A stretch of DNA of 64,000 nucleotides from Methanosarcina barkeri 3 (GTDB taxonomy: Archaea; Halobacteriota; Methanosarcinia; Methanosarcinales; Methanosarcinaceae). Position numbers and translations under genes: made by a program. Positions within the stretch are counted from its first letter, which is position 1, and every line of letters starts with the position of its first letter. The notes beneath the pieces were generated by a model, which did no database searches, had not been told where the DNA came from, and saw only the letters and a list, made by a program, of their open reading frames with translations. Below, in pieces: positions 1-64,000 of the stretch. Location of the stretch: contig NZ_CP009517.1 of the NCBI RefSeq assembly GCF_000970305.1, forward strand, positions 3,348,001 through 3,412,000, in the 5' to 3' direction.

Positions 1-1341
1 AAGCATTGTAGGCAACATGCAGATAATATAATTCTCCCTTAAGATATAAGCTCCCTGCCCGAAAGTTTTTCCATTAAAAGCCTTAACGAAAGCTTCAATC
101 CGTTTCTTTCCAAACGGGCTTTCCTGAAGTTTTGCAGCTTCCTTTTCTACAAATTCCCATCCTTCAAGCCTGCCTGAAGCTGCATACGCGCCTGCACACT
201 TGACTCCGAATGCCAGGGCTTCAAGTTTTTCTCCGACGACCTTTTGCAAAATTGGATTTTCTGATTCACCCATTTCAAATTCAGAATCCGGAATCGAATT
301 AAAATCGTTTTTAAATACAGCCAGTACAAATTCCCTGGTATGAATCATAAGCTTCTTAAGCCCATGCCCTGATGCCAGCCTGAAAGCTGCATTGGATATA
401 GCATCTGCTTCCATATGTAGAAGTCCTTCTCCGGGAACTCCGTGTAAGCTATAAAGCATTGAAAGCTCGTCTTCATTCATTCCAAAGCTATCTGAAATTT
501 CTTCAAACTTCAGAAAGACAGAATTTGCAATTTTTTTACTTGAAAAATGTCCGAATTCCAGGTGAATGCGAAGCTTATTGTTTTTGGCTTTCCAGCTTTT
601 TAGCTGGGAGAAAGTATCATCAAGAATGGTCTCATAAGTGAGACCGTCAGGATAGTTCTCAAGCAGTAGATGGAAACCCGATATAAGGACACCATCAAGC
701 TCGCAGGCGTGTTGGAGGGCATACTGTTCAAACGCAGGATTGACAAAAAGCCTGAGATTCAAGTGATCGCAGGTCGCTATGAAGCGATTTTCCCTGGGAA
801 CCCGAACCTCGGTTCCGTACAGAGAAAATGTCTCTCCTTCGGAGAAATCAAACACAAAATGTATGGGTTCCTGCCTGCTGGAAAAGGCACCTTTATTTTC
901 TTCAGGCTCTTTCCTTTCATTTTCCGTTATCTGCGTAGAGGCTTCCGGAAAGTAGATCGCTTTTTTTGAGAAGAGAGAAAGCTGGGTTTTTGAGGGCACT
1001 GCAACATTAGGAATTACTCTGGAAGCGCCTAGCTGGGAAAGAGCATTTGCCATTATTCCCGCGTTTCCGCCCATTCTTACGATAGATTTCCCAAAATAAC
1101 GGGTTTTAAGGAACTCGAAAACGGACTGCTCAAAAACAAGCCACTCGGCTCCATATCCGTTTTTCATACAGTAAGCAAGCCCTGCTACAAAATCCGATTC
1201 CGAGAAGATATTTCCGGGTGGGTTCTTGATTTTATTAAGGATTTCAGCCTCTTCGAAGGTTTCCAGCAGTTCCGAAATCTCGATCCCGCTGATTCGGTAC
1301 ACCGAATCTATATTGACATTATATCCGCAAAGTATGTTCAT
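1..1341 (-). CDS. ADP-dependent sugar kinase paralogue (3' part outside window)
   Basis: This reading frame is open from an ATG at 1341 to the window edge (447 codons, no stop), so the C-terminus is missing. It is a paralogue of the ADP-dependent phosphofructokinase/glucokinase just upstream. Both share an N-terminal N-x-N/D-x-D motif (GYNVNIDS here, AYNSNIDA in the neighbour) and the glycine-rich MGG-x-AGI stretch near residues 107-112. The family uses ADP rather than ATP to phosphorylate glucose or fructose-6-phosphate. The catalytic GxGD motif should lie beyond the window edge, so activity cannot be judged. It is probably cotranscribed with the paralogue 207 bases upstream. It could be a glucokinase-type, PFK-type or catalytically altered copy. 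Family assignment is secure; substrate is not. Confidence 0.85.
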   Translation of the reverse strand, partial: MNILCGYNVNIDSVYRISGIEISELLETFEEAEILNKIKNPPGNIFSESDFVAGLAYCMKNGYGAEWLVFEQSVFEFLKTRYFGKSIVRMGGNAGIMANALSQLGASRVIPNVAVPSKTQLSLFSKKAIYFPEASTQITENERKEPEENKGAFSSRQEPIHFVFDFSEGETFSLYGTEVRVPRENRFIATCDHLNLRLFVNPAFEQYALQHACELDGVLISGFHLLLENYPDGLTYETILDDTFSQLKSWKAKNNKLRIHLEFGHFSSKKIANSVFLKFEEISDSFGMNEDELSMLYSLHGVPGEGLLHMEADAISNAAFRLASGHGLKKLMIHTREFVLAVFKNDFNSIPDSEFEMGESENPILQKVVGEKLEALAFGVKCAGAYAASGRLEGWEFVEKEAAKLQESPFGKKRIEAFVKAFNGKTFGQGAYILRENYIICMLPTML

Positions 1342-1430
1342 CTAACCAGTTCCTGTATCCGTGGAATAGAGGCGAATGGATGCAAAAGGAAGTGAATGGA
1401 AGGCAAGTAGGTGCAATTGTAAATGAACTG

Positions 1431-1484
1431 AACGCAAATGAAATGAACGCAAATGGAATGAACGCAAATGAAATGAATGCAAAT
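1431..1484. repeat. 15-bp tandem repeat, about 3.6 copies
   Basis: The unit AACGCAAATGAAATG is repeated with one-base variants. It lies about 65 bases past the stop codon of the ADP-dependent kinase ending at 1549, between the two kinase genes. The whole 1342-1548 spacer is A-rich and holds no other recognisable feature. Confidence 0.85.
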
Positions 1485-1548
1485 AACCGGAAGGAAAACG
1501 AATAGAAGGCAAATGTACGGCTTAGGAGAAAACAAAGGGAATACATTT

Positions 1549-3018
1549 TCATGCCCGATCTTGCTTCATTCTTGCAAGCATGGCTGCAAAAGCTCCTGCC
1601 GAGATCGCATCGCCTATTCCGACTGTTGCTTTGGGCTTATCTACCACCTTGGAAGGAATTAAAACCGCATCATGGTCAGGCCCATAGAGATATCCGTATT
1701 CGAATTCGTCAGGAGTACAGAGTTTTTTTCCTACACAATAAACCCTGAAGTTCTCAAGGTCTTCTATGCCTTTACTTGAAATCGGGACATCTAACCCTGC
1801 TTCTGCGTCCTCAAGGTTTTCAATTTTTCCATTGAGGGCTTTGGCACCTGCCAGGGTTGAGGAAAAGAGCAGAGCGTCCCTGTGTTCTTTAAGTGTAAGA
1901 GGATGGCCTTTTGCAAGGATACAAATGTAAAAGCCAAGAGAATGCACATGAACCCTTTCAAGCGACAGATCCTTTAATAGCTGAACAGCTCCCTGGTAAA
2001 GCGAGGTTATTCCGGTCTCCTCTTTTCTTATAACGGAATAAGAAAGCTCTTCATGTCCAAGGACATTCAGGGCATTTGCCACTTCTACGGTATCAAGACC
2101 CAGGGAGTGAACATGCTTGGCAACGATTTCGGTCAGGATGGCCTTCCTTATTACCCGGTTCTGAATGGATGTAAGTTCTACATGAATGCGGAGTTCAGGG
2201 TTTAAAGCCTTAAGTTTCTCAATAACTTTAACGGAATGCAAAACGTAGTCCTTATACGTAGACCCATCCTCGTACTGCTCTTTTATCATCTGATAACCTG
2301 AAAGCATTGCTCCGTCAATCGGAAAGATTGAGTCAAGGTGCTCATAGATCTTCCTGTCCATATCCAGGCGTATCCATTTCGGACGGGAAGAGATTATAAG
2401 TCTGTTATCTCTTGGGACCTGAAATTTTCTTCCACCACATTTTATTTCCATGTCTCTGGAATACTCAAAAATCCAGTTGACTTTTGACTCGGTTCCGGGT
2501 TTGAAGGCCTCTCGTGGGGGTTTAAGTACAACATTTCCATCTTCTACCTTAGGGTGCACAAGGTTTTCAGAAGCCACAAAGTACTCTGCCTGTTCTTCCG
2601 AAAGCCAGGGAACATACGCAACCACTTTCTTGATCCCAAGACGGGCAAGAAGATTGGAAATTATTCCTGCCTGACCGCCCATGCGTGCATAGTCAAAACC
2701 CAGATTCTCTTTCAGCCATTCATGAGTATCCGAGGTATGGGTAGGAATTTCAGCGGCTTTGCCCTCTCGCATGGAAATTAACAGGCGAGCCATGAAATCC
2801 AGAGGCTCTTTTATTTCTCTCGGATAGGTCTCAACTCTTGCCTGAATATTATCCTCGTTAAAAAGCCCTATGAGTCTGGACAATTCTTTGTCTGTAAGGT
2901 GTTTGATAGCATCTATGTTACTATTGTAAGCTACAAACATGCCTTCCAGATAAGGAAGGGCCTTTTTGACATTGTAAAAAGCGTCATTGTGGCGCTGTTC
3001 CCATTCTTGTATATCCAC
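1549..3018 (-). CDS. pfkC: ADP-specific phosphofructokinase/glucokinase
   Basis: A 489-residue protein of the ADP-dependent sugar kinase family (ribokinase superfold), in which ADP is the phosphoryl donor and AMP the product of fructose-6-phosphate or glucose phosphorylation. The catalytic GIGD motif is near residues 467-470, close to the C-terminus as usual, and the substrate-side NSNID and MGGQAGI motifs are present. The start is GTG at 3018, placed eight bases after a GGGGG Shine-Dalgarno sequence. Methanosarcina enzymes of this type feed stored glycogen into glycolysis; some are bifunctional glucokinase/PFK. The gene directly downstream is a diverged paralogue. PFK versus glucokinase preference cannot be read from sequence. 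Confidence 0.92.
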   Translation of the reverse strand: MDIQEWEQRHNDAFYNVKKALPYLEGMFVAYNSNIDAIKHLTDKELSRLIGLFNEDNIQARVETYPREIKEPLDFMARLLISMREGKAAEIPTHTSDTHEWLKENLGFDYARMGGQAGIISNLLARLGIKKVVAYVPWLSEEQAEYFVASENLVHPKVEDGNVVLKPPREAFKPGTESKVNWIFEYSRDMEIKCGGRKFQVPRDNRLIISSRPKWIRLDMDRKIYEHLDSIFPIDGAMLSGYQMIKEQYEDGSTYKDYVLHSVKVIEKLKALNPELRIHVELTSIQNRVIRKAILTEIVAKHVHSLGLDTVEVANALNVLGHEELSYSVIRKEETGITSLYQGAVQLLKDLSLERVHVHSLGFYICILAKGHPLTLKEHRDALLFSSTLAGAKALNGKIENLEDAEAGLDVPISSKGIEDLENFRVYCVGKKLCTPDEFEYGYLYGPDHDAVLIPSKVVDKPKATVGIGDAISAGAFAAMLARMKQDRA

Positions 3019-3211
3019 TTGCTAAACCCCCTGGAAATATAGACCTGAACCTGAAACAATATTCAGGAACTAGGGGAAACCCGGATTTTCCCCAAGTAAT
3101 TCTGATTTTCTGATTATATTTTGAATTGATCTTGCTTACATTTTTTATTTCCTTCTACCTGTTTTTCAGTCCTGTTTTTTATTTTAATCCCGTTTTTCTA
3201 TTCCCGTAGTG

Positions 3212-3291
3212 CAGTAAATCCTATATTGGTATTCGTATTGCAGTGAATCTTATACTGGTATTCGTAGTACGGTAAATATTATACTGGTATT
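3212..3291. repeat. 29-bp tandem repeat, 2.8 copies, in the 3019-3328 spacer
   Basis: Units of 29 bases begin at 3212, 3241 and 3270 (CAGTAAATCCTATATTGGTA and variants). The array starts about 40 bases beyond the argJ stop codon. The rest of the spacer is AT-rich, presumably with the promoter of the ADP-kinase gene; no gene is visible. Confidence 0.85.
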
Positions 3292-3328
3292 AAATCTGTT
3301 CAATACTGAGCTAGGATACGTTTAAGCA

Positions 3329-4516
3329 TTAAGTCGTATATTCGGCGTTAATCCTGACATAGTCATATGTCAGGTCGCAACCCCAGGCTGTTGCCTGTTC
3401 TTTTCCCAGGTTAAGGTCAAGGGTAATGACAATTTCATCATTTGCCATTATATTTTTCAAAAGCTCAAGATCCGAAGAACCGGAAATTTCGCCGGAGTTT
3501 ACGAGTTCAACCTCTTCTCTTCCTCCTGAGAAAGAGAGAGAAAGCCTTTCCTGTTCAAGTTCGGCACCTGAGTAGCCTGCTGCAGCTACAACCCTTCCCC
3601 AGTTGGGGTCTTTTCCGAAAATTGCAGATTTAACCAGAGGAGAACGTACAATTGACTTTGCAGCAAGTTTAGCGTCCTCATGTGTTTTTGCACCAATTAC
3701 CCTGGCTTCAATAAGTTTTGTAGCGCCTTCTCCATCCTTTGCCATTTTCTTTGCAAGCTCGGTGAAAACGTAAATCAGCCCCTCTTCAAAGTCATCCAGA
3801 CAATCCATACAGGGTTTGATTCCAGACTTGCAGGTGGAAGTGAGAAGTACCATGTCGTTAGTGCTTGTATCCCCGTCCACCACGATCATATTGAAAGTTT
3901 TACCCACTGCTACTCTGAGAGCAGCGTCCAGGACATCGGCAGGCACTTTGGCATCAGTATATGCAAAACAGAGCATAGTCCCCATATTGGGCTCGATCAT
4001 CCCCGAACCTTTGGCAATGGCTCCTATCCTGATCCCGCAATCCATCTCGATAGCTACTTCTTTTACGACCCTATCCGTGGTCATAATTGCTTTTGCGGCT
4101 TCCCGACTGCACTCAGGAGAACTGCCCAGCCCTTTGAGGACTTCAGGAAGACGGTCTGCGATTAAGGAGACGTCAAGCCTCCTGCCAATCACTCCTGTCG
4201 AGGCAACTGCAACCGTATCAGCCTCAAGATCAAGCTTTTTGGCAAGTATGGCTGCCATTTCCATAGCATCCAGAAAGCCGTCATCACCTGTAAAAGCGTT
4301 AGCGTTTCCGCTATTTGCAATTATAGCCGAAAGACGGTGCTTAGTATCGATTACTCCCTTACTAAGGGTAACCGGAGCTGCTGTGACTTTATTTTTTGTG
4401 AAAACGCCTGCTGCAGGCCCCTCTGCAAGAATGACAGTCAATCCCATTTTTCCGGCTTTAATCCCGTTTGCAGATACACCCCTTACTGCACAGATTCCAC
4501 CTTCGATTTCCTTCAT
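3329..4516 (-). CDS. argJ: Bifunctional ornithine/glutamate N-acetyltransferase ArgJ
   Basis: A 395-residue ArgJ (Ntn-hydrolase fold). It transfers the acetyl group from N-acetylornithine to glutamate in the cyclic arginine pathway, and may also use acetyl-CoA. The precursor self-cleaves at an Ala-Thr bond: the diagnostic GEGATK motif is present, with the nucleophilic Thr at about residue 266, giving alpha and beta chains of typical size. The SANGIKAG N-terminal segment and the GKDPNWGR motif fit the family. The ATG at 4516 has GGAGAG eight bases upstream, placed right at the end of the CBS gene, so translation is probably coupled. It is third in the argC - CBS - argJ order. Confidence 0.96.
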   Translation of the reverse strand: MKEIEGGICAVRGVSANGIKAGKMGLTVILAEGPAAGVFTKNKVTAAPVTLSKGVIDTKHRLSAIIANSGNANAFTGDDGFLDAMEMAAILAKKLDLEADTVAVASTGVIGRRLDVSLIADRLPEVLKGLGSSPECSREAAKAIMTTDRVVKEVAIEMDCGIRIGAIAKGSGMIEPNMGTMLCFAYTDAKVPADVLDAALRVAVGKTFNMIVVDGDTSTNDMVLLTSTCKSGIKPCMDCLDDFEEGLIYVFTELAKKMAKDGEGATKLIEARVIGAKTHEDAKLAAKSIVRSPLVKSAIFGKDPNWGRVVAAAGYSGAELEQERLSLSFSGGREEVELVNSGEISGSSDLELLKNIMANDEIVITLDLNLGKEQATAWGCDLTYDYVRINAEYTT

Positions 4517-4534
4517 GAAGACTCTCCTTTTTCC

Positions 4535-4999
4535 TCAGAGCTTTGCAAGACCTTCGATAATATCGCCGCGAGTAATGATCCCAACCACGCGGTTATCCGC
4601 AGTTACAGGAAGCCTGTTGATCCTGTGCCTTATCATGTGCTCAGATGCTTCTTCAATGGATGCCTCGGAAGAGATCGTGTGCACATCCTTTGTCATGATC
4701 TCTTCTATCTTTATGGAACCCACATCAGAAAGCATCTTTTTTGTTTCCTCCCAGCCCAGGAGTTCCCTGATAGGAACCTCTATAACCTCAAAGGGGCTTG
4801 GAAGCCAGAGTTCCCCCCTTTCGGGGAGTATCAGCAGTTTTAGCAAGTCCGCTTCGCTTATAATTCCCACAAGTTCTTCACCTTCAAGGATGGGTGCTCC
4901 ACTTACATTATTTTCCTTTAAGACTCTTGCCGCTTCCCGGACTGTATCATCAGGTTTGCAGAAAACAACGTTCGGATTCATAACATCTTTTACCTTCAT
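4535..4999 (-). CDS. Tandem CBS-domain protein
   Basis: A 154-residue protein made almost entirely of two CBS domains (about residues 1-60 and 90-150). The second has the typical NRLPVTADNRVVGIITRGDI pattern. Paired CBS domains bind adenine nucleotides or SAM and usually act as energy or metabolite sensors. It sits between argC (77 bases upstream) and argJ (18 bases downstream), so it is probably cotranscribed with arginine biosynthesis genes and could report cell energy state to that pathway. This is inference from position. No catalytic domain is attached. Confidence 0.9.
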   Translation of the reverse strand: MKVKDVMNPNVVFCKPDDTVREAARVLKENNVSGAPILEGEELVGIISEADLLKLLILPERGELWLPSPFEVIEVPIRELLGWEETKKMLSDVGSIKIEEIMTKDVHTISSEASIEEASEHMIRHRINRLPVTADNRVVGIITRGDIIEGLAKL

Positions 5000-5076
5000 C
5001 TGACTATACCCCTTGAGACAAATTATATTCTTTTATTTAATCCGTCACCAGTTATATTTTCTTGCTTTGGTTATGT

Positions 5077-6090
5077 TTACGGAGCCGCAGCAGGCAGCCA
5101 GAGCCCACATGTCTCGTCTAACCCAAACATGAGGTTCATATTCTGAATAGCCTGTCCTGATGCACCTTTGACCAGGTTATCGATTGCCGAGAGCACGACA
5201 ACCCTGTTATTTTCCTTATCTGCTTCAAAGCTTATATCACAGAAGTTAGAACCTCTGACTGCAGTTAAGGAAGGAACTCCTGAAGGGAACCTTATAAACG
5301 GCTTATCCCTGTAAAATTCCTCGTAAATTGTCTTTACTTCGTCCGTGGAGAGAGGTTCCTTTGTAAAGAGGTGAGCGGTTGTAAAGATCCCTCTGATAGA
5401 CGGAATTACGTGAGGAGTGAAATTGATGTTTCTGAGATCTTCGTCAAACCCTGTCAACTCCTGGACAATTTCAGCCCTATGCCTGTGTGCTGTAAGTTTA
5501 TACGGGATAATATTTTCCGCCAGGTTTGGATAATGTGAGTTTTGAGTAGGTGAAATCCCAGCTCCTGAGATTCCGGTCTTAGAATCAAAAACCGCAATAT
5601 CGATAAGTCCAGCTGCTGCAAGCGGGGCTGCTGCAAGGGTTGCGCCTGTAGGAAAACATCCCGGATTTGCCACGAAATTTTCTTCTGCAACTTCAGGGTG
5701 GAGTTCTACAAGTCCGTAAACAGCGTTCCTCGGGTCTTTATGCTTTATCCCGTATATTTTCTCAAATTCCGAGGTTTCAAGCCTGTAGTCCGCGCTAAGG
5801 TCAACAACCTTAGTATTTCCATCAAGCAGTTCAGGTACATAGTTCATACCAGTTCCGTGGGGTACTGCAAGAAAGACTACGTCACAGCGCTCCCTGATAT
5901 CTTCAGAATCAGGATTTTCATATTTCAGGTCGAGAAAGCCTTCAAGATGCCTATGAGTACTCGTTACAGGTTTCCCTTCAAGGCTTCGGGAAGTTGCCAG
6001 CTCCAGCTTGACACTGGGATGGTTGACGAGCAAACGAAGGAGTTCTCCTCCCGTATATCCCGAAGCTCCTATTATTCCAGCCTTGATCAT
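5077..6090 (-). CDS. argC: N-acetyl-gamma-glutamyl-phosphate reductase ArgC
   Basis: A 337-residue NADPH-dependent reductase that converts N-acetylglutamyl phosphate to N-acetylglutamate semialdehyde, the third step of arginine synthesis. An N-terminal Rossmann motif GASGYTGGELLRLL and the catalytic cysteine in NPGCFPTGA (Cys145 in this numbering) are clear. I choose the ATG at 6090, giving MIKAGIIGAS as in most ArgC proteins. An in-frame GTG three codons upstream (6099) is the alternative; neither has a convincing Shine-Dalgarno sequence. It is the first gene of the argC - CBS - argJ group. Confidence 0.95.
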   Translation of the reverse strand: MIKAGIIGASGYTGGELLRLLVNHPSVKLELATSRSLEGKPVTSTHRHLEGFLDLKYENPDSEDIRERCDVVFLAVPHGTGMNYVPELLDGNTKVVDLSADYRLETSEFEKIYGIKHKDPRNAVYGLVELHPEVAEENFVANPGCFPTGATLAAAPLAAAGLIDIAVFDSKTGISGAGISPTQNSHYPNLAENIIPYKLTAHRHRAEIVQELTGFDEDLRNINFTPHVIPSIRGIFTTAHLFTKEPLSTDEVKTIYEEFYRDKPFIRFPSGVPSLTAVRGSNFCDISFEADKENNRVVVLSAIDNLVKGASGQAIQNMNLMFGLDETCGLWLPAAAP

Positions 6091-6099
6091 AAGTGTCAC

Positions 6100-6882
6100 T
6101 GCCTGTGTAATACTAATACAAGATAATTAAATTTGTTATTGGAAAAAACAAATATAAAATCTATTTCTGTAATTGATGTTAGATGATACACTCGATAATT
6201 GATATTAGATGGTCTGCTCGAAAAACTTATTTCGGCTGCATAGCTACACCTTTTTTCTCAAACGCAATTTTCAAAGGAGATCTCAACTTCGTAATCAGCA
6301 TCAATAGAATATCACTTCGTAATCAGTATCAGTAGATATTTTTTCATAGCCGGACTGTAAAGTAAATCAGATACGAACTTTCGTAATAGAATTACAAAAT
6401 GAATTAGATATTCGCTTTCACATCTGATTGCAAAGTGAACTGGATATACTTTTTTTATAAGCAAATATCCAGGAAAATTTGCTTTGATAATCTGGAATTT
6501 TTCCTGAAAATTTCTACTGGATTTCAAACCTACTGCTAATTACCTACTTTTTTAAAGAATCAGAAGTCTATTTTTTCCGGTTCAAGGTACCTGTCTAGAG
6601 ACCTCTAATCATAAGGAAATATAACAGGAACTTCCCACATTATCAAGAAATTAAATTTTACAGTCTTTCGTTCGTTATTTAAACGAGAATGATTCATATT
6701 TTTAATTTTAAATCAGTAAGATTTAAATTTTTTAATATATAAGTATATTCTAAATCGAAATTGCTAAGGCACTTAGCACCGGAAACTGGAAGTTCACAGG
6801 TAAATGATTTTATCTTTGAAGCCTCTCATATTATAGGAAAATTTGTTATGTATAGCCTCTTAAGTGTTAGGAAGAAAAAATC
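6100..6882. other. Long AT-rich intergenic region
   Basis: About 790 bases between divergently transcribed argC and the deoxyribosyltransferase gene. I see no convincing gene; a 71-codon frame at 6312-6527 starts with TTG, has no ribosome-binding site and odd composition. Short near-repeats occur (TCGATAATTGATATTAGATG near 6190-6210 and TTCGTAATCAGTATCAGTAG near 6290-6335). The promoters for both neighbours must lie here. Confidence 0.6.
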
Positions 6883-7305
6883 ATGAACAGGAAGAAGACA
6901 ATCTATCTTGCAGGTCCCCTCTTCAGCCATGCGGAACTTGAATATAACTGCAAATTAAAGGATTTGCTGCTCAAAAAGGGCTTTTCGGTTTTTTTACCCC
7001 AGGAAGATGCAGAGGATACGATAGATGAACGTGAAAAGCTAAATCAGGAGTGTATTTTCAATAAATGTGTGGAAGGTCTGGACGGTTCTGATATTGTAGT
7101 TGCAGTTCTTGATGGTGTGGATGTAGACTCAGGAACTGCCTGGGAGATAGGCTACGCTTATGCAAAGGAAAAGCCTGTCATCGGGGTTCGAACTGACTTT
7201 CGGTCTCTCTCTGACGGGATTGTCAACCTTATGATAGAGATGGCTATAGTCGCCCTTGCGAAGGACGAAGACGAACTGCTGAAAATGATAGAAAAATTCC
7301 GATAA
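6883..7305 (+). CDS. Nucleoside 2-deoxyribosyltransferase family protein
   Basis: A 140-residue protein of the nucleoside 2-deoxyribosyltransferase / DNPH1 superfamily. The N-terminal IYLAGPLFS motif and the GTAWEIGYA motif with the candidate catalytic Glu88 match this family. The enzymes cleave or exchange N-glycosidic bonds of (deoxy)nucleosides or nucleotides through a covalent glutamate intermediate; here the likely role is nucleotide salvage or clean-up of odd nucleotides. Length fits a single-domain enzyme. It is monocistronic, with a 494-base spacer downstream. Exact substrate unknown. Confidence 0.85.
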   Translation: MNRKKTIYLAGPLFSHAELEYNCKLKDLLLKKGFSVFLPQEDAEDTIDEREKLNQECIFNKCVEGLDGSDIVVAVLDGVDVDSGTAWEIGYAYAKEKPVIGVRTDFRSLSDGIVNLMIEMAIVALAKDEDELLKMIEKFR

Positions 7306-7799
7306 CTTAGAGCTGGCTTCTAACTGTTTTTATTCCAATTGTTTCTGTTCCAACTGGTTCTGTTCCCAAATTTTTTAGCTTTAAATTATTTTTCGTCTCA
7401 GTTTTTTGCCTGGAATTTCTGTTAACCTGACTACTTTTTCCGTTCACCAGAAACTACTCTTGAAGACAAAACTTGAAGACAAAATTACGGATAACATATC
7501 AGGAAATAAAAGTTGTGTTGGTGCCACCTTATTTGAAGCTTAATGTGCAGACTTACTTATAGACCTCAAACTTTGAGAAGAAACGAAGAGATCAAAAGGC
7601 GTCAGGAAAAGGAGTTATAAAACTGACCTTATATTAATAAAGTGTTAAAATCCTCCATTTAATTTAAGTATGTAATAGTATCTAAATTGAGATTAATCAG
7701 GAAGAAATTCAATTGCAGGAGATATAATCTATAATGATTAATAGGTAAAAAAATTTTAATATAGAATGTCCGACATAATAACTACTGGAGGTTAAAATA
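7306..7799. other. Intergenic region before small ORF
   Basis: A 494-base AT-rich spacer. The first part is T-rich with a short imperfect repeat around TTCCAACTGGTTCTGTTCC. The 3' end carries a TATA-like ATTTTAATATAG near 7751-7763 and a strong GGAGG at 7787-7791 that serves the small ORF at 7800. No other gene seen. Confidence 0.5.
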
Positions 7800-7970
7800 G
7801 TGACCTTTGTGAACGGATACACTTTTACAAAAGTGAAGACTTCACATGGGCCTGATATGTACGTCTCCAGATATGGGAAACTGGTAAAGATCGTTCCATT
7901 CAGTCCACAAGTGAAGTTCTCCGAAAAATACACCAGTGACTTGATCCGCCAAATCGAGTCAATGGAATGA
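7800..7970 (+). CDS. Small conserved-looking protein, 56 aa
   Basis: A short reading frame starting GTG at 7800, preceded by GGAGG at 7787-7791 (eight bases spacing), which is a strong archaeal ribosome-binding site, and by a TATA-like element. The product (MTFVNGYTFTKVKTSHG... with the initiating GTG read as Met) is soluble, basic then charged, with no cysteines or membrane segment. The gene is followed within 70 bases by two terminator-like hairpins, so it looks like a compact monocistronic unit. I do not recognise the family. Signals on both sides make it more than a chance ORF. Confidence 0.65.
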   Translation: MTFVNGYTFTKVKTSHGPDMYVSRYGKLVKIVPFSPQVKFSEKYTSDLIRQIESME

Positions 7971-7981
7971 AATAATAGCAA

Positions 7982-8062
7982 GTCCGACTTTTTTTTGATT
8001 CGGACATATTTTATGAAAGCCAATTTTCAGGCCGAAGCCCTTTCGGTCTGGCATTTTTTAGA
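7982..8062 (+). terminator. Double hairpin/T-tract terminator after the 56-aa gene
   Basis: First, GTCCGA and TCGGAC arms enclose a T8 loop (7982-8005). Second, GGCCGAA and TTCGGTC arms (8030-8047) are followed by a T-run at 8054-8059. Either could end transcription of the small gene. Confidence 0.6.
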
Positions 8063-8353
8063 CTATTTTCACCATATATATAACTTGTGTTTTCCCGAAT
8101 TTTTTGTAGACAGTTTCCATACTCAGTAGTTTTCAGAGATTTCTCAGGTTTCTTGAGGTTAGAGTATTTGATTTTATGAACGCATTCTTTTAGTTCATAG
8201 GTAAAAGAAGCTCTAAGGACCAGAAATCCGGCAAAACGATCTTCAACTAAGGGAAATCAATAAATGTTAGAAATTCCAGGGAAACAGCAAGTTGATCCGA
8301 AAAATAAATCAAAGTTGATAAAATGGTCCAAAACGTAAAGGAAAGTCGATAAA
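8063..8353. other. Intergenic region before GNAT gene
   Basis: AT-rich spacer without a recognisable gene. Its 3' third holds imperfect repeats of GTTGAT(C/A)-AAA type (8290-8365) that run into the start of the acetyltransferase gene. Confidence 0.4.
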
Positions 8354-8785
8354 TTGATCCGAAGTTACAAGAAAACCGATCTTGAAGAAATGGTTAGGAT
8401 CTGGTACGAAACCTCCGTCATTGCCCATTTCTTTATCCCTACCTTGTTCTGGGCTTCGCAAAAGAACACAATGAAGGAGAAGTACCTTCCACTCGCCGAA
8501 AATTTTATTTTCGAAGAAGAAGGGCAGATCTCAGGATTTATCTCCCTTGTTGGGGAACACGTATGCGCTCTTTTCATAGCACCTGAAATGCAGGGTCGAG
8601 GAATCGGCAGAGCTCTTCTCGAACATGCAAAAACCTTGAAAGGAAAGCTATCCCTCAAAGTTTACAAAAAAAATAAACATGCCTTTTACTTTTATGAAAA
8701 ATGTGAGTTTGTGGCGGCTGGCGAGGAAATTGATGAGTATACAGGTTGCGTACAGATTTTAATGGAATGGGAACAGGTTCGCTGA
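8354..8785 (+). CDS. GNAT-family N-acetyltransferase (YjaB-like)
   Basis: A 143-residue GCN5-related acetyltransferase. The acetyl-CoA binding motif A is plain in ALFIAPEMQGRGIGRALLEH (Q/R-x-x-G-x-G/A pattern), followed by the NKHAFYFYEKCEF motif B. The overall pattern resembles bacterial YjaB-type acetyltransferases. The frame begins with TTG at 8354, and AAAGGAAAG about 10 bases upstream is a plausible ribosome-binding site. Acceptor substrate unknown. A 14-bp repeat array follows 17 bases after the stop. Confidence 0.88.
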   Translation: MIRSYKKTDLEEMVRIWYETSVIAHFFIPTLFWASQKNTMKEKYLPLAENFIFEEEGQISGFISLVGEHVCALFIAPEMQGRGIGRALLEHAKTLKGKLSLKVYKKNKHAFYFYEKCEFVAAGEEIDEYTGCVQILMEWEQVR

Positions 8786-8802
8786 AAAATTGGTATACTA
8801 TT

Positions 8803-8872
8803 AGATGAGTTTATTCAGATGAGTTTATTCAGATGAGTTTATTCAGATGAGTTTATTCAGATGAGTTTATTC
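8803..8872. repeat. 14-bp tandem repeat, 5 perfect copies
   Basis: AGATGAGTTTATTC is repeated five times without a mismatch from 8803 to 8872. It begins 17 bases after the GNAT stop codon. Perfect identity suggests recent expansion. Confidence 0.97.
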
Positions 8873-9058
8873 CCCAAAAATTTACATAATTGTAATATAA
8901 TGTCAGATTGAAATGTATGAATAAATTATATAACTTAAGCCAGTTCCGAGATCCAGATTAAACCAATTTTGCTCGAAAATTTTGTAATTTCTCTAAAATT
9001 AAAGTTACTTTTCCGGAAAAAAACTATTTTTTGAGTTGTTAGGCAGATTTCGGCGAAA

Positions 9059-9095
9059 AATATAAATATTGAAATTACTATCTATAGGATAGTAA
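9059..9095 (+). promoter_or_regulatory. TATA box plus palindromic operator, probable heat-shock control
   Basis: An AT-rich TATA-like element (AATATAAATATT, about 9058-9070) is followed five bases later by the perfect inverted repeat TTACTATC-N5-GATAGTAA (9075-9095). A five-base spacer between arms directly downstream of TATA is how archaeal heat-shock repressors of the Phr/HSR1 type bind; I recall a CTAAC-N5-GTTAG site in Archaeoglobus. It is the only such promoter before the Hsp20 gene at 9500, implying a 5' leader of about 400 bases. Confidence 0.6.
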
Positions 9096-9499
9096 CTTGG
9101 GAATAATATCTTTAACACAGAACAATCAAACAAGGACTGTAAGTACTACCCCTCAGTTACTTAATAGATATCTGCGAACAGACCGAAGACGAACCTGTAC
9201 CGCCTTCAAAAAACGGATTTGTCCCTTCTTCCTGAAGAGTATGGGAGTCTTGAACTCTCATTATCGTGCCTGTAAAAAACGGGTAAGATAAAAACGTACC
9301 TCCGTCGTTATTTCTTTCCCGTAATTCAGGCTGTTCTCTGGAGAGATGGATAATAACTGTTCTGGACTGAATTTACAGATCAAAACCACTGTAAGACAAA
9401 TAAAACCCAGGAAAACCGAAAGAAAAGCAATCCTGAAATCCGAAATGGGGAAAGCTTACGATCAAGGAATCCTGGAATTGAATAAGGAGGAATCTGTAT
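9096..9499 (+). other. Long presumed 5' leader of hsp20
   Basis: About 400 bases between the operator and the Hsp20 start. A frame beginning at a TTG (9097-9291) and another at 9346-9531 overlapping hsp20 lack ribosome-binding sites and look like chance. The stretch is less AT-rich than typical spacers here, so a structured leader or a small RNA is possible; nothing specific is recognised. Confidence 0.35.
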
Positions 9500-9958
9500 A
9501 TGAAATTTCCAATAAAAAGAACAGACCGTGATATGTATAGCTGGGACCCATTTGATGAGATAAGAAGGATGCAGAACTATATGGAACATATGTTCAGAGC
9601 TTTTCCCGCAACGGAAGGTCGATTCGGAAGCGAAGCTTTCTCTCCGCTGACTGATGTTATTGAAGAAGACGAGAAAGTAGTTGTGACAACCGATCTACCT
9701 GGCGTTGACAAAGAAGATGTTGAACTAGATCTCAGGGATAATGTTCTGGTAATCAGCGCAGGGAAAGGAAAAGAACAAGAGGCTGAAAAAGAAGGTTACC
9801 TTAGAAAAGAGCGGTCTTTCATGCGCTACTACCGTGAAATTTCTCTTCCCGACGGCGTAACAGAAGAAGGGTCAAGTGCACAGCTCAAAAACGGTGTCTT
9901 AACTGTTACCCTACCGAAAACAAAACCTGTAGCTGGGAAGAGAATCGAGATTGAATAA
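9500..9958 (+). CDS. hsp20: Small heat-shock protein Hsp20
   Basis: A 152-residue alpha-crystallin family chaperone that holds unfolding proteins in oligomeric shells. Order: a short variable N-terminus with WDPFDEIRRMQ, then the alpha-crystallin domain (about residues 45-140) with TDLPGVDKEDVELDL, the conserved LKNGVLTVTLPK near the end, and the C-terminal I-x-I motif (RIEIE). AAGGAGGA lies eleven bases before the ATG. Expression is probably heat-induced through the palindrome at 9075-9095. A hairpin terminator follows at 9997-10015. Confidence 0.96.
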   Translation: MKFPIKRTDRDMYSWDPFDEIRRMQNYMEHMFRAFPATEGRFGSEAFSPLTDVIEEDEKVVVTTDLPGVDKEDVELDLRDNVLVISAGKGKEQEAEKEGYLRKERSFMRYYREISLPDGVTEEGSSAQLKNGVLTVTLPKTKPVAGKRIEIE

Positions 9959-9996
9959 ACCGGTATTCAGGGCAATACTCGATACCACAATACTAT

Positions 9997-10020
9997 AATC
10001 CGGATAAACCGGATTTTAAC
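9997..10020 (+). terminator. Hairpin terminator after hsp20
   Basis: AATCCGG (9997-10003) and CCGGATT (10009-10015) form a perfect 7-bp stem with an ATAAA loop, followed by TTAAC, about 40 bases after the stop codon. Confidence 0.55.
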
Positions 10021-10311
10021 TTGATTTTATCCTGAAAAAATCTCAAGCTCCATAAAACATCTGCGGACAGGCTCAGGAATAAGAATTTGAAAACTGCAGA
10101 CTGCCCGCAGTAAAACAAAACTTAAATACTCTTTTATTTCCTTTCTATTCGAAGCATCCGCTCCAAGACTCGTAAATCTTGCAAAACCTATGAATTTTCA
10201 GAATCTGTAAGAATTTTTTCAGATAGGCCCTAAGTTCACCACGTATAAACATTTCTAATCCAGATGAATTACAGAAAAATGGTAGAATTGTCTGGATAAA
10301 AAGTCTAGATG

Positions 10312-10354
10312 AAATAAGAATAAGAATAAAATAAGAATAAAATAAGAATAAAAT
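10312..10354. repeat. 11-12-bp A-rich tandem repeat
   Basis: Units of the type AATAAGAATAAA are repeated about three and a half times in the convergent spacer between hsp20 and the beta-helix/PKD gene. Confidence 0.7.
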
Positions 10355-10380
10355 GGCAGATTTGCCTGCCATTACTTTTC
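10353..10380. terminator. Hairpin between convergent genes
   Basis: ATGGCAG (10353-10359) and CTGCCAT (10366-10372) form a 7-bp stem with a six-base loop, followed on the plus strand by TTACTTTT. Confidence 0.5.
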
Positions 10381-10417
10381 GCTAGCATAAATCTATATCT
10401 TATAGTATTACTCGGCA

Positions 10418-10580
10418 ATTATTATTTGATTGAAATATTTGATTCTTTGCCATTGATTGCAGTTAATATCATAGCGTAACTCTCTGCAACCTTGTAGTTA
10501 TGACCTTGATTCGGCTCGGTGCTACTGCATTCTCATTGCCAAAATCTCACACTATTAAGGCTTCGTTACTGGATTTCACT
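10418..10580 (-). pseudogene. Decayed PKD module
   Basis: The 160 bases just past the stop of the beta-helix/PKD gene are a degenerate copy of its last PKD repeat. Read on the minus strand, KSSN-x6-*-DFGNENA matches KSSNATSVKWNFGDGTT, with an in-frame TGA in place of Trp. After one frameshift, TEPNQGHNYKV...LTAINGKESN matches TESNPTHTYKT...LTVTNGKESS. It is a former terminal module that lost its frame, leaving the present, shorter protein. Confidence 0.85.
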
Positions 10581-10584
10581 GGAT

Positions 10585-13536
10585 TTATATGAGAACATAT
10601 ATATAATTGGTTGCAACACTTGACTCTTTTCCATTGGTTACAGTTAATGTCACAGTATAAAACTCTATAACCTTATTAGTTTTATAGGTATGAGTTGGAT
10701 TAGATTCGGTAGAGGTAGTTCCATCACCGAAGTTCCATTTTACTGAGGTTGCATTGCTGGACTTATCTGTGAACTTAACTGTGAGAGGCGCATGTCCAAT
10801 CCGAGGGGCTGCTGCAAAACTTGCTTTTGGTGAGCCCAGAGGGACTTCAGTGACAGTTATTGTTTTGCTTGCGGTGTCATAACCATCTTTGTTGCCTACG
10901 TTCAGAGTGGCAGTAAATGTTCCTGCACTAGTATAGGTATAGACTGGACTTTTATCGGTAGAGGTAACCCCATCGCCAAAGTTCCATTTCCATTCGGTTG
11001 GACTATTAGTGGATGTGTCAGTAAACTTCACAGTAAGAGGAGTTGTTCCTTCGGTCTGATTCACAGTGAAGTTGGCATCTGGAGGTGTTGGTGCACGGTT
11101 TACTTTAATGTCCATTGATTTTTTAGCACTTGAACCATCAGCATTCGTTGCAGTCAAGGTAACCCTGTATGTTCCCTCACCACCGAATGTATGTTCAGGG
11201 TTCTGAACTGTTGATGTTTGATCATCTCCAAAACTCCACTTCCAGCTGGTTGGACTGTTGGTAGATGTATCAGTAAACTTCACAGTAAGAGGAGCTGTTC
11301 CTATGGTCGGGTTTGCTGTGAAGCTTGCAATCGGTGGAGTTAGTACGCGGTTTACTTTAATATTCATTGAACTTTCATCACTTGAACCGTCACCATTTGT
11401 TGCAACCAGGGTGACATTGTATGTTCCTGTACCACTGAATGTATATACCGGATTCTGAACTGTTGATGTATTACCGTCTCCGAAGTTCCATTTCCACCCT
11501 GTTGGACGGCGAGTGGATGTATCAGTGAATTTCACAGTAAGAGGAACTGTTCCCTCTGTCTTATTTGCACCGAAGCTTGCAACTGGTGGCGTCAGTACGG
11601 ATTTTACTGTGATAATCATTGATCTTACCTCACTGGACCCTTCATCATTTGTTGCAACCAGGGTGACATTGTATGTTCCCTCTTTACTGAACGTGTGTAC
11701 AGGATTCTGTTCGGTTGAATTAGTCCCATCTCCAAAGTCCCAGTTCCATTTGTTTGGATTATTAGCGGATATGTCAAAGAACCGCACAGTAAGATTTGCA
11801 GTGAAGTTTGCCACAGGAAGAACTGGCACCGATTTCTCGGTAACTTTTATTGTAGCTAACTTTGAACTTGTACCATTTTCATTAGTTGCTGTCAGATTAA
11901 CGGTAAAAGTTCCTACAGTTGTGAACTCATAAACTGGATTTCTGTCTACAGAATCACTGACTCCGTCACTGTTAAAGTCCCAGCTTACAGAAGCTGCATT
12001 TTCAGAACTATCAGTAAACTGGATAGTTAGAGGCGCTTTGCCTTCTGTTTTGTTGGCACTGAAATTTGCTACAGGAAGTATTATTTCTGATATTTCTGAT
12101 TTTGATGCATCTCCCGTATTTCCGTACAGGCCGATGTTAATTCTGTTTCCATTGGGTTCCGGCTCATTAGAATAGTCCGATAAAGGATAGCCTGCGTCAA
12201 TACATGGGGAATTTACACCGTCATTTACCCATTCGATCCCGTTCCATCGCCCTGATTTTGATTTTAAATGGTAATCACGGTTATTTCTGTCTGCATACTG
12301 CGGATCTGACTGTATGTCTCCCAATCCTGCGTCTACATATGAATAGTTACCACCAGAGTTGTTATAGAAACAATTGTTTTGCAGAACAAAAGAATGTGTA
12401 TCTTTAAGGAAATTGGCTACTCCAACTCCATTTCCTTGAGCCAATGATGATTGGATATTTGTTATAATGTTATTTCTCGCTGTAATAACATATCCTGAGC
12501 CGTTCAGAGGTGAAGAAGAATACACGTTTTTCTGTGCAATACCAGATCCATAGGCTCCGTCAATCACGTTATTCTCAATGGTGACATTGAATCCATCAGA
12601 CACTATTCCCCCAATATTACCATTATTAGTGTTGGTTCCTGTATCATAGATCTGATTATGGTGGACATAGGCATTTGTTGATGAAGGAGAATAAGTTCCG
12701 GATCCAAAAATCCAGATTCCAGAAAGCGCAGTCCTGTATATCGTGTTATTATACACTTCAATATTATCCATTTTATAACTGTTTCCTTCCTTCTGGATCT
12801 GAATTCCTGCACCTCCATAACCTTCGGACGTGATGTTATTGCCGTAGAGCCTCACATTGTTTGTGTTATAAACTCTCAGTCCACTGTTCATTCTGCAGGT
12901 TATGTTATTATTATAGGCTTCCACAGCTGAACATTTAATGGTACATAGAACATCATGTCCCAGTAAATATGCCTTATTGTCATGGAATTCTATATTAGAA
13001 CAGTTGTTAACTCTTAGACCGTCTCCATGGTTATTGGTAAGATACATGTTATATACATCGATGTTCTGACAATTGCTCAAGTGGATAAGGTTGTAATAAT
13101 CAGTTCCGCTGTTAACATTAGTGTTTTTTTCACGGTTTCCATCAATTTTAAAGTTCTTGATAGTAATATTTCGGTTTCCTGAACTGTCATTCTGTTGAAT
13201 CAGGGGTACGTTCTTTATCCAGCCTGCGTTATCAACCAGTTTGAGAACAGCATCTGAATCTCCCTCAAGAGTAATATTGTTACCGATTAGAAGTGTGCCA
13301 TTAACAACGTATGTAAATGGCCCTTTGAGATAAACAGTCGTGTAATCAGGGTTTTCGGTTACATACTTTAGAGCCTGATTAATCTGTTCGTGATCGTCTG
13401 TTCCATTGCAGTAAAAATCACCACTACTATCTCCTGAAACGTAGACCGTTGGGGGAGTCATACATAAAACAGTAGGGATGTTTATCAGTACAGGAAGGCA
13501 CACAAGAAAAAAAAGTATTAATATCCGGTTTTTCAT
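10585..13536 (-). CDS. Secreted beta-helix and PKD-repeat surface protein
   Basis: A 983-residue exported protein. Residues 1-25 form a signal peptide (MKNRILILFFLVCLPVLINI). Residues about 30-470 are a right-handed parallel beta-helix (NosD/PbH1 type) seen as many short NITIKNFKIDGN, NNTIYRTALSGIWIFG-like turns. Six PKD domains follow (about 485-983), each with a W-x-F-G-D-G core. The second is shortened and lacks the T-x-APLTV strand. PKD arrays are common in Methanosarcina surface proteins and probably serve adhesion or carbohydrate binding. AAAGGAGA sits before the ATG. No C-terminal membrane anchor is seen; the protein ends inside the last PKD domain, next to a decayed extra module. Confidence 0.93.
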   Translation of the reverse strand: MKNRILILFFLVCLPVLINIPTVLCMTPPTVYVSGDSSGDFYCNGTDDHEQINQALKYVTENPDYTTVYLKGPFTYVVNGTLLIGNNITLEGDSDAVLKLVDNAGWIKNVPLIQQNDSSGNRNITIKNFKIDGNREKNTNVNSGTDYYNLIHLSNCQNIDVYNMYLTNNHGDGLRVNNCSNIEFHDNKAYLLGHDVLCTIKCSAVEAYNNNITCRMNSGLRVYNTNNVRLYGNNITSEGYGGAGIQIQKEGNSYKMDNIEVYNNTIYRTALSGIWIFGSGTYSPSSTNAYVHHNQIYDTGTNTNNGNIGGIVSDGFNVTIENNVIDGAYGSGIAQKNVYSSSPLNGSGYVITARNNIITNIQSSLAQGNGVGVANFLKDTHSFVLQNNCFYNNSGGNYSYVDAGLGDIQSDPQYADRNNRDYHLKSKSGRWNGIEWVNDGVNSPCIDAGYPLSDYSNEPEPNGNRINIGLYGNTGDASKSEISEIILPVANFSANKTEGKAPLTIQFTDSSENAASVSWDFNSDGVSDSVDRNPVYEFTTVGTFTVNLTATNENGTSSKLATIKVTEKSVPVLPVANFTANLTVRFFDISANNPNKWNWDFGDGTNSTEQNPVHTFSKEGTYNVTLVATNDEGSSEVRSMIITVKSVLTPPVASFGANKTEGTVPLTVKFTDTSTRRPTGWKWNFGDGNTSTVQNPVYTFSGTGTYNVTLVATNGDGSSDESSMNIKVNRVLTPPIASFTANPTIGTAPLTVKFTDTSTNSPTSWKWSFGDDQTSTVQNPEHTFGGEGTYRVTLTATNADGSSAKKSMDIKVNRAPTPPDANFTVNQTEGTTPLTVKFTDTSTNSPTEWKWNFGDGVTSTDKSPVYTYTSAGTFTATLNVGNKDGYDTASKTITVTEVPLGSPKASFAAAPRIGHAPLTVKFTDKSSNATSVKWNFGDGTTSTESNPTHTYKTNKVIEFYTVTLTVTNGKESSVATNYIYVLI

Positions 13537-13936
13537 TTATCTGTCTCCTTTAGTTGCAAGTAAAAATACTAATGTTGGCTGACTAACTTAGCTAAAAATT
13601 ACTTGGTGTGTTTGTGGTAAGTTGTAGCACGGTAGTTGTCAGTTCCTGTAGCACTTTATACAGTTTAGCTAAAAGCCTATCCTAAAATTCAAAACTTGTT
13701 TCTTGAGCCCGTATCTTGAATAATCATCAAGATCATGGTCACGAAAACAATTCTGGAAATCTCTGATAGTTAGGAATAAAATGGCTTTTGAGAAACTCAA
13801 GTAGAAATCCTTCAGGAATTCTGCCAACAATATGAAAAAGATACATTTTTAACAATATAAATTTTTTTATCCACTTAGGAAGATGGATAATTAAAGGAGT
13901 CTATACAAGTGTGTTTTGAACTTGAAACAGGTGAAA
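13537..13936. promoter_or_regulatory. Upstream region of the PKD gene
   Basis: A roughly 400-base spacer. AAAGGAGA at 13545-13552 (minus strand) is the ribosome-binding site for the PKD gene. Near 13855-13870 is an A/T-rich stretch that could be a promoter. No gene is visible. Confidence 0.4.
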
Positions 13937-13940
13937 ATAA

Positions 13941-14083
13941 GAAGTTAAAAAAACCATAAGTTAAAAACTAGAAGTTAAAAAATCAGAAGTTAAAAAACCA
14001 GAAGTTAAAAAATCAGAAGTTAAAAAATCAGAAGTTAAAAACTAGAAGTTAAAAAATCAGAAGTTAAAAAATCAGAAGTTAAA
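13941..14083. repeat. 14-16-bp tandem repeat, about 10 copies
   Basis: GAAGTTAAAAAATCA and close variants (CCA, CTA endings) run through the 3' flank of the AMMECR1 gene, starting 36 bases after its stop codon. Confidence 0.92.
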
Positions 14084-14118
14084 GCCATAGCAAATACCGG
14101 CAATCAAAACTTCCGGTC

Positions 14119-14721
14119 TTACTGCAATTTTTCCTCAATTACCTCGCCACTTGGTTCTTTTTCCTTGAAAATCTGCCCTTCGAAACAGGAGACTTCGGCT
14201 CCTTTGAGCCAGGCATCAGGCGAAAGACCAGCTTTCAGGCAGGTATGGCCCAGAAACTCGAGAGAATCCATATTATACTCAGGGGCAACCTGAGGAAGCA
14301 AAAGTCCCTGACAGTACCCCTGCTTTACAATAAGTCCATGTTTTCCGATCTCTATGCGTTCAGGAAGTTCTTCTACAGGAGCATTAATCTTTTCAGGCTG
14401 GGTAAGAACTGTTACCTCAACAACTATCTCATCCAGTTCATCTTTTCCCACCGGATGAAAACGCGGGTCCCGAGTTGCCGCAGAAATTGCAGAATCCATA
14501 ATTGCGTCCTCAAGTCTGGAATCCGGGAACGGATGCCCTATACAGCCTCTAAGAAGCCCGCTTTCCGTTAGTGTAACAAAAACTCCCCTTTTCTCCCCGA
14601 AAACCGGCGAAAGCTCAAAATCAAGTTCCTGAGGTTCCGGAAGCCTTTCTTCCGAGAGGAACAATTCGATCGTTTTCCTTGCAAGTTTGACTGCAGCCAT
14701 GCCTTCAACGTCTGTAAGCAT
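14119..14721 (-). CDS. AMMECR1-domain protein
   Basis: A 200-residue protein of the AMMECR1 family (TIGR00296), found in archaea and eukaryotes, with no settled biochemical function; human AMMECR1 is linked to Alport syndrome with intellectual disability. The hallmark LRGCIG motif is at about residues 58-63. The rest matches family length, including RDPRFHPV and the KGLL-like [14 protein letters not shown] segment. In archaea these genes are often near memo-like or radical-SAM genes, but here the neighbours are unrelated. The start ATG at 14721 has no clear Shine-Dalgarno sequence. Confidence 0.93.
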
Positions 14722-15080
14722 ACTTGAACCAACACCTCAACTTTGTTTTGAATTATTTCCTGTAACCCTTAACCAGTATTAGATGTCATTATTATCATTA
14801 CCAGCATAACTGTATATGTTACCAGTATTACCAGTATCAACTTAAATACTCCACCGTTACCAGTACTAACTGTAAGTGCTACTAGCATTACCATTACTAG
14901 CTGCAAACTCCAGATGTGCATGTCTACCTAGGTAGATCACTAACCTAGGCTAGTATGATCTACCTAAGTTAGTATGATAATATTTATGTTAAAGCTAGTT
15001 AACAGTATGTTCATCAGAGCCAGTAAAAGTATACTTCCGGAATTTTACTTTTAAGAAGCAGGAAGATGAAAAGGATTGTT
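14722..15080. other. Spacer with CTAG-containing palindromes
   Basis: TCTACCTAGGTAGA (14923-14936) is a perfect 14-bp palindrome. CTAACCTAGGCTAG (14940-14953) is a near-palindrome, and TTAGTATGAT / CTAGTATGAT are repeated around a further CTACCTAAG. Upstream (14775-14900) the words ACCAGTATTA and ACTAGCATTA recur. No gene is present. It may be a regulatory region for the AMMECR1 gene, some 200 bases from its start. Confidence 0.5.
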
Positions 15081-15122
15081 TTAAAAAAGAAAAGCCAGGG
15101 AGTTCGGCAGAGGAGAACTCCC
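15081..15122 (-). terminator. Terminator of pgk
   Basis: On the minus strand GGGAGTTC (15122-15115) and GAACTCCC (15105-15098) form an 8-bp stem, followed by GGC then a T-rich run (to 15081), about 65 bases after the pgk stop. A classic intrinsic-terminator shape. Confidence 0.75.
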
Positions 15123-15186
15123 AGAAAGAAACTCCCAATAGAAAGCTTATTTTTTATAAATGCTAGAACTTGAAAGAAACGAACAA

Positions 15187-16425
15187 TCAGATCTTCTTAG
15201 CTTCCTCATATCTCTTAGCTGCAGCCTTCAGAGCCTCAACGCCAGGAAGCTTTACTCCTGAGAGATAATCAATTAATGCTCCACCGCCTGTACTGATGTG
15301 AGAGAAACGGTGTGCAAGCCCGAGATGCTCGACTTCTGCCGAAATATGTCCACCGCCAATAATTGAAAACTCGGACTTAGTAGCAGCTTTTATAATCTCG
15401 TGCGTTCCAAGGGCAAAATCAGCAACTTCGGAAATCCCTGCAGGGCCATTTAAAACAACAGTTTTTGCACTTTCGATTTCACTGGTAAAGTTCACAATGG
15501 TTTCAAGCCCAATATCGTTTATAGGGAGAGAATCGTAGTTAAGTTCCGAAACAGGTAATTCAACCCGCTTCTTATTATCGTTTAAAGCCACGTCCCTGGG
15601 AAGACCAACTTTATCTTTGAATTTCGCAAGTATACCTTTCGCTTTTTCGATCTGGTCTTCATAGCCCTGGGATTTGATAAAATCCAGATTTACTTTTCCG
15701 ATATCTATACCTGATGCTGCAAGCGCCACATTTGCTACTACACCTGTCAGGAGTACCCTGTCAGCCCCTCCGTTTGCAAGTACATTTTCCGCCACCCGGA
15801 GTGAGTCATCGACTTTAGCTCCACCGAGCACGAAAATCGTTGGCCGTTCTCCTCCTTTGATCCCCCTATTCAGAGACGTGAGCTCCTTTTCCATAACTCT
15901 TCCGGCTCCTGTAGGGAGAACCTCAGTAAATCCGACTACGGAAAGTTGAGATCTGTGGGATACGGCAAAGGCATCATTAAGGAAGATATCCACAAAAGGT
16001 GCCAGTTTTTTAACCGGGTAAGTTTTTGCCTGTTCTGATGGAGGTCTTTCGAGACTTTCTTCGGAATAGAACCTTACATTTTCGAGCAGGATGACATCCC
16101 CATTTTCCATAGAAGCAATCCTGGTCTTTGCGTAAGTTCCAAAGATATCATCTACATAGAGGACCTGCTTTCCCAGATATTTGGACATCAGGTTAGCATG
16201 AGGCTTCATTGTGGTGAAGTCTTTTTTTCCTGGCCTGCTCTGGTGTGCAAGCAAAACAACTTTTGCGTCCTCAAGATCCTTCAAGGTGGCAATATGGCTT
16301 CGGATCCGCATATCGTCCAGAATATTACCCTGTGGATCCATAGGGGAGTTCAGGTCAACTCTTACAAGAATTGTCTTTCCATGCGTGTCAAAATCATCTA
16401 TTGTAAGAAAGTTTCTAGAAGTCAT
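15187..16425 (-). CDS. pgk: Phosphoglycerate kinase
   Basis: A 412-residue archaeal phosphoglycerate kinase, which interconverts 1,3-bisphosphoglycerate + ADP and 3-phosphoglycerate + ATP; in this organism mainly gluconeogenic. The N-terminal VRVDLNSPMD substrate motif, the HQSRPG motif, GGAKVDDS, and the C-terminal GGGHISAE / STGGGAL nucleotide-binding motifs are intact. Start ATG at 16425, with TGAGGT just upstream. A TATA box at 16451-16463 implies a very short leader. A strong terminator follows, so it is monocistronic. Confidence 0.97.
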   Translation of the reverse strand: MTSRNFLTIDDFDTHGKTILVRVDLNSPMDPQGNILDDMRIRSHIATLKDLEDAKVVLLAHQSRPGKKDFTTMKPHANLMSKYLGKQVLYVDDIFGTYAKTRIASMENGDVILLENVRFYSEESLERPPSEQAKTYPVKKLAPFVDIFLNDAFAVSHRSQLSVVGFTEVLPTGAGRVMEKELTSLNRGIKGGERPTIFVLGGAKVDDSLRVAENVLANGGADRVLLTGVVANVALAASGIDIGKVNLDFIKSQGYEDQIEKAKGILAKFKDKVGLPRDVALNDNKKRVELPVSELNYDSLPINDIGLETIVNFTSEIESAKTVVLNGPAGISEVADFALGTHEIIKAATKSEFSIIGGGHISAEVEHLGLAHRFSHISTGGGALIDYLSGVKLPGVEALKAAAKRYEEAKKI

Positions 16426-16448
16426 ACCTCAGCGCACCTTTGTGAATG

Positions 16449-16463
16449 AGATTTTATATATAG
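16449..16463 (-). promoter_or_regulatory. TATA box of pgk
   Basis: CTATATATAAAAT on the minus strand, centred about 30 bases before the pgk ATG, so transcription should start within a few bases of the start codon. Confidence 0.6.
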
Positions 16464-16680
16464 AAAATAAAGTTTAATAGCAAATTTTAGAGAATTTTTT
16501 ATCATCAAATAGTGGTTATGTTTGTCATGGAATTTTTTCCATAAATAAGTTTGTTTGCGTGCAGGTCTCATGAAATGGATTACGAGTTTTATATAAAAGT
16601 CAGAATCAAAAACTGGCGACAATTTAAGAATATATCGGATTACATAAAAAAATATTAAAGGAGGTAGAAGACAACGACAT

Positions 16681-16725
16681 ATGAGAAGGATAACCGTAGA
16701 GATTTTGAAGAGAGAATCAGAATAA
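16681..16725 (+). CDS. Possible 14-codon leader ORF of the UDG gene
   Basis: ATG AGA AGG ... GAA TAA encodes MRRITVEILKRESE. AAAGGAGGT at 16657-16665 is the only strong ribosome-binding site upstream and lies about 15 bases before this ATG, longer than usual. The stop overlaps the uracil-DNA glycosylase start by one base (TAATG), so ribosomes could restart there. May be a leader peptide or simply leader sequence. Confidence 0.4.
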   Translation: MRRITVEILKRESE

Positions 16726-17267
16726 TGGTGGAAGCCGGATACGAAACTGTTGCAAGGGAGATAATTAAATGCACCCGATGTCCGCTCCACAAAAGTGCAA
16801 TCAGAAGAGTCATAGGAAAAGGGTCCTGTAATCCGAAAGTTTTCTTTATAGGAGAAGCTCCCGGGAAAAGCGAAAATGAAACAGGGATTCCGTTCTATGG
16901 CAGGGCAGGAAAAGAACTGGATAAAATGATCGAGTACATGAGACTTTCCGAAGAAGACTGGATGGTAACAAATACGGTCAAATGTCACCCGCCAGAAAAC
17001 CGAAAGCCCAGGACAAACGAGATCGAGTGCTGTAAACCCTTCCTGCTTTCTCAGATAATCCTGCTTAACCCGAAAATCATAATCCTTCTTGGTAATACAG
17101 CCGAGAAGTCCTTTTGCCCTGGAAGAAAACTCGAATGGGGAGTCCCTGTGGAACATGAAGGAAGAATGATCCTGAAACTTTATCATCCTGCAGCCCTGAT
17201 CTATACTTCCTCAAAAAAGGAGATCCAACGTGCTTTCATTGACAAAAATCGTGACCTATGGAGCTGA
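16725..17267 (+). CDS. Family 4 uracil-DNA glycosylase
   Basis: A 180-residue [4Fe-4S] uracil-DNA glycosylase, which removes uracil formed by cytosine deamination in base-excision repair. Cluster cysteines are seen at residues 16 and 19 (CTRC), 87 (VKCHPPENR) and 102 or 103. The active-site motif GEAPG is at 43-47, and the second motif YHPAA near 153-157. Length suits this compact archaeal/thermophile family. Start ATG at 16725 overlaps the stop of a 14-codon leader ORF. A nine-copy 14-bp repeat array lies in the 3' flank. Confidence 0.94.
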   Translation: MVEAGYETVAREIIKCTRCPLHKSAIRRVIGKGSCNPKVFFIGEAPGKSENETGIPFYGRAGKELDKMIEYMRLSEEDWMVTNTVKCHPPENRKPRTNEIECCKPFLLSQIILLNPKIIILLGNTAEKSFCPGRKLEWGVPVEHEGRMILKLYHPAALIYTSSKKEIQRAFIDKNRDLWS

Positions 17268-17324
17268 ATGACCCTGACGGCAGCCATGCCTTTGCAAGCA
17301 AAGTAACGGAAGTTTACCAGCTAT

Positions 17325-17450
17325 AGAGTCACCATCATAGAGTCACCATCATAGAATCACCGTCATAGAGTCACCGTCATAGAGTCACCATCATAGAGTC
17401 ACCGTCATAGAATCACCGTCATAGAATCACCGTCATAGAATCACCATCAT
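17325..17450. repeat. 14-bp tandem repeat, 9 copies
   Basis: AGAGTCACCATCAT with A/G variants at positions 4 and 10 runs from 17325 to 17450, starting 58 bases after the UDG stop, and then degenerates (AGAGTTAACCAT). The remaining spacer to 17923 is AT-rich with loosely repeated ATCTAAT/GTC words and no gene. Confidence 0.95.
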
Positions 17451-17923
17451 AGAGTTAACCATAGAATTACAAGCCATAAAGTTAGCCACAGAGTTACAAG
17501 CTTTAATGTCCCCACTTCAGGAATCCGTAGTAAAGCTTTATTACCCGCTTATCTGATCTTTCTAAATTAGAATGATACAGGTTCAAACGGTCTATGAATC
17601 GATATATCCATTCACAAATTATAAATATCGAGATTTTTACTTTATTATTGGGGTTTGTGTAGCAGTTAGGAACAAGAACTTGAATAAAAATCGATATCTA
17701 ATGTCGTAAATTTAAGACTCTGATATCTAGTCTCATAACTTCTAAGATTCAAATCTTGTGCCGTAACATCTAATATTCAAGTATCTGATGTCGAAACGTC
17801 TATGTTCCAAAATGAGATCCAAGACGCGGATGCCTTAACACCTTGCACCAAATTCCCGGATATACGGATGAAATTTATTAGCTTATATAGCTTACCGGGG
17901 AAAGACTCTTCGGGAGGGGTAGT

Positions 17924-18220
17924 ATGGCTATGGTGAAAATGTCTCCTGATGTATTTTCGTGTTCCGATGACAAGGGAAACCTGGAAATCCAGGTTAATTT
18001 GCCTGGGGTAAAGAAAGAGAATATTGAACTAAAGATGGTTGAGGAAGGATTTTTCGTAAGAGCGAAAAGAGAAGAAACCGGAGTCGAATACGCCGGAACT
18101 TACGCATTCTGCTGTGGGGTTATCCCTCAAAAAGCAGTTGCGAGATACTGCGATGGAAAACTGTTCGTGATAGTGCCCTATAGAGAAAGCTCAGAAACTG
18201 TCAATGTTGAAATTCAGTAA
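17924..18220 (+). CDS. Short Hsp20-like alpha-crystallin domain protein
   Basis: A 98-residue protein that is essentially a bare alpha-crystallin domain: LEIQVNLPGVKKENIELKM matches the Hsp20 beta-strand core, and the last strand is KLFVIVPY. The N-terminal arm is very short, and a C-terminal V-x-I-like VNVEI tail remains. Unusual features are three cysteines, two adjacent (FCCG), which Hsp20 proteins rarely have. GGGAGGGG lies eight bases before the ATG. It may be a divergent small chaperone or a p23-like cochaperone. Its last codons are repeated in the downstream array. Confidence 0.82.
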   Translation: MAMVKMSPDVFSCSDDKGNLEIQVNLPGVKKENIELKMVEEGFFVRAKREETGVEYAGTYAFCCGVIPQKAVARYCDGKLFVIVPYRESSETVNVEIQ

Positions 18221-18306
18221 AAGACTCACAGGCGTTGGAATTCAGTAAAAAAACTGTAAACTTGAAATTCGGTAAAAGAAACTGTAAACTTGAAATTCAG
18301 TAAAAA
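18190..18306. repeat. About 28-bp imperfect tandem repeat that includes the gene end
   Basis: The final coding bases plus stop (AAACTGTCAATGTTGAAATT, then CAGTAAAAG) are followed by a partial copy and by two fuller copies of AAACTGTAAACTTGAAATTC plus GTAAAAG. The array was evidently copied from the 3' end of the Hsp20-like gene, stop codon included. Confidence 0.85.
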
Positions 18307-18390
18307 GGCAAATAACAAGATTGTATCGATATTAGTATTAGATACTGCAAATTGAATTTTTTAACCTGGAAAGAACACGGTGGAAGGAAA

Positions 18391-18585
18391 ATGCATCCAG
18401 TAATCGACTATAAAAAGTGTACAGGGGCTCTTGCTTGCTACGAGGTTTGCCCTGCAGAAGTTTTTGATATTGAAGAAATTGACCGAGTAAAAAGGGCAGT
18501 TGTAGCCCGTCCGGAAAACTGCATAGAGTGTAACCAGTGTGTGGAAGCCTGTCCGGAAGATGCCATCGAACTTATTGAAGATTGA
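18391..18585 (+). CDS. Bacterial-type ferredoxin with one cluster cysteine replaced by Ala
   Basis: A 64-residue 2[4Fe-4S]-type ferredoxin, a small electron carrier. The second motif CIECNQCVEACP (Cys44, 47, 50, 54) is canonical. In the first motif CTGALACYEVCP (Cys10, Ala13, Cys16, Cys20) the second cysteine is Ala, so one site probably holds a [3Fe-4S] cluster or none. I take ATG at 18391, with GGTGGAAGG four bases upstream; an in-frame TTG at 18352 lacks a ribosome-binding site. The gene stands alone, so its redox partners are unknown. Confidence 0.93.
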   Translation: MHPVIDYKKCTGALACYEVCPAEVFDIEEIDRVKRAVVARPENCIECNQCVEACPEDAIELIED

Positions 18586-18796
18586 GCTGAGTAATCCTCC
18601 TGAGAACCATCTACAGGTGATACCAGAAAAAAAGTCATTCTTTTACTCAGGTTCAAGTCCGCTGTAAAATCCCTATCATCTATGCTCTGGTGAACGATAC
18701 TGCTTGCCGGTTCATCCGGTACAGGTAAAAAAATATAAGAAGAAAAAGGAAGGAGATTCTTGCCTTTTTCCTTATTCTTAGTAACCTGTGACGTGT

Positions 18797-20560
18797 TTAT
18801 GGAGCCGGATTTGTCTCCTGGACTTTATCAACAGCACTGGACTCTTCGCTCCCTACAATTTCCTTCACAGGTATATTTTTCCAGATAGAAGAGGAATTAG
18901 AAGAAGAGTTAGAAGAGATATTCGTCGTGCTGAGTTCTACAAGAGAGTTTTCTTTATACTCCCAGTCAATATCTGAAGAAAACTGAATAGACCCTATAAT
19001 GAGCTGTTCTCCATTGGGGCTCCACTCTCTAAAGATGTCATGTCTACCTTTTATTGTAGGCGTTATCTGAGTGAGATTAGAACCGTTAGAATTAACAACG
19101 AATAAAGGAGCAGCTACATTTTGACATTTTGAAGGGCCTGGTTCGTTTTCGATGATCTTTCCGGTATCTGGATAAAGGGCAGATGTGAACACTATCATAT
19201 CTCCAGACGGACTTATCGAAAATTGTTTAACCTTTTCAAGAGGGTCACAGAATAAGGCCCAGAAATAAGAAGATGTAAGTCCGAAACTTGTTATAAAGGT
19301 CAAATTGGTTCCGTCGGCATCGATTGAATACAGCTTATTTTTATCTTCAACGAATAATATTTTCTTTCCATCAGGGAACCATTGAGGTTCACTAGCATTG
19401 CCTTCATACAAGAGACGCTTATTGTTCTCTTCTCCTTCCACGATATAGAGATTACCCTTCTGATTCACCAGAAGAAGTGAACCGTTTGGCTGCCAGTACT
19501 CCTTTGTCAGGATACGTTGTTCACTACCATCGTAATAAGAAATGTTTCCTTTCAATTCCGAACCGTCAGTGTTAGATATATAGGTTTGCAAATTGAAGCT
19601 CCCTGGTAAACCCGAAACAAGGATTATTTTTTTTCTGTCAGGACTGAGCGAAAACTTGCAATACTTTTCATTTTTATTCTCGGGCTGGAAAGTCTGAATC
19701 AAGTCCCCACTCTCGTTGATAAGATCTACAGTTCCTTCATCTGTAGTAATGAAAATCTTGTCAGAGTCGTACCAGTCTGGCTGTGGATATGTATCTGAAG
19801 TAATTTCGCTGGCATTTGTCCCGTTTTTGCTTGCAATGTACACTTTAGTTGAATGGTTTTCAGGATTTTCCCATTCAAATGTGATTTTACTGGAATCAGG
19901 ACTCCACTCAAGATTTCTCTGAAAACCAATATTCCCAATGTTTTCTAATGTGTCTGAAATGTCATTATAGTTGGTCCCTACACCCTTCAAATCAGTACCA
20001 TCGGGATTGCAAATTACGAAACAATTTCCAGAGTATTTAGGGCCAGCAAATCTTGAGATTTGGAAATATATCTTATCTCCGGATGGAGACCACTCGGCTC
20101 CAGGTATAGAATAACTGTTTAATTCTTTTACTCCATAATTAATTTCTCCGAATGTATGGGACTTCATATCTAATAGATATTGCCTGTGAATATTATTTGA
20201 AAAAGAAATCGATTTGGAAGAGGTAACCAGTAAGTATCGCCCATCAGGGCTCCATGCTATATAACTTACTGAGAATCCTTTTTCTTTCGGAAGAATATCT
20301 TCAAACTGTGTAACTTTAAACTGTGTACAATTGTTAAGCTGTGTACTATTGTTAAGCTGTGTATTGTTAAACTGTGTATTATTGTTAAGCTGTGTATTGT
20401 GTGTACCGCTAAGCTGTGTATTGTGTGTATTGTTAAGCTGTGTATTGTGTGTATCGATAAGCTGTGTAACACTAGAATTTTGATCTTCTGATACCGAGCT
20501 TGCGAATGTTACGCTGGCAGAAAGTAATAATAACATCATAATCAATATACTTTTTAACAT
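18797..20560 (-). CDS. Secreted TolB/WD40-like beta-propeller protein
   Basis: A 587-residue exported protein. A signal peptide (MLKSILIMMLLLLSASVTFA) is followed by a low-complexity segment at about residues 35-85, built from N-T-Q-L-N units. The rest is a beta-propeller with repeated W-S-P-D/S-G blades (AWSPDGRYLLVTSS, EWSPSGDKIYF, EWSPDSSKITF, SISPSGDMIVFTSA, EWSPNGEQLI), typical of the TolB C-terminal and WD40-like PD40 families. Such proteins are abundant in Methanosarcina envelopes; function is unknown, probably protein or ligand binding. ATG at 20560 is chosen over an in-frame TTG at 20575. Confidence 0.88.
   Translation of the reverse strand: MLKSILIMMLLLLSASVTFASSVSEDQNSSVTQLIDTHNTQLNNTHNTQLSGTHNTQLNNNTQFNNTQLNNSTQLNNCTQFKVTQFEDILPKEKGFSVSYIAWSPDGRYLLVTSSKSISFSNNIHRQYLLDMKSHTFGEINYGVKELNSYSIPGAEWSPSGDKIYFQISRFAGPKYSGNCFVICNPDGTDLKGVGTNYNDISDTLENIGNIGFQRNLEWSPDSSKITFEWENPENHSTKVYIASKNGTNASEITSDTYPQPDWYDSDKIFITTDEGTVDLINESGDLIQTFQPENKNEKYCKFSLSPDRKKIILVSGLPGSFNLQTYISNTDGSELKGNISYYDGSEQRILTKEYWQPNGSLLLVNQKGNLYIVEGEENNKRLLYEGNASEPQWFPDGKKILFVEDKNKLYSIDADGTNLTFITSFGLTSSYFWALFCDPLEKVKQFSISPSGDMIVFTSALYPDTGKIIENEPGPSKCQNVAAPLFVVNSNGSNLTQITPTIKGRHDIFREWSPNGEQLIIGSIQFSSDIDWEYKENSLVELSTTNISSNSSSNSSSIWKNIPVKEIVGSEESSAVDKVQETNPAP
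20305..20470. repeat. In-gene repeat coding N/T-rich segment
   Basis: AAGCTGTGTATTGTTGTGT-like units of 12, 15 and 24 bases, all multiples of three, code for Asn-Thr-Gln-Leu repeats in the propeller protein's linker. Unit count can change without breaking the frame. Confidence 0.85.
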
Positions 20561-20575
20561 TAGAATCCCATCCAA

Positions 20576-20960
20576 GCTTATTTATTTGTAAATTACTTTA
20601 TGACGAAGATTGCCTGATATTATCTGATTATCCATTTCTTTTCATTTCGTTCAGTTTCTTTTGAAAATTAATAGATCAAACCTTCAAATGTTTCAATCAC
20701 TTCCATTCATACTCGATCCATGTCGAAAGATTCCTCTAAGCAGATTCAGCTCTATTACTTTTCGATTTAAATTTCACAAGGTAAGGTGCTCAGGTCAACA
20801 TATACAATATAAAGTTAAAACCAGGTCAACAAATAGTCGATATCAAGTTAACATCGAGTCAACAAATAGTGCTAAACTTTGTGAGACAGGACATTCATTC
20901 TTTTTATGTTGCCTGAGTCTGAGATACCCAGTTCCCTTTGATGTGATCTTTTTCTTATTT
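20576..20960. other. Intergenic region, propeller and S-layer genes
   Basis: A roughly 385-base spacer on the 3' side of the S-layer gene. CAGGTCAACA / GAGTCAACAAATAGT words recur near 20790-20875. A plus-strand frame at 20661-21020 has no ribosome-binding site and overlaps the S-layer gene end; I do not take it as a gene. Confidence 0.4.
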
Positions 20961-22370
20961 TCAGCAAAAAGTTTGTTTGCTTTTCATCGAGATATATCCC
21001 CAAAATTCCTTGCACCATAAGATGGATGATTCCATACTTTTATTAGTGAACTTTGCTGGTACCTTTTCGGAATCAGAGGGTGCGGAACAATTAGAAGTCG
21101 AAACACTTTCGAAAGTCAGACTGCCCGGATCAGCTTCATCCACTCCACCAATGATTTTCTCAAGCGTGAATCCCTCTAGTTTGTCCCCAATATTAAGTGT
21201 TATGGCATTTGCATAGTCAATAAGCCAGATTCCATCGATCCAAACAATACTTTTTTCTGTACCCACGAATAACTGTTTGACGTGAACTTTCATAACAACA
21301 GTATCGTTCTCACCCTGAATATTGTCAAGGACAATACTCCATGTCTTGTTGTCTTCGGTACTTATTGAGATATTTTTTTCCGCAACATGTTGCCCGTCCC
21401 TGGTGAGTTCTAGCAAAACCGTTTCATTGACAATATCAATCTTTTTAGCTTCAAGAGCGTATCCATGGTCAAGATCCAGTTTTTCTTTGGGTTCGAGGGT
21501 ATAAGTTTCGTTACTATCAAGAACGAGCTTAGCAAGCTTGTTAATATTGGACTGCCAGATTGAGCTATTATTTGCAAACAATGGAACATAGTTCTCTTCA
21601 AATAATCTAATTAATGGGTACTGTTCACTAGACCAGCTATCGCATTTATAATTTGTACCGACAATATTACAGGTTACAGAAGAATTATTCATGTCATTTT
21701 TGAAAACAAGACCTCCCAGATTAGATCTATCTACTCCGCTTGTGATTTTCTTAAGTGCAAAATCTCCCAATTTGTCCCCAATATTGAGTGTTCTGGCATT
21801 TGCATAGTCAATAAGCCAAACTCCGTCGATCCGAACAATATTGTTTTCTACACCTGCAAACAACTGGTTGACATACACTTTCATGACAACAATATTGTTT
21901 TCACCCTCAACATTGTCAAGAGTGACATTCCATGTCTTGTTATTTTCCCCGGTATTAACTGAGATATTTTGACTCGCTACAAATTTTCCATCTTTAGTGA
22001 ACTCTAGCCAGACAGTTTCATTGTCAATATCGATTTTCTTGGCTTCAAGAGCATACCCGTTTCCGAGATTTAATTTTTCATTGTTTTTGAAGGTATAAGT
22101 TTCATTGCTGTCAAGAACGAGTCTGGCAAGCTTGTTAACATGTAAGTCCGGTATATTTTCGCTATCATTGAACAGCGGAACATATTTGTCTCCAAACAGA
22201 TCGATTACAGGGTATTGTTCGTCAGACCAGCTCTCGCACTTATAATCCGCATAAACAACATTGTAAGTATTGTTATTACTGCTAGTGGTGTCTGCTGCGC
22301 TTGCAGTGCCTGCTGCAAACACAGTTAAGACAACAAGAGCAGCCAGTAAAATTGCTGTATGGTTCTTCAT
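20961..22370 (-). CDS. S-layer-family duplication-domain protein, short form
   Basis: A 469-residue exported protein with a clear signal peptide (AALVVLTVFAAGTASAA). Two homologous S-layer domains of the Methanosarcina type (DUF1608/TIGR01567) cover about residues 38-215 and 235-410; each starts with YKC-x-SWS-x-EQYP and ends with DYANA-x-TLNIGDKL. The usual C-terminal tether and membrane helix that hold S-layer proteins of this family are absent: it ends in a Ser-rich tail with two cysteines. It may be truncated or a loosely attached accessory protein. GGAGGA lies nine bases before the ATG. There are many N-x-S/T sites. Confidence 0.9.
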   Translation of the reverse strand: MKNHTAILLAALVVLTVFAAGTASAADTTSSNNNTYNVVYADYKCESWSDEQYPVIDLFGDKYVPLFNDSENIPDLHVNKLARLVLDSNETYTFKNNEKLNLGNGYALEAKKIDIDNETVWLEFTKDGKFVASQNISVNTGENNKTWNVTLDNVEGENNIVVMKVYVNQLFAGVENNIVRIDGVWLIDYANARTLNIGDKLGDFALKKITSGVDRSNLGGLVFKNDMNNSSVTCNIVGTNYKCDSWSSEQYPLIRLFEENYVPLFANNSSIWQSNINKLAKLVLDSNETYTLEPKEKLDLDHGYALEAKKIDIVNETVLLELTRDGQHVAEKNISISTEDNKTWSIVLDNIQGENDTVVMKVHVKQLFVGTEKSIVWIDGIWLIDYANAITLNIGDKLEGFTLEKIIGGVDEADPGSLTFESVSTSNCSAPSDSEKVPAKFTNKSMESSILWCKEFWGYISMKSKQTFC

Positions 22371-22418
22371 TTGTTATTTTTCCTCCTTACTTCTGCAGAT
22401 AATTTATAAATACTTTAC

Positions 22419-22499
22419 ATTTCATTTTCACTTCATTTTCACTTCATTTTCACTTCACTTTTCACTTCATTTTTCATTTTACTTTTCACTTCACTTTCA
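22419..22499. repeat. 11-bp tandem repeat, about 7 copies
   Basis: CATTTTCACTT and close variants run upstream of the S-layer gene start and about 150 bases beyond the stop of the HEAT lipoprotein gene. It could be part of the 5' region of the S-layer transcript. Confidence 0.85.
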
Positions 22500-22649
22500 A
22501 ATATTGAAAAATCTAGCATAGCCTCGGCTAATAGTTGATCACTATCGATCAAAAACCTGGAAAATGTAAGAGATCTTTTCGGACTCCCAAATTTTCGCAA
22601 TTGTTGCTAGACTAATAAAAACTTGAGTCTTGCAGCCCAGATAGATTGT

Positions 22650-22685
22650 TTAAAAAGGAGAAGAGTTATTTCCTGTTTCTCCTCT
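22650..22685 (-). terminator. Hairpin terminator overlapping the HEAT gene's last codons
   Basis: On the minus strand the arm AGGAGAA lies within the codons for R-R-G-E and TTCTCCT within S-S-P, and the T-run supplies the Phe codon and the stop TTTTTAA. The stem, loop and T-tract thus lie inside the coding sequence end. Confidence 0.6.
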
Positions 22686-24131
22686 CCTGAGTTTTTCCAG
22701 TGACTCCTCTGCAACAGTCCTTACAAACCCGTACTCATCTGGGTCCATGCTTATCCGGTTCAAGCCTTCCACTGCTTGTTGTCCTCCCAGTATCCCAAGA
22801 GCTCTAACTTCAGAAACTCTGACTTCTTGTTCTCTCTCGGTCTCAAGAGCCTTGAGGAGAGGTTCAACAGCTTTCCGATCTCCAAATTTCCCAAGGCCTT
22901 CTGCAGCACTTTTCCTCACTCTATAGCTTTCATCTTCAAGTAAGGAAATCAAAGGTTCAATCGCTCGAGAGTCTCCTATCTCAACCAGAGAATTCACAAT
23001 ATTTTCTCGTACTAACCAGTCTTTGTCTGCAAGAGTGGCAATAAGAACGTCTACAGCCTCAGGGTCTCCAATATCTCCCAAAGCCGTAATAGCAGCATTC
23101 TGGAGATTTTTGTTCTTTGACTGGAGAAGCCCTTCAAGAGAAGGTATTGCCTCCCTGCTTCCTAACCTTCCAAGAGAACGGGCAGCTTCTTCCTGTACCT
23201 CGGATTTACTGTCGCCAAGAGCATTAATCATGAGCTGTTCACTCATGGCAACCTGTTCAGGCTCTTCAAAAGAACTCAGACTACGAATGGCTTCTTTTCG
23301 AACCTCTGGAACCTCATCATTCAGCATTTTAATCAAGAGAGGAACAGCAGCAGGGTCACGGTTAGATTCAAACACAGCTATGGCATTAATCCGGACTGTG
23401 GGATTACTGTTCCGCAGCTTTTTAGCTACTTTTTCAAATACATCTTCGCTTTTAAAGTTGCCAAGCGTATTGGCAGCCGAACGTCCGAGTTCTTTATCAC
23501 CCAACAGATCCAGAAGCGTATCTGTACAAGCCGGATCTCCGATTTCTTCAAGAGCGTATACAGCTTGATGGCGTATATCGGGATTACCTTCATGCTGTGT
23601 TCTGGCATCATCACGATCCATAACTTCACAAATAGGCTCAGTTGCCCTGGGGTCCTTCAATAACCCAAGCGCAACTACTGTAAAGCGAACTACTTCCACG
23701 TCTTCGTCCTTTAATAGTTCAATAAGGGGTTCAACAGCCTTTATGTCTCCAATTTCTCCAAGTGAATAAGCTGCATTCCTACGAACCTCAGGAGAGGGAT
23801 CATCGAGAATTTCCATCAGAGGTTCCACAGCTTTTTTATCTCTTATTTCTCCAAGGGCAAGAGCAGCATAACTGCGCACCTGCGGATTTTCATCTTTTAA
23901 AGCTTCAATAAGGGATGAAACTGCAGGTTCCCCAATATCAATAAGTGCATTAGTTGAAGCCGAAGCAACCTCCTTATCCTCATCCCCTAGACTTCCAACT
24001 AATTTCTCTGCTCTGGTTTTAAGAGGGTCCTGGCCAAGACACCCAGCACATATACTGGAAAGCAAAACTAAGAGAAGCAAGAGTTTTGCATATCCGTGGC
24101 TGCAAAATTGACTTCGCTTTTTCATATGCAT
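22650..24131 (-). CDS. HEAT-repeat lipoprotein
   Basis: A 493-residue protein. An N-terminal hydrophobic segment ends in a lipobox-like SSICAGC, so it is probably a lipid-anchored extracytoplasmic protein. Nearly all the rest is PBS-lyase-type HEAT repeats (about 13 of about 31 residues; VRSYAALALGEI, VRRNAAYSLGEIGD and so on), forming a curved scaffold for protein binding. The ATG at 24131 overlaps the stop of the preceding gene (TGATG) and has AAAGGAGGAG nine bases upstream; a longer frame to 24191 overlaps that gene and is rejected. It is last in a three-gene operon with a membrane HTH regulator and a secreted protein. Function unknown. Confidence 0.9.
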   Translation of the reverse strand: MHMKKRSQFCSHGYAKLLLLLVLLSSICAGCLGQDPLKTRAEKLVGSLGDEDKEVASASTNALIDIGEPAVSSLIEALKDENPQVRSYAALALGEIRDKKAVEPLMEILDDPSPEVRRNAAYSLGEIGDIKAVEPLIELLKDEDVEVVRFTVVALGLLKDPRATEPICEVMDRDDARTQHEGNPDIRHQAVYALEEIGDPACTDTLLDLLGDKELGRSAANTLGNFKSEDVFEKVAKKLRNSNPTVRINAIAVFESNRDPAAVPLLIKMLNDEVPEVRKEAIRSLSSFEEPEQVAMSEQLMINALGDSKSEVQEEAARSLGRLGSREAIPSLEGLLQSKNKNLQNAAITALGDIGDPEAVDVLIATLADKDWLVRENIVNSLVEIGDSRAIEPLISLLEDESYRVRKSAAEGLGKFGDRKAVEPLLKALETEREQEVRVSEVRALGILGGQQAVEGLNRISMDPDEYGFVRTVAEESLEKLRRGETGNNSSPF

Positions 24132-24979
24132 CACCTGGTCTCCTCCTTTGAAGGGATTAATAGTTCGGCAAAAGCCACCTGATTCTGCCATCTAGCCGTT
24201 ACATTAACCTTGAAGCGGTCCTCGCTGCTCCCTATTACCACGTTCTTGACAGGCATGTAAGATTTTCCCGAAGGTTTGCTATGTGCAATTTCCACAATTG
24301 CATAGGGATAGTCGGGCCAGGTCCACAGAGGACTTTTATCTTTTTCTCCTGCATCATAAAGTTCGGAAGATGTAAGCACCAGTTCTCCGGTTCTCTCGTT
24401 TGTTACTGTAAGGTTTGTTGACACGTTTCTTGCATAGCTAAGCCCTTTGTTAATAATATAGCCATAGATCCTGTAAACATCAGAATTGTTTTTGCTTTCC
24501 ATTTCATATTCCAGCTTAAGATGAATTTCCGGAAACGGGATATTTACAGGATAAGTCTCTTCATCCAGAAGCCTGCTATTCTGAATGACCCTAACCTTTA
24601 CAGGGTACTCCCCTGGAAGTTTATACCCAAGCCATACTTTGACCGAGTTATTTCCTGGAACAAGCTTTATCGGCTTCTGAAGAGAAGCTGATCCTTCATC
24701 CCATGGATTTGTTGAGTTATCGGAGATTATCAGCCTTGGTGTCGAGTAACTCACTCCATTTTCATCCACAAAAGCGTTCTCAACCTCAAGCCACACATCC
24801 ACAGGTTTTAAACCGTTATTTTGAAGCGTTATGTTCAGCTTTCCAGAGTCACCAGCCCCGAAAGGAGAAGCATGCATATCAGTAATTTTTACATCGGCCC
24901 CATCTCCATAGTACCATGACCCTCCCAGAACCAGAGCCAATAAAACAACTGAAACCGAAATAAGAGCACTTTTCTTCAT
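24131..24979 (-). CDS. Exported protein of unknown function with beta-sandwich domains
   Basis: A 282-residue protein with an N-terminal membrane segment (residues 4-24) and an extracytoplasmic remainder rich in beta-strand patterns. It shows two CARDB/NEW3-like segments: KLNITLQNNGLKPVDVWLEV and YGYIINKGLSYARNVSTNLT resemble the domains found in archaeal surface proteins. Several N-x-S/T sites are present. The ATG overlaps the stop of the regulator gene by four bases (ATGA), and its own stop overlaps the HEAT lipoprotein start, so the three proteins are made together. No enzymatic motif is seen. Confidence 0.82.
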   Translation of the reverse strand: MKKSALISVSVVLLALVLGGSWYYGDGADVKITDMHASPFGAGDSGKLNITLQNNGLKPVDVWLEVENAFVDENGVSYSTPRLIISDNSTNPWDEGSASLQKPIKLVPGNNSVKVWLGYKLPGEYPVKVRVIQNSRLLDEETYPVNIPFPEIHLKLEYEMESKNNSDVYRIYGYIINKGLSYARNVSTNLTVTNERTGELVLTSSELYDAGEKDKSPLWTWPDYPYAIVEIAHSKPSGKSYMPVKNVVIGSSEDRFKVNVTARWQNQVAFAELLIPSKEETR

Positions 24980-25584
24980 TTCATTTCACCCCTCAGCCCC
25001 ACGTTATCCTTAAGCTCATCAGCTATCGAAATGCAGTTTGTAAGCCCATATTTTTTCTTTGTTATTATGCCTCTCTTTTCCAGGTTCATGAGAACTCGAG
25101 AAACTTTGGCCTTGGAAAAGTCAAGAGAATTTACGAGTTCATTCTGGAGAATTCTTCCTCCTTTTGCTGCAATCAGTTCAATTGCTTTCCTCTCATCCCC
25201 TTCAAGAGCTCGAAGAAGGACATCTGTAGGGTCGATGTTAGCCCTGGGCAAAGTCTCCTCAACAGCAGAATTTTCAAGCTCTAACTCAAAAACTTTCTCA
25301 GGAGGTTTCTCTGCAATAACGTTGAGAGCCGCTATCTGTGCTGCCTGTCCGGTTACTGAAAGCTCAGAACCCTGAACCCCCAGGTACAGTAGAACCTGAG
25401 CTAGCGCCAGACCTCCAAAAAATCCGGAAAAAAGAAGAATATACGCTTCTTTTACGGTATATACATACGGGATATCCACAACCTTGAACGTATCTCCTTC
25501 AAGCTGGATTACCACTGGTGAATCCTCAAGTAGGAGATTAATAGCTATAGTGCTCGAAATAAGCAGGATACCCACAGCCAGCAT
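24976..25584 (-). CDS. Membrane-anchored winged-helix regulator
   Basis: A 202-residue protein. Two hydrophobic helices (about residues 1-20 and 45-68) frame an extracytoplasmic loop of about 25 residues. The C-terminal 80 residues form a winged helix (ELIAAKGGRILQNELVNSLDFSKAKVSRVLMNLEKRGIITKKKYG), as in archaeal MarR-like membrane regulators. It probably senses an envelope condition and controls transcription, perhaps of its own operon. The start ATG at 25584 is the first after an in-frame stop. First gene of the operon. Confidence 0.88.
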   Translation of the reverse strand: MLAVGILLISSTIAINLLLEDSPVVIQLEGDTFKVVDIPYVYTVKEAYILLFSGFFGGLALAQVLLYLGVQGSELSVTGQAAQIAALNVIAEKPPEKVFELELENSAVEETLPRANIDPTDVLLRALEGDERKAIELIAAKGGRILQNELVNSLDFSKAKVSRVLMNLEKRGIITKKKYGLTNCISIADELKDNVGLRGEMK

Positions 25585-25917
25585 GAGTCTTTTCCGTTCC
25601 TGGGCCGTCTTATCACCTCATTTACTACTCCAAATATGTACGAAACAAATGTTATAATTTTACTATGACCAGGCCCGAAACGTCTCATAATTCTGCAACC
25701 ATAGCCGTTAGATAGCGAAAAAGCTTTTGAGAAGGATTTGGGAAAAAACCGGAAATTTGCCTGCAACCCTTTTGAAAAAACTGCTTGACCGCAAGCCTTT
25801 TAAAAAAACTGCTTGACCGCAACCCTTTTAAAAAAAGGCTTGACCGAAAACCCCTGATAACGTTTAGATTTGAAAAACTTATCCCCTAACCCTATAGGCG
25901 TGATAAACCGGCGCAAC
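25585..25917. other. Intergenic region with long near-repeats
   Basis: Contains three imperfect copies of an about 31-base unit around GCTTGACCGCAACCCTTTTA (25760-25855). The promoter of the HTH operon should lie near 25610-25660 (ATTTGTTTCGTACATATTTG on the minus strand). No gene seen. Confidence 0.45.
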
Positions 25918-26001
25918 GGTTTCGGGTCAACGGTTTCGGGTCAACGGTTTCGGGTCAACGGTTTAGGGTCAACGGTTTAGGGTCAACGGTTTAGGGTCAA
26001 C
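25918..26001. repeat. 14-bp tandem repeat, 6 copies
   Basis: Three copies of GGTTTCGGGTCAAC followed by three of GGTTTAGGGTCAAC and a partial copy. It begins 16 bases past the stop of the ATP-grasp gene. The clean C-to-A split shows that each half expanded separately. Confidence 0.96.
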
Positions 26002-26017
26002 GGTTGACCTAGAAAAT

Positions 26018-26773
26018 TCACAGGTCACTCTTTAGTATTAACCTCAAGTCCACAGCAAGTGCGCCTTTTCCTTTTTCAAAAACCATCATAGGGTTTATCT
26101 CAAATTCTTCAATCTCAGGAAAATCGCAAACAAGATTCGAAACCCTGAGAATTATGTCTACAAGCGCATCAATGTCAGCAGGCTTTTCCCCTCTGATTCC
26201 GGCAAGGAGCGGATAGGTTTTAATCCCTGTGACCATATCTCTGGCTTCTCTTTCGTCAACAGGGGCTATCGCAAACCGAATATCTTTGAGAATTTCTATA
26301 TATATTCCACCAAGACCGAACATTAGCATTGGCCCGAAAGTGGGATCATGAACCATCCCTAGAATTACTTCTTTGCCGCCTGAGAGCATTGGCTGAAGCT
26401 GTACACCTTTAAGGGATGCATCAGGCAGTTTCTTGGGGATGCTATCCATTATGTCCTGATAGGTAGCTTTTACTTCAGAAGCATTTCTAAGGGAAAGTTT
26501 GATTCCTCCAATATCGGATTTATGAGAAATCTGCGGAGAAACAACCTTCATTACAAGCGGATAACCTATCTCTTCTGCAGCAATCATAGTTTCTTCTATA
26601 TTCTTTGCAAACGCAGTCTTTACTACAGGAATGCCGTAAGCTTTCAGAATATCAAAAGCTTCAAGGCCCAGTATGTACCGGTTCTTTTCTCTGGCAGCCT
26701 CAAAAATCCTGGCTACCAATATCCTATCTGGTTTGGGTGCGTGAGGGAAAAGATCCACCTGTTTCATAGTCAT
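26018..26773 (-). CDS. acdB: ATP-grasp ligase, ADP-forming acyl-CoA synthetase beta-subunit type
   Basis: A 251-residue stand-alone ATP-grasp domain (ATP-grasp_5), matching the beta subunit of ADP-forming acetyl-CoA synthetase in size. Landmarks are [37 protein letters not shown] and the C-terminal [10 protein letters not shown] with metal-binding Glu/Asn. ACD makes ATP and acetate from acetyl-CoA, ADP and Pi but also needs an alpha (CoA-binding) subunit, not present in the window. The start could be ATG at 26773 or 26767; a TTG at 26785 is less likely. It lies downstream of ack and pta on the same strand, about 360 bases away, so an acyl-CoA role is plausible. Confidence 0.85.
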
Positions 26774-26904
26774 ATGACAGCTCAAGGACAGTTATTCTTT
26801 GGGGTATTAATTTTATAACAATAGAAATTACAACTCTCGAAGGTAAAAAGTTATTTTTCAAAATCAGAAAAAGTGGAAAATAGAAGAAAAAACAGTGAAA
26901 GAGG

Positions 26905-27018
26905 AACAAAAGCAGTAGAAACGGAAGAACAAAAACAGTAGAAACGGAAGAACAAAAACAGTAGAAACGGAAGAACAAAAACAGTAGAAACGGAAGAACA
27001 AAAACAGTAGAAATTGAG
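26905..27018. repeat. 23-bp tandem repeat, about 5 copies
   Basis: AACAAAAACAGTAGAAACGG plus AAG, repeated head to tail at 26905, 26928, 26951, 26974 and (diverging) 26997, in the spacer downstream of ack. Apart from this array and the ack terminator, the spacer 26774-27131 shows only A-rich sequence. Confidence 0.95.
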
Positions 27019-27101
27019 TTCGTAACAGCAAATCCTACATCAAAGCAAGTTCAACAAAAAAGTACAACTTAAGCTTTTAATGAGACTAAAAGTTAAAAAT
27101 A

Positions 27102-27129
27102 GAAAAAGTAAAGGAGATTTTCCCTTTAC
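27102..27129 (-). terminator. Terminator of ack
   Basis: On the minus strand GTAAAGG (27129-27123) and CCTTTAC (27114-27108) form a 7-bp stem with an eight-base loop followed by TTTTTC, only two bases past the ack stop codon. Confidence 0.8.
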
Positions 27130-27131
27130 TA

Positions 27132-28358
27132 TCAAACAGGTACCGAGCTACGCAGTTTAGCTTCGGTCTCAACAATTTCCTTAGTATCCCTTGCAATGGT
27201 AAGTTCTTCATTGGTTGGGATAACAAAGACTCGAATCTTTGAATCTGGAGTGGAGATGTCGATTTCCTGACCTCTGATCTTGTTCTTTTCCTCGTCAATC
27301 TTTACTCCAAAGTTCTCAAGACCGGAAAGGATTCTCTTTCTGATGCTTGCGCTATTTTCTCCGATGCCTGCGGTAAAAACTATTGCATCTGGGTCATCGA
27401 GCACAGCTGAATATTCACCAATAACTTTCTTGATCTTGTAAGCGAAGACTTCGAGGGCAAGCTCGGCTCTCTCGTTGCCGTGGGATGCGGCTTCATCAAG
27501 GTCTCTGAAGTCATTGCTGATGCTGGAAATTCCGAGCACACCGGACTTCTTGTTCATAAGGGTGTCGACTTCCCTAGGAGAGAGGTTTTCTTTTTCCATA
27601 ATGAAGGGAACTACTGCAGGGTCAATGGAACCACACCTGGTACCCATACAGACCCCTTCAAGCGGGGTAAAGCCCATGGTGGTCTCAATGGATTTTCCGC
27701 CTTTAACAGCTGCAATGCTTGAACCGTTCCCAAGGTGGCAGGTGACAATCTTAGTTTCCTCTGCGGGTTTTCCAAGCATAGCGATAGCCCTTTTGGAAAC
27801 GTACATATGTGAAGTTCCGTGGAAACCGTATTTCCTGATCCCGTATTTTTCGTACATGCCATATGGCAGAGCATACATGTAGGCATATTTTGGTATTGTC
27901 ATGTGGAACGCAGTGTCAAACACGGCAACCATTGGTACGCCAGGCATGAGTTCTTGACAGGCAGTAATACCCATCATATTTGGAGGGTTGTGGAGAGGAG
28001 CCAGATCAAAGCAGTCTCTTATAGACTTTTCTACATCTGTGTCAATTAAAGCCGAAGCAGTAAATTTCTCGCCACCGTGCACAACCCTGTGCCCTACAGC
28101 ATTAATCTCACCCATATCCTTGATGACACCAAATTCCGGATCAGTAAGACTTTTAACGACCTCTTCCATAGCTATTTTGTGATTGGGGAAGTCAGTAGTC
28201 TTTTCCAGCTTTTTACCATCGAACCTTTTCTGGGTAATGATCGAATTATCGATACCTATCCTCTCACAGAGACCGACTGCAAGAGGGGACTCATTGGTCA
28301 TATCAATTAATTGATATTTCAGGGATGAGCTTCCTGCGTTTATTACCAATACCTTCAT
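27132..28358 (-). CDS. ack: Acetate kinase
   Basis: A 408-residue acetate kinase, identical in length to the M. thermophila enzyme, which makes acetyl phosphate from acetate and ATP as the first step of acetoclastic methanogenesis. All residues known to matter in that enzyme fall at the same numbers: Asn7, Arg91, Asp148, His180, Arg241 and Glu384. The ATG at 28358 gives the family start [12 protein letters not shown]; an upstream in-frame start at 28376 would add six residues. Pta lies 125 bases upstream on the same strand. TATA-like elements in that gap could give ack its own promoter. Confidence 0.98.
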
Positions 28359-28379
28359 GTCTAAACCCCAATTCATAGA

Positions 28380-28483
28380 TTGCTTTTAATTTACGTTTTA
28401 TATATACAATAAAATATTTTATATATGAAAGTCAATAAAAAGCTTCCTAAAACGTTCATAAATATAGAAACGTTTGAGATTAT
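28380..28483 (-). promoter_or_regulatory. pta-ack intergenic region
   Basis: The inverted repeat AAACGTT / AACGTTT (28450-28476) lies just after the pta stop and could be a weak terminator or processing site. Two TATATAAAA-like boxes follow (about 28400-28425), placed well for a separate ack promoter. Confidence 0.45.
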
Positions 28484-29485
<1,002 letters not shown>

Positions 29486-29533
29486 TCAACCAACCTCCTA
29501 TATAATTAGAGTAGCTTAAGTTAGCTGGGTCTT

Positions 29534-29545
29534 AATATATAAATT
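29534..29545 (-). promoter_or_regulatory. TATA box of pta
   Basis: TTTATATATTAA on the minus strand, about 50 bases before the TTG start, so the leader of about 25 bases just includes the GGAGGT ribosome-binding site. Confidence 0.6.
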
Positions 29546-29724
29546 TACGTAAAATGGGTAGAGATATATATAAAAATGAAAAATATATATTTAAAACACC
29601 CGGCATCGTTTTAAATGCAAGTTCTATTTTGAGATGCTTAATGATCTGAACTAATTTTATTCTGGACTAATTTTATATCAGATCCGTGAAACTTAAGACA
29701 ATATTACTGAATATCAATGATAAA

Positions 29725-29736
29725 TTAATATAAAAG
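29725..29736 (+). promoter_or_regulatory. TATA box of isf
   Basis: TTAATATAAAAG centred about 25 bases before the ATG at 29755, which would give a nearly leaderless isf transcript. Confidence 0.5.
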
Positions 29737-29754
29737 AGTTCCGGAATGATTTCA

Positions 29755-30333
29755 ATGAAGATACTTGGAATTTCAGGTAGCCCTCGAAAAGGCCAGAACT
29801 GTGAGAAAATGATTGTAGCTGCTCTCGAAATTGCAAAAGAGAGGGGCTTTGAAACCGATACTGTTTTTCTCTCAAAAGAAAAAATTGCCCCCTGTAAAGT
29901 ATGCGGAGCTTGCATAGAGAAAGCTTCCTGCGTTATTGAGGACAATATGGAGGAGGTTTATGAGAAAATGAGAGCTGCAGACGGTATAATTGTTGCATCG
30001 CCGGTATATATGGGAAATTATCCTGCCCAGCTTAAAGCTCTATTTGACAGAAGCGTCCTTCTTCGCCGCAATAAATTTGCACTTAAAAACAAAGTTGGAG
30101 CAGCTCTTTCAGTTGGAGGTTCAAGAAACGGAGGTCAGGAAAAAACCGTTCAGTCAATCCAGGACTGGATGCATATTCATGGTATGATTGTAGTTGGTGA
30201 TAATTCTCATTTCGGTGGAATAACCTGGAACCCTGTAGAAGAGGACTCCATTGGTATGCAGACCGTGTCCGAAACTGCAAAAAAAATCTGTGAAGTTCTG
30301 GAACTTATCCAGAATAACAGAGATAAGGATTGA
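29755..30333 (+). CDS. isf: Iron-sulfur flavoprotein Isf
   Basis: A 192-residue homologue of M. thermophila Isf, which carries FMN and a [4Fe-4S] cluster, takes electrons from ferredoxin, and has been reported to reduce O2 and peroxide. The compact cluster motif has Cys47, 50, 53 and 59 (CKVCGACIEKASC), the same numbers as in M. thermophila. An N-terminal flavodoxin-like SGSPRKGQNCEK and SPVYMGNYPAQLKALFDR bind FMN. I choose ATG at 29755 (MKILGISGS) over 29746 because it matches the known protein. Divergent from pta, with both promoters in 270 bases. Confidence 0.95.
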   Translation: MKILGISGSPRKGQNCEKMIVAALEIAKERGFETDTVFLSKEKIAPCKVCGACIEKASCVIEDNMEEVYEKMRAADGIIVASPVYMGNYPAQLKALFDRSVLLRRNKFALKNKVGAALSVGGSRNGGQEKTVQSIQDWMHIHGMIVVGDNSHFGGITWNPVEEDSIGMQTVSETAKKICEVLELIQNNRDKD

Positions 30334-30382
30334 GTGAAAAATTGTAAGTAGAAAAGGCGAAGAATAACGAAAACAGAGATAA

Positions 30383-30469
30383 TTGAAAATAGTGAGAACA
30401 GGGAAAGTTGAAAATAGTGAGAACAGGGAAAGTTGAAAATTATGAGAGCAGAGAAAGTTGAAAATAGAG
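30383..30469. repeat. 25-bp tandem repeat, 3.5 copies
   Basis: TTGAAAATAGTGAGAACAGG plus GAAAG, repeated from 50 bases after the isf stop. The remainder of the 30334-30664 spacer is A-rich; a TATA-like TATAATATAATATAATG near 30527-30544 probably drives the ClC gene. Confidence 0.9.
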
Positions 30470-30664
30470 AAAATAAATAGAAAAAAGAACCTCCAATTTT
30501 CACAGGCTAATCTCTGGGTATACATTGTATAATATAATATAATGATACCTTTAAATAAATGATTGAAATCCTTCGAGTGAAAAGTATTCAGGTGAAAATA
30601 AACCTGAAACTTACCTTTTTTCAAAAAAAGGAAAACACAAAAGGATTATAAGAGGCACGAGTTT

Positions 30665-32434
30665 TTGGAAGTTAGTTCAGAGCACAAATTGGCATTTCAC
30701 AATGTAAGAGAACATTTCAGGATAACAGAGTATATTGCCCGGTTTGATACCGAAACTGCCAGAATCAACTCAATTGCCATTATAATCGGGCTCCTTACAG
30801 GGTTCGTGATAGGAGTTTATGACCGGACTCTCAGGTACAGCAACACATTTCTGGGTATGCAGCAAGGGTTCCCATTACACGAGTTCCCACACTATTATGT
30901 ATTATTCGTACCTGCCCTGGGAGGGCTGCTGGTAGGAATAATCTCCCATTTTTTGATGAAAAAGAAGTACGGCGTTGATGGGCTTATAGAAACCGTAACC
31001 CTCCGTGGTGCAAGGCTTACTCTCAGGGATGTTTTTCTGGAAGTTTTTACTTCAATAATCACAATCAGCTCAGGAGGTTCACTGGGAAAGGAGGCACCCG
31101 GAATCCTTGCAGGCGCCGGTACTGGGGCTTTTGTGGGGAGAGTCCTGAAAAGTACGGAAAGGCAACTTCAGGTTCTTCTAGGCTGCGGAGCTGCAGGCGG
31201 AATTGCAGCTGCCTTTAACGCACCTCTTGCAGGGGTAGTCTTTGTAGTAGAGGTAATTTACGGAGAACTTGAAACCAGGACCTTTATTCCGATAGTTATC
31301 TCCTCGGTCTTTGCAACTCTCGTCTCAAGCACACTTTTCGGAATTAAACCTATAGAGATCTCTTCCTACCAGCTGGTAAGTCCCTACAAAGAACTCGGAC
31401 TCTATCTTATGCTCGGACTTCTTGCAGGGTTCATCTCTGCACTACTGATCAGGACGCTTTACTACACAAAAGATATTTTTTTGGAAATCTCTCTCCATCC
31501 CGTTCTCAAGCCTGCCCTGGGGGGGCTCGCAGTAGGTGCAATAGGCCTTTTTTACCCCAGGGTTCTCGGAATGGGCTATGATGTAATAACGGATGCCCTT
31601 AACAACCAGTTTACTTTCAAGCTCCTGCTAATCCTGCTTTTTTTAAAGATCCTTGCCTTTTCCCTGAGCCTGGGCTCTGGAGGTTCAGGAGGAACTATTG
31701 TCCCTTCTCTTTTTACAGGTGCAATGCTAGGAGGAGCTTTCTGGACAGCTGCAAACTTGTTTTTTCCGGGAACTATAGCCGAGCAAGGGGCATATGCTAT
31801 GGTTGGGATGGGTGCGGTCCTTGCCGGAACTGCCAGGGCTCCCCTTACTGCCATCCTGATCCTGTTTGAAATTACAAGAAATTATAACATGATTCTTCCT
31901 CTCATGTTTGCCTGTGTCCTCAGTAATGTGATGTCAAATGCCCTTTACCCGGAGTCCATTTTCACGGAAGGCCTCCGCAGAAAAGGGTTCAAAATCCGAA
32001 AAGGCAGGGAAGTTGACATCATGAGCTCTATGTTTGTAAAAGATGCCATGATCACATATGTCCAGACAGTTTCTGAGGAGAAGAGTGTTGAGGTACTTAC
32101 GACCCTGATGCAGGTAAGCCGCCACGTCGGTTTTCCGGTCCTTGATTCCAGAGGCAAACTTTCAGGTATAGTGACCCTTTCTGACCTCCGGAGCAAAGTA
32201 AAGTCCGAAGACATCGACAAAAAAGTAAAGGATATAGCTACCCGACGTCTGGAAGTTGCCTACCCTGATGAAACCCTGGATGCAGTCCTCAAACGCTTTG
32301 CTTCAAAGCAAATAGGTAGGCTTCCTGTTGTGGATAGAGAAGATAAAACCAGACTCCTCGGTCTTATTACCCGAAGCGACATCGTAAATGCATATAACAA
32401 GAAAGTTGTGGAAAAAGTCCGGGATACATATTGA
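30665..32434 (+). CDS. ClC-family chloride channel/antiporter with CBS domains
   Basis: A 589-residue membrane protein. Residues about 30-445 are the ClC pore domain with its signature loops: GSLGKEAPG (the gating glutamate position of GxxGxEGP), and GGTIVPSLFTGAMLGG (GxFxPxL). Residues about 455-585 hold two cytoplasmic CBS domains (MFVKDAMITYVQTV... and VKDIATRRLEVAYPDETL...), which usually bind nucleotides and modulate gating. It moves chloride, possibly coupled to protons. The frame starts at TTG 30665, with GAGG about ten bases upstream; no ATG is better placed. It is upstream of the NACHT gene, 111 bases apart. Confidence 0.93.
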   Translation: MEVSSEHKLAFHNVREHFRITEYIARFDTETARINSIAIIIGLLTGFVIGVYDRTLRYSNTFLGMQQGFPLHEFPHYYVLFVPALGGLLVGIISHFLMKKKYGVDGLIETVTLRGARLTLRDVFLEVFTSIITISSGGSLGKEAPGILAGAGTGAFVGRVLKSTERQLQVLLGCGAAGGIAAAFNAPLAGVVFVVEVIYGELETRTFIPIVISSVFATLVSSTLFGIKPIEISSYQLVSPYKELGLYLMLGLLAGFISALLIRTLYYTKDIFLEISLHPVLKPALGGLAVGAIGLFYPRVLGMGYDVITDALNNQFTFKLLLILLFLKILAFSLSLGSGGSGGTIVPSLFTGAMLGGAFWTAANLFFPGTIAEQGAYAMVGMGAVLAGTARAPLTAILILFEITRNYNMILPLMFACVLSNVMSNALYPESIFTEGLRRKGFKIRKGREVDIMSSMFVKDAMITYVQTVSEEKSVEVLTTLMQVSRHVGFPVLDSRGKLSGIVTLSDLRSKVKSEDIDKKVKDIATRRLEVAYPDETLDAVLKRFASKQIGRLPVVDREDKTRLLGLITRSDIVNAYNKKVVEKVRDTY

Positions 32435-32545
32435 AAATACATACGAAAACAGTAAACCTAAAAAAGGTCCCCTGACAAAAAGAATAAAATCTGGAAAGGA
32501 AACACCATTTATAGAAATACCGTTTATAGATTGTGGGGGGCCGTT

Positions 32546-35500
32546 ATGTCTGAGTCCGTAAATAAGGGTAACTCAAACGTGAACCTTGAGACGTACCTGA
32601 AAAATATAATATTGGAAAACAGAGATGAAGTCTGTAACTACGTAGAATTATCGGCCAGAGAAATATTGCCAATTACGCGCAGGCTATTCGAAGAAAGGGT
32701 TTCCCTTGCTTACGACTTCAAGATCTCACAGATCGTGGAAAAAGAAAGGCACCTGATAATTTACGGGGAAGCAAGTTCGGGAAAAACAAGCACCCTTAAG
32801 TGGCTGAGAACTGTCTATGCCAGGGAATATATACTGAAAAGAGAAGAGTTTGTTCCGATATATATAGAGCTTGGTTCATATGTTAAAGGTTCTTTTTATA
32901 ATTACTTAAAAGCACAGGTAACGAAAAAAGGTATTTCTGAAACGGATTTTAAGAAACTGATTGAAGGAAAAGCTTTGTTGTTACTGGATGGGTTTGACCT
33001 GCTCACACCTTCTGAAAAATTCTCTCCCTTTGATGAAATATCCGATTTTATTTCCGAGTATGAAACCTGTAGATATGTTATTGCTTCAAGACCCGAGCCT
33101 TCTGATAGCTTAAAAAGTACATTTGCACTCTCCGAACTTGAGAAGTTGACCGATGAAAAAGTCAGGCTGTTTATAGAAAGAAATGTTCCGAATAAGAGAC
33201 AGGTGAAGCTTTTAAAAACTATAATCCTGGAGGAGACTCAGTCAAAACCTATTCTCAAGAACCCTCTGCTGCTTTGCCTCTGGATCAAACTTTCAACTGC
33301 GCACATGGGAAGAAGAGGAAAACAGGAAGATATCCAGCACTTTACCTCTTGTGATTCTATTCCTTCCAGCCGAGCAGAAATATATCAGGCTTTTGTTTCG
33401 GAACTTTTTAAAGATTACAGGAAAAGAGAGGAATATTTTAGATCCCAGAACCAACTGCCTCCAAAGATGTGTTTCGAGAGAACAGACTCTGAAACAATAA
33501 CATATGAGAGAACAGACTCCCATAAACAAGGTATAGAAAGAACAGGCTCTCAAGAGCTGAGTAAAGAAAAAACAAACTCTCAGGAACTAATTACAGAAGT
33601 AATAGACTCTCAAGACCTGAGTACAGAAAGAAAAGACGCTCAAGAGCTGATTAGAGAGAGAATAAACTCCCAGGAAGCAAGTAAAGGAAGAACAGACCCT
33701 CAAGAGCTGAATACCGAAACAGTAGAAATTGAAGATTTCCTGATGAGCTTGGCCTTCAAACTCCAGTGTAGGAATAAGATTTCATGTAAGTATAGTTGTG
33801 CCCTTGAAGTAGCAGAAGCATACATAGAATCCAGAAGACCTGGAAGGACTATAGAATACAGCAGGTCTGATAGAGTAAGAGCGAAGAAACTCCTTCAAGA
33901 CTGCTTAAGGCTCGGACTCCTGATAAGAACGAGGTCCGAAGTAAAGTTCGGAATAGATCGAGCTTTCCAGGAATATTTTGCGGCTCTGAAACTGAAAACA
34001 TACTTTGAAAGCGGTATGGATACTTCAAAAGCCTTCATAAATCCGAGATGGGAAAATGTGATAATGCTCACCTCGGATTTACTGGAATCAGGAGAAGAAC
34101 TTGTAAATTCGATTGTGTCAAGCGGAAACTTATATCTGGCTTCAAAGTGCGCTTTGAGAGCCAGCCCCGAAACAAAAGGAAAACTATGTACTTTACTTGC
34201 CAGGAAACTTGACAGCAAGTATACTGTAGAAAAAGTAAGAGCTATTCAAAGCCTTGGAAGACTCGGAGCCTGTGGGATCAAGGCCAATATTGGAGCACTT
34301 AAGGATAAAGATATAAGAGTAAAAAGAGAAACTACGAAAGTGCTTGGGGAAACCAGGTCAGAGATGGCACTTGTTCCCCTTGGGGCTGCAATTGGAGACG
34401 AAGATTATTCTGTGCGGATAGAAGCCGTAAAGTCTCTTGGCTTAATAGGATCCGAAAGAGCAATCGAATTGCTCAGGGACACATTCAAAGATAAGAATCG
34501 AGCTGTCCGACTGGAGGCTGCAGATGCACTAATGCAGATAGGATCGGAAAAAGCTCTGGAAGTCCTTATTTCAGCACTTGGGGCCAACGATGACTTTGTT
34601 CGGATTGGAGCTGTAGGAGCTCTTGGAAGAACAAACTCCAGGCAAGTAGCAGAAGCTCTTATAAAAGCATTTCAGGAAGAAGACAAACTTGTCAGGTTGG
34701 GAGCAGCCGAAGCCCTGGGCCGAATGAGATCGGAAAAAGCTGTTGAACCGTTTGTAGATGCACTTGAAGATAAAGATGAGTTTGTGCGCTGGATTGCTAC
34801 AAAAGCGCTTGGAGAAATCAAATCGGATAAAACTTCAGGCACATTTATCGATATGCTTGGGGATAAAAGCCGCTTCGTTCGAAGGGAAGCTGCAAAAGGG
34901 CTTGGGGTTGTAGGGTCAGAAAAAACGCTTGATCCCCTTGTTTCCGCACTTTCGGATGAGGATGAATTTGTAAGAAAAACAGCAGTAGAATCCCTTGGAG
35001 AAATAAAGTCCGAAAAAACTGCTAAAACCCTGATAAATAAACTCCACGACGACAGCCATTTAGTCAGACTGGAAGCCGCAAAAGCCCTGGGAATGATAAA
35101 AGTCCGGAAAGCTATTGCTCCGCTGCTTTTTGCACTGGGGGATGAAAACCGTTTTGTCAGGAAAGAGGCTGCAAATGCGCTCGGACAGCTTGAATCGGAA
35201 AAAGTTCTTGAGCCGCTTATTCGTATTTTCAAGTCCGAAGACCCTCTTACAAGGCAAGGGGCAGTAAGAGCTCTTGGCCAGATAAATCTGGACGGAGTTC
35301 CGGACTGCATATCGGACCGAATATTTGATTTTACTGATAATGCCCTGAAGGACAAAGATAAGTTTGTGCGAAAGGAAACCGCAAAAGCCCTGCAAAGCCT
35401 ATCAGAAAGCAGGCGCGAAAGAGCGTTTGAATCCCTGATCAGCGCTCTGGATCATGAAGATGACGAGGTCAGGAGGCTTGCAGCCGAGTCCCTGGGGCTT

Positions 35501-36112
35501 TTTGATTGTGAAAAAGCTATCCCTCCACTGATCAGTGCCCTAAAGTCCAGAGATGCAACCGTGCGCCGGTTTGCAGCCAATGCCCTCGGCCGGATAAGGT
35601 CAAAAGAAGCCCTACAGCCTCTGATAGATATTCTGGTTTTTGACAACAGTGGCTTCGTAAGAGAAGAAGCTGCAAAAGCGCTTGGAAAAATAAAGTCTAG
35701 ACGGGCTATAGAACCCCTTATTGATGCACTAATGGACAAGAATAATGAAGGAAGATCAGGAGCAGCCGAAGCTCTTGGCCGGATTAAAGCCGAAAACGCA
35801 GTCAATCACCTTATTTCCGCCCTTACGGACACGGACGATTTTACGCGGCTGGCTGCTGCAAAAGCCCTCGGCCGGATAAAGCCGAAAAAAGCCATCGAGC
35901 CCCTGATCAACAGCCTTTATGACTGGAACCGTTTCGTAAAAGCCGAAGCTGCCGGAGCTCTCAAAAAGATATGTACTGAAGAGGACAGACAATGTTTGCA
36001 GGCTTTACTTGACTCGGAAAACGAATTTACGGCAAACCTCGCTTTTGAAATCCTGGAGAACATCGAAATGGAGGAAATCTTAAAAACCGAGCTGTTTTTA
36101 GAGTGGGAATAG
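32546..36112 (+). CDS. NACHT-type STAND NTPase with C-terminal HEAT repeats
   Basis: A 1188-residue cytoplasmic protein. Order: N-terminal 70 residues of unknown type; NACHT NTPase with Walker A GEASSGKTS (74-82), Walker B LLLLDGFD (144-151) and sensor VIASRPEP (about 178-185); an insert of eight 10-residue repeats of ERTDSQELSK type (311-390); a winged-helix-like region ending in IDRAFQEYFAALKLKTYF; then about 19 HEAT repeats (555-1165), each ending with VR-x-x-AA-x-ALG. This is the build of bacterial/archaeal NLR-like proteins, some of which are antiviral sensors in which the repeats bind a trigger and the NACHT part oligomerises. No effector domain is obvious. ATG at 32546 follows GGGGGG. 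Confidence 0.92.
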   Translation: MSESVNKGNSNVNLETYLKNIILENRDEVCNYVELSAREILPITRRLFEERVSLAYDFKISQIVEKERHLIIYGEASSGKTSTLKWLRTVYAREYILKREEFVPIYIELGSYVKGSFYNYLKAQVTKKGISETDFKKLIEGKALLLLDGFDLLTPSEKFSPFDEISDFISEYETCRYVIASRPEPSDSLKSTFALSELEKLTDEKVRLFIERNVPNKRQVKLLKTIILEETQSKPILKNPLLLCLWIKLSTAHMGRRGKQEDIQHFTSCDSIPSSRAEIYQAFVSELFKDYRKREEYFRSQNQLPPKMCFERTDSETITYERTDSHKQGIERTGSQELSKEKTNSQELITEVIDSQDLSTERKDAQELIRERINSQEASKGRTDPQELNTETVEIEDFLMSLAFKLQCRNKISCKYSCALEVAEAYIESRRPGRTIEYSRSDRVRAKKLLQDCLRLGLLIRTRSEVKFGIDRAFQEYFAALKLKTYFESGMDTSKAFINPRWENVIMLTSDLLESGEELVNSIVSSGNLYLASKCALRASPETKGKLCTLLARKLDSKYTVEKVRAIQSLGRLGACGIKANIGALKDKDIRVKRETTKVLGETRSEMALVPLGAAIGDEDYSVRIEAVKSLGLIGSERAIELLRDTFKDKNRAVRLEAADALMQIGSEKALEVLISALGANDDFVRIGAVGALGRTNSRQVAEALIKAFQEEDKLVRLGAAEALGRMRSEKAVEPFVDALEDKDEFVRWIATKALGEIKSDKTSGTFIDMLGDKSRFVRREAAKGLGVVGSEKTLDPLVSALSDEDEFVRKTAVESLGEIKSEKTAKTLINKLHDDSHLVRLEAAKALGMIKVRKAIAPLLFALGDENRFVRKEAANALGQLESEKVLEPLIRIFKSEDPLTRQGAVRALGQINLDGVPDCISDRIFDFTDNALKDKDKFVRKETAKALQSLSESRRERAFESLISALDHEDDEVRRLAAESLGLFDCEKAIPPLISALKSRDATVRRFAANALGRIRSKEALQPLIDILVFDNSGFVREEAAKALGKIKSRRAIEPLIDALMDKNNEGRSGAAEALGRIKAENAVNHLISALTDTDDFTRLAAAKALGRIKPKKAIEPLINSLYDWNRFVKAEAAGALKKICTEEDRQCLQALLDSENEFTANLAFEILENIEMEEILKTELFLEWE
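33476..33715 (+). repeat. 30-bp coding repeat, 8 degenerate copies
   Basis: Eight in-frame 30-base units code for E-R-T-D-S-Q-E-L-S-K-like decapeptides (residues 311-390 of the NACHT protein). Highly charged and probably disordered or helical; the copies have diverged, so the array is older than the non-coding arrays. Confidence 0.93.
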
Positions 36113-36127
36113 GTCAGAAATAGTACT

Positions 36128-36159
36128 ACAGATTTGTAGATTTACAGATTTGTAGATTT
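36128..36159. repeat. 16-bp direct duplication after NACHT gene
   Basis: ACAGATTTGTAGATTT occurs twice, perfectly, starting 16 bases past the stop. Confidence 0.9.
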
Positions 36160-36188
36160 ATAAATTATGCTAATACTTTGAAGCTTGA

Positions 36189-36695
36189 TTAACGATTTAA
36201 TTTTTTAGTGGTGTTTTTCTGATTTTCAGGATGGTCCGGATAAAAAACGCTTAAAGTCGAATCTGGATTTTGTAGTTTTCTAGTGCCCTGGTTATAAGGA
36301 AAAACAACAGTGAGAATGTCCGGCCGCAGTCCGAATTTTGTAGAGTTATGCATATAGTCGTTACCATATTTCCAAGAAATATTTGTTAATTGGAGTGTAG
36401 CACTATTAATTCCTATCTTCTGTACTTTCACTTCTGGAAATTTGAAAAAGATCTCCTTAACTTTTGGTTCCAGGTTCTTAGAGCCAAAAAGGAATATATA
36501 TGCATTGGCTAAAGGTGATAGATGATATTCGACATCAACCGTTGCATTTGCTCCACTAAATTCCATTACTATATCATCGACATGGATATACCTTCCTTCC
36601 CTGTATTGCTCAGAGTTCATTGCTGGAGACACTTTTCCAGCTAATAAAACAGCTGAAATAATAAAGGCAATTATAATTATTGATTTTAAGTTCAT
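36189..36695 (-). CDS. Exported protein of unknown function
   Basis: A 168-residue protein with a signal peptide (MNLKSIIIIAFIISAVLLAG, cleavage near KVSPA). The mature part is beta-rich, with no cysteine and three or four N-x-S/T sites (NATVD, NISW, NTTK). I do not recognise the family. It lies convergent with the NACHT gene and 400 bases from the nuclease-fold gene, so it appears monocistronic. A short A-rich stretch precedes the ATG, without a strong ribosome-binding site. Confidence 0.78.
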   Translation of the reverse strand: MNLKSIIIIAFIISAVLLAGKVSPAMNSEQYREGRYIHVDDIVMEFSGANATVDVEYHLSPLANAYIFLFGSKNLEPKVKEIFFKFPEVKVQKIGINSATLQLTNISWKYGNDYMHNSTKFGLRPDILTVVFPYNQGTRKLQNPDSTLSVFYPDHPENQKNTTKKLNR

Positions 36696-37098
36696 AGTCC
36701 TTACTCAGTGATAATCATTATATCGAATCTATTTTATGCACTTTTTTGTTTAATTTTTCAATTTGATAGGCAGTGTACCGCAAGTCTATTGATATAGTCA
36801 TTAACTACTAAAAAGCTTTGAATTTAAGTTAAAAAAATCAACAAAGAGAATAAACAATTTCATTTGAACCGGAAAAATGAAAAGGTAAAAAACAAAGGAA
36901 AAACAAGGAAAACAGGAAAAACAAGGAAAAAATAAGACCAAATAACCTTACTAGCTATACTGAGTCTTTTTTGTCACGCTCGACGCAGGAGAGCGCCTTA
37001 CACATATAAAAAGAGAGGACAGATCAAAAGAGAAACTATACGATTAAAAAGAAGATACTGCAAGACTTCCATATGAAAATTCCAAAACACGAATTAAT
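36696..37098. other. Spacer with direct-repeat copy 1
   Basis: Contains the first copy (36792-36835) of a 44-bp direct repeat whose second copy is at 37820-37863, and an A-rich run of AAAAACAAGG words (36890-36935). CGCTC / GAGCG near 36978-36995 could form a small hairpin. No gene seen. Confidence 0.6.
36792..36835 (+). repeat. 44-bp direct repeat, copy 1
   Basis: ATATAGTCATTAACTACTAA plus AAAGCTTTGAATTTAAGTTA plus AAAA. Near-identical to 37820-37863 (about four mismatches at the 5' end, the last 30 bases identical). The pair brackets the nuclease-fold gene. Confidence 0.9.
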
Positions 37099-37806
37099 TC
37101 ACTCTAATTCTGCCATTAAAGGCATATGATCACTTAGAGAGGTCCAATCTTCATATTTACCGACCGAAAACGATTTTCCACGAGCAACGAGATCTGAAGG
37201 CGCAAAAATGTAATCTATATGATAAGGAGTCTTTCTGTTTTTCCTGAAATACAGTGTCGGTTCCCTTTCAATCCCGAACTCTGTATTTGTAAAAGTATGA
37301 TACATACTGAAAATATCAAATTGTTCTAACAAATTAATTACATCAGTGAGTGTTCCGTAAAGAGGATATTTTTGATTCCCCTGATCCCAGATAACGTTCC
37401 AGTTAAAATCACCTGCAATAACCGTTGGAAATCTGAACAAATCTTTATAGTAGTTCAGTGACTTCCAAACTTCTCCAATGTATCTCCTTCCTGGGTCCTC
37501 TATATTATTCTGCGACCAGACAGCAATAAGATTCATGGCTTCACTGCCGTTCACTGTGACAGGAAGGATGTATCTGTAATTTTTACAATAAGACTCATGG
37601 ATTGAAATTTCAAAATCATTGAAACTGAAAACACCAAGCCCCTTGTTTCTGTTATCACCTATCCATAAAACATCATCGTAAAATTTATCGCTGAATTTAT
37701 CCGGATGCTCACATTCAGAAACAATTAATAAATCAGGATCAAATGGAAGAATGTGTTTGTATTTCTTCCGGAAAGCCATATTACAGTTCCAGGTTATGAT
37801 TTTCAT
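37099..37806 (-). CDS. Endonuclease/exonuclease/phosphatase-family protein
   Basis: A 235-residue enzyme of the EEP (DNase I/AP-endonuclease/inositol phosphatase) superfamily. All the metal-dependent catalytic motifs are visible: ITWNCN at the N-terminus, SECEH, GDFNWN, HIDYIF and the C-terminal SDHMPL. The superfamily cleaves phosphodiesters in nucleic acids or phosphates in lipids and sugars; which one cannot be said. No signal peptide, so it is cytoplasmic. The gene is bracketed by a 44-bp direct repeat, which suggests that it arrived or was duplicated as a unit. Confidence 0.9.
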   Translation of the reverse strand: MKIITWNCNMAFRKKYKHILPFDPDLLIVSECEHPDKFSDKFYDDVLWIGDNRNKGLGVFSFNDFEISIHESYCKNYRYILPVTVNGSEAMNLIAVWSQNNIEDPGRRYIGEVWKSLNYYKDLFRFPTVIAGDFNWNVIWDQGNQKYPLYGTLTDVINLLEQFDIFSMYHTFTNTEFGIEREPTLYFRKNRKTPYHIDYIFAPSDLVARGKSFSVGKYEDWTSLSDHMPLMAELE

Positions 37807-37819
37807 ATTAAGACTACTA

Positions 37820-37863
37820 ATACAGTCACTAGTTACTAAAAAGCTTTGAATTTAAGTTAAAAA
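37820..37863 (+). repeat. 44-bp direct repeat, copy 2
   Basis: Second copy of the repeat at 36792-36835; it starts 13 bases upstream of the EEP start codon, so it also covers that gene's promoter region. Confidence 0.9.
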
Positions 37864-37983
37864 GAAATTAAGTCTTTGCCGTTTCGATGAGTAAATTTCA
37901 TTACAAAAATAAACCTAATGAGATCAAAAATCATTATATTTAAGAAAAATTCCTAAAAACCTGATTTTATGACTTTATTTCAT

Positions 37984-38349
37984 TCATTCCACCAATTCCG
38001 TATCCTCATGCGAATAAGCCGGCGCACAGCAGCAGAGAATTTTCAGCGGCGTATTTCCTGTGTTTTGAATCCTGTGCGAAGTGCCAGGAGAAATACAAAC
38101 CGTATCTCCTTTTTTGACCTCGAATTCTTCAGAGCCAAGAGTCATTATCCCGCTGCCGTCTGTAATATGATAGATTTCTTCGGTCAGGTGGTGTTTGTGA
38201 AGAAGGGTTTTTCCTCCTGCTGGTACGGTAGCTTCGGCAAGGCTCTGGTTTGAGTTGCCGTGGACTGACGGATGCATGAGTTCACGAATAATTGAACCGT
38301 CTTTTGTAACGTAAGGTTCTATTTCTTCGTATCTGGTAAAGAACTGCAT
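37984..38349 (-). CDS. Single-domain cupin protein
   Basis: A 121-residue cupin. The first cupin motif carries metal ligands in HKHHLTEEIYHI (His51, His53, Glu57 or 58, His61) and the second in GTSHRIQN (His about 91), so it is probably a metal-binding beta-barrel. Such small cupins act as sugar isomerases, dioxygenases or binding proteins; the fold alone gives no reaction. Start ATG at 38349. It stands alone with AT-rich flanks. Confidence 0.88.
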   Translation of the reverse strand: MQFFTRYEEIEPYVTKDGSIIRELMHPSVHGNSNQSLAEATVPAGGKTLLHKHHLTEEIYHITDGSGIMTLGSEEFEVKKGDTVCISPGTSHRIQNTGNTPLKILCCCAPAYSHEDTELVE

Positions 38350-38502
38350 TATAAACTACTGAAAATCGCGATTATAACTATTTTTCCATTCAAAGGACTT
38401 TGCGTCTAAACTCTCTTATTTGGAACTTTTCTTGTAAAGCCATACCAGGCTCAAATTATTATATATGTTATACATTACTAATTATTAGTAGGAGAAGATT
38501 CG

Positions 38503-38535
38503 ATGAGTAATGATACTCGGAGCATGAAAATATGA
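38503..38535 (+). CDS. Ten-codon ORF overlapping the next start (possible original 5' end)
   Basis: ATG at 38503 follows AGGAGA by seven bases and encodes MSNDTRSMKI, then stops at TGA overlapping the ATG of the 91-residue ORF (ATGA). The last codons are a shortened copy of the 12-base repeat that opens the next frame, so this may be the true start of that gene put out of frame by repeat slippage. Confidence 0.4.
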   Translation: MSNDTRSMKI

Positions 38536-38807
38536 AAACAAATATGAAAACAAATGTGAAAACAAGTGTGAAAACAAATAAAAAACCAAATGTCGATAGC
38601 GAAAATATGAGTACTGATGTATTCACATATGTTATATGGGCTATCTTAATTTTAAGTCCGTTATACCTGCTTTATTTTTTATATTCGTTAGCTACAGGAG
38701 GTTCGATTACTAATAGCATGATACCTTCAATAGTTTTCTTCGTGGCTGGAGTAATTACATTATTTGATATCCTCGCAGTTCATCAAATAACGACTGTAAG
38801 AAAATGA
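38532..38807 (+). CDS. Small two-helix membrane protein with N-terminal repeats
   Basis: A 91-residue protein. Residues 1-20 are a lysine-rich repeat of M/V-K-T-N units coded by 12-base tandem repeats, followed by two transmembrane helices (about 33-52 and 62-82) and a short basic tail. Family not recognised. Its own ATG lacks a good ribosome-binding site; the nearest one serves an overlapping 10-codon ORF, so translation may be coupled or the 5' end may be frameshifted. The stop codon lies in a 14-bp repeat array. Confidence 0.65.
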   Translation: MKTNMKTNVKTSVKTNKKPNVDSENMSTDVFTYVIWAILILSPLYLLYFLYSLATGGSITNSMIPSIVFFVAGVITLFDILAVHQITTVRK

Positions 38808-38845
38808 TTGTGAGAAAATGATTGTGAGAAAATGATTGTGAGAAA
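38800..38845. repeat. 14-bp tandem repeat, 3 copies, including the stop codon
   Basis: AAAATGATTGTGAG is repeated three times; the first copy contains the Lys-stop codons (AAA TGA) of the small membrane protein gene. Confidence 0.93.
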
Positions 38846-39018
38846 TCAGCTTCTTATCACACATCATCTGTAATACATTTTCGTTTTAGTTTTATTGTTT
38901 TGAACTTCCGGAATCTGAAAAACCAAACTAATTTTGCACTTTCACCTAAAGTCCTCAATCTGCACTTGAAATAGAGAGAAAATAGGACTTTAGATGTAGC
39001 CCATTTAAGGGAGAAGTT

Positions 39019-39675
39019 TCAAAGGGGAGGTGTGGATTCATCTCCCTTCAGAAGTTCGGAAAAGAGTAAGGAGCAGCCAGGAATCTGTTTGATGTTTACC
39101 ATAATCATGTTTATATAGAAAGGCCCTCCGCGTTGAATGTCTATAGGTGAGGGGTCTACGAATTCCCATATGTCAACAGGATGTTTGAGATAAAAGGCCT
39201 CAAGTTCCGGGCTGTTTAAATGCATCCTGGATGGAAAACCTACGGCGTGGGCTATGGAACTTAAAAAAGATTCTGCTTCGGCATCCAGAAGGAATACAAA
39301 AAAGAAATATTCCCCATGAGGCAGGTCAAGCATGAACTTGACATCCGTACGAAGCTCGGAGAGTAAAAGATCCTGCGTGCTTTTTCTTAACACCATAAGA
39401 AGCAGCACCTTATCTTTAAAAAGGAGTTCCTGAACCGTGTCCGGCAGGAAAAGATCCCCAAAGACCAGTTCAAAATACTCATGATTCGTAGCCTTAAAAT
39501 CGTTTCTGATGAATAGTATGTCTTCATCGCTCAACAAAGAATAACCCATATTGCCCTGAGAATCAATTATTGGAGATTTTCCGGCAGAGATTTCTTTCCA
39601 GAACTTATCAAGAGCTTCATCGTCTATCCGGGATAACAGGTGTACACAGGTTCCGACATCAATATCTTTCAGCAC
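39019..39675 (-). CDS. Hypothetical protein, 218 aa
   Basis: A soluble, acidic 218-residue protein with an even mix of alpha and beta patterns, one Cys near each end, and no signal peptide or membrane helix. A GTG start at 39675 is six bases after GGGGGGG, a strong ribosome-binding site, and TATA-like TTATATAA boxes lie at 39775-39800. I do not recognise the family. The DLPHGEYFFFVFLLDAE and RGGPFYINMIMVNI segments look like buried beta-strands. It stands alone, so context gives no hint. Confidence 0.8.
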   Translation of the reverse strand: MLKDIDVGTCVHLLSRIDDEALDKFWKEISAGKSPIIDSQGNMGYSLLSDEDILFIRNDFKATNHEYFELVFGDLFLPDTVQELLFKDKVLLLMVLRKSTQDLLLSELRTDVKFMLDLPHGEYFFFVFLLDAEAESFLSSIAHAVGFPSRMHLNSPELEAFYLKHPVDIWEFVDPSPIDIQRGGPFYINMIMVNIKQIPGCSLLFSELLKGDESTPPL

Positions 39676-40025
39676 TAAAACCCCCCCATATTTAGGAATC
39701 GACTTCGATTAAAGAAGTACAGTAAAAGCCGATGGTTATCAAAACTAAGGTTTAAGATTATTAGTTCTTGAGTTTATATAAATAAAATATTATATAAATA
39801 CATAGTCCACAAAAAATAGTACTAAGGTTCTAGAGTTAAGGTAATAGAAAGAAAGATTAGAAGAAGTTCAATTAAAAAAAGTAAAGATCATTTGGAAGCG
39901 TATAATTAAATTGAAAAAAGAAAACGCAGTTGGAAAATAAGACAATTTGCTTTTATTTTACAATTATTCTTATAAAATAGTCAGAGTTTAATATCAAGCT
40001 TCATCACAGTTTTAGAAAAATTAGA

Positions 40026-40115
40026 AAAATTGGGAATTACAAAATTGGGAATTACAAAATTGGGAATTATAAAATTGGGAATTATAAAATTAGAAATTAT
40101 AAAAATTAGAAATTT
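40026..40115. repeat. 15-bp tandem repeat, about 6 copies, reaching the MinD stop codon
   Basis: AAAATTGGGAATTAC with T/A variants at 40026, 40041, 40056, 40071, 40086 and 40101. The last unit overlaps the stop and final codons of the MinD-like gene ending at 40106. The rest of the 39676-40025 spacer is AT-rich with promoter elements for the gene at 39675. Confidence 0.92.
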
Positions 40116-41038
40116 TTCATCTCGAGGGTTTTAGTTCCTTTCTGTTTATCCTGAATGTTCATAAGTATCTTTTCCATCCTGGTCCAGATTTGGCAGATCT
40201 GATCCGCAAACTCACTTTCATTTAAACACTTACTGCTTTTAACATACTCTATCAAGGTTTTTTCCTGAAGCATTGCCTTTGTTACAATATCATTATAAGG
40301 AAGCTTACCTATTACCGAAATTCCCAGTTTGGCACAGAAATTTTCAATCAGCTGAGTATTCTCTTCGTTTATGTCGTACTTGTTTATGCAGACAACAGTG
40401 GGAATCACGAAGTGAACAGTAAGTTCAAGAACTCTTTTAAGGTCATGGACTCCGGAAACAGTTGGTTCGCTTACCACCAGTACCAGATCCGCACCTGTAA
40501 TAGCTGAAATCGCGGAACAGCCTGTTCCAGGAGGCCCGTCAATTATAATCAAATCTTTATGATATTGTTCTGCAAGCTTTTTCGCGTTACTTCGAACAGC
40601 GCTCACAAGTTTTCCGCTTGTTTCTTCTCCTATGCCTAGACTCGCATGAGCCATAGGCCCAAAACGGGTTTCGGAAGAAAAAACCTGACCTGAAATCCTT
40701 TTTTCCATGGAGACTGCACCTTTTGGACATATAACGGTGCAGACAGCACATCCATCGCATCCGTAAGGGTCAACTTTGAAATTTCCACTCACAGCCCCAT
40801 ACCTGCAAAACTCTTTGCATCTTCCACACTCGATACAGAGTTCAGGGTCAATTCTGGCAACCTCAAGACCGTAGTAGTCTTCTTTTTCCAGAACTTTGGG
40901 TTTCAGGATAAGATGCATATCAGATGCATCCACATCGCAATCGGCAATAATAGCATTTTTTGCAAGCGAAGCAAAAGCTGCTGTAAGGGTTGTTTTTCCA
41001 GTTCCTCCTTTTCCGCTGATTACTGTAAGCTGCTTCAT
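40106..41038 (-). CDS. MinD-superfamily ATPase with inserted ferredoxin domain (copy 2)
   Basis: A 310-residue P-loop ATPase of the COG1149 type. A deviant Walker A GKGGTGKTT lies at residues 9-17, then an inserted 2[4Fe-4S] domain (CIECGRCKEFC and CDGCAVCTVIC, eight cysteines, about 68-110), then switch motif DGPPGTGCSA and the NKYD guanine-like motif. Such proteins come as adjacent pairs near NifX-like proteins and probably load or transfer Fe-S clusters or metals using ATP; this is not proven. The start overlaps the preceding gene by four bases (ATGA). A 15-bp array begins at its stop. Confidence 0.92.
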   Translation of the reverse strand: MKQLTVISGKGGTGKTTLTAAFASLAKNAIIADCDVDASDMHLILKPKVLEKEDYYGLEVARIDPELCIECGRCKEFCRYGAVSGNFKVDPYGCDGCAVCTVICPKGAVSMEKRISGQVFSSETRFGPMAHASLGIGEETSGKLVSAVRSNAKKLAEQYHKDLIIIDGPPGTGCSAISAITGADLVLVVSEPTVSGVHDLKRVLELTVHFVIPTVVCINKYDINEENTQLIENFCAKLGISVIGKLPYNDIVTKAMLQEKTLIEYVKSSKCLNESEFADQICQIWTRMEKILMNIQDKQKGTKTLEMKNF

Positions 41039-41892
41039 GTTCTCGCCTCCTCTGTATCTGCAAGCTGGAGTTTTATTGCCTCAAACATACCACGAAACTT
41101 CTCATTCCATTCAGGCATTTCTTGAACAAAGGGAATACCGCGAGAATAGAGCTCTGCAATTTTAAGATTGTTTGGGATCTTGAGAAGGATAGAAATTCCT
41201 TCGGCCTTGCAGTACTCTTCAACCCTTGAGTCTCCTAACCCCCAGCGGTTAATAACAACCCCAAAGGGAACTTTAAGCGACCTTACAACGTCTACGGCAA
41301 GCCTGAGGTCATGGAAACCAAAAGGGGTTGATTCAGTCACAAGCACACAATAATCCACATCTCCGATAGAGGCAATAACAGGGCAGGCAGTTCCGGGTGG
41401 GGCATCGAGAATTGCAGTTTTTCGGTCATCAACATATTTCTTAAGTGTCTTGATAACAGCTGATGTCATCGTTTCCCCGATATTTAAAAGCCCCCTGTAA
41501 AACTCAGGAGAACTTTCTCCTTTTGCTTTTTCGATTACTCCAAGGGATCTCTCAGATTCCCGGATTGCCTTTTCCGAGCAGAGGACAGCGCATCCTCCGC
41601 ACCCGTGGCAGAGAGAAGGGAAAAACAAAATTCTATCAGGAAGAGCAGCCAGAGCATTATAACGGCAAAAGTCCGAACATTGCCTGCATATACTGCATTT
41701 TTCCTGATTGATTACAGGCACCGGGCAAACGACATCTTCTACTTTTTCAAGGCCAAAGCCAAGGAAAAGATTACAGTTAGGTTCTTCCACATCACAGTCA
41801 AAAAGCTGTACATCTGAAAGAGAAAGAGCAAGGTTTAAGGAAACCGTAGTCTTCCCGGTTCCTCCTTTTCCACTTGCAATTGCAATTTTCAT
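41035..41892 (-). CDS. MinD-superfamily ATPase with inserted ferredoxin domain (copy 1)
   Basis: A 285-residue paralogue of the next gene: Walker A GKGGTGKTT at residues 8-16, an inserted ferredoxin domain with two four-cysteine motifs (CSICRQCSDFC, CHGCGGCAVLC), DAPPGTACP and NRWG. Starting at ATG 41892 gives the family N-terminus MKIAIASGKGG and has GGAG eight bases upstream; an ATG at 41910 overlaps the CDF gene by four bases (ATGA) and would add six residues. It likely forms a heterodimer with the following protein. Confidence 0.92.
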   Translation of the reverse strand: MKIAIASGKGGTGKTTVSLNLALSLSDVQLFDCDVEEPNCNLFLGFGLEKVEDVVCPVPVINQEKCSICRQCSDFCRYNALAALPDRILFFPSLCHGCGGCAVLCSEKAIRESERSLGVIEKAKGESSPEFYRGLLNIGETMTSAVIKTLKKYVDDRKTAILDAPPGTACPVIASIGDVDYCVLVTESTPFGFHDLRLAVDVVRSLKVPFGVVINRWGLGDSRVEEYCKAEGISILLKIPNNLKIAELYSRGIPFVQEMPEWNEKFRGMFEAIKLQLADTEEART

Positions 41893-41906
41893 ATCCGATC
41901 TCCATG

Positions 41907-43142
41907 TCATTTCATAGGAGTTGTGATTTCTTCGAAATTCTGGAACCTGTCCAGGACGTCTCTAGCAGTATCTACCCCATCGGGAATTTGCAGAATTTTT
42001 ACAAAATTATCTCGGAGCATGTAATATGGACCTTCCCCAACAGTTTTTACTGCAAGGACATTTGCTTTTTCTCTAATAATTAAGTCCACGGCTTTCATGC
42101 CTCCTTTTTTCTCAGAATTAAAAAACTGATTTTCGAAAATTTTCCAGTTCCCTACCCTACCCTCTTCAAGATCAACAAAGAGAAAATAAGGGGTTTTTCC
42201 AAGGTGTCCCGAAAGTTTTGCTTGAAACCCATTCATATCGAAAACTGGAAGAGCTAACCTAAAGTTCTTCCTTTGTACAGGCTTTACATTAACAACAATA
42301 TGCTCCAGGTTTTCCACTTCTTTTTTAACAGCCGTCTTGACTTCCTCTGAAAGCAGCTCCACCCTTTTCAGGTCGGTTTCACCCTCAACTTCAACCGTAG
42401 CTTCCCCGAAAACCACAAGTCCCGATTTTCGGAGTTTCAGATCTTCAAGTTTTATCAGGCCTGGAATACTGCGTATGTCTTTTTTAATTCTCTCACTTTC
42501 CTCTTCATCGAGCCAGGCATCCATCAGGGTGAGCACTGAATCCCTGGCACTTTCAACCCCCATTTTGAAAATCAAGAGAGAGATTACAATAGTACCGAAA
42601 CTGTCGAGTTTCGAGATCCCCAGCATAGAGCCAAGGACTGCCACAACAACTATCATCGAAGAAAATACATCCGTATAGGAATGCATAGCGTCAGCTATCA
42701 AAGACTGAGAGTTGATCCTTGTGCCTATGTTTCGTTTGTATATAGAAAGGCCATATATTGTAAGTACTGAAAAAACAGCTGTCACAAGAGCAAGCCCCTG
42801 AAATTCAAGCTGAGAAGTAGTATTTACGCCTGTAAAGCCTTCTTTTAACAGTTCAACGCCAGAAAACAGGATTAATAGAGAAACAAAGAGAGCTATGATA
42901 TTCTCTGCTTTGTAGTACCCATAAGGAAAATGCTTACCACTACTTTTAAGGCTTATCTTGAGCCCAATCCAGACTGCCAGAGATGCAAAAATGTCCAGAC
43001 CTGTATGGACAGCATCCGCAATCAAGACTGTGCTCCCGGAGTAAATACCCACAGCCCCTTTAACAAGAGCAAGAAGTGCAAGTGCCAGAGTTGCGTTCCT
43101 TGATGCTTTAATCCCGAGTTTCAAGCTTTCCTGTGCAATCAT
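41907..43142 (-). CDS. CDF-type cation efflux protein fused to a NifX-like domain
   Basis: A 411-residue protein. Residues 1-210 form a six-helix cation diffusion facilitator with both metal-site motifs (ADAVHTGLD and ADAMHSYTD); residues 215-295 are the usual cytoplasmic CDF domain. From about 297 on (RLALPVFDMNGFQAKLSGHLGKTPYFLFVDLEEG...) is a dinitrogenase-iron-molybdenum-cofactor (NifX/NifB C-terminal type) domain, an unusual extra. CDF proteins export Zn, Fe, Mn, Co or Ni with proton exchange. It is the first gene of an operon with two MinD-ferredoxin ATPases (ATGA overlaps), suggesting iron or Fe-S handling. Confidence 0.9.
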   Translation of the reverse strand: MIAQESLKLGIKASRNATLALALLALVKGAVGIYSGSTVLIADAVHTGLDIFASLAVWIGLKISLKSSGKHFPYGYYKAENIIALFVSLLILFSGVELLKEGFTGVNTTSQLEFQGLALVTAVFSVLTIYGLSIYKRNIGTRINSQSLIADAMHSYTDVFSSMIVVVAVLGSMLGISKLDSFGTIVISLLIFKMGVESARDSVLTLMDAWLDEEESERIKKDIRSIPGLIKLEDLKLRKSGLVVFGEATVEVEGETDLKRVELLSEEVKTAVKKEVENLEHIVVNVKPVQRKNFRLALPVFDMNGFQAKLSGHLGKTPYFLFVDLEEGRVGNWKIFENQFFNSEKKGGMKAVDLIIREKANVLAVKTVGEGPYYMLRDNFVKILQIPDGVDTARDVLDRFQNFEEITTPMK

Positions 43143-43287
43143 TTGAGATCCGTTTTAGTGAGTTATTGATTCTCACCACAATTCAGAAAATGAGTCTTTA
43201 AAAAGTCGAACATTTGGAAAATTGGTCTTTAGAAACTGAAACATTAAGAAAATTGAAACCCTTCTGACACTTTCTGGCAGTACTCAT

Positions 43288-43462
43288 TCGTGATATCGTG
43301 GTGCAATACTAATTAGTGATATCCAGCAGTGCAATACTAACTAGTGATATCGTGGTGCAATACTAACTAGTGATATCCAGCAGTGCAATACTAACTAGTG
43401 ATATCCAGCAGTGCAATACTAACTAGTGATATCCAGCAGTGCAATACTAACTAGTGATATCA
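43288..43462. repeat. 26-28-bp tandem repeat, about 6.5 copies, abutting a stop codon
   Basis: Units AGTGATATCCAGCAGTGCAA plus TACTAACT (28) alternate with AGTGATATCGTGGTGCAATA plus CTAACT (26). The last partial unit (AGTGATATCA) includes the stop codon of the NifX-like gene ending at 43460. The unit contains GATATC and ACTAGT palindromes. It lies between the NifX-like gene and the CDF operon. Confidence 0.95.
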
Positions 43463-43837
43463 GTGGTGGTGATGTTCCTCATGCCCGTGTTCAGAACAGG
43501 AGTTTTCAGCAGTTGCGCTATGGAGTTTTCCTGCTTTCCAGGCCTCATATGTATCTTTTACTGTACCTTCGGCCCCCACAAAAACCTTGATTCCATAGGA
43601 CTCGAACATAGTAACAGCCTTGAACCCAAGTCCGCCACAGAGCATGATATTCACTCCGTTCTTATGAAGGTACTCAGGGGGCAGCCCCACGCCTCCCATA
43701 TGCTCACTGGTGTTAGGAATAACAGTGACCTGGTTGGTCTCTGTGTCTATTAGAGTGTAAGTTGGAGCTTTTCCAAAATGCTGTTCAACAACACCTTCCA
43801 GACCATTTTCATCTCTTGTAGGAATACTTACTTTCAT
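43460..43837 (-). CDS. NifX/NifB-like dinitrogenase cofactor-domain protein with His tail
   Basis: A 125-residue single-domain protein of the dinitrogenase iron-molybdenum cofactor family: MKVSIPTRDENGLEGVVEQH start, FGKAPTYTLID, and PPEYLHKNGVNIMLCGGLGFKAV. The C-terminus HGHEEHHHH is a metal-binding tail. NifX-like proteins carry Fe-S or metallocluster precursors. ATG at 43837 has AGGTGAT five bases upstream; a frame to 43909 lacks a ribosome-binding site. It is near a second NifX-like gene and upstream of the CDF/MinD operon, on the same strand. Nitrogenase genes are not in the window, so a general Fe-S role is likely. Confidence 0.9.
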   Translation of the reverse strand: MKVSIPTRDENGLEGVVEQHFGKAPTYTLIDTETNQVTVIPNTSEHMGGVGLPPEYLHKNGVNIMLCGGLGFKAVTMFESYGIKVFVGAEGTVKDTYEAWKAGKLHSATAENSCSEHGHEEHHHH

Positions 43838-43909
43838 ATAATCACCTGTACTTTCTATCGCTTTATCAATAAGTAGTGTTTTTATCGGTATTTTTACTGT
43901 GAGATACAT

Positions 43910-44120
43910 TCTTGAGATTACATAGCTACTTATCTTTTTCAGAAATTAAAAGTAAATAGTTTCTTTTTTAATAAATTAAAAGAAATAATTCCCTTTTTTG
44001 GAATTTAAGGAAAAAATAATGCCGTTTTTCGGAAATTAAGAAAATAATACTGTTTTTCACACATGGAGGAATGTGTCCTTCTCAGAAATTTTGTTTTACT
44101 AACTTTATCAAGACTAGTGC
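43910..44120. other. Spacer between two NifX-like genes
   Basis: A/T-rich, with three loosely repeated GGAAATTAAG-AAAATAAT words (43940-44050). No gene. Confidence 0.35.
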
Positions 44121-44552
44121 TTAATTGCCTCTACCTATTCCTCTTCCCGCACCACCTCCTTTCATTCCCTTTCCCATGCTATTTCCTTTTCTCGTACCAA
44201 AACCGGGAGTGCTGTTGGGACTTTGGAGTGACTGGAGTTCTCCAGCCTCATACTGTCTGATAGCCTCTTGCACTGTACCCTTTACTCCTACTTGAACATC
44301 AATGCCAAGCTCCGAGAAAATAGAAAAAGCATTAGGTCCCACAGTACCTGTTAAGAGGACATGGACTCCTGCGTTTGCAATAATTTCCGCTGCCTTTATA
44401 CCGGTACCTCCAGAGGCGAATGCAGCTGCATTTGATATAGATTCCACACGTCTGGTCTCAGGATCATAAATTACAAAATAGCTGCATCTCCCAAACCTTG
44501 GGTCCACTCTGGAGTCGAGACCCTCACCACTGGCTGTTACGCAAATGTTCAT
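44121..44552 (-). CDS. NifX/NifB-like dinitrogenase cofactor-domain protein with Gly/Met tail
   Basis: A 143-residue member of the same family as the gene at 43460: MNICVTASGEGLDSRVDPRF, GRCSYFVIYD, and GVHVLLTGTVGPNAFSIFSE. The last 30 residues are Gly/Lys/Arg-rich with two Met (GNSMGKGMKGGGAGRGIGRG), perhaps disordered or metal-binding. ATG at 44552 follows AGGTGGAG; an in-frame start at 44585 is less likely. It probably cooperates with the NifX-like and MinD-ferredoxin proteins in Fe-S or metal trafficking. Confidence 0.9.
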   Translation of the reverse strand: MNICVTASGEGLDSRVDPRFGRCSYFVIYDPETRRVESISNAAAFASGGTGIKAAEIIANAGVHVLLTGTVGPNAFSIFSELGIDVQVGVKGTVQEAIRQYEAGELQSLQSPNSTPGFGTRKGNSMGKGMKGGGAGRGIGRGN

Positions 44553-44694
44553 TCTTTTTACTCCACCTGTTTCCTTTATGACCATATGTACTCAATAGTC
44601 CTGGAATCCTATTTTCTCTCATATGAGTAGAAGTATATATACGTTTCTGTGTGTATGGAAAACTATTGCATCTTTTCACATAAAAAGGAAAAAA

Positions 44695-44748
44695 TCTAAA
44701 AAATAAATCAAAAAATCTAAAAAATAAATCAAAAAAATCTAAAAACGG
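44695..44748. repeat. 18-19-bp A-rich tandem repeat, 3 copies
   Basis: AATCTAAAAAATAAATCAAA repeated three times, about 130 bases beyond the stop codon of the methylthiotransferase gene. The 44553-44880 spacer is otherwise AT-rich and empty. Confidence 0.8.
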
Positions 44749-44880
44749 TTAGCTTTTATAAAATACTTATATATAAGGAATTAAAAAATCAGAATTTCCT
44801 TAAGTATTTTTGAAGGAATTCAAAGTAGCCAGGATGAAAATTAGATATACACCTGTACCTGGCATCCCTCATTGAATTCC

Positions 44881-46209
44881 TTATGTTTCGGAAGCTGGCC
44901 GATCTTCAGCCAATTTCCCAAGAAAATATCCGGGTTTTGCAGCAACGATTTCCACATCTGCATACTGGCCGGGCTTTAGATTCGAGCCACTTATAACAAC
45001 CGGACGGTAAGCATCCGTGCGGGTGAGGACATCCCCGATTTCCGTGTATTTCGAGACAAAGGCCCGACCTTTCCAGCCGATCATTGCTTGTTTGGACCCA
45101 AGCTTGACTTGTTCACAAACTTTATGTAGCTCATGGGAACGCTGAACTGAAATCCTGGAGTCGAGGTTTCTAAAGGAAAAGGCTTTCGTATGAGGACGAG
45201 GAGAATATCTTGAAATATTAACCTTTTCTGGACGGTATTTCTGTACCCATTCGACAGTTTCTTTGAACTCATCATCGGTTTCATCGCAGAAACCTACAAT
45301 TATGTCAGTGAATAGGGATAAATCTTCAAAACGGGCACGGAATTTCGTAATTATCATGTCCACAACGTCCATTTTGTGCAGACGGTTCATTCTCTTAAGG
45401 ACGGAATGGGAAGCAGACTGGATTGGGAGGTGAAGGAGTTTGAAGACCTTGTCGGAGTCAAAAGCTTCTACCAGATCATCGAGGATTGGGAGTACAGAGA
45501 AAGGATTCATCATTCCGACTCTTACTTTGAAATCTCCTGGGATTTCCGAAATCATGCGCAGAAGTTCCGGAAGTCTGACACCAGTATCCATTCCATACTG
45601 GCTGTCGTCCTGGGAAGTGAGCCAGATTTCCCTGCAGCCCTCGGCAACAGCTGAACGGATGTCTTCGATGATTTCATTCGGTGGAAATGAGTGCAGTTTG
45701 CCTCTCGCATATTTTACAATGCAGTAAGAACAGGCAAAATTACAGCCCTGCGAGATCTGACATATGTGGATATTAGGATTGGAACGTTCACGTGGAACAT
45801 TGAGAAAGCCAACAGGTTCGTAAGCCCGGAATTCCAGACGTTCTCCTCCTGACAGACCTTTCCTTTTTCTCTGTTCGATTGAGTAAAGAAGTTCACCAAG
45901 CCGGGAAATCGCATTTACTCCCAGTATATGAGCTTCGGGATTTGCATGCAGGATATCCTCAAGCTGGACTTCAGGCATACAACCGGATACGATAACCTCC
46001 ACATTCTTCTCGCCCATACTGCGGATTTTATACAGGATCTTCTGTTCTGTAGTGTACTTTACCGTACAGGAATTGCAGATATAAACTTCTGCCTGATCGG
46101 CAGCCTCAGATAGCAGTAGTTTATGCCCTAGTCTTTCGACGCTTGCCTTCATTATCTCGGCTGATGCCTGGCTCGCTGAACAGCCAAAACTTTCTAGATA
46201 GATTTTCAT
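44881..46209 (-). CDS. tRNA t6A-methylthiotransferase, archaeal CDKAL1/MtaB type
   Basis: A 442-residue radical-SAM enzyme that adds a methylthio group to t6A at position 37 of ANN-decoding tRNAs. Order: N-terminal UPF0004 domain with the second-cluster cysteines Cys10, Cys45 or 48 and Cys77; the radical-SAM motif CNFACSYC (Cys156, 160, 163); and a C-terminal TRAM domain (about 370-435) for RNA binding. Length and order match eukaryal CDKAL1 and archaeal e-MtaB. Start ATG at 46209. Monocistronic or first before unknown genes; 164 bases from GlpX. Confidence 0.94.
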   Translation of the reverse strand: MKIYLESFGCSASQASAEIMKASVERLGHKLLLSEAADQAEVYICNSCTVKYTTEQKILYKIRSMGEKNVEVIVSGCMPEVQLEDILHANPEAHILGVNAISRLGELLYSIEQRKRKGLSGGERLEFRAYEPVGFLNVPRERSNPNIHICQISQGCNFACSYCIVKYARGKLHSFPPNEIIEDIRSAVAEGCREIWLTSQDDSQYGMDTGVRLPELLRMISEIPGDFKVRVGMMNPFSVLPILDDLVEAFDSDKVFKLLHLPIQSASHSVLKRMNRLHKMDVVDMIITKFRARFEDLSLFTDIIVGFCDETDDEFKETVEWVQKYRPEKVNISRYSPRPHTKAFSFRNLDSRISVQRSHELHKVCEQVKLGSKQAMIGWKGRAFVSKYTEIGDVLTRTDAYRPVVISGSNLKPGQYADVEIVAAKPGYFLGKLAEDRPASET

Positions 46210-46373
46210 GATTCAACTCTAAGTTCTATGTTTTTTAATTCTAAATGTTTAAAATCTGTAACTTTAAAGTCTGTACTTGGAAATTCCTGGAATCAGATAA
46301 TCTAATCAAATCTGAATCAAATAATATTTCGCAAAGTCTGTGTTTTAAAAAAATGAGAAAAGAATGAAAGGAT

Positions 46374-47471
46374 TTACAGGTAGAGAGGAGTGTCGCGTTT
46401 ATCCTTTATATAAATACTGTCTGTAAACCTGACAGCTCCGGATGCACCCATCGAGATTGTGTGTACCCTGGCATCTCCGCCACCAAACAGGTTGACTTCT
46501 CGCAGAAAATGGCCGGGAGTTACAGCTGATGCTGAAAAGATCACGTCGTTTCCTGGCACAAGCTTATTGGTATCAAGGACATCATTGATGTTTTCAAGGG
46601 TAATTCCCATTTTTTCCAGCCTTGGCATTTTTTCTTCGATTTCTGCATCGATCTTATCCTGGCCCTTTCCATTTGCAACTGTAGGAAGCACAAGCCTTGC
46701 AAGGATCTTTCCGCCGAGGATTTTGATTGCAGCCGCTGTAAGTACAGCTTCACCTGAACCACCTGCGCCCATTACCATATGAATGCCTGACCCGCGGATC
46801 GCAGTTGAAACTCCAGGCATAAGGTCTCCGTCACTGATCAGTTTTACGCGAGCGCCTGCTTCCCGAATCTCGGTTATTTTCTGGACATGCCTTGGCCGGT
46901 CGAGTACTACAACAACAAGCTCTTCAATACTTCTATCGAGAGCCTTGGCGACGATCTCAAGATTGTGCTTGACAGGAGCATCCAGGTCGATTATTTCATC
47001 AGGGTGTTCCTCTTCATAGCGCACCACATCTGGACCGACAACGATCTTGTCCATGTAAATATCCGGGCCGTGGAAAATTCCGCCTCTTTCTGCCATTGCC
47101 ATGACTGCAACCGATCCAGGTCCGCCGTCTGCAGTAAGATTTGTTCCCTCAAGCGGGTCAACCGCAATATCGACCTCAAGGTCTCCTTTTCCTGTTCCGA
47201 CCTGCTCCCCGATATAAAGCATGGGAGCTTCATCCCTTTCTCCTTCTCCGATCTTAATTATGCCTTTCATGTCAAGCTTATTCAGCATTCTGCGCATAGA
47301 AGCAACTGCTACCTGATCTGCAAAACTTTTGTTCCCGCGCCCCATCTGGTACGCTGCGGCAATGGCAGCTGCTTCGGTTACATGAATAAGTCTGGGCAAT
47401 AACTCACACTCGATAGGCCCTGAACAATCAATCATTTCCTCTACGGTTTTTGGATGAGATATAAGAATCAA
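46374..47471 (-). CDS. glpX: Class II (GlpX-type) fructose-1,6-bisphosphatase
   Basis: A 365-residue GlpX-family phosphatase that hydrolyses fructose-1,6-bisphosphate in gluconeogenesis. Motifs: VTEAAAIAAAYQMGRG, GEGERDEAPML (about 75-85), DPLEGT (105-110, metal and phosphate site), VLDRPRH and GGSGEAVLTAAA. The family is mainly bacterial, and most archaea use other FBPases, so this gene may have come by transfer. The start is uncertain: TTG at 47471 sits just after GGGAG, while ATG at 47435 (MIDCSGPIE) follows AGAGGA. Pathway partners here are PGK and the ADP-dependent kinases. Confidence 0.93.
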   Translation of the reverse strand: MILISHPKTVEEMIDCSGPIECELLPRLIHVTEAAAIAAAYQMGRGNKSFADQVAVASMRRMLNKLDMKGIIKIGEGERDEAPMLYIGEQVGTGKGDLEVDIAVDPLEGTNLTADGGPGSVAVMAMAERGGIFHGPDIYMDKIVVGPDVVRYEEEHPDEIIDLDAPVKHNLEIVAKALDRSIEELVVVVLDRPRHVQKITEIREAGARVKLISDGDLMPGVSTAIRGSGIHMVMGAGGSGEAVLTAAAIKILGGKILARLVLPTVANGKGQDKIDAEIEEKMPRLEKMGITLENINDVLDTNKLVPGNDVIFSASAVTPGHFLREVNLFGGGDARVHTISMGASGAVRFTDSIYIKDKRDTPLYL

Positions 47472-47891
47472 CTCCCATTTTCTGCTTACGAATAATCCGC
47501 TTCCTGATAATGAAATATTTTTTTTGTAATTTACTATGGATGTTTACCTGATCTCTTAACACAATAGTATATTAATGAATTGGCCGAGTTTGAGTCAGAT
47601 ATTTAGAGTCAGATATTTATTTATGAAGCGTTCATCACAGAAAGTCCTGCAAATACAAGGTCTTCAAGAAGGCTTCAAAATAAAGCATACAGATAAGAAG
47701 TATAAAAAAATGGCTAAAAAAACTGGCTTAAAAATACCAAAAGTCCAGGCTCTAAACTTGTCTGAAGCTCAGTTAAGAATGCCTCATAAAGTAACTAGCT
47801 GCTAAAAAACTTGATTTGAATCTTACCTGGAGTACATTTAAAGTTTGATTAAAAACAATTTTTGCTCCATTTACATTAAGGGGAAACACCC
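47472..47891. other. Intergenic region
   Basis: A 420-base divergent spacer. A 76-codon frame (47575-47805) has a basic, repetitive composition and no ribosome-binding site; I do not call it. A degenerate relative of the 44-bp repeat (AACTAGCTGCTAAAAAACTT, 47793-47812) is present. Confidence 0.4.
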
Positions 47892-48614
47892 ATGAGAATT
47901 CACTGTCTACAACACCTGAAAAATGATACCCTGGGAAATATAGGGACCTGGATAGACAAAAAAGGATACAAGCTTACGAAAACCCTGCTCTATGAAGACG
48001 ATTTTTTTCCTGCTTTCGAAGAATTCGATTTACTCCTTATAATGGGCGGAACCATGAGCGTTTATCAGGAAGACGAATATCCCTGGTTAAAGCCTGAAAA
48101 AGGATTTGTAAGAAAAACGATAGAATCAGGCAAGCCTGTACTTGGGAGCTGTTTTGGAGCCCAGATGATTGCCGAAGTGCTGGGCGGAAAAGTTACGAAG
48201 AACAAGTATAAGGAAATCGGCTGGCACACAGTACGGTCCATAGAAGGAAAAATCGAACAAAGTTCGAGCGAGGCAAGAGCTTCGAACCTTCCAGCCTGCA
48301 TGTTTCCGGAGTTTACCGGTTTTATGTGGCATGGAGATACTTTTGAAATCCCAGCAGGAGCAGTGAAGCTTTTCGAAAGTGAGGCCTGTCCGAATCAGGG
48401 ATTTATTCACAATGGAAAAGTTCTCGGGCTGCAGTTTCACCCTGAAGCCAACAGGCAGTGGGTAAGAAACCTGATAAGGGATTCAGGGCACGACCTTGTT
48501 CAAGGAAAATACATCCAATCCGAAAAGGAAATACTTGGGAAGGAAAGCTTTTTTGATAGTTCCGAGAATATGGCTTTTTCTCTAATGGCCTGGTTTGAAG
48601 AAAAATGTAAATAA
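47892..48614 (+). CDS. Class I glutamine amidotransferase-like protein
   Basis: A 240-residue stand-alone class I GATase domain. The nucleophile elbow GSCFGAQ contains Cys87, the catalytic His-Glu pair is in LQFHPEA, and MGGTMSVYQED is the oxyanion-side loop. Related proteins include GuaA-like domains of unknown acceptor, and some act as gamma-glutamyl hydrolases. No synthase partner lies nearby. GGGG lies seven bases before the ATG (AGGGGAAACACCCATG). The downstream membrane-protein gene starts 17 bases after the stop. Confidence 0.9.
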   Translation: MRIHCLQHLKNDTLGNIGTWIDKKGYKLTKTLLYEDDFFPAFEEFDLLLIMGGTMSVYQEDEYPWLKPEKGFVRKTIESGKPVLGSCFGAQMIAEVLGGKVTKNKYKEIGWHTVRSIEGKIEQSSSEARASNLPACMFPEFTGFMWHGDTFEIPAGAVKLFESEACPNQGFIHNGKVLGLQFHPEANRQWVRNLIRDSGHDLVQGKYIQSEKEILGKESFFDSSENMAFSLMAWFEEKCK

Positions 48615-48630
48615 AAAATTAGGTAAAAAT

Positions 48631-50400
48631 ATGCTAGTAGAATCAATTATTGTGGCTATCATAGCTTCATTTTTCGTGGGGTTTGAGAACAAAAAATTTA
48701 GTTTAAAGAAAACGCTCAAGTGTTACGGAATTATTGCCATCATTGGAACTGTACTAATTTATGTGTACTTATATTTGTTCACTCCTGCTTTTGTTGGCGT
48801 ATTGGGCGGGTACTACACAGTTGCAGCAATACCAATACTTCTAATTTCGGCACTTTATATATTCATAGGTGTATCGAGTAATTCAGATAATATAGAAATT
48901 GGAATTCAGGCACTAAAAATAATAGCAGTACTTGGGGTTTTTATATACTTGCTAGCCACTCCGATTTTGGATAACCAACAATTACATAATATTCCTCAAG
49001 TAAAAGTTTATGATAACATTTCTCAAGGATCTAATTTTGCCCCTATCGATGCTCAGAATATGAGAATTATTGATCAATCTATGGCTTATTACCTGGGAAA
49101 TAAAGTAATCGGGAGCAGCGAGCAAAATTTAGGCAGTCAATTTGAAGTAAAACAGAATGACTTTACGATCCAAAATGTAAATGGTCGGTTGTACTGGGTT
49201 GCTCCTTTAGAGTTTAGAGGTATTTTTAAGTGGTGGAGTGCAAAAACATCGCCCGGCTTCATAATGGTAGATGCTGAAGACCCCTCTACATCTGCAAAAC
49301 TTTACACTGGCTATAAAATGAAGTATATGACCTCCTCGTTTTTAGGTGATTATATCATCAGACATCTTTATTCAAATGGCTACCAGAATGTCGAATTAAA
49401 AGACATTAATTTTGAAGTTACAGATAAACTTCAGCCGCGTTGGGTAGTAAGCTTAACAACTCCATCAGTGCTTAATAGTGGAGATGTTGTTAAGGGAGTT
49501 GCAGTTATTGATCCTGAAAATGGGGATATTACAGAGTATTCTCTTGGGAACGCGCCTGAATGGGTTGATAGAGTCATGCCTGAAGAACTTGCCAGGAATT
49601 ATCTTAGCTGGTATGGCAAATATATTCACGGTTGGTTAAATTCAGTAATTACAGAGAAAGATGTCAACGTTGTTAGTTCTGGGGATATGTGGTTAATACA
49701 TGGAAATAATGGGCAAGCATATTGGTTTGCTGGAATGACTTCTTCCTCATCAAAGGATCAATCTCTAACGAGTATAGCGTTAGTAAACTCGAGAGATGGG
49801 ACTGTCAATCTATACAGGATGAATGGATGGAATGAACAGGCTGTTATGGATGCAGTAAATGTTACAGTGTCTAATTTCAAAAATTATCATAGCAGCGCAC
49901 CTATACCTTATGATTGTTCAGGAAGGTTAGCTTATGTTGTTCCGATAGCTGCGTCTTCGGAGAATGGAGAAATATTTCAGGAAATAGGAATTGTAGATGC
50001 TATAACAGGACATGTTTCTCTTGGGAATACTAAGGCAATTGCCTTTGAGGGGTATAGAAGATACTTGAATGAAAACGGGTACAACTTTGCTATAACGAGT
50101 TCAAGAGCCATAGGGAATATTACTGGGATTGTGAATAGAATCTCAGGTATTATTTCAGAAAATAACCTTGATTACAGGCTAATTTACCTCAATAATTCAA
50201 ACATCATCTTTGAAATTCCAATTTCTCAATATCCAGAAGCAGCCCTTACAAACATAGGTGATACTGTAAACATGACTTATGAAGATACGAGGGATTCTGT
50301 GATAACGGTTGATAGTTTCAATAATTCAGGAATTGATGTGAGGATTAGCGCAGAACAACAGAATTATACACGGATGAGAACGAATCAAACCGTGTATTAA
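48631..50400 (+). CDS. Multi-helix membrane protein with large extracytoplasmic domain
   Basis: A 589-residue protein. Four hydrophobic helices in residues 1-120 (positions roughly 2-20, 34-54, 62-85, 100-117) anchor a long, beta-rich extracytoplasmic part with repeated patterns such as VDAEDPSTSAKLYTGY, VIDPENGDITEYSLGN, LVNSRDGTVNLYRM and GIVDAITGHVSLGN, which look like related propeller or PepSY-like units. I do not recognise the family. ATG at 48631 follows AGGT; a TTG at 48595 would overlap the previous gene. It is AT-richer in codon use than its neighbours. Confidence 0.85.
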   Translation: MLVESIIVAIIASFFVGFENKKFSLKKTLKCYGIIAIIGTVLIYVYLYLFTPAFVGVLGGYYTVAAIPILLISALYIFIGVSSNSDNIEIGIQALKIIAVLGVFIYLLATPILDNQQLHNIPQVKVYDNISQGSNFAPIDAQNMRIIDQSMAYYLGNKVIGSSEQNLGSQFEVKQNDFTIQNVNGRLYWVAPLEFRGIFKWWSAKTSPGFIMVDAEDPSTSAKLYTGYKMKYMTSSFLGDYIIRHLYSNGYQNVELKDINFEVTDKLQPRWVVSLTTPSVLNSGDVVKGVAVIDPENGDITEYSLGNAPEWVDRVMPEELARNYLSWYGKYIHGWLNSVITEKDVNVVSSGDMWLIHGNNGQAYWFAGMTSSSSKDQSLTSIALVNSRDGTVNLYRMNGWNEQAVMDAVNVTVSNFKNYHSSAPIPYDCSGRLAYVVPIAASSENGEIFQEIGIVDAITGHVSLGNTKAIAFEGYRRYLNENGYNFAITSSRAIGNITGIVNRISGIISENNLDYRLIYLNNSNIIFEIPISQYPEAALTNIGDTVNMTYEDTRDSVITVDSFNNSGIDVRISAEQQNYTRMRTNQTVY

Positions 50401-50476
50401 TTTTTAGGATTTGGAGTAGTAAAAATAGCAGAATTTGATGTCACATTCGATGAACGTGGAATTCCTAACGTATCAA

Positions 50477-50528
50477 AATCCCATTCAAAATCTAAATCCC
50501 ATTTAAAATCTAAATCCCATTCAAAAAA
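50477..50528. repeat. 18-bp tandem repeat, about 3 copies
   Basis: AATCCCATTCAAAATCTA with one T variant, about 75 bases past the stop of the membrane protein and next to the Cgi121 stop (convergent genes). Confidence 0.88.
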
Positions 50529-50536
50529 TACGAGAC

Positions 50537-51067
50537 TTATTTTACAAAGTCTGCCAGCGCCACTCTCTCAATCACAAGTTCTGGAATGTGCTCTTCACCC
50601 GAAGCTTCAATTTCAGCATCAGTGATACCGAAAACAGAAAGGATTCCCTGCCTTTTGCAATCGGAATAAGCAAGCAACTCGGAACAGGGATTTTCGATGA
50701 TCAGTTCTTTTAATGAAGAGAGAGCCGGTATCAAATTATCCATTTTTCCAAGCAGCACGAATACGGCATTGTTTTCACCTTTATGTAGCCCTATTGAAAA
50801 ACTTCTTTCAATCTGTCTCTCTCCGGATGCATACCTCATAATCTCGATACCTGGATCATTAGCTATGTTCCTGCCCGCAGCAATTGCCCGAAGAGCCTTT
50901 CCCACTGCAAAATGAAGATGTCTTTCACCTGCGATCAGGTCTGAGTTCAAACCCTGGATAATGATATTATTCTCGGAAGCTATCGAATTTATTGTATTCA
51001 GAAAGTCAGAAAGCTTCAGGATATTTACTTTCCCGCAAGTTACCTGGATTTCCCTTTGCGTTTCCAT
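50537..51067 (-). CDS. cgi121: KEOPS subunit Cgi121
   Basis: A 176-residue homologue of Cgi121 (TPRKB), the outer subunit of the KEOPS complex, which helps bind tRNA for t6A synthesis at position 37. Signature stretches are SDLIAGERHLHFAVGKALRAI and the YASGERQIERSFSIGLHKG segment. Start ATG at 51067. The 45-residue small membrane protein gene lies 110 bases upstream on the same strand. The MtaB-type methylthiotransferase that modifies t6A is 5 kb away, consistent with this organism's t6A pathway. Confidence 0.93.
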   Translation of the reverse strand: METQREIQVTCGKVNILKLSDFLNTINSIASENNIIIQGLNSDLIAGERHLHFAVGKALRAIAAGRNIANDPGIEIMRYASGERQIERSFSIGLHKGENNAVFVLLGKMDNLIPALSSLKELIIENPCSELLAYSDCKRQGILSVFGITDAEIEASGEEHIPELVIERVALADFVK

Positions 51068-51176
51068 AGTCTTGCCATAGCGCGGGCTTTACAATAAGGA
51101 TTTCGGTTGTAGAAGAAACAAAAATGGAAAGAAGAAAGAAAAAAATAATAGATTGAAAAAAGAAAACCGAGAACTC

Positions 51177-51314
51177 TCAAAAAGGGCTATAGATTATCAA
51201 ACTTTTAAGAACTAACTCGACCACAATCAGCCCCAGCATTACCAAAAAGAAAAGGATTAAAAGGTTGAGAATGATTGGGTTAATCCTTCTTCGAACTTCC
51301 CCAAATCCATACAT
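51177..51314 (-). CDS. Small single-helix membrane protein, 45 aa
   Basis: A short frame from ATG 51314 to a TGA at 51177-51179. Residues 8-10 are RRR, followed by a hydrophobic helix (about 13-36) and a short tail, a typical small single-pass membrane protein with a basic cytosolic N-terminus. A TATATAT box lies about 20 bases before the ATG, so the mRNA may be nearly leaderless. It precedes cgi121 on the same strand. No family recognised; amino-acid makeup is more convincing than its length. Confidence 0.5.
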   Translation of the reverse strand: MYGFGEVRRRINPIILNLLILFFLVMLGLIVVELVLKSLIIYSPF

Positions 51315-51418
51315 CTCAATTACCATATATAATAATGATAAATTAGCATATAATTATTCACATATTTGGACTTTTAATAAAGATGTAAGATATGGATTCG
51401 TCATCAATATTCCCCTGT

Positions 51419-51747
51419 TCAGTTTTCTTCTACTCAGTTTTTATTCTACTCAGTTTTTATTCTACTCAGTTTTTATTCTACTCAGTTTTTATTCTACTCA
51501 GTTTTTATTCTACTCAGTTTTTATTCTACTCAGTTTTTATTCTACTCAGTTTTTATTCTACTCAGTTTTTATTCTACTCAGTTTTTATTCTACTCAGTTT
51601 TTATTCTACTCAGTTTTTATTCTACTCAGTTTTCTTCTACTCAGTTTTTATTCTACTCAGTTTTCTTCTACTCAGTTTTCTTCTACTCAGTTTTCTTCTA
51701 CTCAGTTTTCTTCTACTCAGTTTTCTTCTACTCAGTTTTCTTCTATT
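51419..51747. repeat. 15/16-bp satellite, about 21 copies
   Basis: ATTCTACTCAGTTTTT (16) and CTTCTACTCAGTTTT (15) units; the 16-mers run first and the 15-mers are mostly at the right end. Lies about 130 bases past the stop of the Vhx cytochrome gene. Two long overlapping plus-strand frames are products of this repeat, not genes. Besides the array, the 51315-51875 spacer holds nothing recognisable. Confidence 0.97.
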
Positions 51748-51875
51748 TAGTGTCCTCCTGTTCAGTGTTCCCATGCTACTCTTTTTTGCTTGTCCTCATC
51801 AATTACTTTGACAAAATTACAGGTTTTTCAAAAATTACTATACTATCTTAAACGCAATAGTTTTTTAAGAGATTT

Positions 51876-52670
51876 TCAGGGCTTTTCCTCTGTAGGGAAA
51901 TACTTTGTTTTAGCTGTAATAACCTCGGAATAATGAGGATCTGAAAGATCTTCTTTTCCTGACCAAAAAATTGCCTTGTGATATTTCCAGACATCAGGGT
52001 CAAGTTCAATAATTCCTACATGAACTACCAGTTCAAAGACAAACCAGTAAGCTGCAAATAGATGTAACAACCGGAGTAAACTCAAGGCATTGAAATTGAA
52101 AAAGGACGCAAAATACCAGGTTACGGAAAGTATCCATGATGAAACAGGGATTCCGAAAGGAGCCCAGTCAAGGCTGTAGAGCACTATTCCTGTAACTGCT
52201 ACAATGACAATTGCTATACTCTCAAGGACAATCAGTATCTTCATTACAGGATGGAGTTTGGTCTCGTAGTGACCAGTAGTTTCGTCATAGATACTAAATG
52301 CCGGATACTTACCTTTTCCAAAAAAGTTCTTGATTATATCAATCAGACGTTCAGCATCAGCTTTTCCGAAAACGTAAGAGTCTTTGAAATGTACTATCCT
52401 GTCTCTGACACTGCATCTTTCTTCTTTGCAAGAAAAAAGATTGTATGGGACCAGAAGCCAGTTTGCAACCAGGAAAAAAGGTACAGCAATCATGTGCAGG
52501 GTTCTGGCAGTATCAAAAGACATAAACTGCCATCCAGCATAAATTTTGAACCCTGTAATGAGAAGGATAAACATGGCAACAAGATGTACCAGATGAGTTA
52601 CCCTCTCAAGCCAGGTATAACGCTCAACAATTATTCTTCCGGAAGCAGGTCTTTCAGCTGATCGTACCAT
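51876..52670 (-). CDS. vhxC: Cytochrome b subunit of second [NiFe] hydrogenase (Vhx)
   Basis: A 264-residue membrane cytochrome b that would pass electrons from the hydrogenase small subunit to methanophenazine. Five hydrophobic helices and conserved histidines ([28 protein letters not shown]) suit a diheme cytochrome b of the Ni/Fe-hydrogenase type. It aligns along its whole length with the Vht copy at 60498 (shared [14 protein letters not shown] and LHP-x-MKILIVLE). Third gene of vhxGAC; ATG at 52670. Confidence 0.93.
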
Positions 52671-52683
52671 ATTACAGCCTCCT

Positions 52684-54474
52684 TTAAACTATCTTGATAA
52701 TACTATCCGGGTGTTTTCCGGTTTTGTCAATTGTATGAACTGCACATGCAAGGCAGGGATCATAAGAACGGGCTGTATGCAGAATTCCGAGAGGATTTGC
52801 ATAATCCACCCCAAGGGCATTTTCGGCAGCTGAGATCTTTGTGCCTATAAGAGCCTGCTCAACAGGACTTGGAATTCCCTGCCCGTTCCGTGGAGCAAGG
52901 TTCCAGGTGCTTGGAACTACAGCCTGATATAACGTTGCCATAGAGTCCGAATCCGTAGCTACCCAATGCCCCAGAGCTCCTCGAGGGGCTTCCCACAGTC
53001 CCATTCCTTCGGAACTTTTTGCCATGGAAAGATCGGTATGCACCGCAACCTTTCCTCCTGCCTGAAGATCCTGCCTGAGCCATTTCAACAATTCAGATAT
53101 CATTATCAGGACTTCCTGCATCCTTGCAACCATGCGGGTATAGTTGTTCGCAGGAGAATAGCCGTTTTCCTGGAAAGTGTTTGCAAGTCCCGTAATAAGG
53201 GGTTCTTTCATAATCAGAAGGCGGGCAAGAGGACCAACCTCACAGGGAATCCCGCCATAATGAGGAGCCTTTACCCAGGAGTACCGGCTTTCCGAACCTC
53301 TGGTATAATCAATTTCATCGGGATTGCCTTCTGGATTCGTAACCCCGTTCCAGGGAGGACGGTCCATTTCCTGATCAAGATAAAAGGCGTGAGTGATATT
53401 TTCCGAAATTTTTCTGTAGTCGAACTTTTCAAGCTGAAAATGTCCGTTCATATATCCAGAAGGAATGACCTTGCTATCCGCAGGGCTTGTAGGATCATAT
53501 CCATCTCCATTCTCGGGCTTGAAAAAGACCCCGTAAGAAAGGAAACCAATCTTATCGGGATCTTTATATCCCCCTGCACGGTCCAGCTTCAGACTAACTG
53601 GTAAGCCAAGCAGAGTCTCTCCAATGAGTTCCGAACCGAAAGCCGCAAAAAGCGGAACGTCTCCCCAGCCTGAAGATAGTGAAAAATTATTGTTCTTAAG
53701 GGAATTATTAAGGAGTTCCTGAAGGCGACCAATAACGAAGTTTACAGCTTTTTCCGGAGAAGAAGCTTTATAAGTATTTTCAATCCAGGTTTCCGGAGAA
53801 ACTCCAAGTGTAAACGATTCAACGAACTTCGCAGTCTCTGAGACAGTTGATATGAGCTTCCCAATGTCTGCAACAGTTGGAGAGTAGACAACTCCTCCTA
53901 CGTGCTGTAACACTGTGTGAGGCATTTTTCCTCCAATAATAGCAATACCTTTATGGAGGCGACGAAACTCACCTAGAGCAGCGACATAAGAAGATCCGGC
54001 AGGATAACGGACACCGTTAAACTGGTTTACGATAGGCATAAAACGTCCGGATAACTCTCCCCATACTGCATTTCCCACATCTCCGTATTTGGCAAGGATA
54101 TCATGGTAAGCCGGGTTTGCAAGGTCAGGACCCCAGAGCACATAGATATGAGCTGCGTGACTGGCGATGTAATTCATTGCCTGGTGGATATTTCGCATGA
54201 CAAGGGCATCTTTGGGAATCTGGTCCGCGACCCCGAAAAGGTCATCCATCGCGTTTGCTGCAGCTATACTGTGGCAAACCGGACAGACTCCGCAGATTCT
54301 CATAGTGAAAAGAACTGCATCCCTGGGATCGTGTTTTTGAAGAGATCTTTCAAAGCCCCTGAAAACCAGACCATTACTCTGGGCATCAGTGATCACTCCG
54401 TCAGCACTGACTTCAGTATTGATTCTATAATGCCCTTCAATTCTTGAAAGAGGATCTACGGTCACCTGTACCAT
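52684..54474 (-). CDS. vhxA: [NiFe] hydrogenase large subunit (Vhx)
   Basis: A 596-residue group 1 [NiFe] hydrogenase large subunit. Both Ni-Fe ligand motifs are intact: [10 protein letters not shown] (Cys61, Cys64) and DPCLACAVH (Cys574, Cys577, His580). The 16-residue tail after His580 ([16 protein letters not shown]) must be cut by a maturation protease; no protease gene follows in this set, so VhtD may serve. The start overlaps the vhxG stop by one base (TAATG), with GGAGGTGAG upstream. Catalytic residues look functional, unlike the small subunit partner. Confidence 0.95.
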
Positions 54475-55634
54475 TACTGCTCACCTCCTGGCTTTCCTGA
54501 AGTGCTTTCTTCAGTCGTGCCTTCGTTTTCCTCCGGCTTTTTCAAAACCGTTCTTCTTAAGGCATGGGCACCTGCAGCAATAAGGCCACCTGCTATTGCA
54601 ACACCTGCTATGGTATCTAGGTTAGTATCGACAATTCCGGCATCTTCAATTTCCACATAAAAAGGTCTGGTGCTGTCCGGAAAACCCGGTTGCACACAAC
54701 CTATACATGGAGAACCGGCCTGCGGACAGAAATTTACATGATCGTTCCAGTGACGTATAGCACAGTCAGCATGGGAGTAAGGCCCTTTGCACCCAAGTTT
54801 CCAGAGACATTTTGGTCCGCCTACTGTCGTTTCGAACTCTCCTTTATCATAGTATCCACGACGCGGACAGTTGTCGTGTACTGTATGGTCTGGAGGGTAA
54901 AAAACTTTAGGACGTTTCCAGTGATCCAGGACTTGAGGAAAATCATCAGGTACTTTGATTTTTCCGAGAACGACTGCTCCTATGGTTAAAAATACCCAGT
55001 CCGGATGAGCAGGACAGCCATTAACATTGATAACAGGTGTGTCTATTCCAAGCAAGTCTACAATTCCCTTTGACGCATCCTCCAGAGTAAAAGCAACTCC
55101 CCGGTGATCCATAAGTCCGACTATATCACTTTCAGCAGCATTTACTCCACTATTGGTTGCACACTGTCCGATTGCAACAATTAGTGAGGCGTTCTTTGCA
55201 GCTTTCTCGAAAGTATCTTTATAGATCTTTCCTCCGAGAACCATATATTTTCCGGAACCGTGAGGCCCGTTTGCGATTGCACCTTCGGCAATAAGAACGT
55301 AGTCTTTTTCTTTATCCAGAATTTCCTCAAGCAGGATTTCGGAATTGAGATCACTCGTATTTGCAAGTTTTCCATCTACAAAAATTCCCTGCTGCATCAT
55401 CAGTACTTCCTGATAGAGCAGATTGAGATTAAAAATCTGGAGAAACTCTATAATGTCAGGATTTACCCCGTCCAGCATTGAGATACTACATCCCGAATCC
55501 ATTACTCCATGAAGCCAGAGTACTTTGGTTTCAGGTAGTCCACTGAGGGCTTTTGCTATATCACTTTTATATGTTTGTAAAAATAGCGAAGCTCCCAGTA
55601 CACCAACGGCTTTTATAAAGGTCCGTCGATCCAT
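54474..55634 (-). CDS. vhxG: [NiFe] hydrogenase small subunit (Vhx), altered proximal-cluster site
   Basis: A 386-residue Tat-exported small subunit (RRTFIKAVG at residues 3-11) that would carry three Fe-S clusters from the active site to cytochrome b. Medial and distal cluster motifs (CLWKLGCKGPYSHADC, CPQAGSPCIGC) are intact, as is NGCPAHPDW. The proximal motif, ECTGCS in the family, reads MDSGCS: Asp46 replaces the first Cys and Met45 the Glu thought to relay protons. Upstream in-frame codons look like the usual pre-Tat leader but contain no start before a stop. A C-terminal helix (about 344-362) anchors it. Confidence 0.9.
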   Translation of the reverse strand: MDRRTFIKAVGVLGASLFLQTYKSDIAKALSGLPETKVLWLHGVMDSGCSISMLDGVNPDIIEFLQIFNLNLLYQEVLMMQQGIFVDGKLANTSDLNSEILLEEILDKEKDYVLIAEGAIANGPHGSGKYMVLGGKIYKDTFEKAAKNASLIVAIGQCATNSGVNAAESDIVGLMDHRGVAFTLEDASKGIVDLLGIDTPVINVNGCPAHPDWVFLTIGAVVLGKIKVPDDFPQVLDHWKRPKVFYPPDHTVHDNCPRRGYYDKGEFETTVGGPKCLWKLGCKGPYSHADCAIRHWNDHVNFCPQAGSPCIGCVQPGFPDSTRPFYVEIEDAGIVDTNLDTIAGVAIAGGLIAAGAHALRRTVLKKPEENEGTTEESTSGKPGGEQ

Positions 55635-55710
55635 TTTCGCGAAGTCGAGATTCTTAAACTTTTCAAGTAAGCCGTCATTATCCGTTTCACTTCCCCCATA
55701 TCACAAAGAA

Positions 55711-55722
55711 TTTTATATAAAG
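55711..55722 (-). promoter_or_regulatory. TATA box of vhx
   Basis: TTATATAAAATT on the minus strand, about 80 bases before the first usable ATG of vhxG and about 25 bases before a GGGGG ribosome-binding site, so the promoter looks intact. Confidence 0.5.
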
Positions 55723-55810
55723 ATATATAAAAAAAGGAATCCAATATATTAAAGACTATAGCATCATCAATAACCCGCTTCCTAAGTAACTTACTATGTA
55801 ACGTAGGAAC

Positions 55811-55961
55811 CTGATAAGTACCTGATAAGTACCTGATAAGTACCTGATAAGTACCTGATAAGTACCTGATAAGTACCTGATAAGTACCTGATAAGTACCT
55901 GATAAGTACCTGATAAGTACCTGATAAGTACCTGATAAGTACCTGATAAGTACCTGATAAG
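55811..55961. repeat. 11-bp tandem repeat, about 13.7 copies
   Basis: CTGATAAGTAC repeated without visible mismatch from 55811, ending in CTGATAAG. It lies 75 bases beyond the stop of the DUF1254 gene and upstream of the vhx promoter. The 11-bp period equals about one turn of DNA. Long frames reading SGTYQVLIRYL are produced by the repeat and are not genes. Confidence 0.98.
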
Positions 55962-56035
55962 CCAATAAATAAAAAGCCTTTACTTTGGAAAGTGGAAAAT
56001 GAACCAAACTCTAATCTCATAGTGTTTTGTCCGTT

Positions 56036-57943
56036 TCAGTCTACTTTTGTAATCGGTGGGCATTTCCATTCTGCATTGATCACTGCAGGATGTGGGATAT
56101 ACATACGCAAAATGGTAAACCACGCTTCACTACCAGTTGGCAACCAGTTTGATTCTTTTTCTGGACCAGGAGACTCATTCTGGAAATAGAAAGTTGTCCC
56201 ACCATCTGCATTCTTTTTTACGCCCTGGGTACGGTCCCCTATAGAATAACGGTTGATATTGTTAGGGATAAAATTATAATCGGTACCGTAGACTGTCATT
56301 GACCAGAATGCATCTACAGGTGGCTCATATCCTTTAGGAAATGTTACCTCGTACTTGTGGATGCCGATCAGTGGCTCACCTGAATTATCCGTAAGGTTGA
56401 CAAGGTAAACTGCCTCTACAGGGTCGTTGGCAGTAATTCCGACCAGGGATTGGTCTGCAGCACGCAATAGAAACTCGTCCCCAAAGCGACCTATATTGAC
56501 AGGAGGGTAACGCCAACCATTGACGAATTTTGCCCAGACCCCACTCATAAACTGTTGTCTAAGCAACGGTATGCCGATACTAAGCACGCGTTTTAGCGCA
56601 TTCTTCACGACTTCTGGTTGCTGCTCCACATCCAGGCCTGGTCCGATACCTATAGTTGCGAACTGCTTGAGCAGCACTTCATGATGAGCTGCCGGAGGAT
56701 TCTCAAGCAGCATGGAATTGAGGGTTTTCCATGCTCCTAGAGGATCCTCTGTACCGGCAAGTGCAATAGCAGGTTTATAGACGTCCCGGCTTTCGGGAAG
56801 CTGGACATCGGGTTTACCCCAGAAACTTAATGGGGTCAACTTGTACTGTGCCTGCAGAGCGTGCACAGCTGGCAGGTCATCGACGCCATCCACCAGGGTG
56901 CGGCCAAGAATTAATACCCATGGCGTAGGGGAAGAAGGTTTCACGACAGTTACATCCTCCGGTAAATTACCATGCCAGCCAGGACCAATGAGAGCATAAT
57001 TTCCTGCCCTTGAACCAACACGCCGGCCTACATAAGCAAAATTATCCGAAGTGAAAGTGACTAGTTCAAACGTCCAGTAACGTTCTTCCGATATCTCGGG
57101 TACGGTAAGAATCACTGGCTCTTTACTAAGATCTACCCAGGCAACTGAGTACAGCGTATCATTGTTAGGGCAGCCACCATCACGGTATGTGGCGTCTATG
57201 AGCTCAGAAGCGTGCCAGAAATGGTTAACTGGCGCATAAGGAATTCTTTTTGGGTCCTGAGAAATATTTGTCCATTTGTAGCGCGTGAGAGCATTGTAAA
57301 CATACGGGAAACCATAGATGAATGCCTGCAAACCCAGCGAGTATGCGTATTCCGCCTGCCAGTCGAAGACAGAAGGTGCAGCCTGCAGTGCTGATTGAGG
57401 GACTGCAGCAGCCTTGACTGCCAGGTCGTTTGTACCTTCGGCTGCACCCAAACCTGCTCCTATATGCTTCAGATCGTCGAATGTAAGAACCTGGGCACCT
57501 ATTTCCCTGATGCTGTCTTCGATCTTGCCAGCATACTGCAGATCCACGAACAGACCAATAGCCACTGTGCCTGGGTTTAAAGCGTAACCCAGATGGGTCG
57601 CCTGTACATTTGACTCTGTTGGAATACCCACCGGCTTACCGGAAATGGTGTTCACATCCGCTGCAACACGCTCAACCAGAGAAATGTTATTTGTTCCAGA
57701 AGTTGAACCAATATCGATGATGCTGATCTCGACTTTGCCTTTATTGTCCTTGGCAAGAACCAGGATGTTGCTTGCATTCACCTTCTGAAGTCGCGGACGA
57801 AGATCCTTAATCTTTTCCATAGCAGCATCGGCAACTTCCTTGCTAGCAAATATTCCCGCTACCAGTCGATGCTTCTCAGGAAGCAGCATGTTTGCTTTCG
57901 AATCTTGTATTTTCGGTTTTTCTACCACTGACATACCACCCAT
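56036..57943 (-). CDS. DUF1254/DUF1214-domain protein with N-terminal extension
   Basis: A 635-residue protein. Residues about 25-175 look like a separate small alpha/beta domain (HRLVAGIFASKEVADAAMEKI; GKIEDSIREIGAQVLTF). Residues about 205-400 match DUF1254 (GLQAFIYGFPYVYNALTRYKWTN, GGCPNNDTLYSVAWVDLSKEP, RYWTFELVTFTSDNFAYVGRR), and about 510-630 match DUF1214 (DAFWSMTVYGTDYNFIPNNINRYSIGDRT). These paired domains are widespread, beta-rich and of unknown function. No signal peptide. ATG at 57943 follows AGGGAG. Upstream of vhx on the same strand. Confidence 0.88.
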   Translation of the reverse strand: MGGMSVVEKPKIQDSKANMLLPEKHRLVAGIFASKEVADAAMEKIKDLRPRLQKVNASNILVLAKDNKGKVEISIIDIGSTSGTNNISLVERVAADVNTISGKPVGIPTESNVQATHLGYALNPGTVAIGLFVDLQYAGKIEDSIREIGAQVLTFDDLKHIGAGLGAAEGTNDLAVKAAAVPQSALQAAPSVFDWQAEYAYSLGLQAFIYGFPYVYNALTRYKWTNISQDPKRIPYAPVNHFWHASELIDATYRDGGCPNNDTLYSVAWVDLSKEPVILTVPEISEERYWTFELVTFTSDNFAYVGRRVGSRAGNYALIGPGWHGNLPEDVTVVKPSSPTPWVLILGRTLVDGVDDLPAVHALQAQYKLTPLSFWGKPDVQLPESRDVYKPAIALAGTEDPLGAWKTLNSMLLENPPAAHHEVLLKQFATIGIGPGLDVEQQPEVVKNALKRVLSIGIPLLRQQFMSGVWAKFVNGWRYPPVNIGRFGDEFLLRAADQSLVGITANDPVEAVYLVNLTDNSGEPLIGIHKYEVTFPKGYEPPVDAFWSMTVYGTDYNFIPNNINRYSIGDRTQGVKKNADGGTTFYFQNESPGPEKESNWLPTGSEAWFTILRMYIPHPAVINAEWKCPPITKVD

Positions 57944-58619
57944 AAGTCTCCCTAAAACAGATATCCTTATAATAAATATACAGATGATATTATATAAATC
58001 AAAGAGAAACTTTAGTATATAGGTTGAAATTATATCGAATGGTTAATAACAGATAGATAGTAACAATAGTAAATAGTTAATAACAACAATAATAACAACA
58101 ATAATAACAACAACAATAACAACAACAATAATAACAACAACAATAACAACAACAATAATAACAATAACAACAACAACAACAATAATAACAATAATAATAA
58201 ATAATTAATATATAGGAACTCCTGAGTTTTCATATTCAAACGAAATAGCGTGATTTATTTCACAATCTATTTTTTCACTTGCTTTTTACTTTTGTTTTTA
58301 CTAATGATAGGTTAGCTGTGTGTCAATTTTTATGTAAATCATAAATACTAAAAAATTTAGGATAGAAGGTTCCATATCTAAAGAACAAAATCACACACAA
58401 TTAAAAAATTAGCTCAGAATTCACAGCAGATTTGTAATACTGACAATACTTTTAATTTATTTAATTAGTCATATACACTTAAAATAAACACAGATTTTCT
58501 AAAAACTTATATATTTTAATATCACTATTCTATTTATTGAAATTTTACAGTTAGTAACATTTAGTAATAAAGCTGCATGTTTAAAGAAAGAGATTTGCAG
58601 CAAAATAGGGGGATAGAAT
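57944..58619. other. Divergent spacer with AAC/AAT microsatellite
   Basis: A 676-base spacer between divergent genes. It holds the trinucleotide array described separately; the rest is AT-rich with no gene. The plus-strand promoter of the peptidoglycan-binding-domain gene should be near 58500-58540 (ATATATTTTAATATC). Confidence 0.5.
58060..58205. repeat. Trinucleotide (AAC/AAT)n array
   Basis: About 48 units of AAC and AAT in irregular order across 145 bases. The minus-strand reading gives a poly-leucine frame that I reject as a gene. Unlike most arrays here it is in a divergent, promoter-side spacer. Confidence 0.96.
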
Positions 58620-59540
58620 ATGACTATTGGGGATGGTCACGACTTAAGGTCATCGAGATTTGCAGGCGATGAAGTTCTGGAGGGCTGCTATGATAAAGAA
58701 AGAGTTCTCCAGAGAGGGGATAGTGGTTCTGCAGTAAGAAAAATTCAACAGGCTCTGATAGTTCTTGGTTTTCCTGTACCTGAGGTTGGAGCCAATGGCA
58801 TTTTCAGTGGGGAAACCGAACTGGCAGTCAGAAGCTACCAGGAAGCACGGGGATTGAAGGTTGATGGTATTGTAGGATCAGTTACTATAGGAAGTCTCGA
58901 TGAAGAATTCTTTACGGGTACTCAAAAACCTTCGGTTTCACCGGTAACCGAGCCACAGGTATCGGAGGTCCCAACTCCGTTATTTCCGGAGTCTCCAGTT
59001 AGGTCACCAAGGGCATCTCCTGTGGGGCCGGTAAGGGCACCTGAAGTTCAACCAGTATCGGCCCCTAAGGCTCCGAGAGTAGAGGTACCTGCAGTTAAGA
59101 TACCTCAACCTCCGACTGCACCGATAGCGGAACCTCCAATCCTGACTACGCAGGCCGTTCCTCTCGAACAAACTCCAGTTCATGTGAGGAGGCCCATAAC
59201 TCCGCCTTTGACCAGACTACCCCCTACGGTTGATAGTAAAGGACGTAAATTCCATACTGCAGGAACCTTGAGTGGGAGTGATTCTTCTTTTGAAGCTGAG
59301 GCTGGAAAATCGGTCCGTCTGGAATTAAATAATCTGAATGTCAAGGAATCGAACGTCATGGTAAAGACAAACACAGGAGAAGCAAAAGAATCCGTACTTT
59401 TACCTGACACCCTTGTGAATTTTGAATTCACTGCAATAGAAGAGCCCTTTATATGGAGATTTTATATCGAGAACGACAATGAAGACTCTTTAATTGAGTG
59501 GAGACTCTATAGCAACTGGGTACCGGGAAAATCCGAATAA
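58620..59540 (+). CDS. Peptidoglycan-binding-like domain protein with Pro-rich linker
   Basis: A 306-residue protein. Residues about 29-95 form a PG_binding_1 domain (LQRGDSGSAVRKIQQALIVLGF, FSGETELAVRSYQEARGLKVDGIVG). Residues about 100-205 are a Pro/Val/Ala-rich linker, and about 210-306 a beta-sandwich-like domain ending in EWRLYSNWVPGKSE. There is no signal peptide. Methanosarcina has no murein, so the domain must bind something else. Similar domains occur in phage-tail-like or contractile-injection contexts, but no such genes are nearby. GGGGGAT sits five bases before the ATG. Confidence 0.88.
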   Translation: MTIGDGHDLRSSRFAGDEVLEGCYDKERVLQRGDSGSAVRKIQQALIVLGFPVPEVGANGIFSGETELAVRSYQEARGLKVDGIVGSVTIGSLDEEFFTGTQKPSVSPVTEPQVSEVPTPLFPESPVRSPRASPVGPVRAPEVQPVSAPKAPRVEVPAVKIPQPPTAPIAEPPILTTQAVPLEQTPVHVRRPITPPLTRLPPTVDSKGRKFHTAGTLSGSDSSFEAEAGKSVRLELNNLNVKESNVMVKTNTGEAKESVLLPDTLVNFEFTAIEEPFIWRFYIENDNEDSLIEWRLYSNWVPGKSE

Positions 59541-59637
59541 TGTTACGAGAAAGAGCTAAGAGAAGCTGCATGAACAGTAAAAAAATTTTAAATGGAAATT
59601 AAAATGGAAGGATAATTGAATTGGCCTTAAAAGTTAT

Positions 59638-59690
59638 TTAAATATAGATCTAAATACAGACCTAAATATAAATCTAAATATAGATCTGCC
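59638..59690. repeat. 12-bp tandem repeat, about 4 copies
   Basis: AAATATAGATCT and variants (ACAGACCT, ATAAATCT) about 100 bases after the stop of the peptidoglycan-binding-domain gene. The rest of the 59541-59901 spacer (convergent with vhtD) is AT-rich and empty. Confidence 0.85.
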
Positions 59691-59901
59691 TTGAGAGACT
59701 TAAACTCAACTTTTTTCTTTCCAGAAGCATATTTAATCTCTTTTAAGAATTTTTACCCAAATGGATTTTAAAATAAGTTTTTTATTCAGGTTCTTGAACA
59801 TAACCTGCTTATCAGTTGAGTTTAGAACAATCAGAAGAACGAATAAAAATAGAACAGAACCAGATGAAAGCGAGTTAACAAAAATAATTAAAATAAAGAA
59901 A

Positions 59902-60387
59902 TTAAAGTGAGGAAAAAACCTCTTCCTTAATGAGCTTTATGGCTTTATCCACACCTTTAAGAACATCTGGACTGATTTCCTGCGTAGCTTCCGTAACAAT
60001 CGATCCGATTTCAATCCCAATGACTACAATTTCCGGAAGCTCTTGGACCTGCTCTCCTATTTTCAATACATCTGTAATTGTCAGGTCATGTACTGAAACA
60101 AGAGGATGAAATTCAACACCATCCAGTAAGTCTTTTCCTTCTATACGGTGTACCGAACCCGGAGGGCTGTTAGCCAGAACTGCATCAACTATAATAACTT
60201 TCCTGGCACCATCGAGAAGGTTTAGAAGATCAAGACCACAGACCCCTGCGTCTTCAATATCGACATCTTTGAGGTCTTTAAGTTCGGTTTCGTGAAGAGC
60301 CTCAATGACTTTGATGCCAACACCATCATTTCCCATTAACGGGCTTCCGCAGCCAAGGATGCGTATAGGAGCATTTAGTATAGACAT
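59902..60387 (-). CDS. vhtD: Hydrogenase maturation protease VhtD
   Basis: A 161-residue HycI/HoxM-family endopeptidase that removes the C-terminal tail of the hydrogenase large subunit once nickel is inserted. The motif GCGSPLMGNDGVG and the later DAGVCGLDLL and SVHDLTI supply the three nickel-sensing residues (Asp, Asp, His). ATG at 60387 follows GAGTG; a TTG at 60399 would add four residues. Last gene of vhtGACD. As vhxGAC has no such gene, it may serve both sets. Confidence 0.94.
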   Translation of the reverse strand: MSILNAPIRILGCGSPLMGNDGVGIKVIEALHETELKDLKDVDIEDAGVCGLDLLNLLDGARKVIIVDAVLANSPPGSVHRIEGKDLLDGVEFHPLVSVHDLTITDVLKIGEQVQELPEIVVIGIEIGSIVTEATQEISPDVLKGVDKAIKLIKEEVFSSL

Positions 60388-60438
60388 ATTTTCACTCAAA
60401 AAGGAGTTAAAAAGGTATACAGGCTTTCAATATGCCTG

Positions 60439-60485
60439 TTACCCTAAAATTAATATTTTTTTTAGTTACCCTAAAATTAATATTT
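60439..60485. repeat. 22-bp direct duplication between vhtC and vhtD
   Basis: GTTACCCTAAAATTAATATT plus TT occurs twice in the 110-base gap between vhtC and vhtD, starting at 60438 and 60464. Confidence 0.9.
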
Positions 60486-60497
60486 TCTTTAAGAAAT

Positions 60498-61262
60498 TCA
60501 AGGCCTTTCCTCTGTAGGAAGGTACTTTGGGATAACCTCTGAGTAGTGAGTATCTGACAGATCCTCTTTTCCTGTCAGGAAGATAGCTTTGTAGTATTTC
60601 CAGACATGAGGGTCGAACTCCAGGATACCGACATGCACTACCAGTTCAAAAACAAACCAGTAGGTCAGCAGCAGGTGAAGTAACCTGAGGAACTGCAGGG
60701 CAGACAGGTTGAATAGAGGTGAAACAAAACCTGTTACAGTCAGGATCCATGAGGCTATAGGAAGGCCGAAAAGCGACCAGTCGAGCTTGTAAAGCACAAT
60801 ACCTGATAATGCAATGAAGAAGATAGCTGTACCTTCAAGCACAATCAGGATCTTCATCAAGGGATGAAGTTTGGTCTTATAGTGGCCAGTAGTCTCATCA
60901 TAGATACTGAATGCAGGATATCTGCCTTTCCTGAAGAAGTTACCAATTATACTGCCAAAGCGAGCTGCATCCTTAGGACCGAAGATATAATGGTCCGTAA
61001 AGTGCGAGATCTTTCCCATAAATCCGTGGCCTTCAGAGAAAATATTGTAAGGGATAAGGATCCAGTTCACTGCAAGCAGGAACGGGACCGCTATCATGTG
61101 AAGCCCACGGGCGGTATGGAAACTCATAAAGTCCCATCCCGTATAGATCTTTAATCCGGTGATGATGAGCACTAACATTGCAACAGCGTGGACAGTATGA
61201 GCTATCCTGTCAGTTACGGTATAGCGCTCAACAACCATTGACCGGTTGTCTTTGGATTTCAT
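60498..61262 (-). CDS. vhtC: Cytochrome b subunit VhtC
   Basis: A 254-residue membrane cytochrome b of the methanophenazine-reducing hydrogenase, coupling H2 oxidation outside to quinone-like methanophenazine reduction and so proton translocation. Conserved histidines lie in [23 protein letters not shown] and VVHVGIL. GGAGATG precedes the ATG at 61262 by seven bases. It is co-oriented with vhtA, with a 25-base gap, and is a full-length homologue of the cytochrome at 51876. Confidence 0.95.
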
Positions 61263-61287
61263 TGTGGGTCATCTCCTTGTACTGTAT

Positions 61288-63063
61288 TTAGAGTATTCTT
61301 AGAGTATTTGGAGCGTTTTTCCCAGTCAGGTCAATGGTGTGTACTGCACAGGAAATGCAAGGATCATAGGACCTGCCCATATGGAAGATGCCAACCGGAT
61401 TGGTATAATCGACATCTCCTACTGGGTTGATTTTTGAACCAATGAGAGACTGTTCGAGAGGACCAGGAATGCCTTTGCTGTCTCTTGGGGACATTAACCA
61501 GCTACCCGGAACTATACACTGGTAGTTGGTAACCTTTCCATCGCTGCCAGCAGAGACCCAGTGACCAAGAGCTCCACGAGGTGCTTCCCATAGGCCCATT
61601 CCCGAATTATTTTTAGCTGCATTAAGGTCTATAGGCACGGAAATCTTGCCGTTGGGGTTGTAATCAACTGTTACCCAGTTGAGAAGTTCATATGCGAGAA
61701 TTGCAGTTTCCTGCATACGAGCCAGCATCCTTGTGTAAACGTTAGCTGCAGAATAACCTTTCTCATTGAAAGCCTGAGCAAGACCGGTTACGAGAGGCTC
61801 TTTGATATTTAGCATGCGTGCAAGAGGCCCGACTTCACCTGCAATTCCGTCATATCTGGGAGCCTTGTCCCAGCTGTACTGGCTGTTCGAACCTCCTGTG
61901 TAGACGATTTTACTTGGATCAGTAAGCGGAACGGTTTCACCTTTTGCTGGTGCGAGGTCGTTGACACTGTTCTGGTAGAAGGAGTGAGCAGTGCTCTCCG
62001 TAATCTTTTCCGGATCAAATTTCTGATATTCTAGCTTTCCTGATACCACGCCTGATGTGAAAATACGGTCTCCTGCCGGGCTCTTCGGGTCGTATCCGTC
62101 CTTGTACTTGTAGTATCCACCATATGCAACGAAGCAGATCTTTGAGGGATCCTTGTACCCACCGATGGTATCATGCTTAAGGCTTGCTGGAAGGCCAAGA
62201 ATCTTTTCTCCTACAAGTTCCGAACCGAAAGCTGCATAGAACTCTACATCTCCCCAACCTGCGTCTTTGGAGAAGTCATTTGAACTCGTTGATTTGTTAA
62301 TAAGGTCAGTCAGGTGTTCGGTAACAAAGCTTACTGCTTTTTGAGGAGAACTTGCCTTATAAGTATTTTCGATCCAGGTATTGAAATCAACTTTCAGAGT
62401 ATGTTTGGACACGAAGTCCATGACCTGCAGATAGTAAGAGGAAAGTTTGGTTATATCTGCGACAGTAGCCGGGTAAGTATATCCACCTGGGTAAAGGGAT
62501 GAAGGACCAGGCATTCTACCGGCAATAAGTGCAATAGCTTCCTGAAGGCGTTTCTTTTCAGGGATTGCTGCAAGATAGGAACTTCCTACCGGTACAGCCA
62601 CACCATCCATCTTGTAGCTGATTGGGGCAAACCTTCCGACCATTTCTTTCCAGACTGCGTTTCCGGTGTCTCCCAGTGTTGTAAGTACCTTTTTGTACGC
62701 CGGGTTTGCAAGGTCAGGACCAAAGAGGACATATATATGAGTTGCATGGCTTGCAACCATATTCAGGCCCTGGAAAATATTCCTCATCATCAGAGCGTCT
62801 TTTGGAACGCTTTCGGCCACGCCATAAAGATTGTCAAGAGCGTTTGTGGATGCCAATCCATGAGAAAGAGGACAGACACCACAAATTCTCTGTGTAAGAA
62901 AAGCTGCATCTCTTGGGTCCTGATTTTGAAGGATGCGTTCAAAACCTCTGAATATAAGGGAAGATGACTGGGCATCGGTAATAAAACCGTCAGCACCTAC
63001 TTCGGTGGATATACGCTGGTGGCCTTCAATTCTGGTTAAGGGATCAACTGTAACGTTTACCAT
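61288..63063 (-). CDS. vhtA: [NiFe] hydrogenase large subunit VhtA
   Basis: A 591-residue large subunit of the F420-nonreducing, methanophenazine-linked [NiFe] hydrogenase. Ni-Fe ligands are in [10 protein letters not shown] (Cys61, Cys64) and DPCISCAVH (Cys569, Cys572, His575). The 16-residue C-terminal tail ([16 protein letters not shown]) is the substrate of VhtD. ATG at 63063 is seven bases after the vhtG stop, with a GGAGAG-type ribosome-binding site in the end of vhtG. It is clearly homologous to the Vhx copy at 52684. Confidence 0.97.
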
Positions 63064-63070
63064 TTTTCAC

Positions 63071-64000
63071 TCACTCTCCTTTTCCCATTCTCCTAACAGC
63101 ATGTACGCCTGCAGCAACTGCAGCTGCTCCGACCGCAACTTTGGCTACTGTGTCAATATTTGTTCCGGCAATTCCCACATCTTCACGTTCAACATATAAG
63201 GGCCTTGAGGAATCTGGGAAGCCAGGCTCGACACAGGCAATACAGGGTCCGCCTGCCTGGGTACACATGCTTACCGAACCATTCCATCTGCGAATTCCAC
63301 AGTCTGCGTGAGAATAGGGAGCTTTACAGCCTAATTTCCACAGGCACTTCTCTCCACCGACCTCAGTATCGAATTCTCCACGGTCATAGTATCCGCGGCG
63401 TGGGCAGTTTTCGTGCACTGTGTGATCAGGGGGGAAGAAAACCATTGGCCTGCCGTAATCGTCCACAACTGATGGAATATCTTCAAGCTTAATCTTTCCA
63501 AGGATTACCGCTCCCAGGGTCAAAAGAACCCAGTCAGGGTGAGCAGGGCAACCAGGAATATTAATTACTGGTTTATCAATCCCAAGTTCCTTAAGCATGC
63601 CTTTTGAAGAATCTTCCTTTGCAAAAGCTACTCCTCTGTAGTCAGTATCCTTGGCAACCTCGCTATCTGCAGAAGTGATTCCTCCCCAGCAGGCACAGGC
63701 TCCGACTGCAATGACAGCAATTGCGTTCTTTGCAGCCTCTCCAAGGCTTTCCTTGAAAGTCTTGTTTCCAATAACCAGATAGCGTCCGGAACCATCCGGA
63801 CCGTTTGGAATTGAGCCCTCAACGACCAGGAAATATTTGCCTTCTTTATAAAGGTCTTCAAGGAGAATCTCAGAGTTAAGCTCGGAGGTGTTTACAAGCT
63901 TACCATCGTTCCAGATTCCCTGCTGTGCACAAAGAGTCTCATGGAAAGCGAGATTGACATTGAGCTTTTGTAGTGCCTGTACAAGGTCAGGATTGCCTGC
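63071..64000 (-). CDS. vhtG: [NiFe] hydrogenase small subunit VhtG (5' part outside window)
   Basis: Open from the stop at 63071 to the window edge: 309 residues, with no start in view, so the N-terminal Tat signal and the first proximal-cluster motif are missing. The visible part has GACACWGG, PGCPAHPDW, the medial/distal motifs CLWKLGCKAPYSHADC and CTQAGGPCIAC, and a C-terminal anchor helix (VAVGAAAVAAGVHAVRR). It carries electrons from the VhtA site to VhtC. Compared with VhxG it keeps the ACWGG segment that VhxG has changed. Confidence 0.95.
   Translation of the reverse strand, partial: AGNPDLVQALQKLNVNLAFHETLCAQQGIWNDGKLVNTSELNSEILLEDLYKEGKYFLVVEGSIPNGPDGSGRYLVIGNKTFKESLGEAAKNAIAVIAVGACACWGGITSADSEVAKDTDYRGVAFAKEDSSKGMLKELGIDKPVINIPGCPAHPDWVLLTLGAVILGKIKLEDIPSVVDDYGRPMVFFPPDHTVHENCPRRGYYDRGEFDTEVGGEKCLWKLGCKAPYSHADCGIRRWNGSVSMCTQAGGPCIACVEPGFPDSSRPLYVEREDVGIAGTNIDTVAKVAVGAAAVAAGVHAVRRMGKGE

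Follow-up and report, generated by a model that had tools for sequence, protein, structure and literature searches.

A CDF transporter with a NifX domain fused to its C terminus is inserted into a cluster of soluble genes of an already described kind, the ORP/MrpORP module. The five genes, in the order NXa, NXb, CDF, M2, M1, are encoded on the minus strand of the window (the whole stretch of DNA analysed, 64,000 nucleotides), and the new element is the CDF–NifX insertion. By the kinship of their protein sequences, the four soluble genes are an archaeal ORP-type module, a point overlooked in an earlier note on this DNA. The arrangement suggests that metal export may be coupled to intracellular metal–sulfur handling, in keeping with the Fe–S or metal-cluster setting that the note had proposed. 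In its full form our explanation is that the locus is the Methanosarcina version of an ORP/MrpORP-type metal–sulfur module, equipped with a built-in CDF metal exporter whose NifX domain would sense or dock the carriers; we hold it with about even confidence.

The fusion is real, as both profile searches and the structural match of a model attest. The CDF gene (41907-43142, minus strand) matched PF01545 (153 bits), PF16916 (47 bits) and PF02579, every one above its curated cut-off, and TIGR01297 at 206 bits. The PF02579 match covers residues 309-401 and scores 41.5 bits against a cut-off of 26.3, which upholds, by the HMM test that the earlier note had set, the C-terminal NifX domain that it had read from the letters. 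We modeled the protein with AlphaFold, using 42 homologues (mean pLDDT 78.8; C-terminal domain mostly ∼80-90). Residues 1-290 of the model match ZnT/YiiP structures with Z up to 24; the membrane domain and the cytosolic ZT_dimer domain are encoded at 42267-43142. For residues 293-411 (NifX/ORP-fold domain, 41910-42266), the best NifX-type structure is the Desulfovibrio gigas orange protein (PDB ID code 2WFB), with a Z of 18.4 and an rmsd of 1.5 Å over 114 residues. We presume that this domain architecture is already listed in InterPro.

Cys is absent from the fused NifX domain of the window protein, and the domain is only weakly conserved across 49 homologues, where N338 and G348 are invariant and H313 is found in 43. 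In the tree, the fused domains form one clade separate from NXa and NXb (SH-aLRT 82, few columns), and the fusion looks old and single within the sampled phylum. On the strength of this clade, we rejected a recent copy of a neighboring NifX gene into the CDF. A search of bacterial plasmids found no CDF–NifX fusion (no place covered 80% of the query), a result with little bearing on chromosomes. The literature search, which covered freely accessible papers, found nothing relevant on the fusion except an entry in an ANME-2a network (PMC12622379).

We judge the direction of transport from the fold and the metal site. Known CDFs of the YiiP/ZnT fold are H+ antiporters that carry metal out of the cytosol, and H-D/H-D sites in CDFs favor Zn2+. 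The window protein shares with YiiP/FieF and ZnT the fold, the Cation_efflux and ZT_dimer domains, and the site A metal ligands (H46-D50/H154-D158). It differs from them in its extra NifX domain, and its site A reads H-D/H-D where YiiP has D-D/H-D; in addition, Phe replaces a His in the region of YiiP site B. Site A is invariant across the 49 homologues except for one Asn at position 46 and a Gln at position 154 in 16 of them (Gln for His in TM5); therefore, the transported metal may vary. We infer a role for the CDF in expelling excess divalent metal, most probably Zn2+ and possibly Fe2+. The earlier note had instead suggested that a route could lead from the transporter to cytosolic cluster carriers. 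Such a supply route, with the CDF bringing metal to cytosolic NifX carriers for cluster assembly, finds some favor in the way that fusion and operon bring transporter and carriers together, but known CDFs of this fold export, which makes it quite unlikely. The Zn-type His-Asp/His-Asp site and a fused domain that is Cys-free and of its own clade also speak against the inward route. Among curated CDF equivalogs, those of the magnetosome proteins MamB and MamM score highest for the window CDF (143 and 153 bits), far below their NCBIfam cut-off of 350 bits, and no magnetosome genes were seen in the window.

The two stand-alone NifX proteins encoded upstream, which the earlier note had named, match PF02579 at 82.5 bits (NXa, 44121-44552, 143 aa) and 68.6 bits (NXb, 43460-43837, 125 aa), both as single-domain proteins. 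The best PDB match of NXa is D. gigas ORP (2WFB, 83 bits), followed by MTH1175 (80 bits); it clusters with ORP and not with MTH1175 (SH-aLRT 93) in a poorly resolved tree from which IssA is absent. Its 36-aa tail holds 12 Gly, 6 Lys/Arg, and no Asp/Glu (pI about 12), and a cationic Gly/Arg-rich tail with a pI of about 10-12 is found in most NXa orthologues. The note had described the two tails as His-rich and Gly/Met-rich and suited to metal binding; the tail of NXb is rich in both Cys and His, and that of NXa is better described as cationic and Gly/Arg/Lys-rich.

With its IPR003731 domain and cationic glycine-rich tail, NXa resembles IssA and “IssX” of Pyrococcus in sequence; unlike IssA, it has a shorter, aromatic-poor tail and sits in an ORP-type operon. 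IssA stores thioferrate, and the chemistry of its cationic Gly-rich tail, also noted in uncharacterized IssX proteins, has been proposed to serve thioferrate binding (PMC5524996). Among 132 Methanosarcinales genomes, 110 were reported to hold putative IssA homologues (PMC8351635). By analogy, NXa may bind or store anionic metal–sulfide species.

NXb points to a different relative. It matches NF041136 (MrpORP), positions 259-356, at 54.8 bits, and of the NifX profiles, that of NXb scores the Di-Nase half of the clostridial MrpORP highest (55.9 bits); NXb therefore appears to correspond to the MrpORP Di-Nase half, here unfused to Mrp. Its C/H-rich tail recalls the CDH motif at the end of the MrpORP Di-Nase domain, which binds a [3Fe-4S] cluster, and Fe–S is passed from MrpORP to Orp3/Orp4 (PMC6345978). 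NXb would be a carrier equal to that half in detached form.

The remaining two genes bear out the pair of 8-Cys MinD–ferredoxin ATPases that had been proposed. M2 (41035-41892; CbiA 60 bits, Fer4, MinD/ApbC fold) and M1 (40106-41038; CbiA 52 bits, Fer4 37 bits) both carry GKGGTGKTT as a deviant Walker A motif, together with a ferredoxin insert of the 2x[4Fe-4S] type (41560-41718 in M2, 40706-40858 in M1). Each insert follows the pattern CX2CX2CX3C...CX2CX2CX3C, with all eight Cys invariant in 23 of 23 homologues of each protein, and in both proteins, DCD and PPGTxC motifs contribute further conserved Cys. The two could work as a pair, dependent on ATP and ferredoxin, in loading clusters, reducing them, or releasing them. 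Both MinD and ApbC are structural matches of the M2 model, and in D. vulgaris, MrpORP has a polar location (PMC6345978). Both observations favor a MinD-like localization role, with the ATPases positioning the complex at a membrane site and the CDF as anchor; however, a MinE- or MinC-like partner was not seen at the locus, and we regard this role as very unlikely. Antiphage defense was also considered for M1 and M2 and set aside, since PADLOC gave no matches for either. Elsewhere in the window, a 1193-aa protein (32531-36112) with a NACHT NTPase and many HEAT repeats partially matches PADLOC HEAT-containing models.

The assignment to the ORP/MrpORP kind rests on comparison with bacterial clusters. 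The ORP complex and MrpORP are found in Desulfovibrio and also in clostridia and Archaeoglobus (AF2378-2380). A clostridial cluster of Peptoclostridium (L123) reads NifX-MinD-MinD-MrpORP, the same order as NifX-M2-M1 here, and a Chloroflexota plasmid (L124) reads NifX-MinD-MinD-DUF59. The NifX protein of both clusters is scored best by the NXa profile (97-117 bits). The ATPase pair is related one-to-one to the bacterial pair: the M2 profile scores the first ATPase of the bacterial ORP-type clusters at 311-344 bits and the M1 profile the second at 321-324 bits, against 135-164 bits for the wrong partner. The locus thus shares with the ORP/MrpORP systems a ferredoxin–MinD pair in clostridial order, a single-domain ORP-type NifX protein, a Di-Nase carrier, and an Mrp in the genome. 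It differs in that Di-Nase and Mrp are separate genes, Mrp lies off the locus (the genome encodes its Mrp proteins at L092 and L093), and a CDF–NifX exporter is inserted. Because no fused Mrp–Di-Nase protein (MrpORP) is found in the window cluster, where the Di-Nase part is the separate NXb, we class the locus, as judged by its gene content, as a variant of the ORP/MrpORP kind rather than a strictly defined ORP operon. In Peptoclostridium, a DUF134 gene immediately precedes the ORP-type cluster; at another locus (L003, G000:C1 4.01 Mb), a 144-aa ORF for a putative DUF134-type protein is followed by a NifX-family gene.

Gene starts and spacing were then weighed for their bearing on an operon. 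The start of NXa at 44552 was upheld, with an RBS (AGGTGG) upstream, and NXb starts at 43837 behind AGGTGA, its orthologues being 119-125 aa long. M2 most likely starts at 41892, where there is a conserved Met7 and an RBS-like sequence and where orthologues begin, rather than at 41910. Of the two ATGA overlaps that the earlier note had described, that of M2 and M1 stands: it measures 4 bp and recurs at almost every locus. The CDF/M2 overlap is doubtful because it requires the start at 41910; the probable start leaves a 14-bp gap, as in two other loci (L038 and L053). The wider gaps in the window are those between NXa and NXb (283 bp) and between NXb and CDF (317 bp), the latter mostly occupied and widened by a 28-bp-unit tandem repeat array (43301-43468) between the NXb stop and the CDF start. 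In one related locus (L046), the NXa-NXb, NXb-CDF, and CDF-M2 gaps are only 19, 9, and 18 bp, and a single operon as the ancestral state is therefore plausible on the evidence of spacing. A TATA-like box lies upstream of NXa only, with a chance expectation of ∼45% for such stretches, and our literature search found no expression data on the locus.

We surveyed 295 genomes of the phylum for the fusion and its neighborhood, as the earlier note had suggested. M2-like ATPases occur in 167 genomes and CDF matches in 92 (both with E below 1e-30); of these 92, the fusion is intact in 76 and broken in one, and 15 lack the NifX domain. The broken case is a Methanosarcina draft genome (G148, L064), in which the CDF–NifX frame is interrupted between NXb and M2, either as a pseudogene or through an assembly error. 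The order NXa-NXb-CDF/NifX-M2-M1 is kept in Methanosarcina and relatives, and 11 of 14 CDF–NifX copies in Methanosarcinaceae adjoin M2, counting the broken copy. This conserved order backs the operon-like linkage proposed earlier, although two Methanosarcina genomes (G139 and G237) have the CDF–NifX gene apart from the module. Loci without the CDF exist as well: other Methanosarcinaceae and some further families have the bare core NXa-NXb-M2-M1, in most cases close to an Mrp/NBP35 gene (L103, L104, L106, L107, L119, L121, and L122), and in relatives, unfused Mrp flanks the module.

Placement within the module, seen in many Methanosarcinaceae, does not hold throughout: beyond that family, the fusion is mostly solitary, with no NifX or MinD genes nearby in 22 of 40 fetched loci (L052-L091). 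This solitude, together with the Cys-free fused domain of the window protein, fits an ordinary Zn/Fe CDF whose NifX domain is an extra regulatory or dimerization domain that binds metal ions, the operon being shared through common metal or sulfide stress with no physical coupling. However, CDF–NifX is linked to the module in further families as well, with other gene arrangements (L076, L078, L081, L082, and L090). The recurrence of linkage in such varied settings (L076, L081, L082, L090, and Methanosarcinaceae) tells against an uncoupled exporter, and we consider that account possible but doubtful.

We return to the preferred explanation, a module with a built-in exporter. In it, the CDF NifX domain, which lies beside the dimerization domain, would sense or dock metal–sulfide carriers, and efflux would thereby be tuned to the store. 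A stronger version would have the NifX carriers pass metal or a cluster to the CDF NifX domain, with ATP and electrons from M1 and M2, whereupon efflux opens; we think this unlikely. If true, such a gated exporter would be a direct physical link from Fe–S or metal–sulfide storage to metal export. We know of no established role for the ORP complex, and methanogens have a very high Fe–S demand. An exporter that shares the carriers’ domain and sits within the module is a concrete, testable hint at a role in metal–sulfide homeostasis, and genetic tools exist for the archaeal genus concerned.

In several Methanosarcinaceae, a F420-dependent sulfite-reductase (Fsr)-like protein (FrhB_N/C + NIR_SIR, ∼640 aa) is encoded between the NifX genes and the CDF–NifX gene (L042, L043, L057, and L059-L062), and one module without CDF also includes it (L105). 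Its presence inside the cluster in some genera points to sulfide; Fsr is absent from the window’s own cluster and present only in relatives.

A link to specific metallocofactors was weighed against the gene neighborhoods. One ANME-2 locus (L044) has the set Mrp-NifX-ferredoxin-ferredoxin-CDF/NifX, matching the gene order of the ANME-2a loci whose products (Mrp, NifX, two ferredoxins, and CDF) appear in a network around mcr, for which an F430 shuttle was suggested (PMC12622379). That gene order and the suggested shuttle are what favor dedicated delivery of F430 to methyl-coenzyme M reductase, or of FeMo-co to nitrogenase. Yet no mcr, cfb, or nif genes are adjacent in the window, and the module also occurs in nonmethanogenic bacteria. 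A nitrogenase link is ruled out, as the window holds no nif genes and the nif-linked NifX of the genome lies elsewhere (L005). Dedicated cofactor delivery is in our judgment highly improbable. The same ANME-2 locus and a second one (L049) have Mrp and NXa beside CDF–NifX with no adjacent M2-M1 pair, and the first adds two 119-aa dicluster ferredoxins.

Two further features of the window were recorded. A NiFe hydrogenase small subunit is encoded at 54474-55634, and short tandem-repeat arrays (28-bp units, 15-bp units, and others) occur, mostly between genes, at 40026-40104 and ∼50 other sites in addition to the one next to NXb.

Follow-up and report, generated by a model that had tools for sequence, protein, structure and literature searches.

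The small subunit encoded by vhxG, a gene on a Methanosarcina chromosome of 4.56 Mb, has Asp at the position where the vhtG product of the same genome has the first Cys ligand of the proximal Fe-S cluster. Does this substitution mark the decay of a spare gene copy or a working variant of a membrane-bound [NiFe] hydrogenase? We analyzed the whole stretch of DNA bearing the gene (64,000 nucleotides; hereafter the window) and compared VhxG with its counterparts in the genus and in other archaea.

The vhxGAC operon and the proximal-cluster motif

The genes for the small subunit, the large subunit and a cytochrome b compose the vhxGAC operon (51876–55634, minus strand). vhxG (54474–55634, minus) is open throughout its 386 amino acids, carries the twin-Arg signal MDRRTF and matched the Pfam families NiFe_hyd_SSU_C (PF14720; E 3e-30) and Oxidored_q6 (PF01058). 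The proximal-cluster motif, M45-D46-S47-G48-C49 (55488–55502, minus), directly follows the residues LHGV and corresponds to ECTGC in VhtG of the same genome, Asp46 occupying the first Cys ligand position. The earlier note had read M-D-S-G-C for E-C-T-G-C, and a base-by-base check of the minus strand confirmed every codon: ATG (55502–55500; M45), GAT (55499–55497; D46), TCG (55496–55494; S47), GGA (55493–55491) and TGT (55490–55488; C49). The third and fourth proximal ligands, Cys158 in GQCATNSG (55161–55163, minus) and Cys207 in NGCPAHP (55014–55016, minus), were invariant in an alignment of 103 rows, and the medial and distal cluster cysteines (256, 276, 282, 291, 303, 310 and 313) were all present in the alignment. 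The O2-tolerant hydrogenases of group 1d have an extra Cys between the two cysteines of the CxxC motif and a [4Fe-3S] proximal cluster; VhxG has Ser47-Gly48 between these positions and is without the extra Cys.

The fold predicted for VhxG is standard for [NiFe] small subunits. In the AF2 model built from 103 rows (pLDDT 79.9 and pTM 0.80, with a pLDDT of ~65–70 in the motif loop), residues 32–334 matched many solved group 1 [NiFe] small subunits with Z of 28–30, and the match to Huc had a Z of 30.4 and an rmsd of 3.0 over 292 aligned residues. An earlier AF2 model from 30 near relatives (pLDDT 51) was set aside.

The large subunit gene vhxA (52684–54474, minus), assigned from its ORF, Pfam and alignment, keeps both sets of Ni-Fe ligands, RICGVC and DPCLAC, as well as a C-terminal extension beyond VHTI, and VhxA therefore needs a protease for maturation. 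vhxC (51876–52670, minus) scored under the family cut-off of the cytochrome b Pfam, yet is homologous to vhtC, and His 26, 29, 59, 94, 140, 203 and 217 are common to the two products. The vht genes (59902 to past the window end, minus) sit 4 kb from vhxGAC and comprise vhtC, vhtA and most of vhtG (60498–64000, minus), of which the last extends past the window end, and the maturation protease gene vhtD of the HycI family (59902–60399, minus). No protease gene was found in the vhx operon, and vhtD was the sole such gene near vhx and vht in the gene scan. Across the whole genome there are just two proteases of the HycI type, VhtD and one whose gene adjoins frh. In G007, another Methanosarcina genome, the single HycI-type protease gene adjoins vhx. 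The operon is flanked by two tandem arrays: a perfect one of 13.9 copies of the 11-base unit ACCTGATAAGT at 55809–55961, 175 bases upstream of vhxG, and one of 20.5 copies of a 16-base unit at 51419–51739, just past vhxC.

Asp and Cys forms of VhxG in Methanosarcina

Among the 31 Methanosarcina genomes searched, 27 possessed vhxG, and no internal stop was found in the gene in any of the 27. The motif was MDSGC in 18 of them and had Cys46 in nine (ECTGC in eight and GCTGC in one), with no hybrid between the two types of motif among the 27 sequences. The four proximal cysteines by which we define small subunits of the Vht/Vhx type are thus complete in nine VhxG and incomplete in 18, including that of the window. 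Under the M-D-S residues, synonymous codons alternate (GAT/GAC and AGY/TCN); the exact recurrence of M-D-S in 18 of 27 genomes, with such variation beneath it, is therefore more than chance or sequencing error. The other Fe-S cysteines of VhxG and the Ni-Fe cysteines of VhxA were intact in the alignment, as had been claimed from the window alone, and every complete VhxA bore RICGVC, DPC..C, the Glu of RIEGH and a protease-cleavable C-terminus.

The genus-wide alignment and the comparison of dN/dS with vht had been proposed in the earlier note, which also doubted plain decay. Median pairwise dN/dS was 0.077 for vhxG and 0.093 for vhxA versus 0.122 for vhtG and 0.141 for vhtA, as calculated with NG86, a simple estimator, from pairs that are non-independent and in some cases have dS >1. 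In the tree of 17 Asp-type rows, fourfold sites had undergone 4.0 substitutions per site; about 32 amino-acid changes were expected at codons 45–47 of these rows under neutrality, and none was seen. The low dN/dS and the lack of change at the motif therefore exclude plain decay, and vhxG is under strong purifying selection. ECTGC in related genomes and stops across strains had been named as signs of neutral decay. Stops were absent from the 27 genomes; Cys46 does occur in a third of them, where it represents an alternative state of a gene under constraint and not a sign of decay. Thus, we regard the Asp-for-Cys substitution in Vhx as probably a working variant, not a broken gene.

Cys46 was found in the distantly related Vhx of G007, G010, G022 and G023, and the Vhx-like genes that another genus of the family carries (G184, G256 and G340) are of the Cys type, as are nearly all other small subunits; therefore, Cys is ancestral. 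In the tree of archaeal small subunits, Vhx formed a clade inside the Methanosarcinaceae part and grouped with Vht. Within Vhx, the full-length tree requires two changes for the Asp form, albeit a single origin was not rejected (AU p 0.069). The trees from separate parts of the gene conflicted with one another, which suggests recombination; the one built from the N-terminal third places the inner clade's five Cys rows in a single group (SH-aLRT 90). A short gene conversion from vht to vhx was ruled out as the source of ECTGC, as the flanking codons are Vhx-like, and the codon alignment offered no support for the idea that M-D-S arose by a compensated frameshift. Positions 119 and 121 of VhxG bear fixed differences between the Asp and Cys forms, for which we do not claim second-shell compensation, as the distant Cys-type Vhx also have Ala.

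Other departures of Vhx are separate from the Asp switch. The earlier note had pointed out that the ACWGG segment is changed to QCATNSG (residues 157–163); the change is real, but QCATN also occurs in VhxG that keep Cys46 and is therefore a Vhx-wide trait not tied to the Asp. Asn replaces an aromatic residue at position 161 throughout Vhx, a position that is aromatic in 112 of 115 other archaeal small subunits, the remaining three being Vhx-like, and many Vhx have Ser for the otherwise invariant Gly at position 162. All VhxA also depart from VhtA at sites that are otherwise invariant, namely E274P, R405H/N and D530N, the last directly after the conserved Pro-Arg, and the substrate or partner of Vhx may accordingly differ from that of Vht.

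Altogether, Vhx shares with Vht/Vho the G-A-C gene order, the twin-Arg signal, the Ni-Fe motifs, the medial and distal cysteines and the cytochrome b histidines, with ~61% identity between the small subunits of Vht and Vhx. On the other hand, Vht keeps ECTGC apart from two Ser exceptions and has its own protease gene, vhtD, whereas Vhx has MDSGC in 18 of 27 genomes, Asn161 for the aromatic residue, VhxA-specific changes and no protease gene. The two exceptions are VhtG of L030 (G016) and L032 (G019), in which Ser replaces the first proximal Cys (ESTGC; codons TCC and AGC, respectively). In G016 and G019, both incomplete assemblies, vhx was not found.

Aspartate at the proximal cluster of other hydrogenases

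When 345 genomes of the phylum were surveyed and the VhtG rows added, 115 small subunits besides Methanosarcina VhxG were obtained. Position 46 was Cys in 104, Asp in nine and Ser in two, and C158 and C207 were invariant throughout. The residue before it was Glu in just 48 of the 115, so that Met in place of Glu, to which the earlier note had also drawn attention, is unremarkable. Eight of the nine Asp46 rows belonged to a single clade of family f7 (QSDSAC or QSDTAC) and one to family f32 (G244; TDNGC). Both fell apart from Vhx in the tree, albeit this was made by a quick method and the f32 row was a long branch. Judging from these placements, the first-position change from Cys to Asp had separate origins in Vhx, in the Geoglobus/Ferroglobus-like clade of f7 and in the archaeal lineage of the f32 row.

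Three genomes of the f7 Asp clade (G054, G073 and G064) are presumably Ferroglobus placidus, Geoglobus ahangari and Geoglobus acetivorans, respectively. Growth on H2 is reported for G. ahangari (PMC4600277). The Asp-type loci of this clade (L166, L168, L170, L172, L174, L176 and L178) resemble vhx in that Asp takes the place of the same, first Cys, the Ni-Fe cysteines are intact and a cytochrome b is the partner, but differ in their separate origin in the tree, the motif QS-D-S/T-A-C, the large-subunit end DLCLAC and the gene order, in which cytochrome b follows the small subunit and precedes the large one (G-A-C in Vhx). Where read, the adjoining large subunit had RICGVC...DLCLAC, and a Cys-type paralogue was found elsewhere in the genome in all five f7 Asp-type genomes for which a second copy was read. 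In the f32 case, an intact large subunit (RICGVC...DPCIAC) and a protease-like gene lie alongside. It is possible, if short of an even chance, that hydrogenases with first-position Asp form a functional type among those of archaeal membranes, one that has repeatedly been derived from the Cys type and usually occurs beside a Cys-type paralogue. The Asp-bound cluster would then shift the potential of the second enzyme, e.g., to suit trace H2 or uptake in one direction, and Asp and Cys would be alternative forms in Methanosarcina.

VhxG has MDSGC in G003, G004 and G030, which we take to be M. barkeri. An M. barkeri protein, YP_305362, was listed by Yonemoto (2014; PMC4070099) with Cys changed to Asp at proximal position 1 and the cluster type marked "?", separately from the position 2 case of Geobacter metalloreducens. 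YP_305362 is most likely VhxG; FrhG is a poor candidate, as FrhG of the window's genome reads CTGC. The M. barkeri substitution has thus been published before, as one row of a table. The literature searched, which covered few subscription journals, yielded no account of the genus-wide conservation, of the Asp and Cys forms, of the selection or of the recurrence. Because of its occurrence in YP_305362, Asp at proximal position 1 was mimicked in HynSL of A. macleodii (C78D), which had measurable H2 evolution, and the site tolerated little else (PMC4070099). Unlike Vhx, that variant is an engineered bacterial group 1 enzyme with two further changes and is known from its activity, not from its cluster type. 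A working hydrogenase of M. marburgensis also includes a subunit, FrhG, in which one proximal Cys is replaced by Asp60 (PMC3591093). The active A. macleodii variant and the recurrent origins beside intact large subunits make it plausible that Asp46 is a ligand, as the earlier note had supposed.

The same note had likened the motif to the 3Cys-1Asp proximal cluster of group 1h. In the alignment with VhxG, the HofK small subunit (5AA5, plasmid pHG1) has C-D-G-D versus DSGC of VhxG. One of the four proximal cysteines is indeed replaced by Asp in both, but HofK keeps the first Cys and has Asp at the second, whereas Asp replaces the first in Vhx, and the group 1h enzymes (HofK, 5AA5; Huc, 7UTD) also differ in their operon and in having O2-exposed hosts. 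The likeness is thus one of kind and does not extend to position. Three archaeal small subunits of family f8 (L156, L158 and L159) read CAGD and so, like group 1h, carry the Asp at the second position of the proximal site; they are scattered among CAGC relatives.

Candidate roles of Vhx

In the M. acetivorans strain JB-MF delta-vht, Vhx did not substitute for Vht. G001, which we take to be M. acetivorans, has VhxG with ECTGC, and the failure of its Vhx is therefore not due to Asp. The fre and vhx operons of M. barkeri are described in the literature as unable to make active enzyme, and hydrogenase activity was absent from a strain left with fre and vhx alone (Mand et al. 2018, cited in PMC13224831). 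In either strain, if the whole vhtGACD was removed, the protease gene vhtD was lost as well. The vhxG promoter of M. barkeri is reported to be silent and its ribosome binding site poor (PMC11409679). In M. barkeri, vhx transcripts are reported to be regulated under acetate stress (PMC6913021). Because the promoter is silent and the operon has no protease gene of its own, we regard the failures to see Vhx activity as weak evidence.

The most economical reading, to which we assign a probability of about one half, is that Vhx is a conserved, conditionally expressed [NiFe] hydrogenase of the methanophenazine type with a 3Cys-1Asp proximal cluster. VhxG-A-C would be a second membrane-bound enzyme, switched on only in conditions that the laboratory has yet to meet and dependent for its maturation on VhtD, the protease it would share with Vht. 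In the Asp-type lineage, Cys 49, 158 and 207 would bind the proximal cluster with Asp46 as the likely fourth ligand, and electrons from H2 would still leave the Ni-Fe site through the proximal cluster, then the medial and distal ones, and go on to haem b and methanophenazine. The carboxylate ligand may alter the proximal potential or leave a labile fourth iron, and so tune the bias or H2 affinity of Vhx away from those of Vht.

Vhx might instead be an active hydrogenase in which Asp46 does not bind iron and the three cysteines hold a [3Fe-4S] cluster of high potential, biasing the enzyme to H2 uptake. In Huc, the proximal cluster is of the [3Fe-4S] kind and the enzyme works at a raised potential (PMC10017518), so that such a site is able to change its cluster type, and in other proteins Cys-to-Asp changes can give a [3Fe-4S] cluster or a labile fourth iron (PMC4070099). 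Mere loss of a ligand, however, predicts varied residues at position 46, where the 115 rows have only Cys, Asp and two Ser, and we consider this rather unlikely. That Vhx is an electron module without H2 turnover, linking another donor or acceptor to methanophenazine, would fit the lack of an H2 phenotype or activity in the published strains, the changes of VhxA including D530N and the Vhx-wide loss of the aromatic residue at position 161. The Ni-Fe cysteines, the RIEGH Glu and the cleavable C-terminus of every complete VhxA nevertheless point to a working Ni-Fe site, which makes such a module a doubtful proposition.

Oxygen tolerance of the group 1h type, suggested in the earlier note on the strength of the shared 3Cys-1Asp set, found no evidence: the Asp sits at another of the four ligand positions, the organisms that carry vhx are strict anaerobes and the accessory genes of HofK are absent around vhx, so that this is very improbable. 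Least credible is the neutral decay of a spare copy. In its favour are the M. barkeri promoter, which is silent, the weak ribosome binding site there, the missing protease gene and the lack of a known phenotype, but the dN/dS of ~0.08, below that of vht, the 27 genomes without stops and the maintenance of M-D-S through synonymous change all speak against it. The vhx genes, set aside as inactive copies, thus prove more constrained than vht, yet are silent in the laboratory, and most of them carry a cluster-ligand change that evolution appears to have made several times in archaeal hydrogenases. With natural Asp and Cys versions of one enzyme in the genus, the effect of the ligand on potential, bias and H2 affinity is directly testable.

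As for the other hydrogenases of the window's genome (G000), two loci, L184 and L185, apparently encode separate Ech-like (EchC) small subunits, both with NSCNGCDIE.
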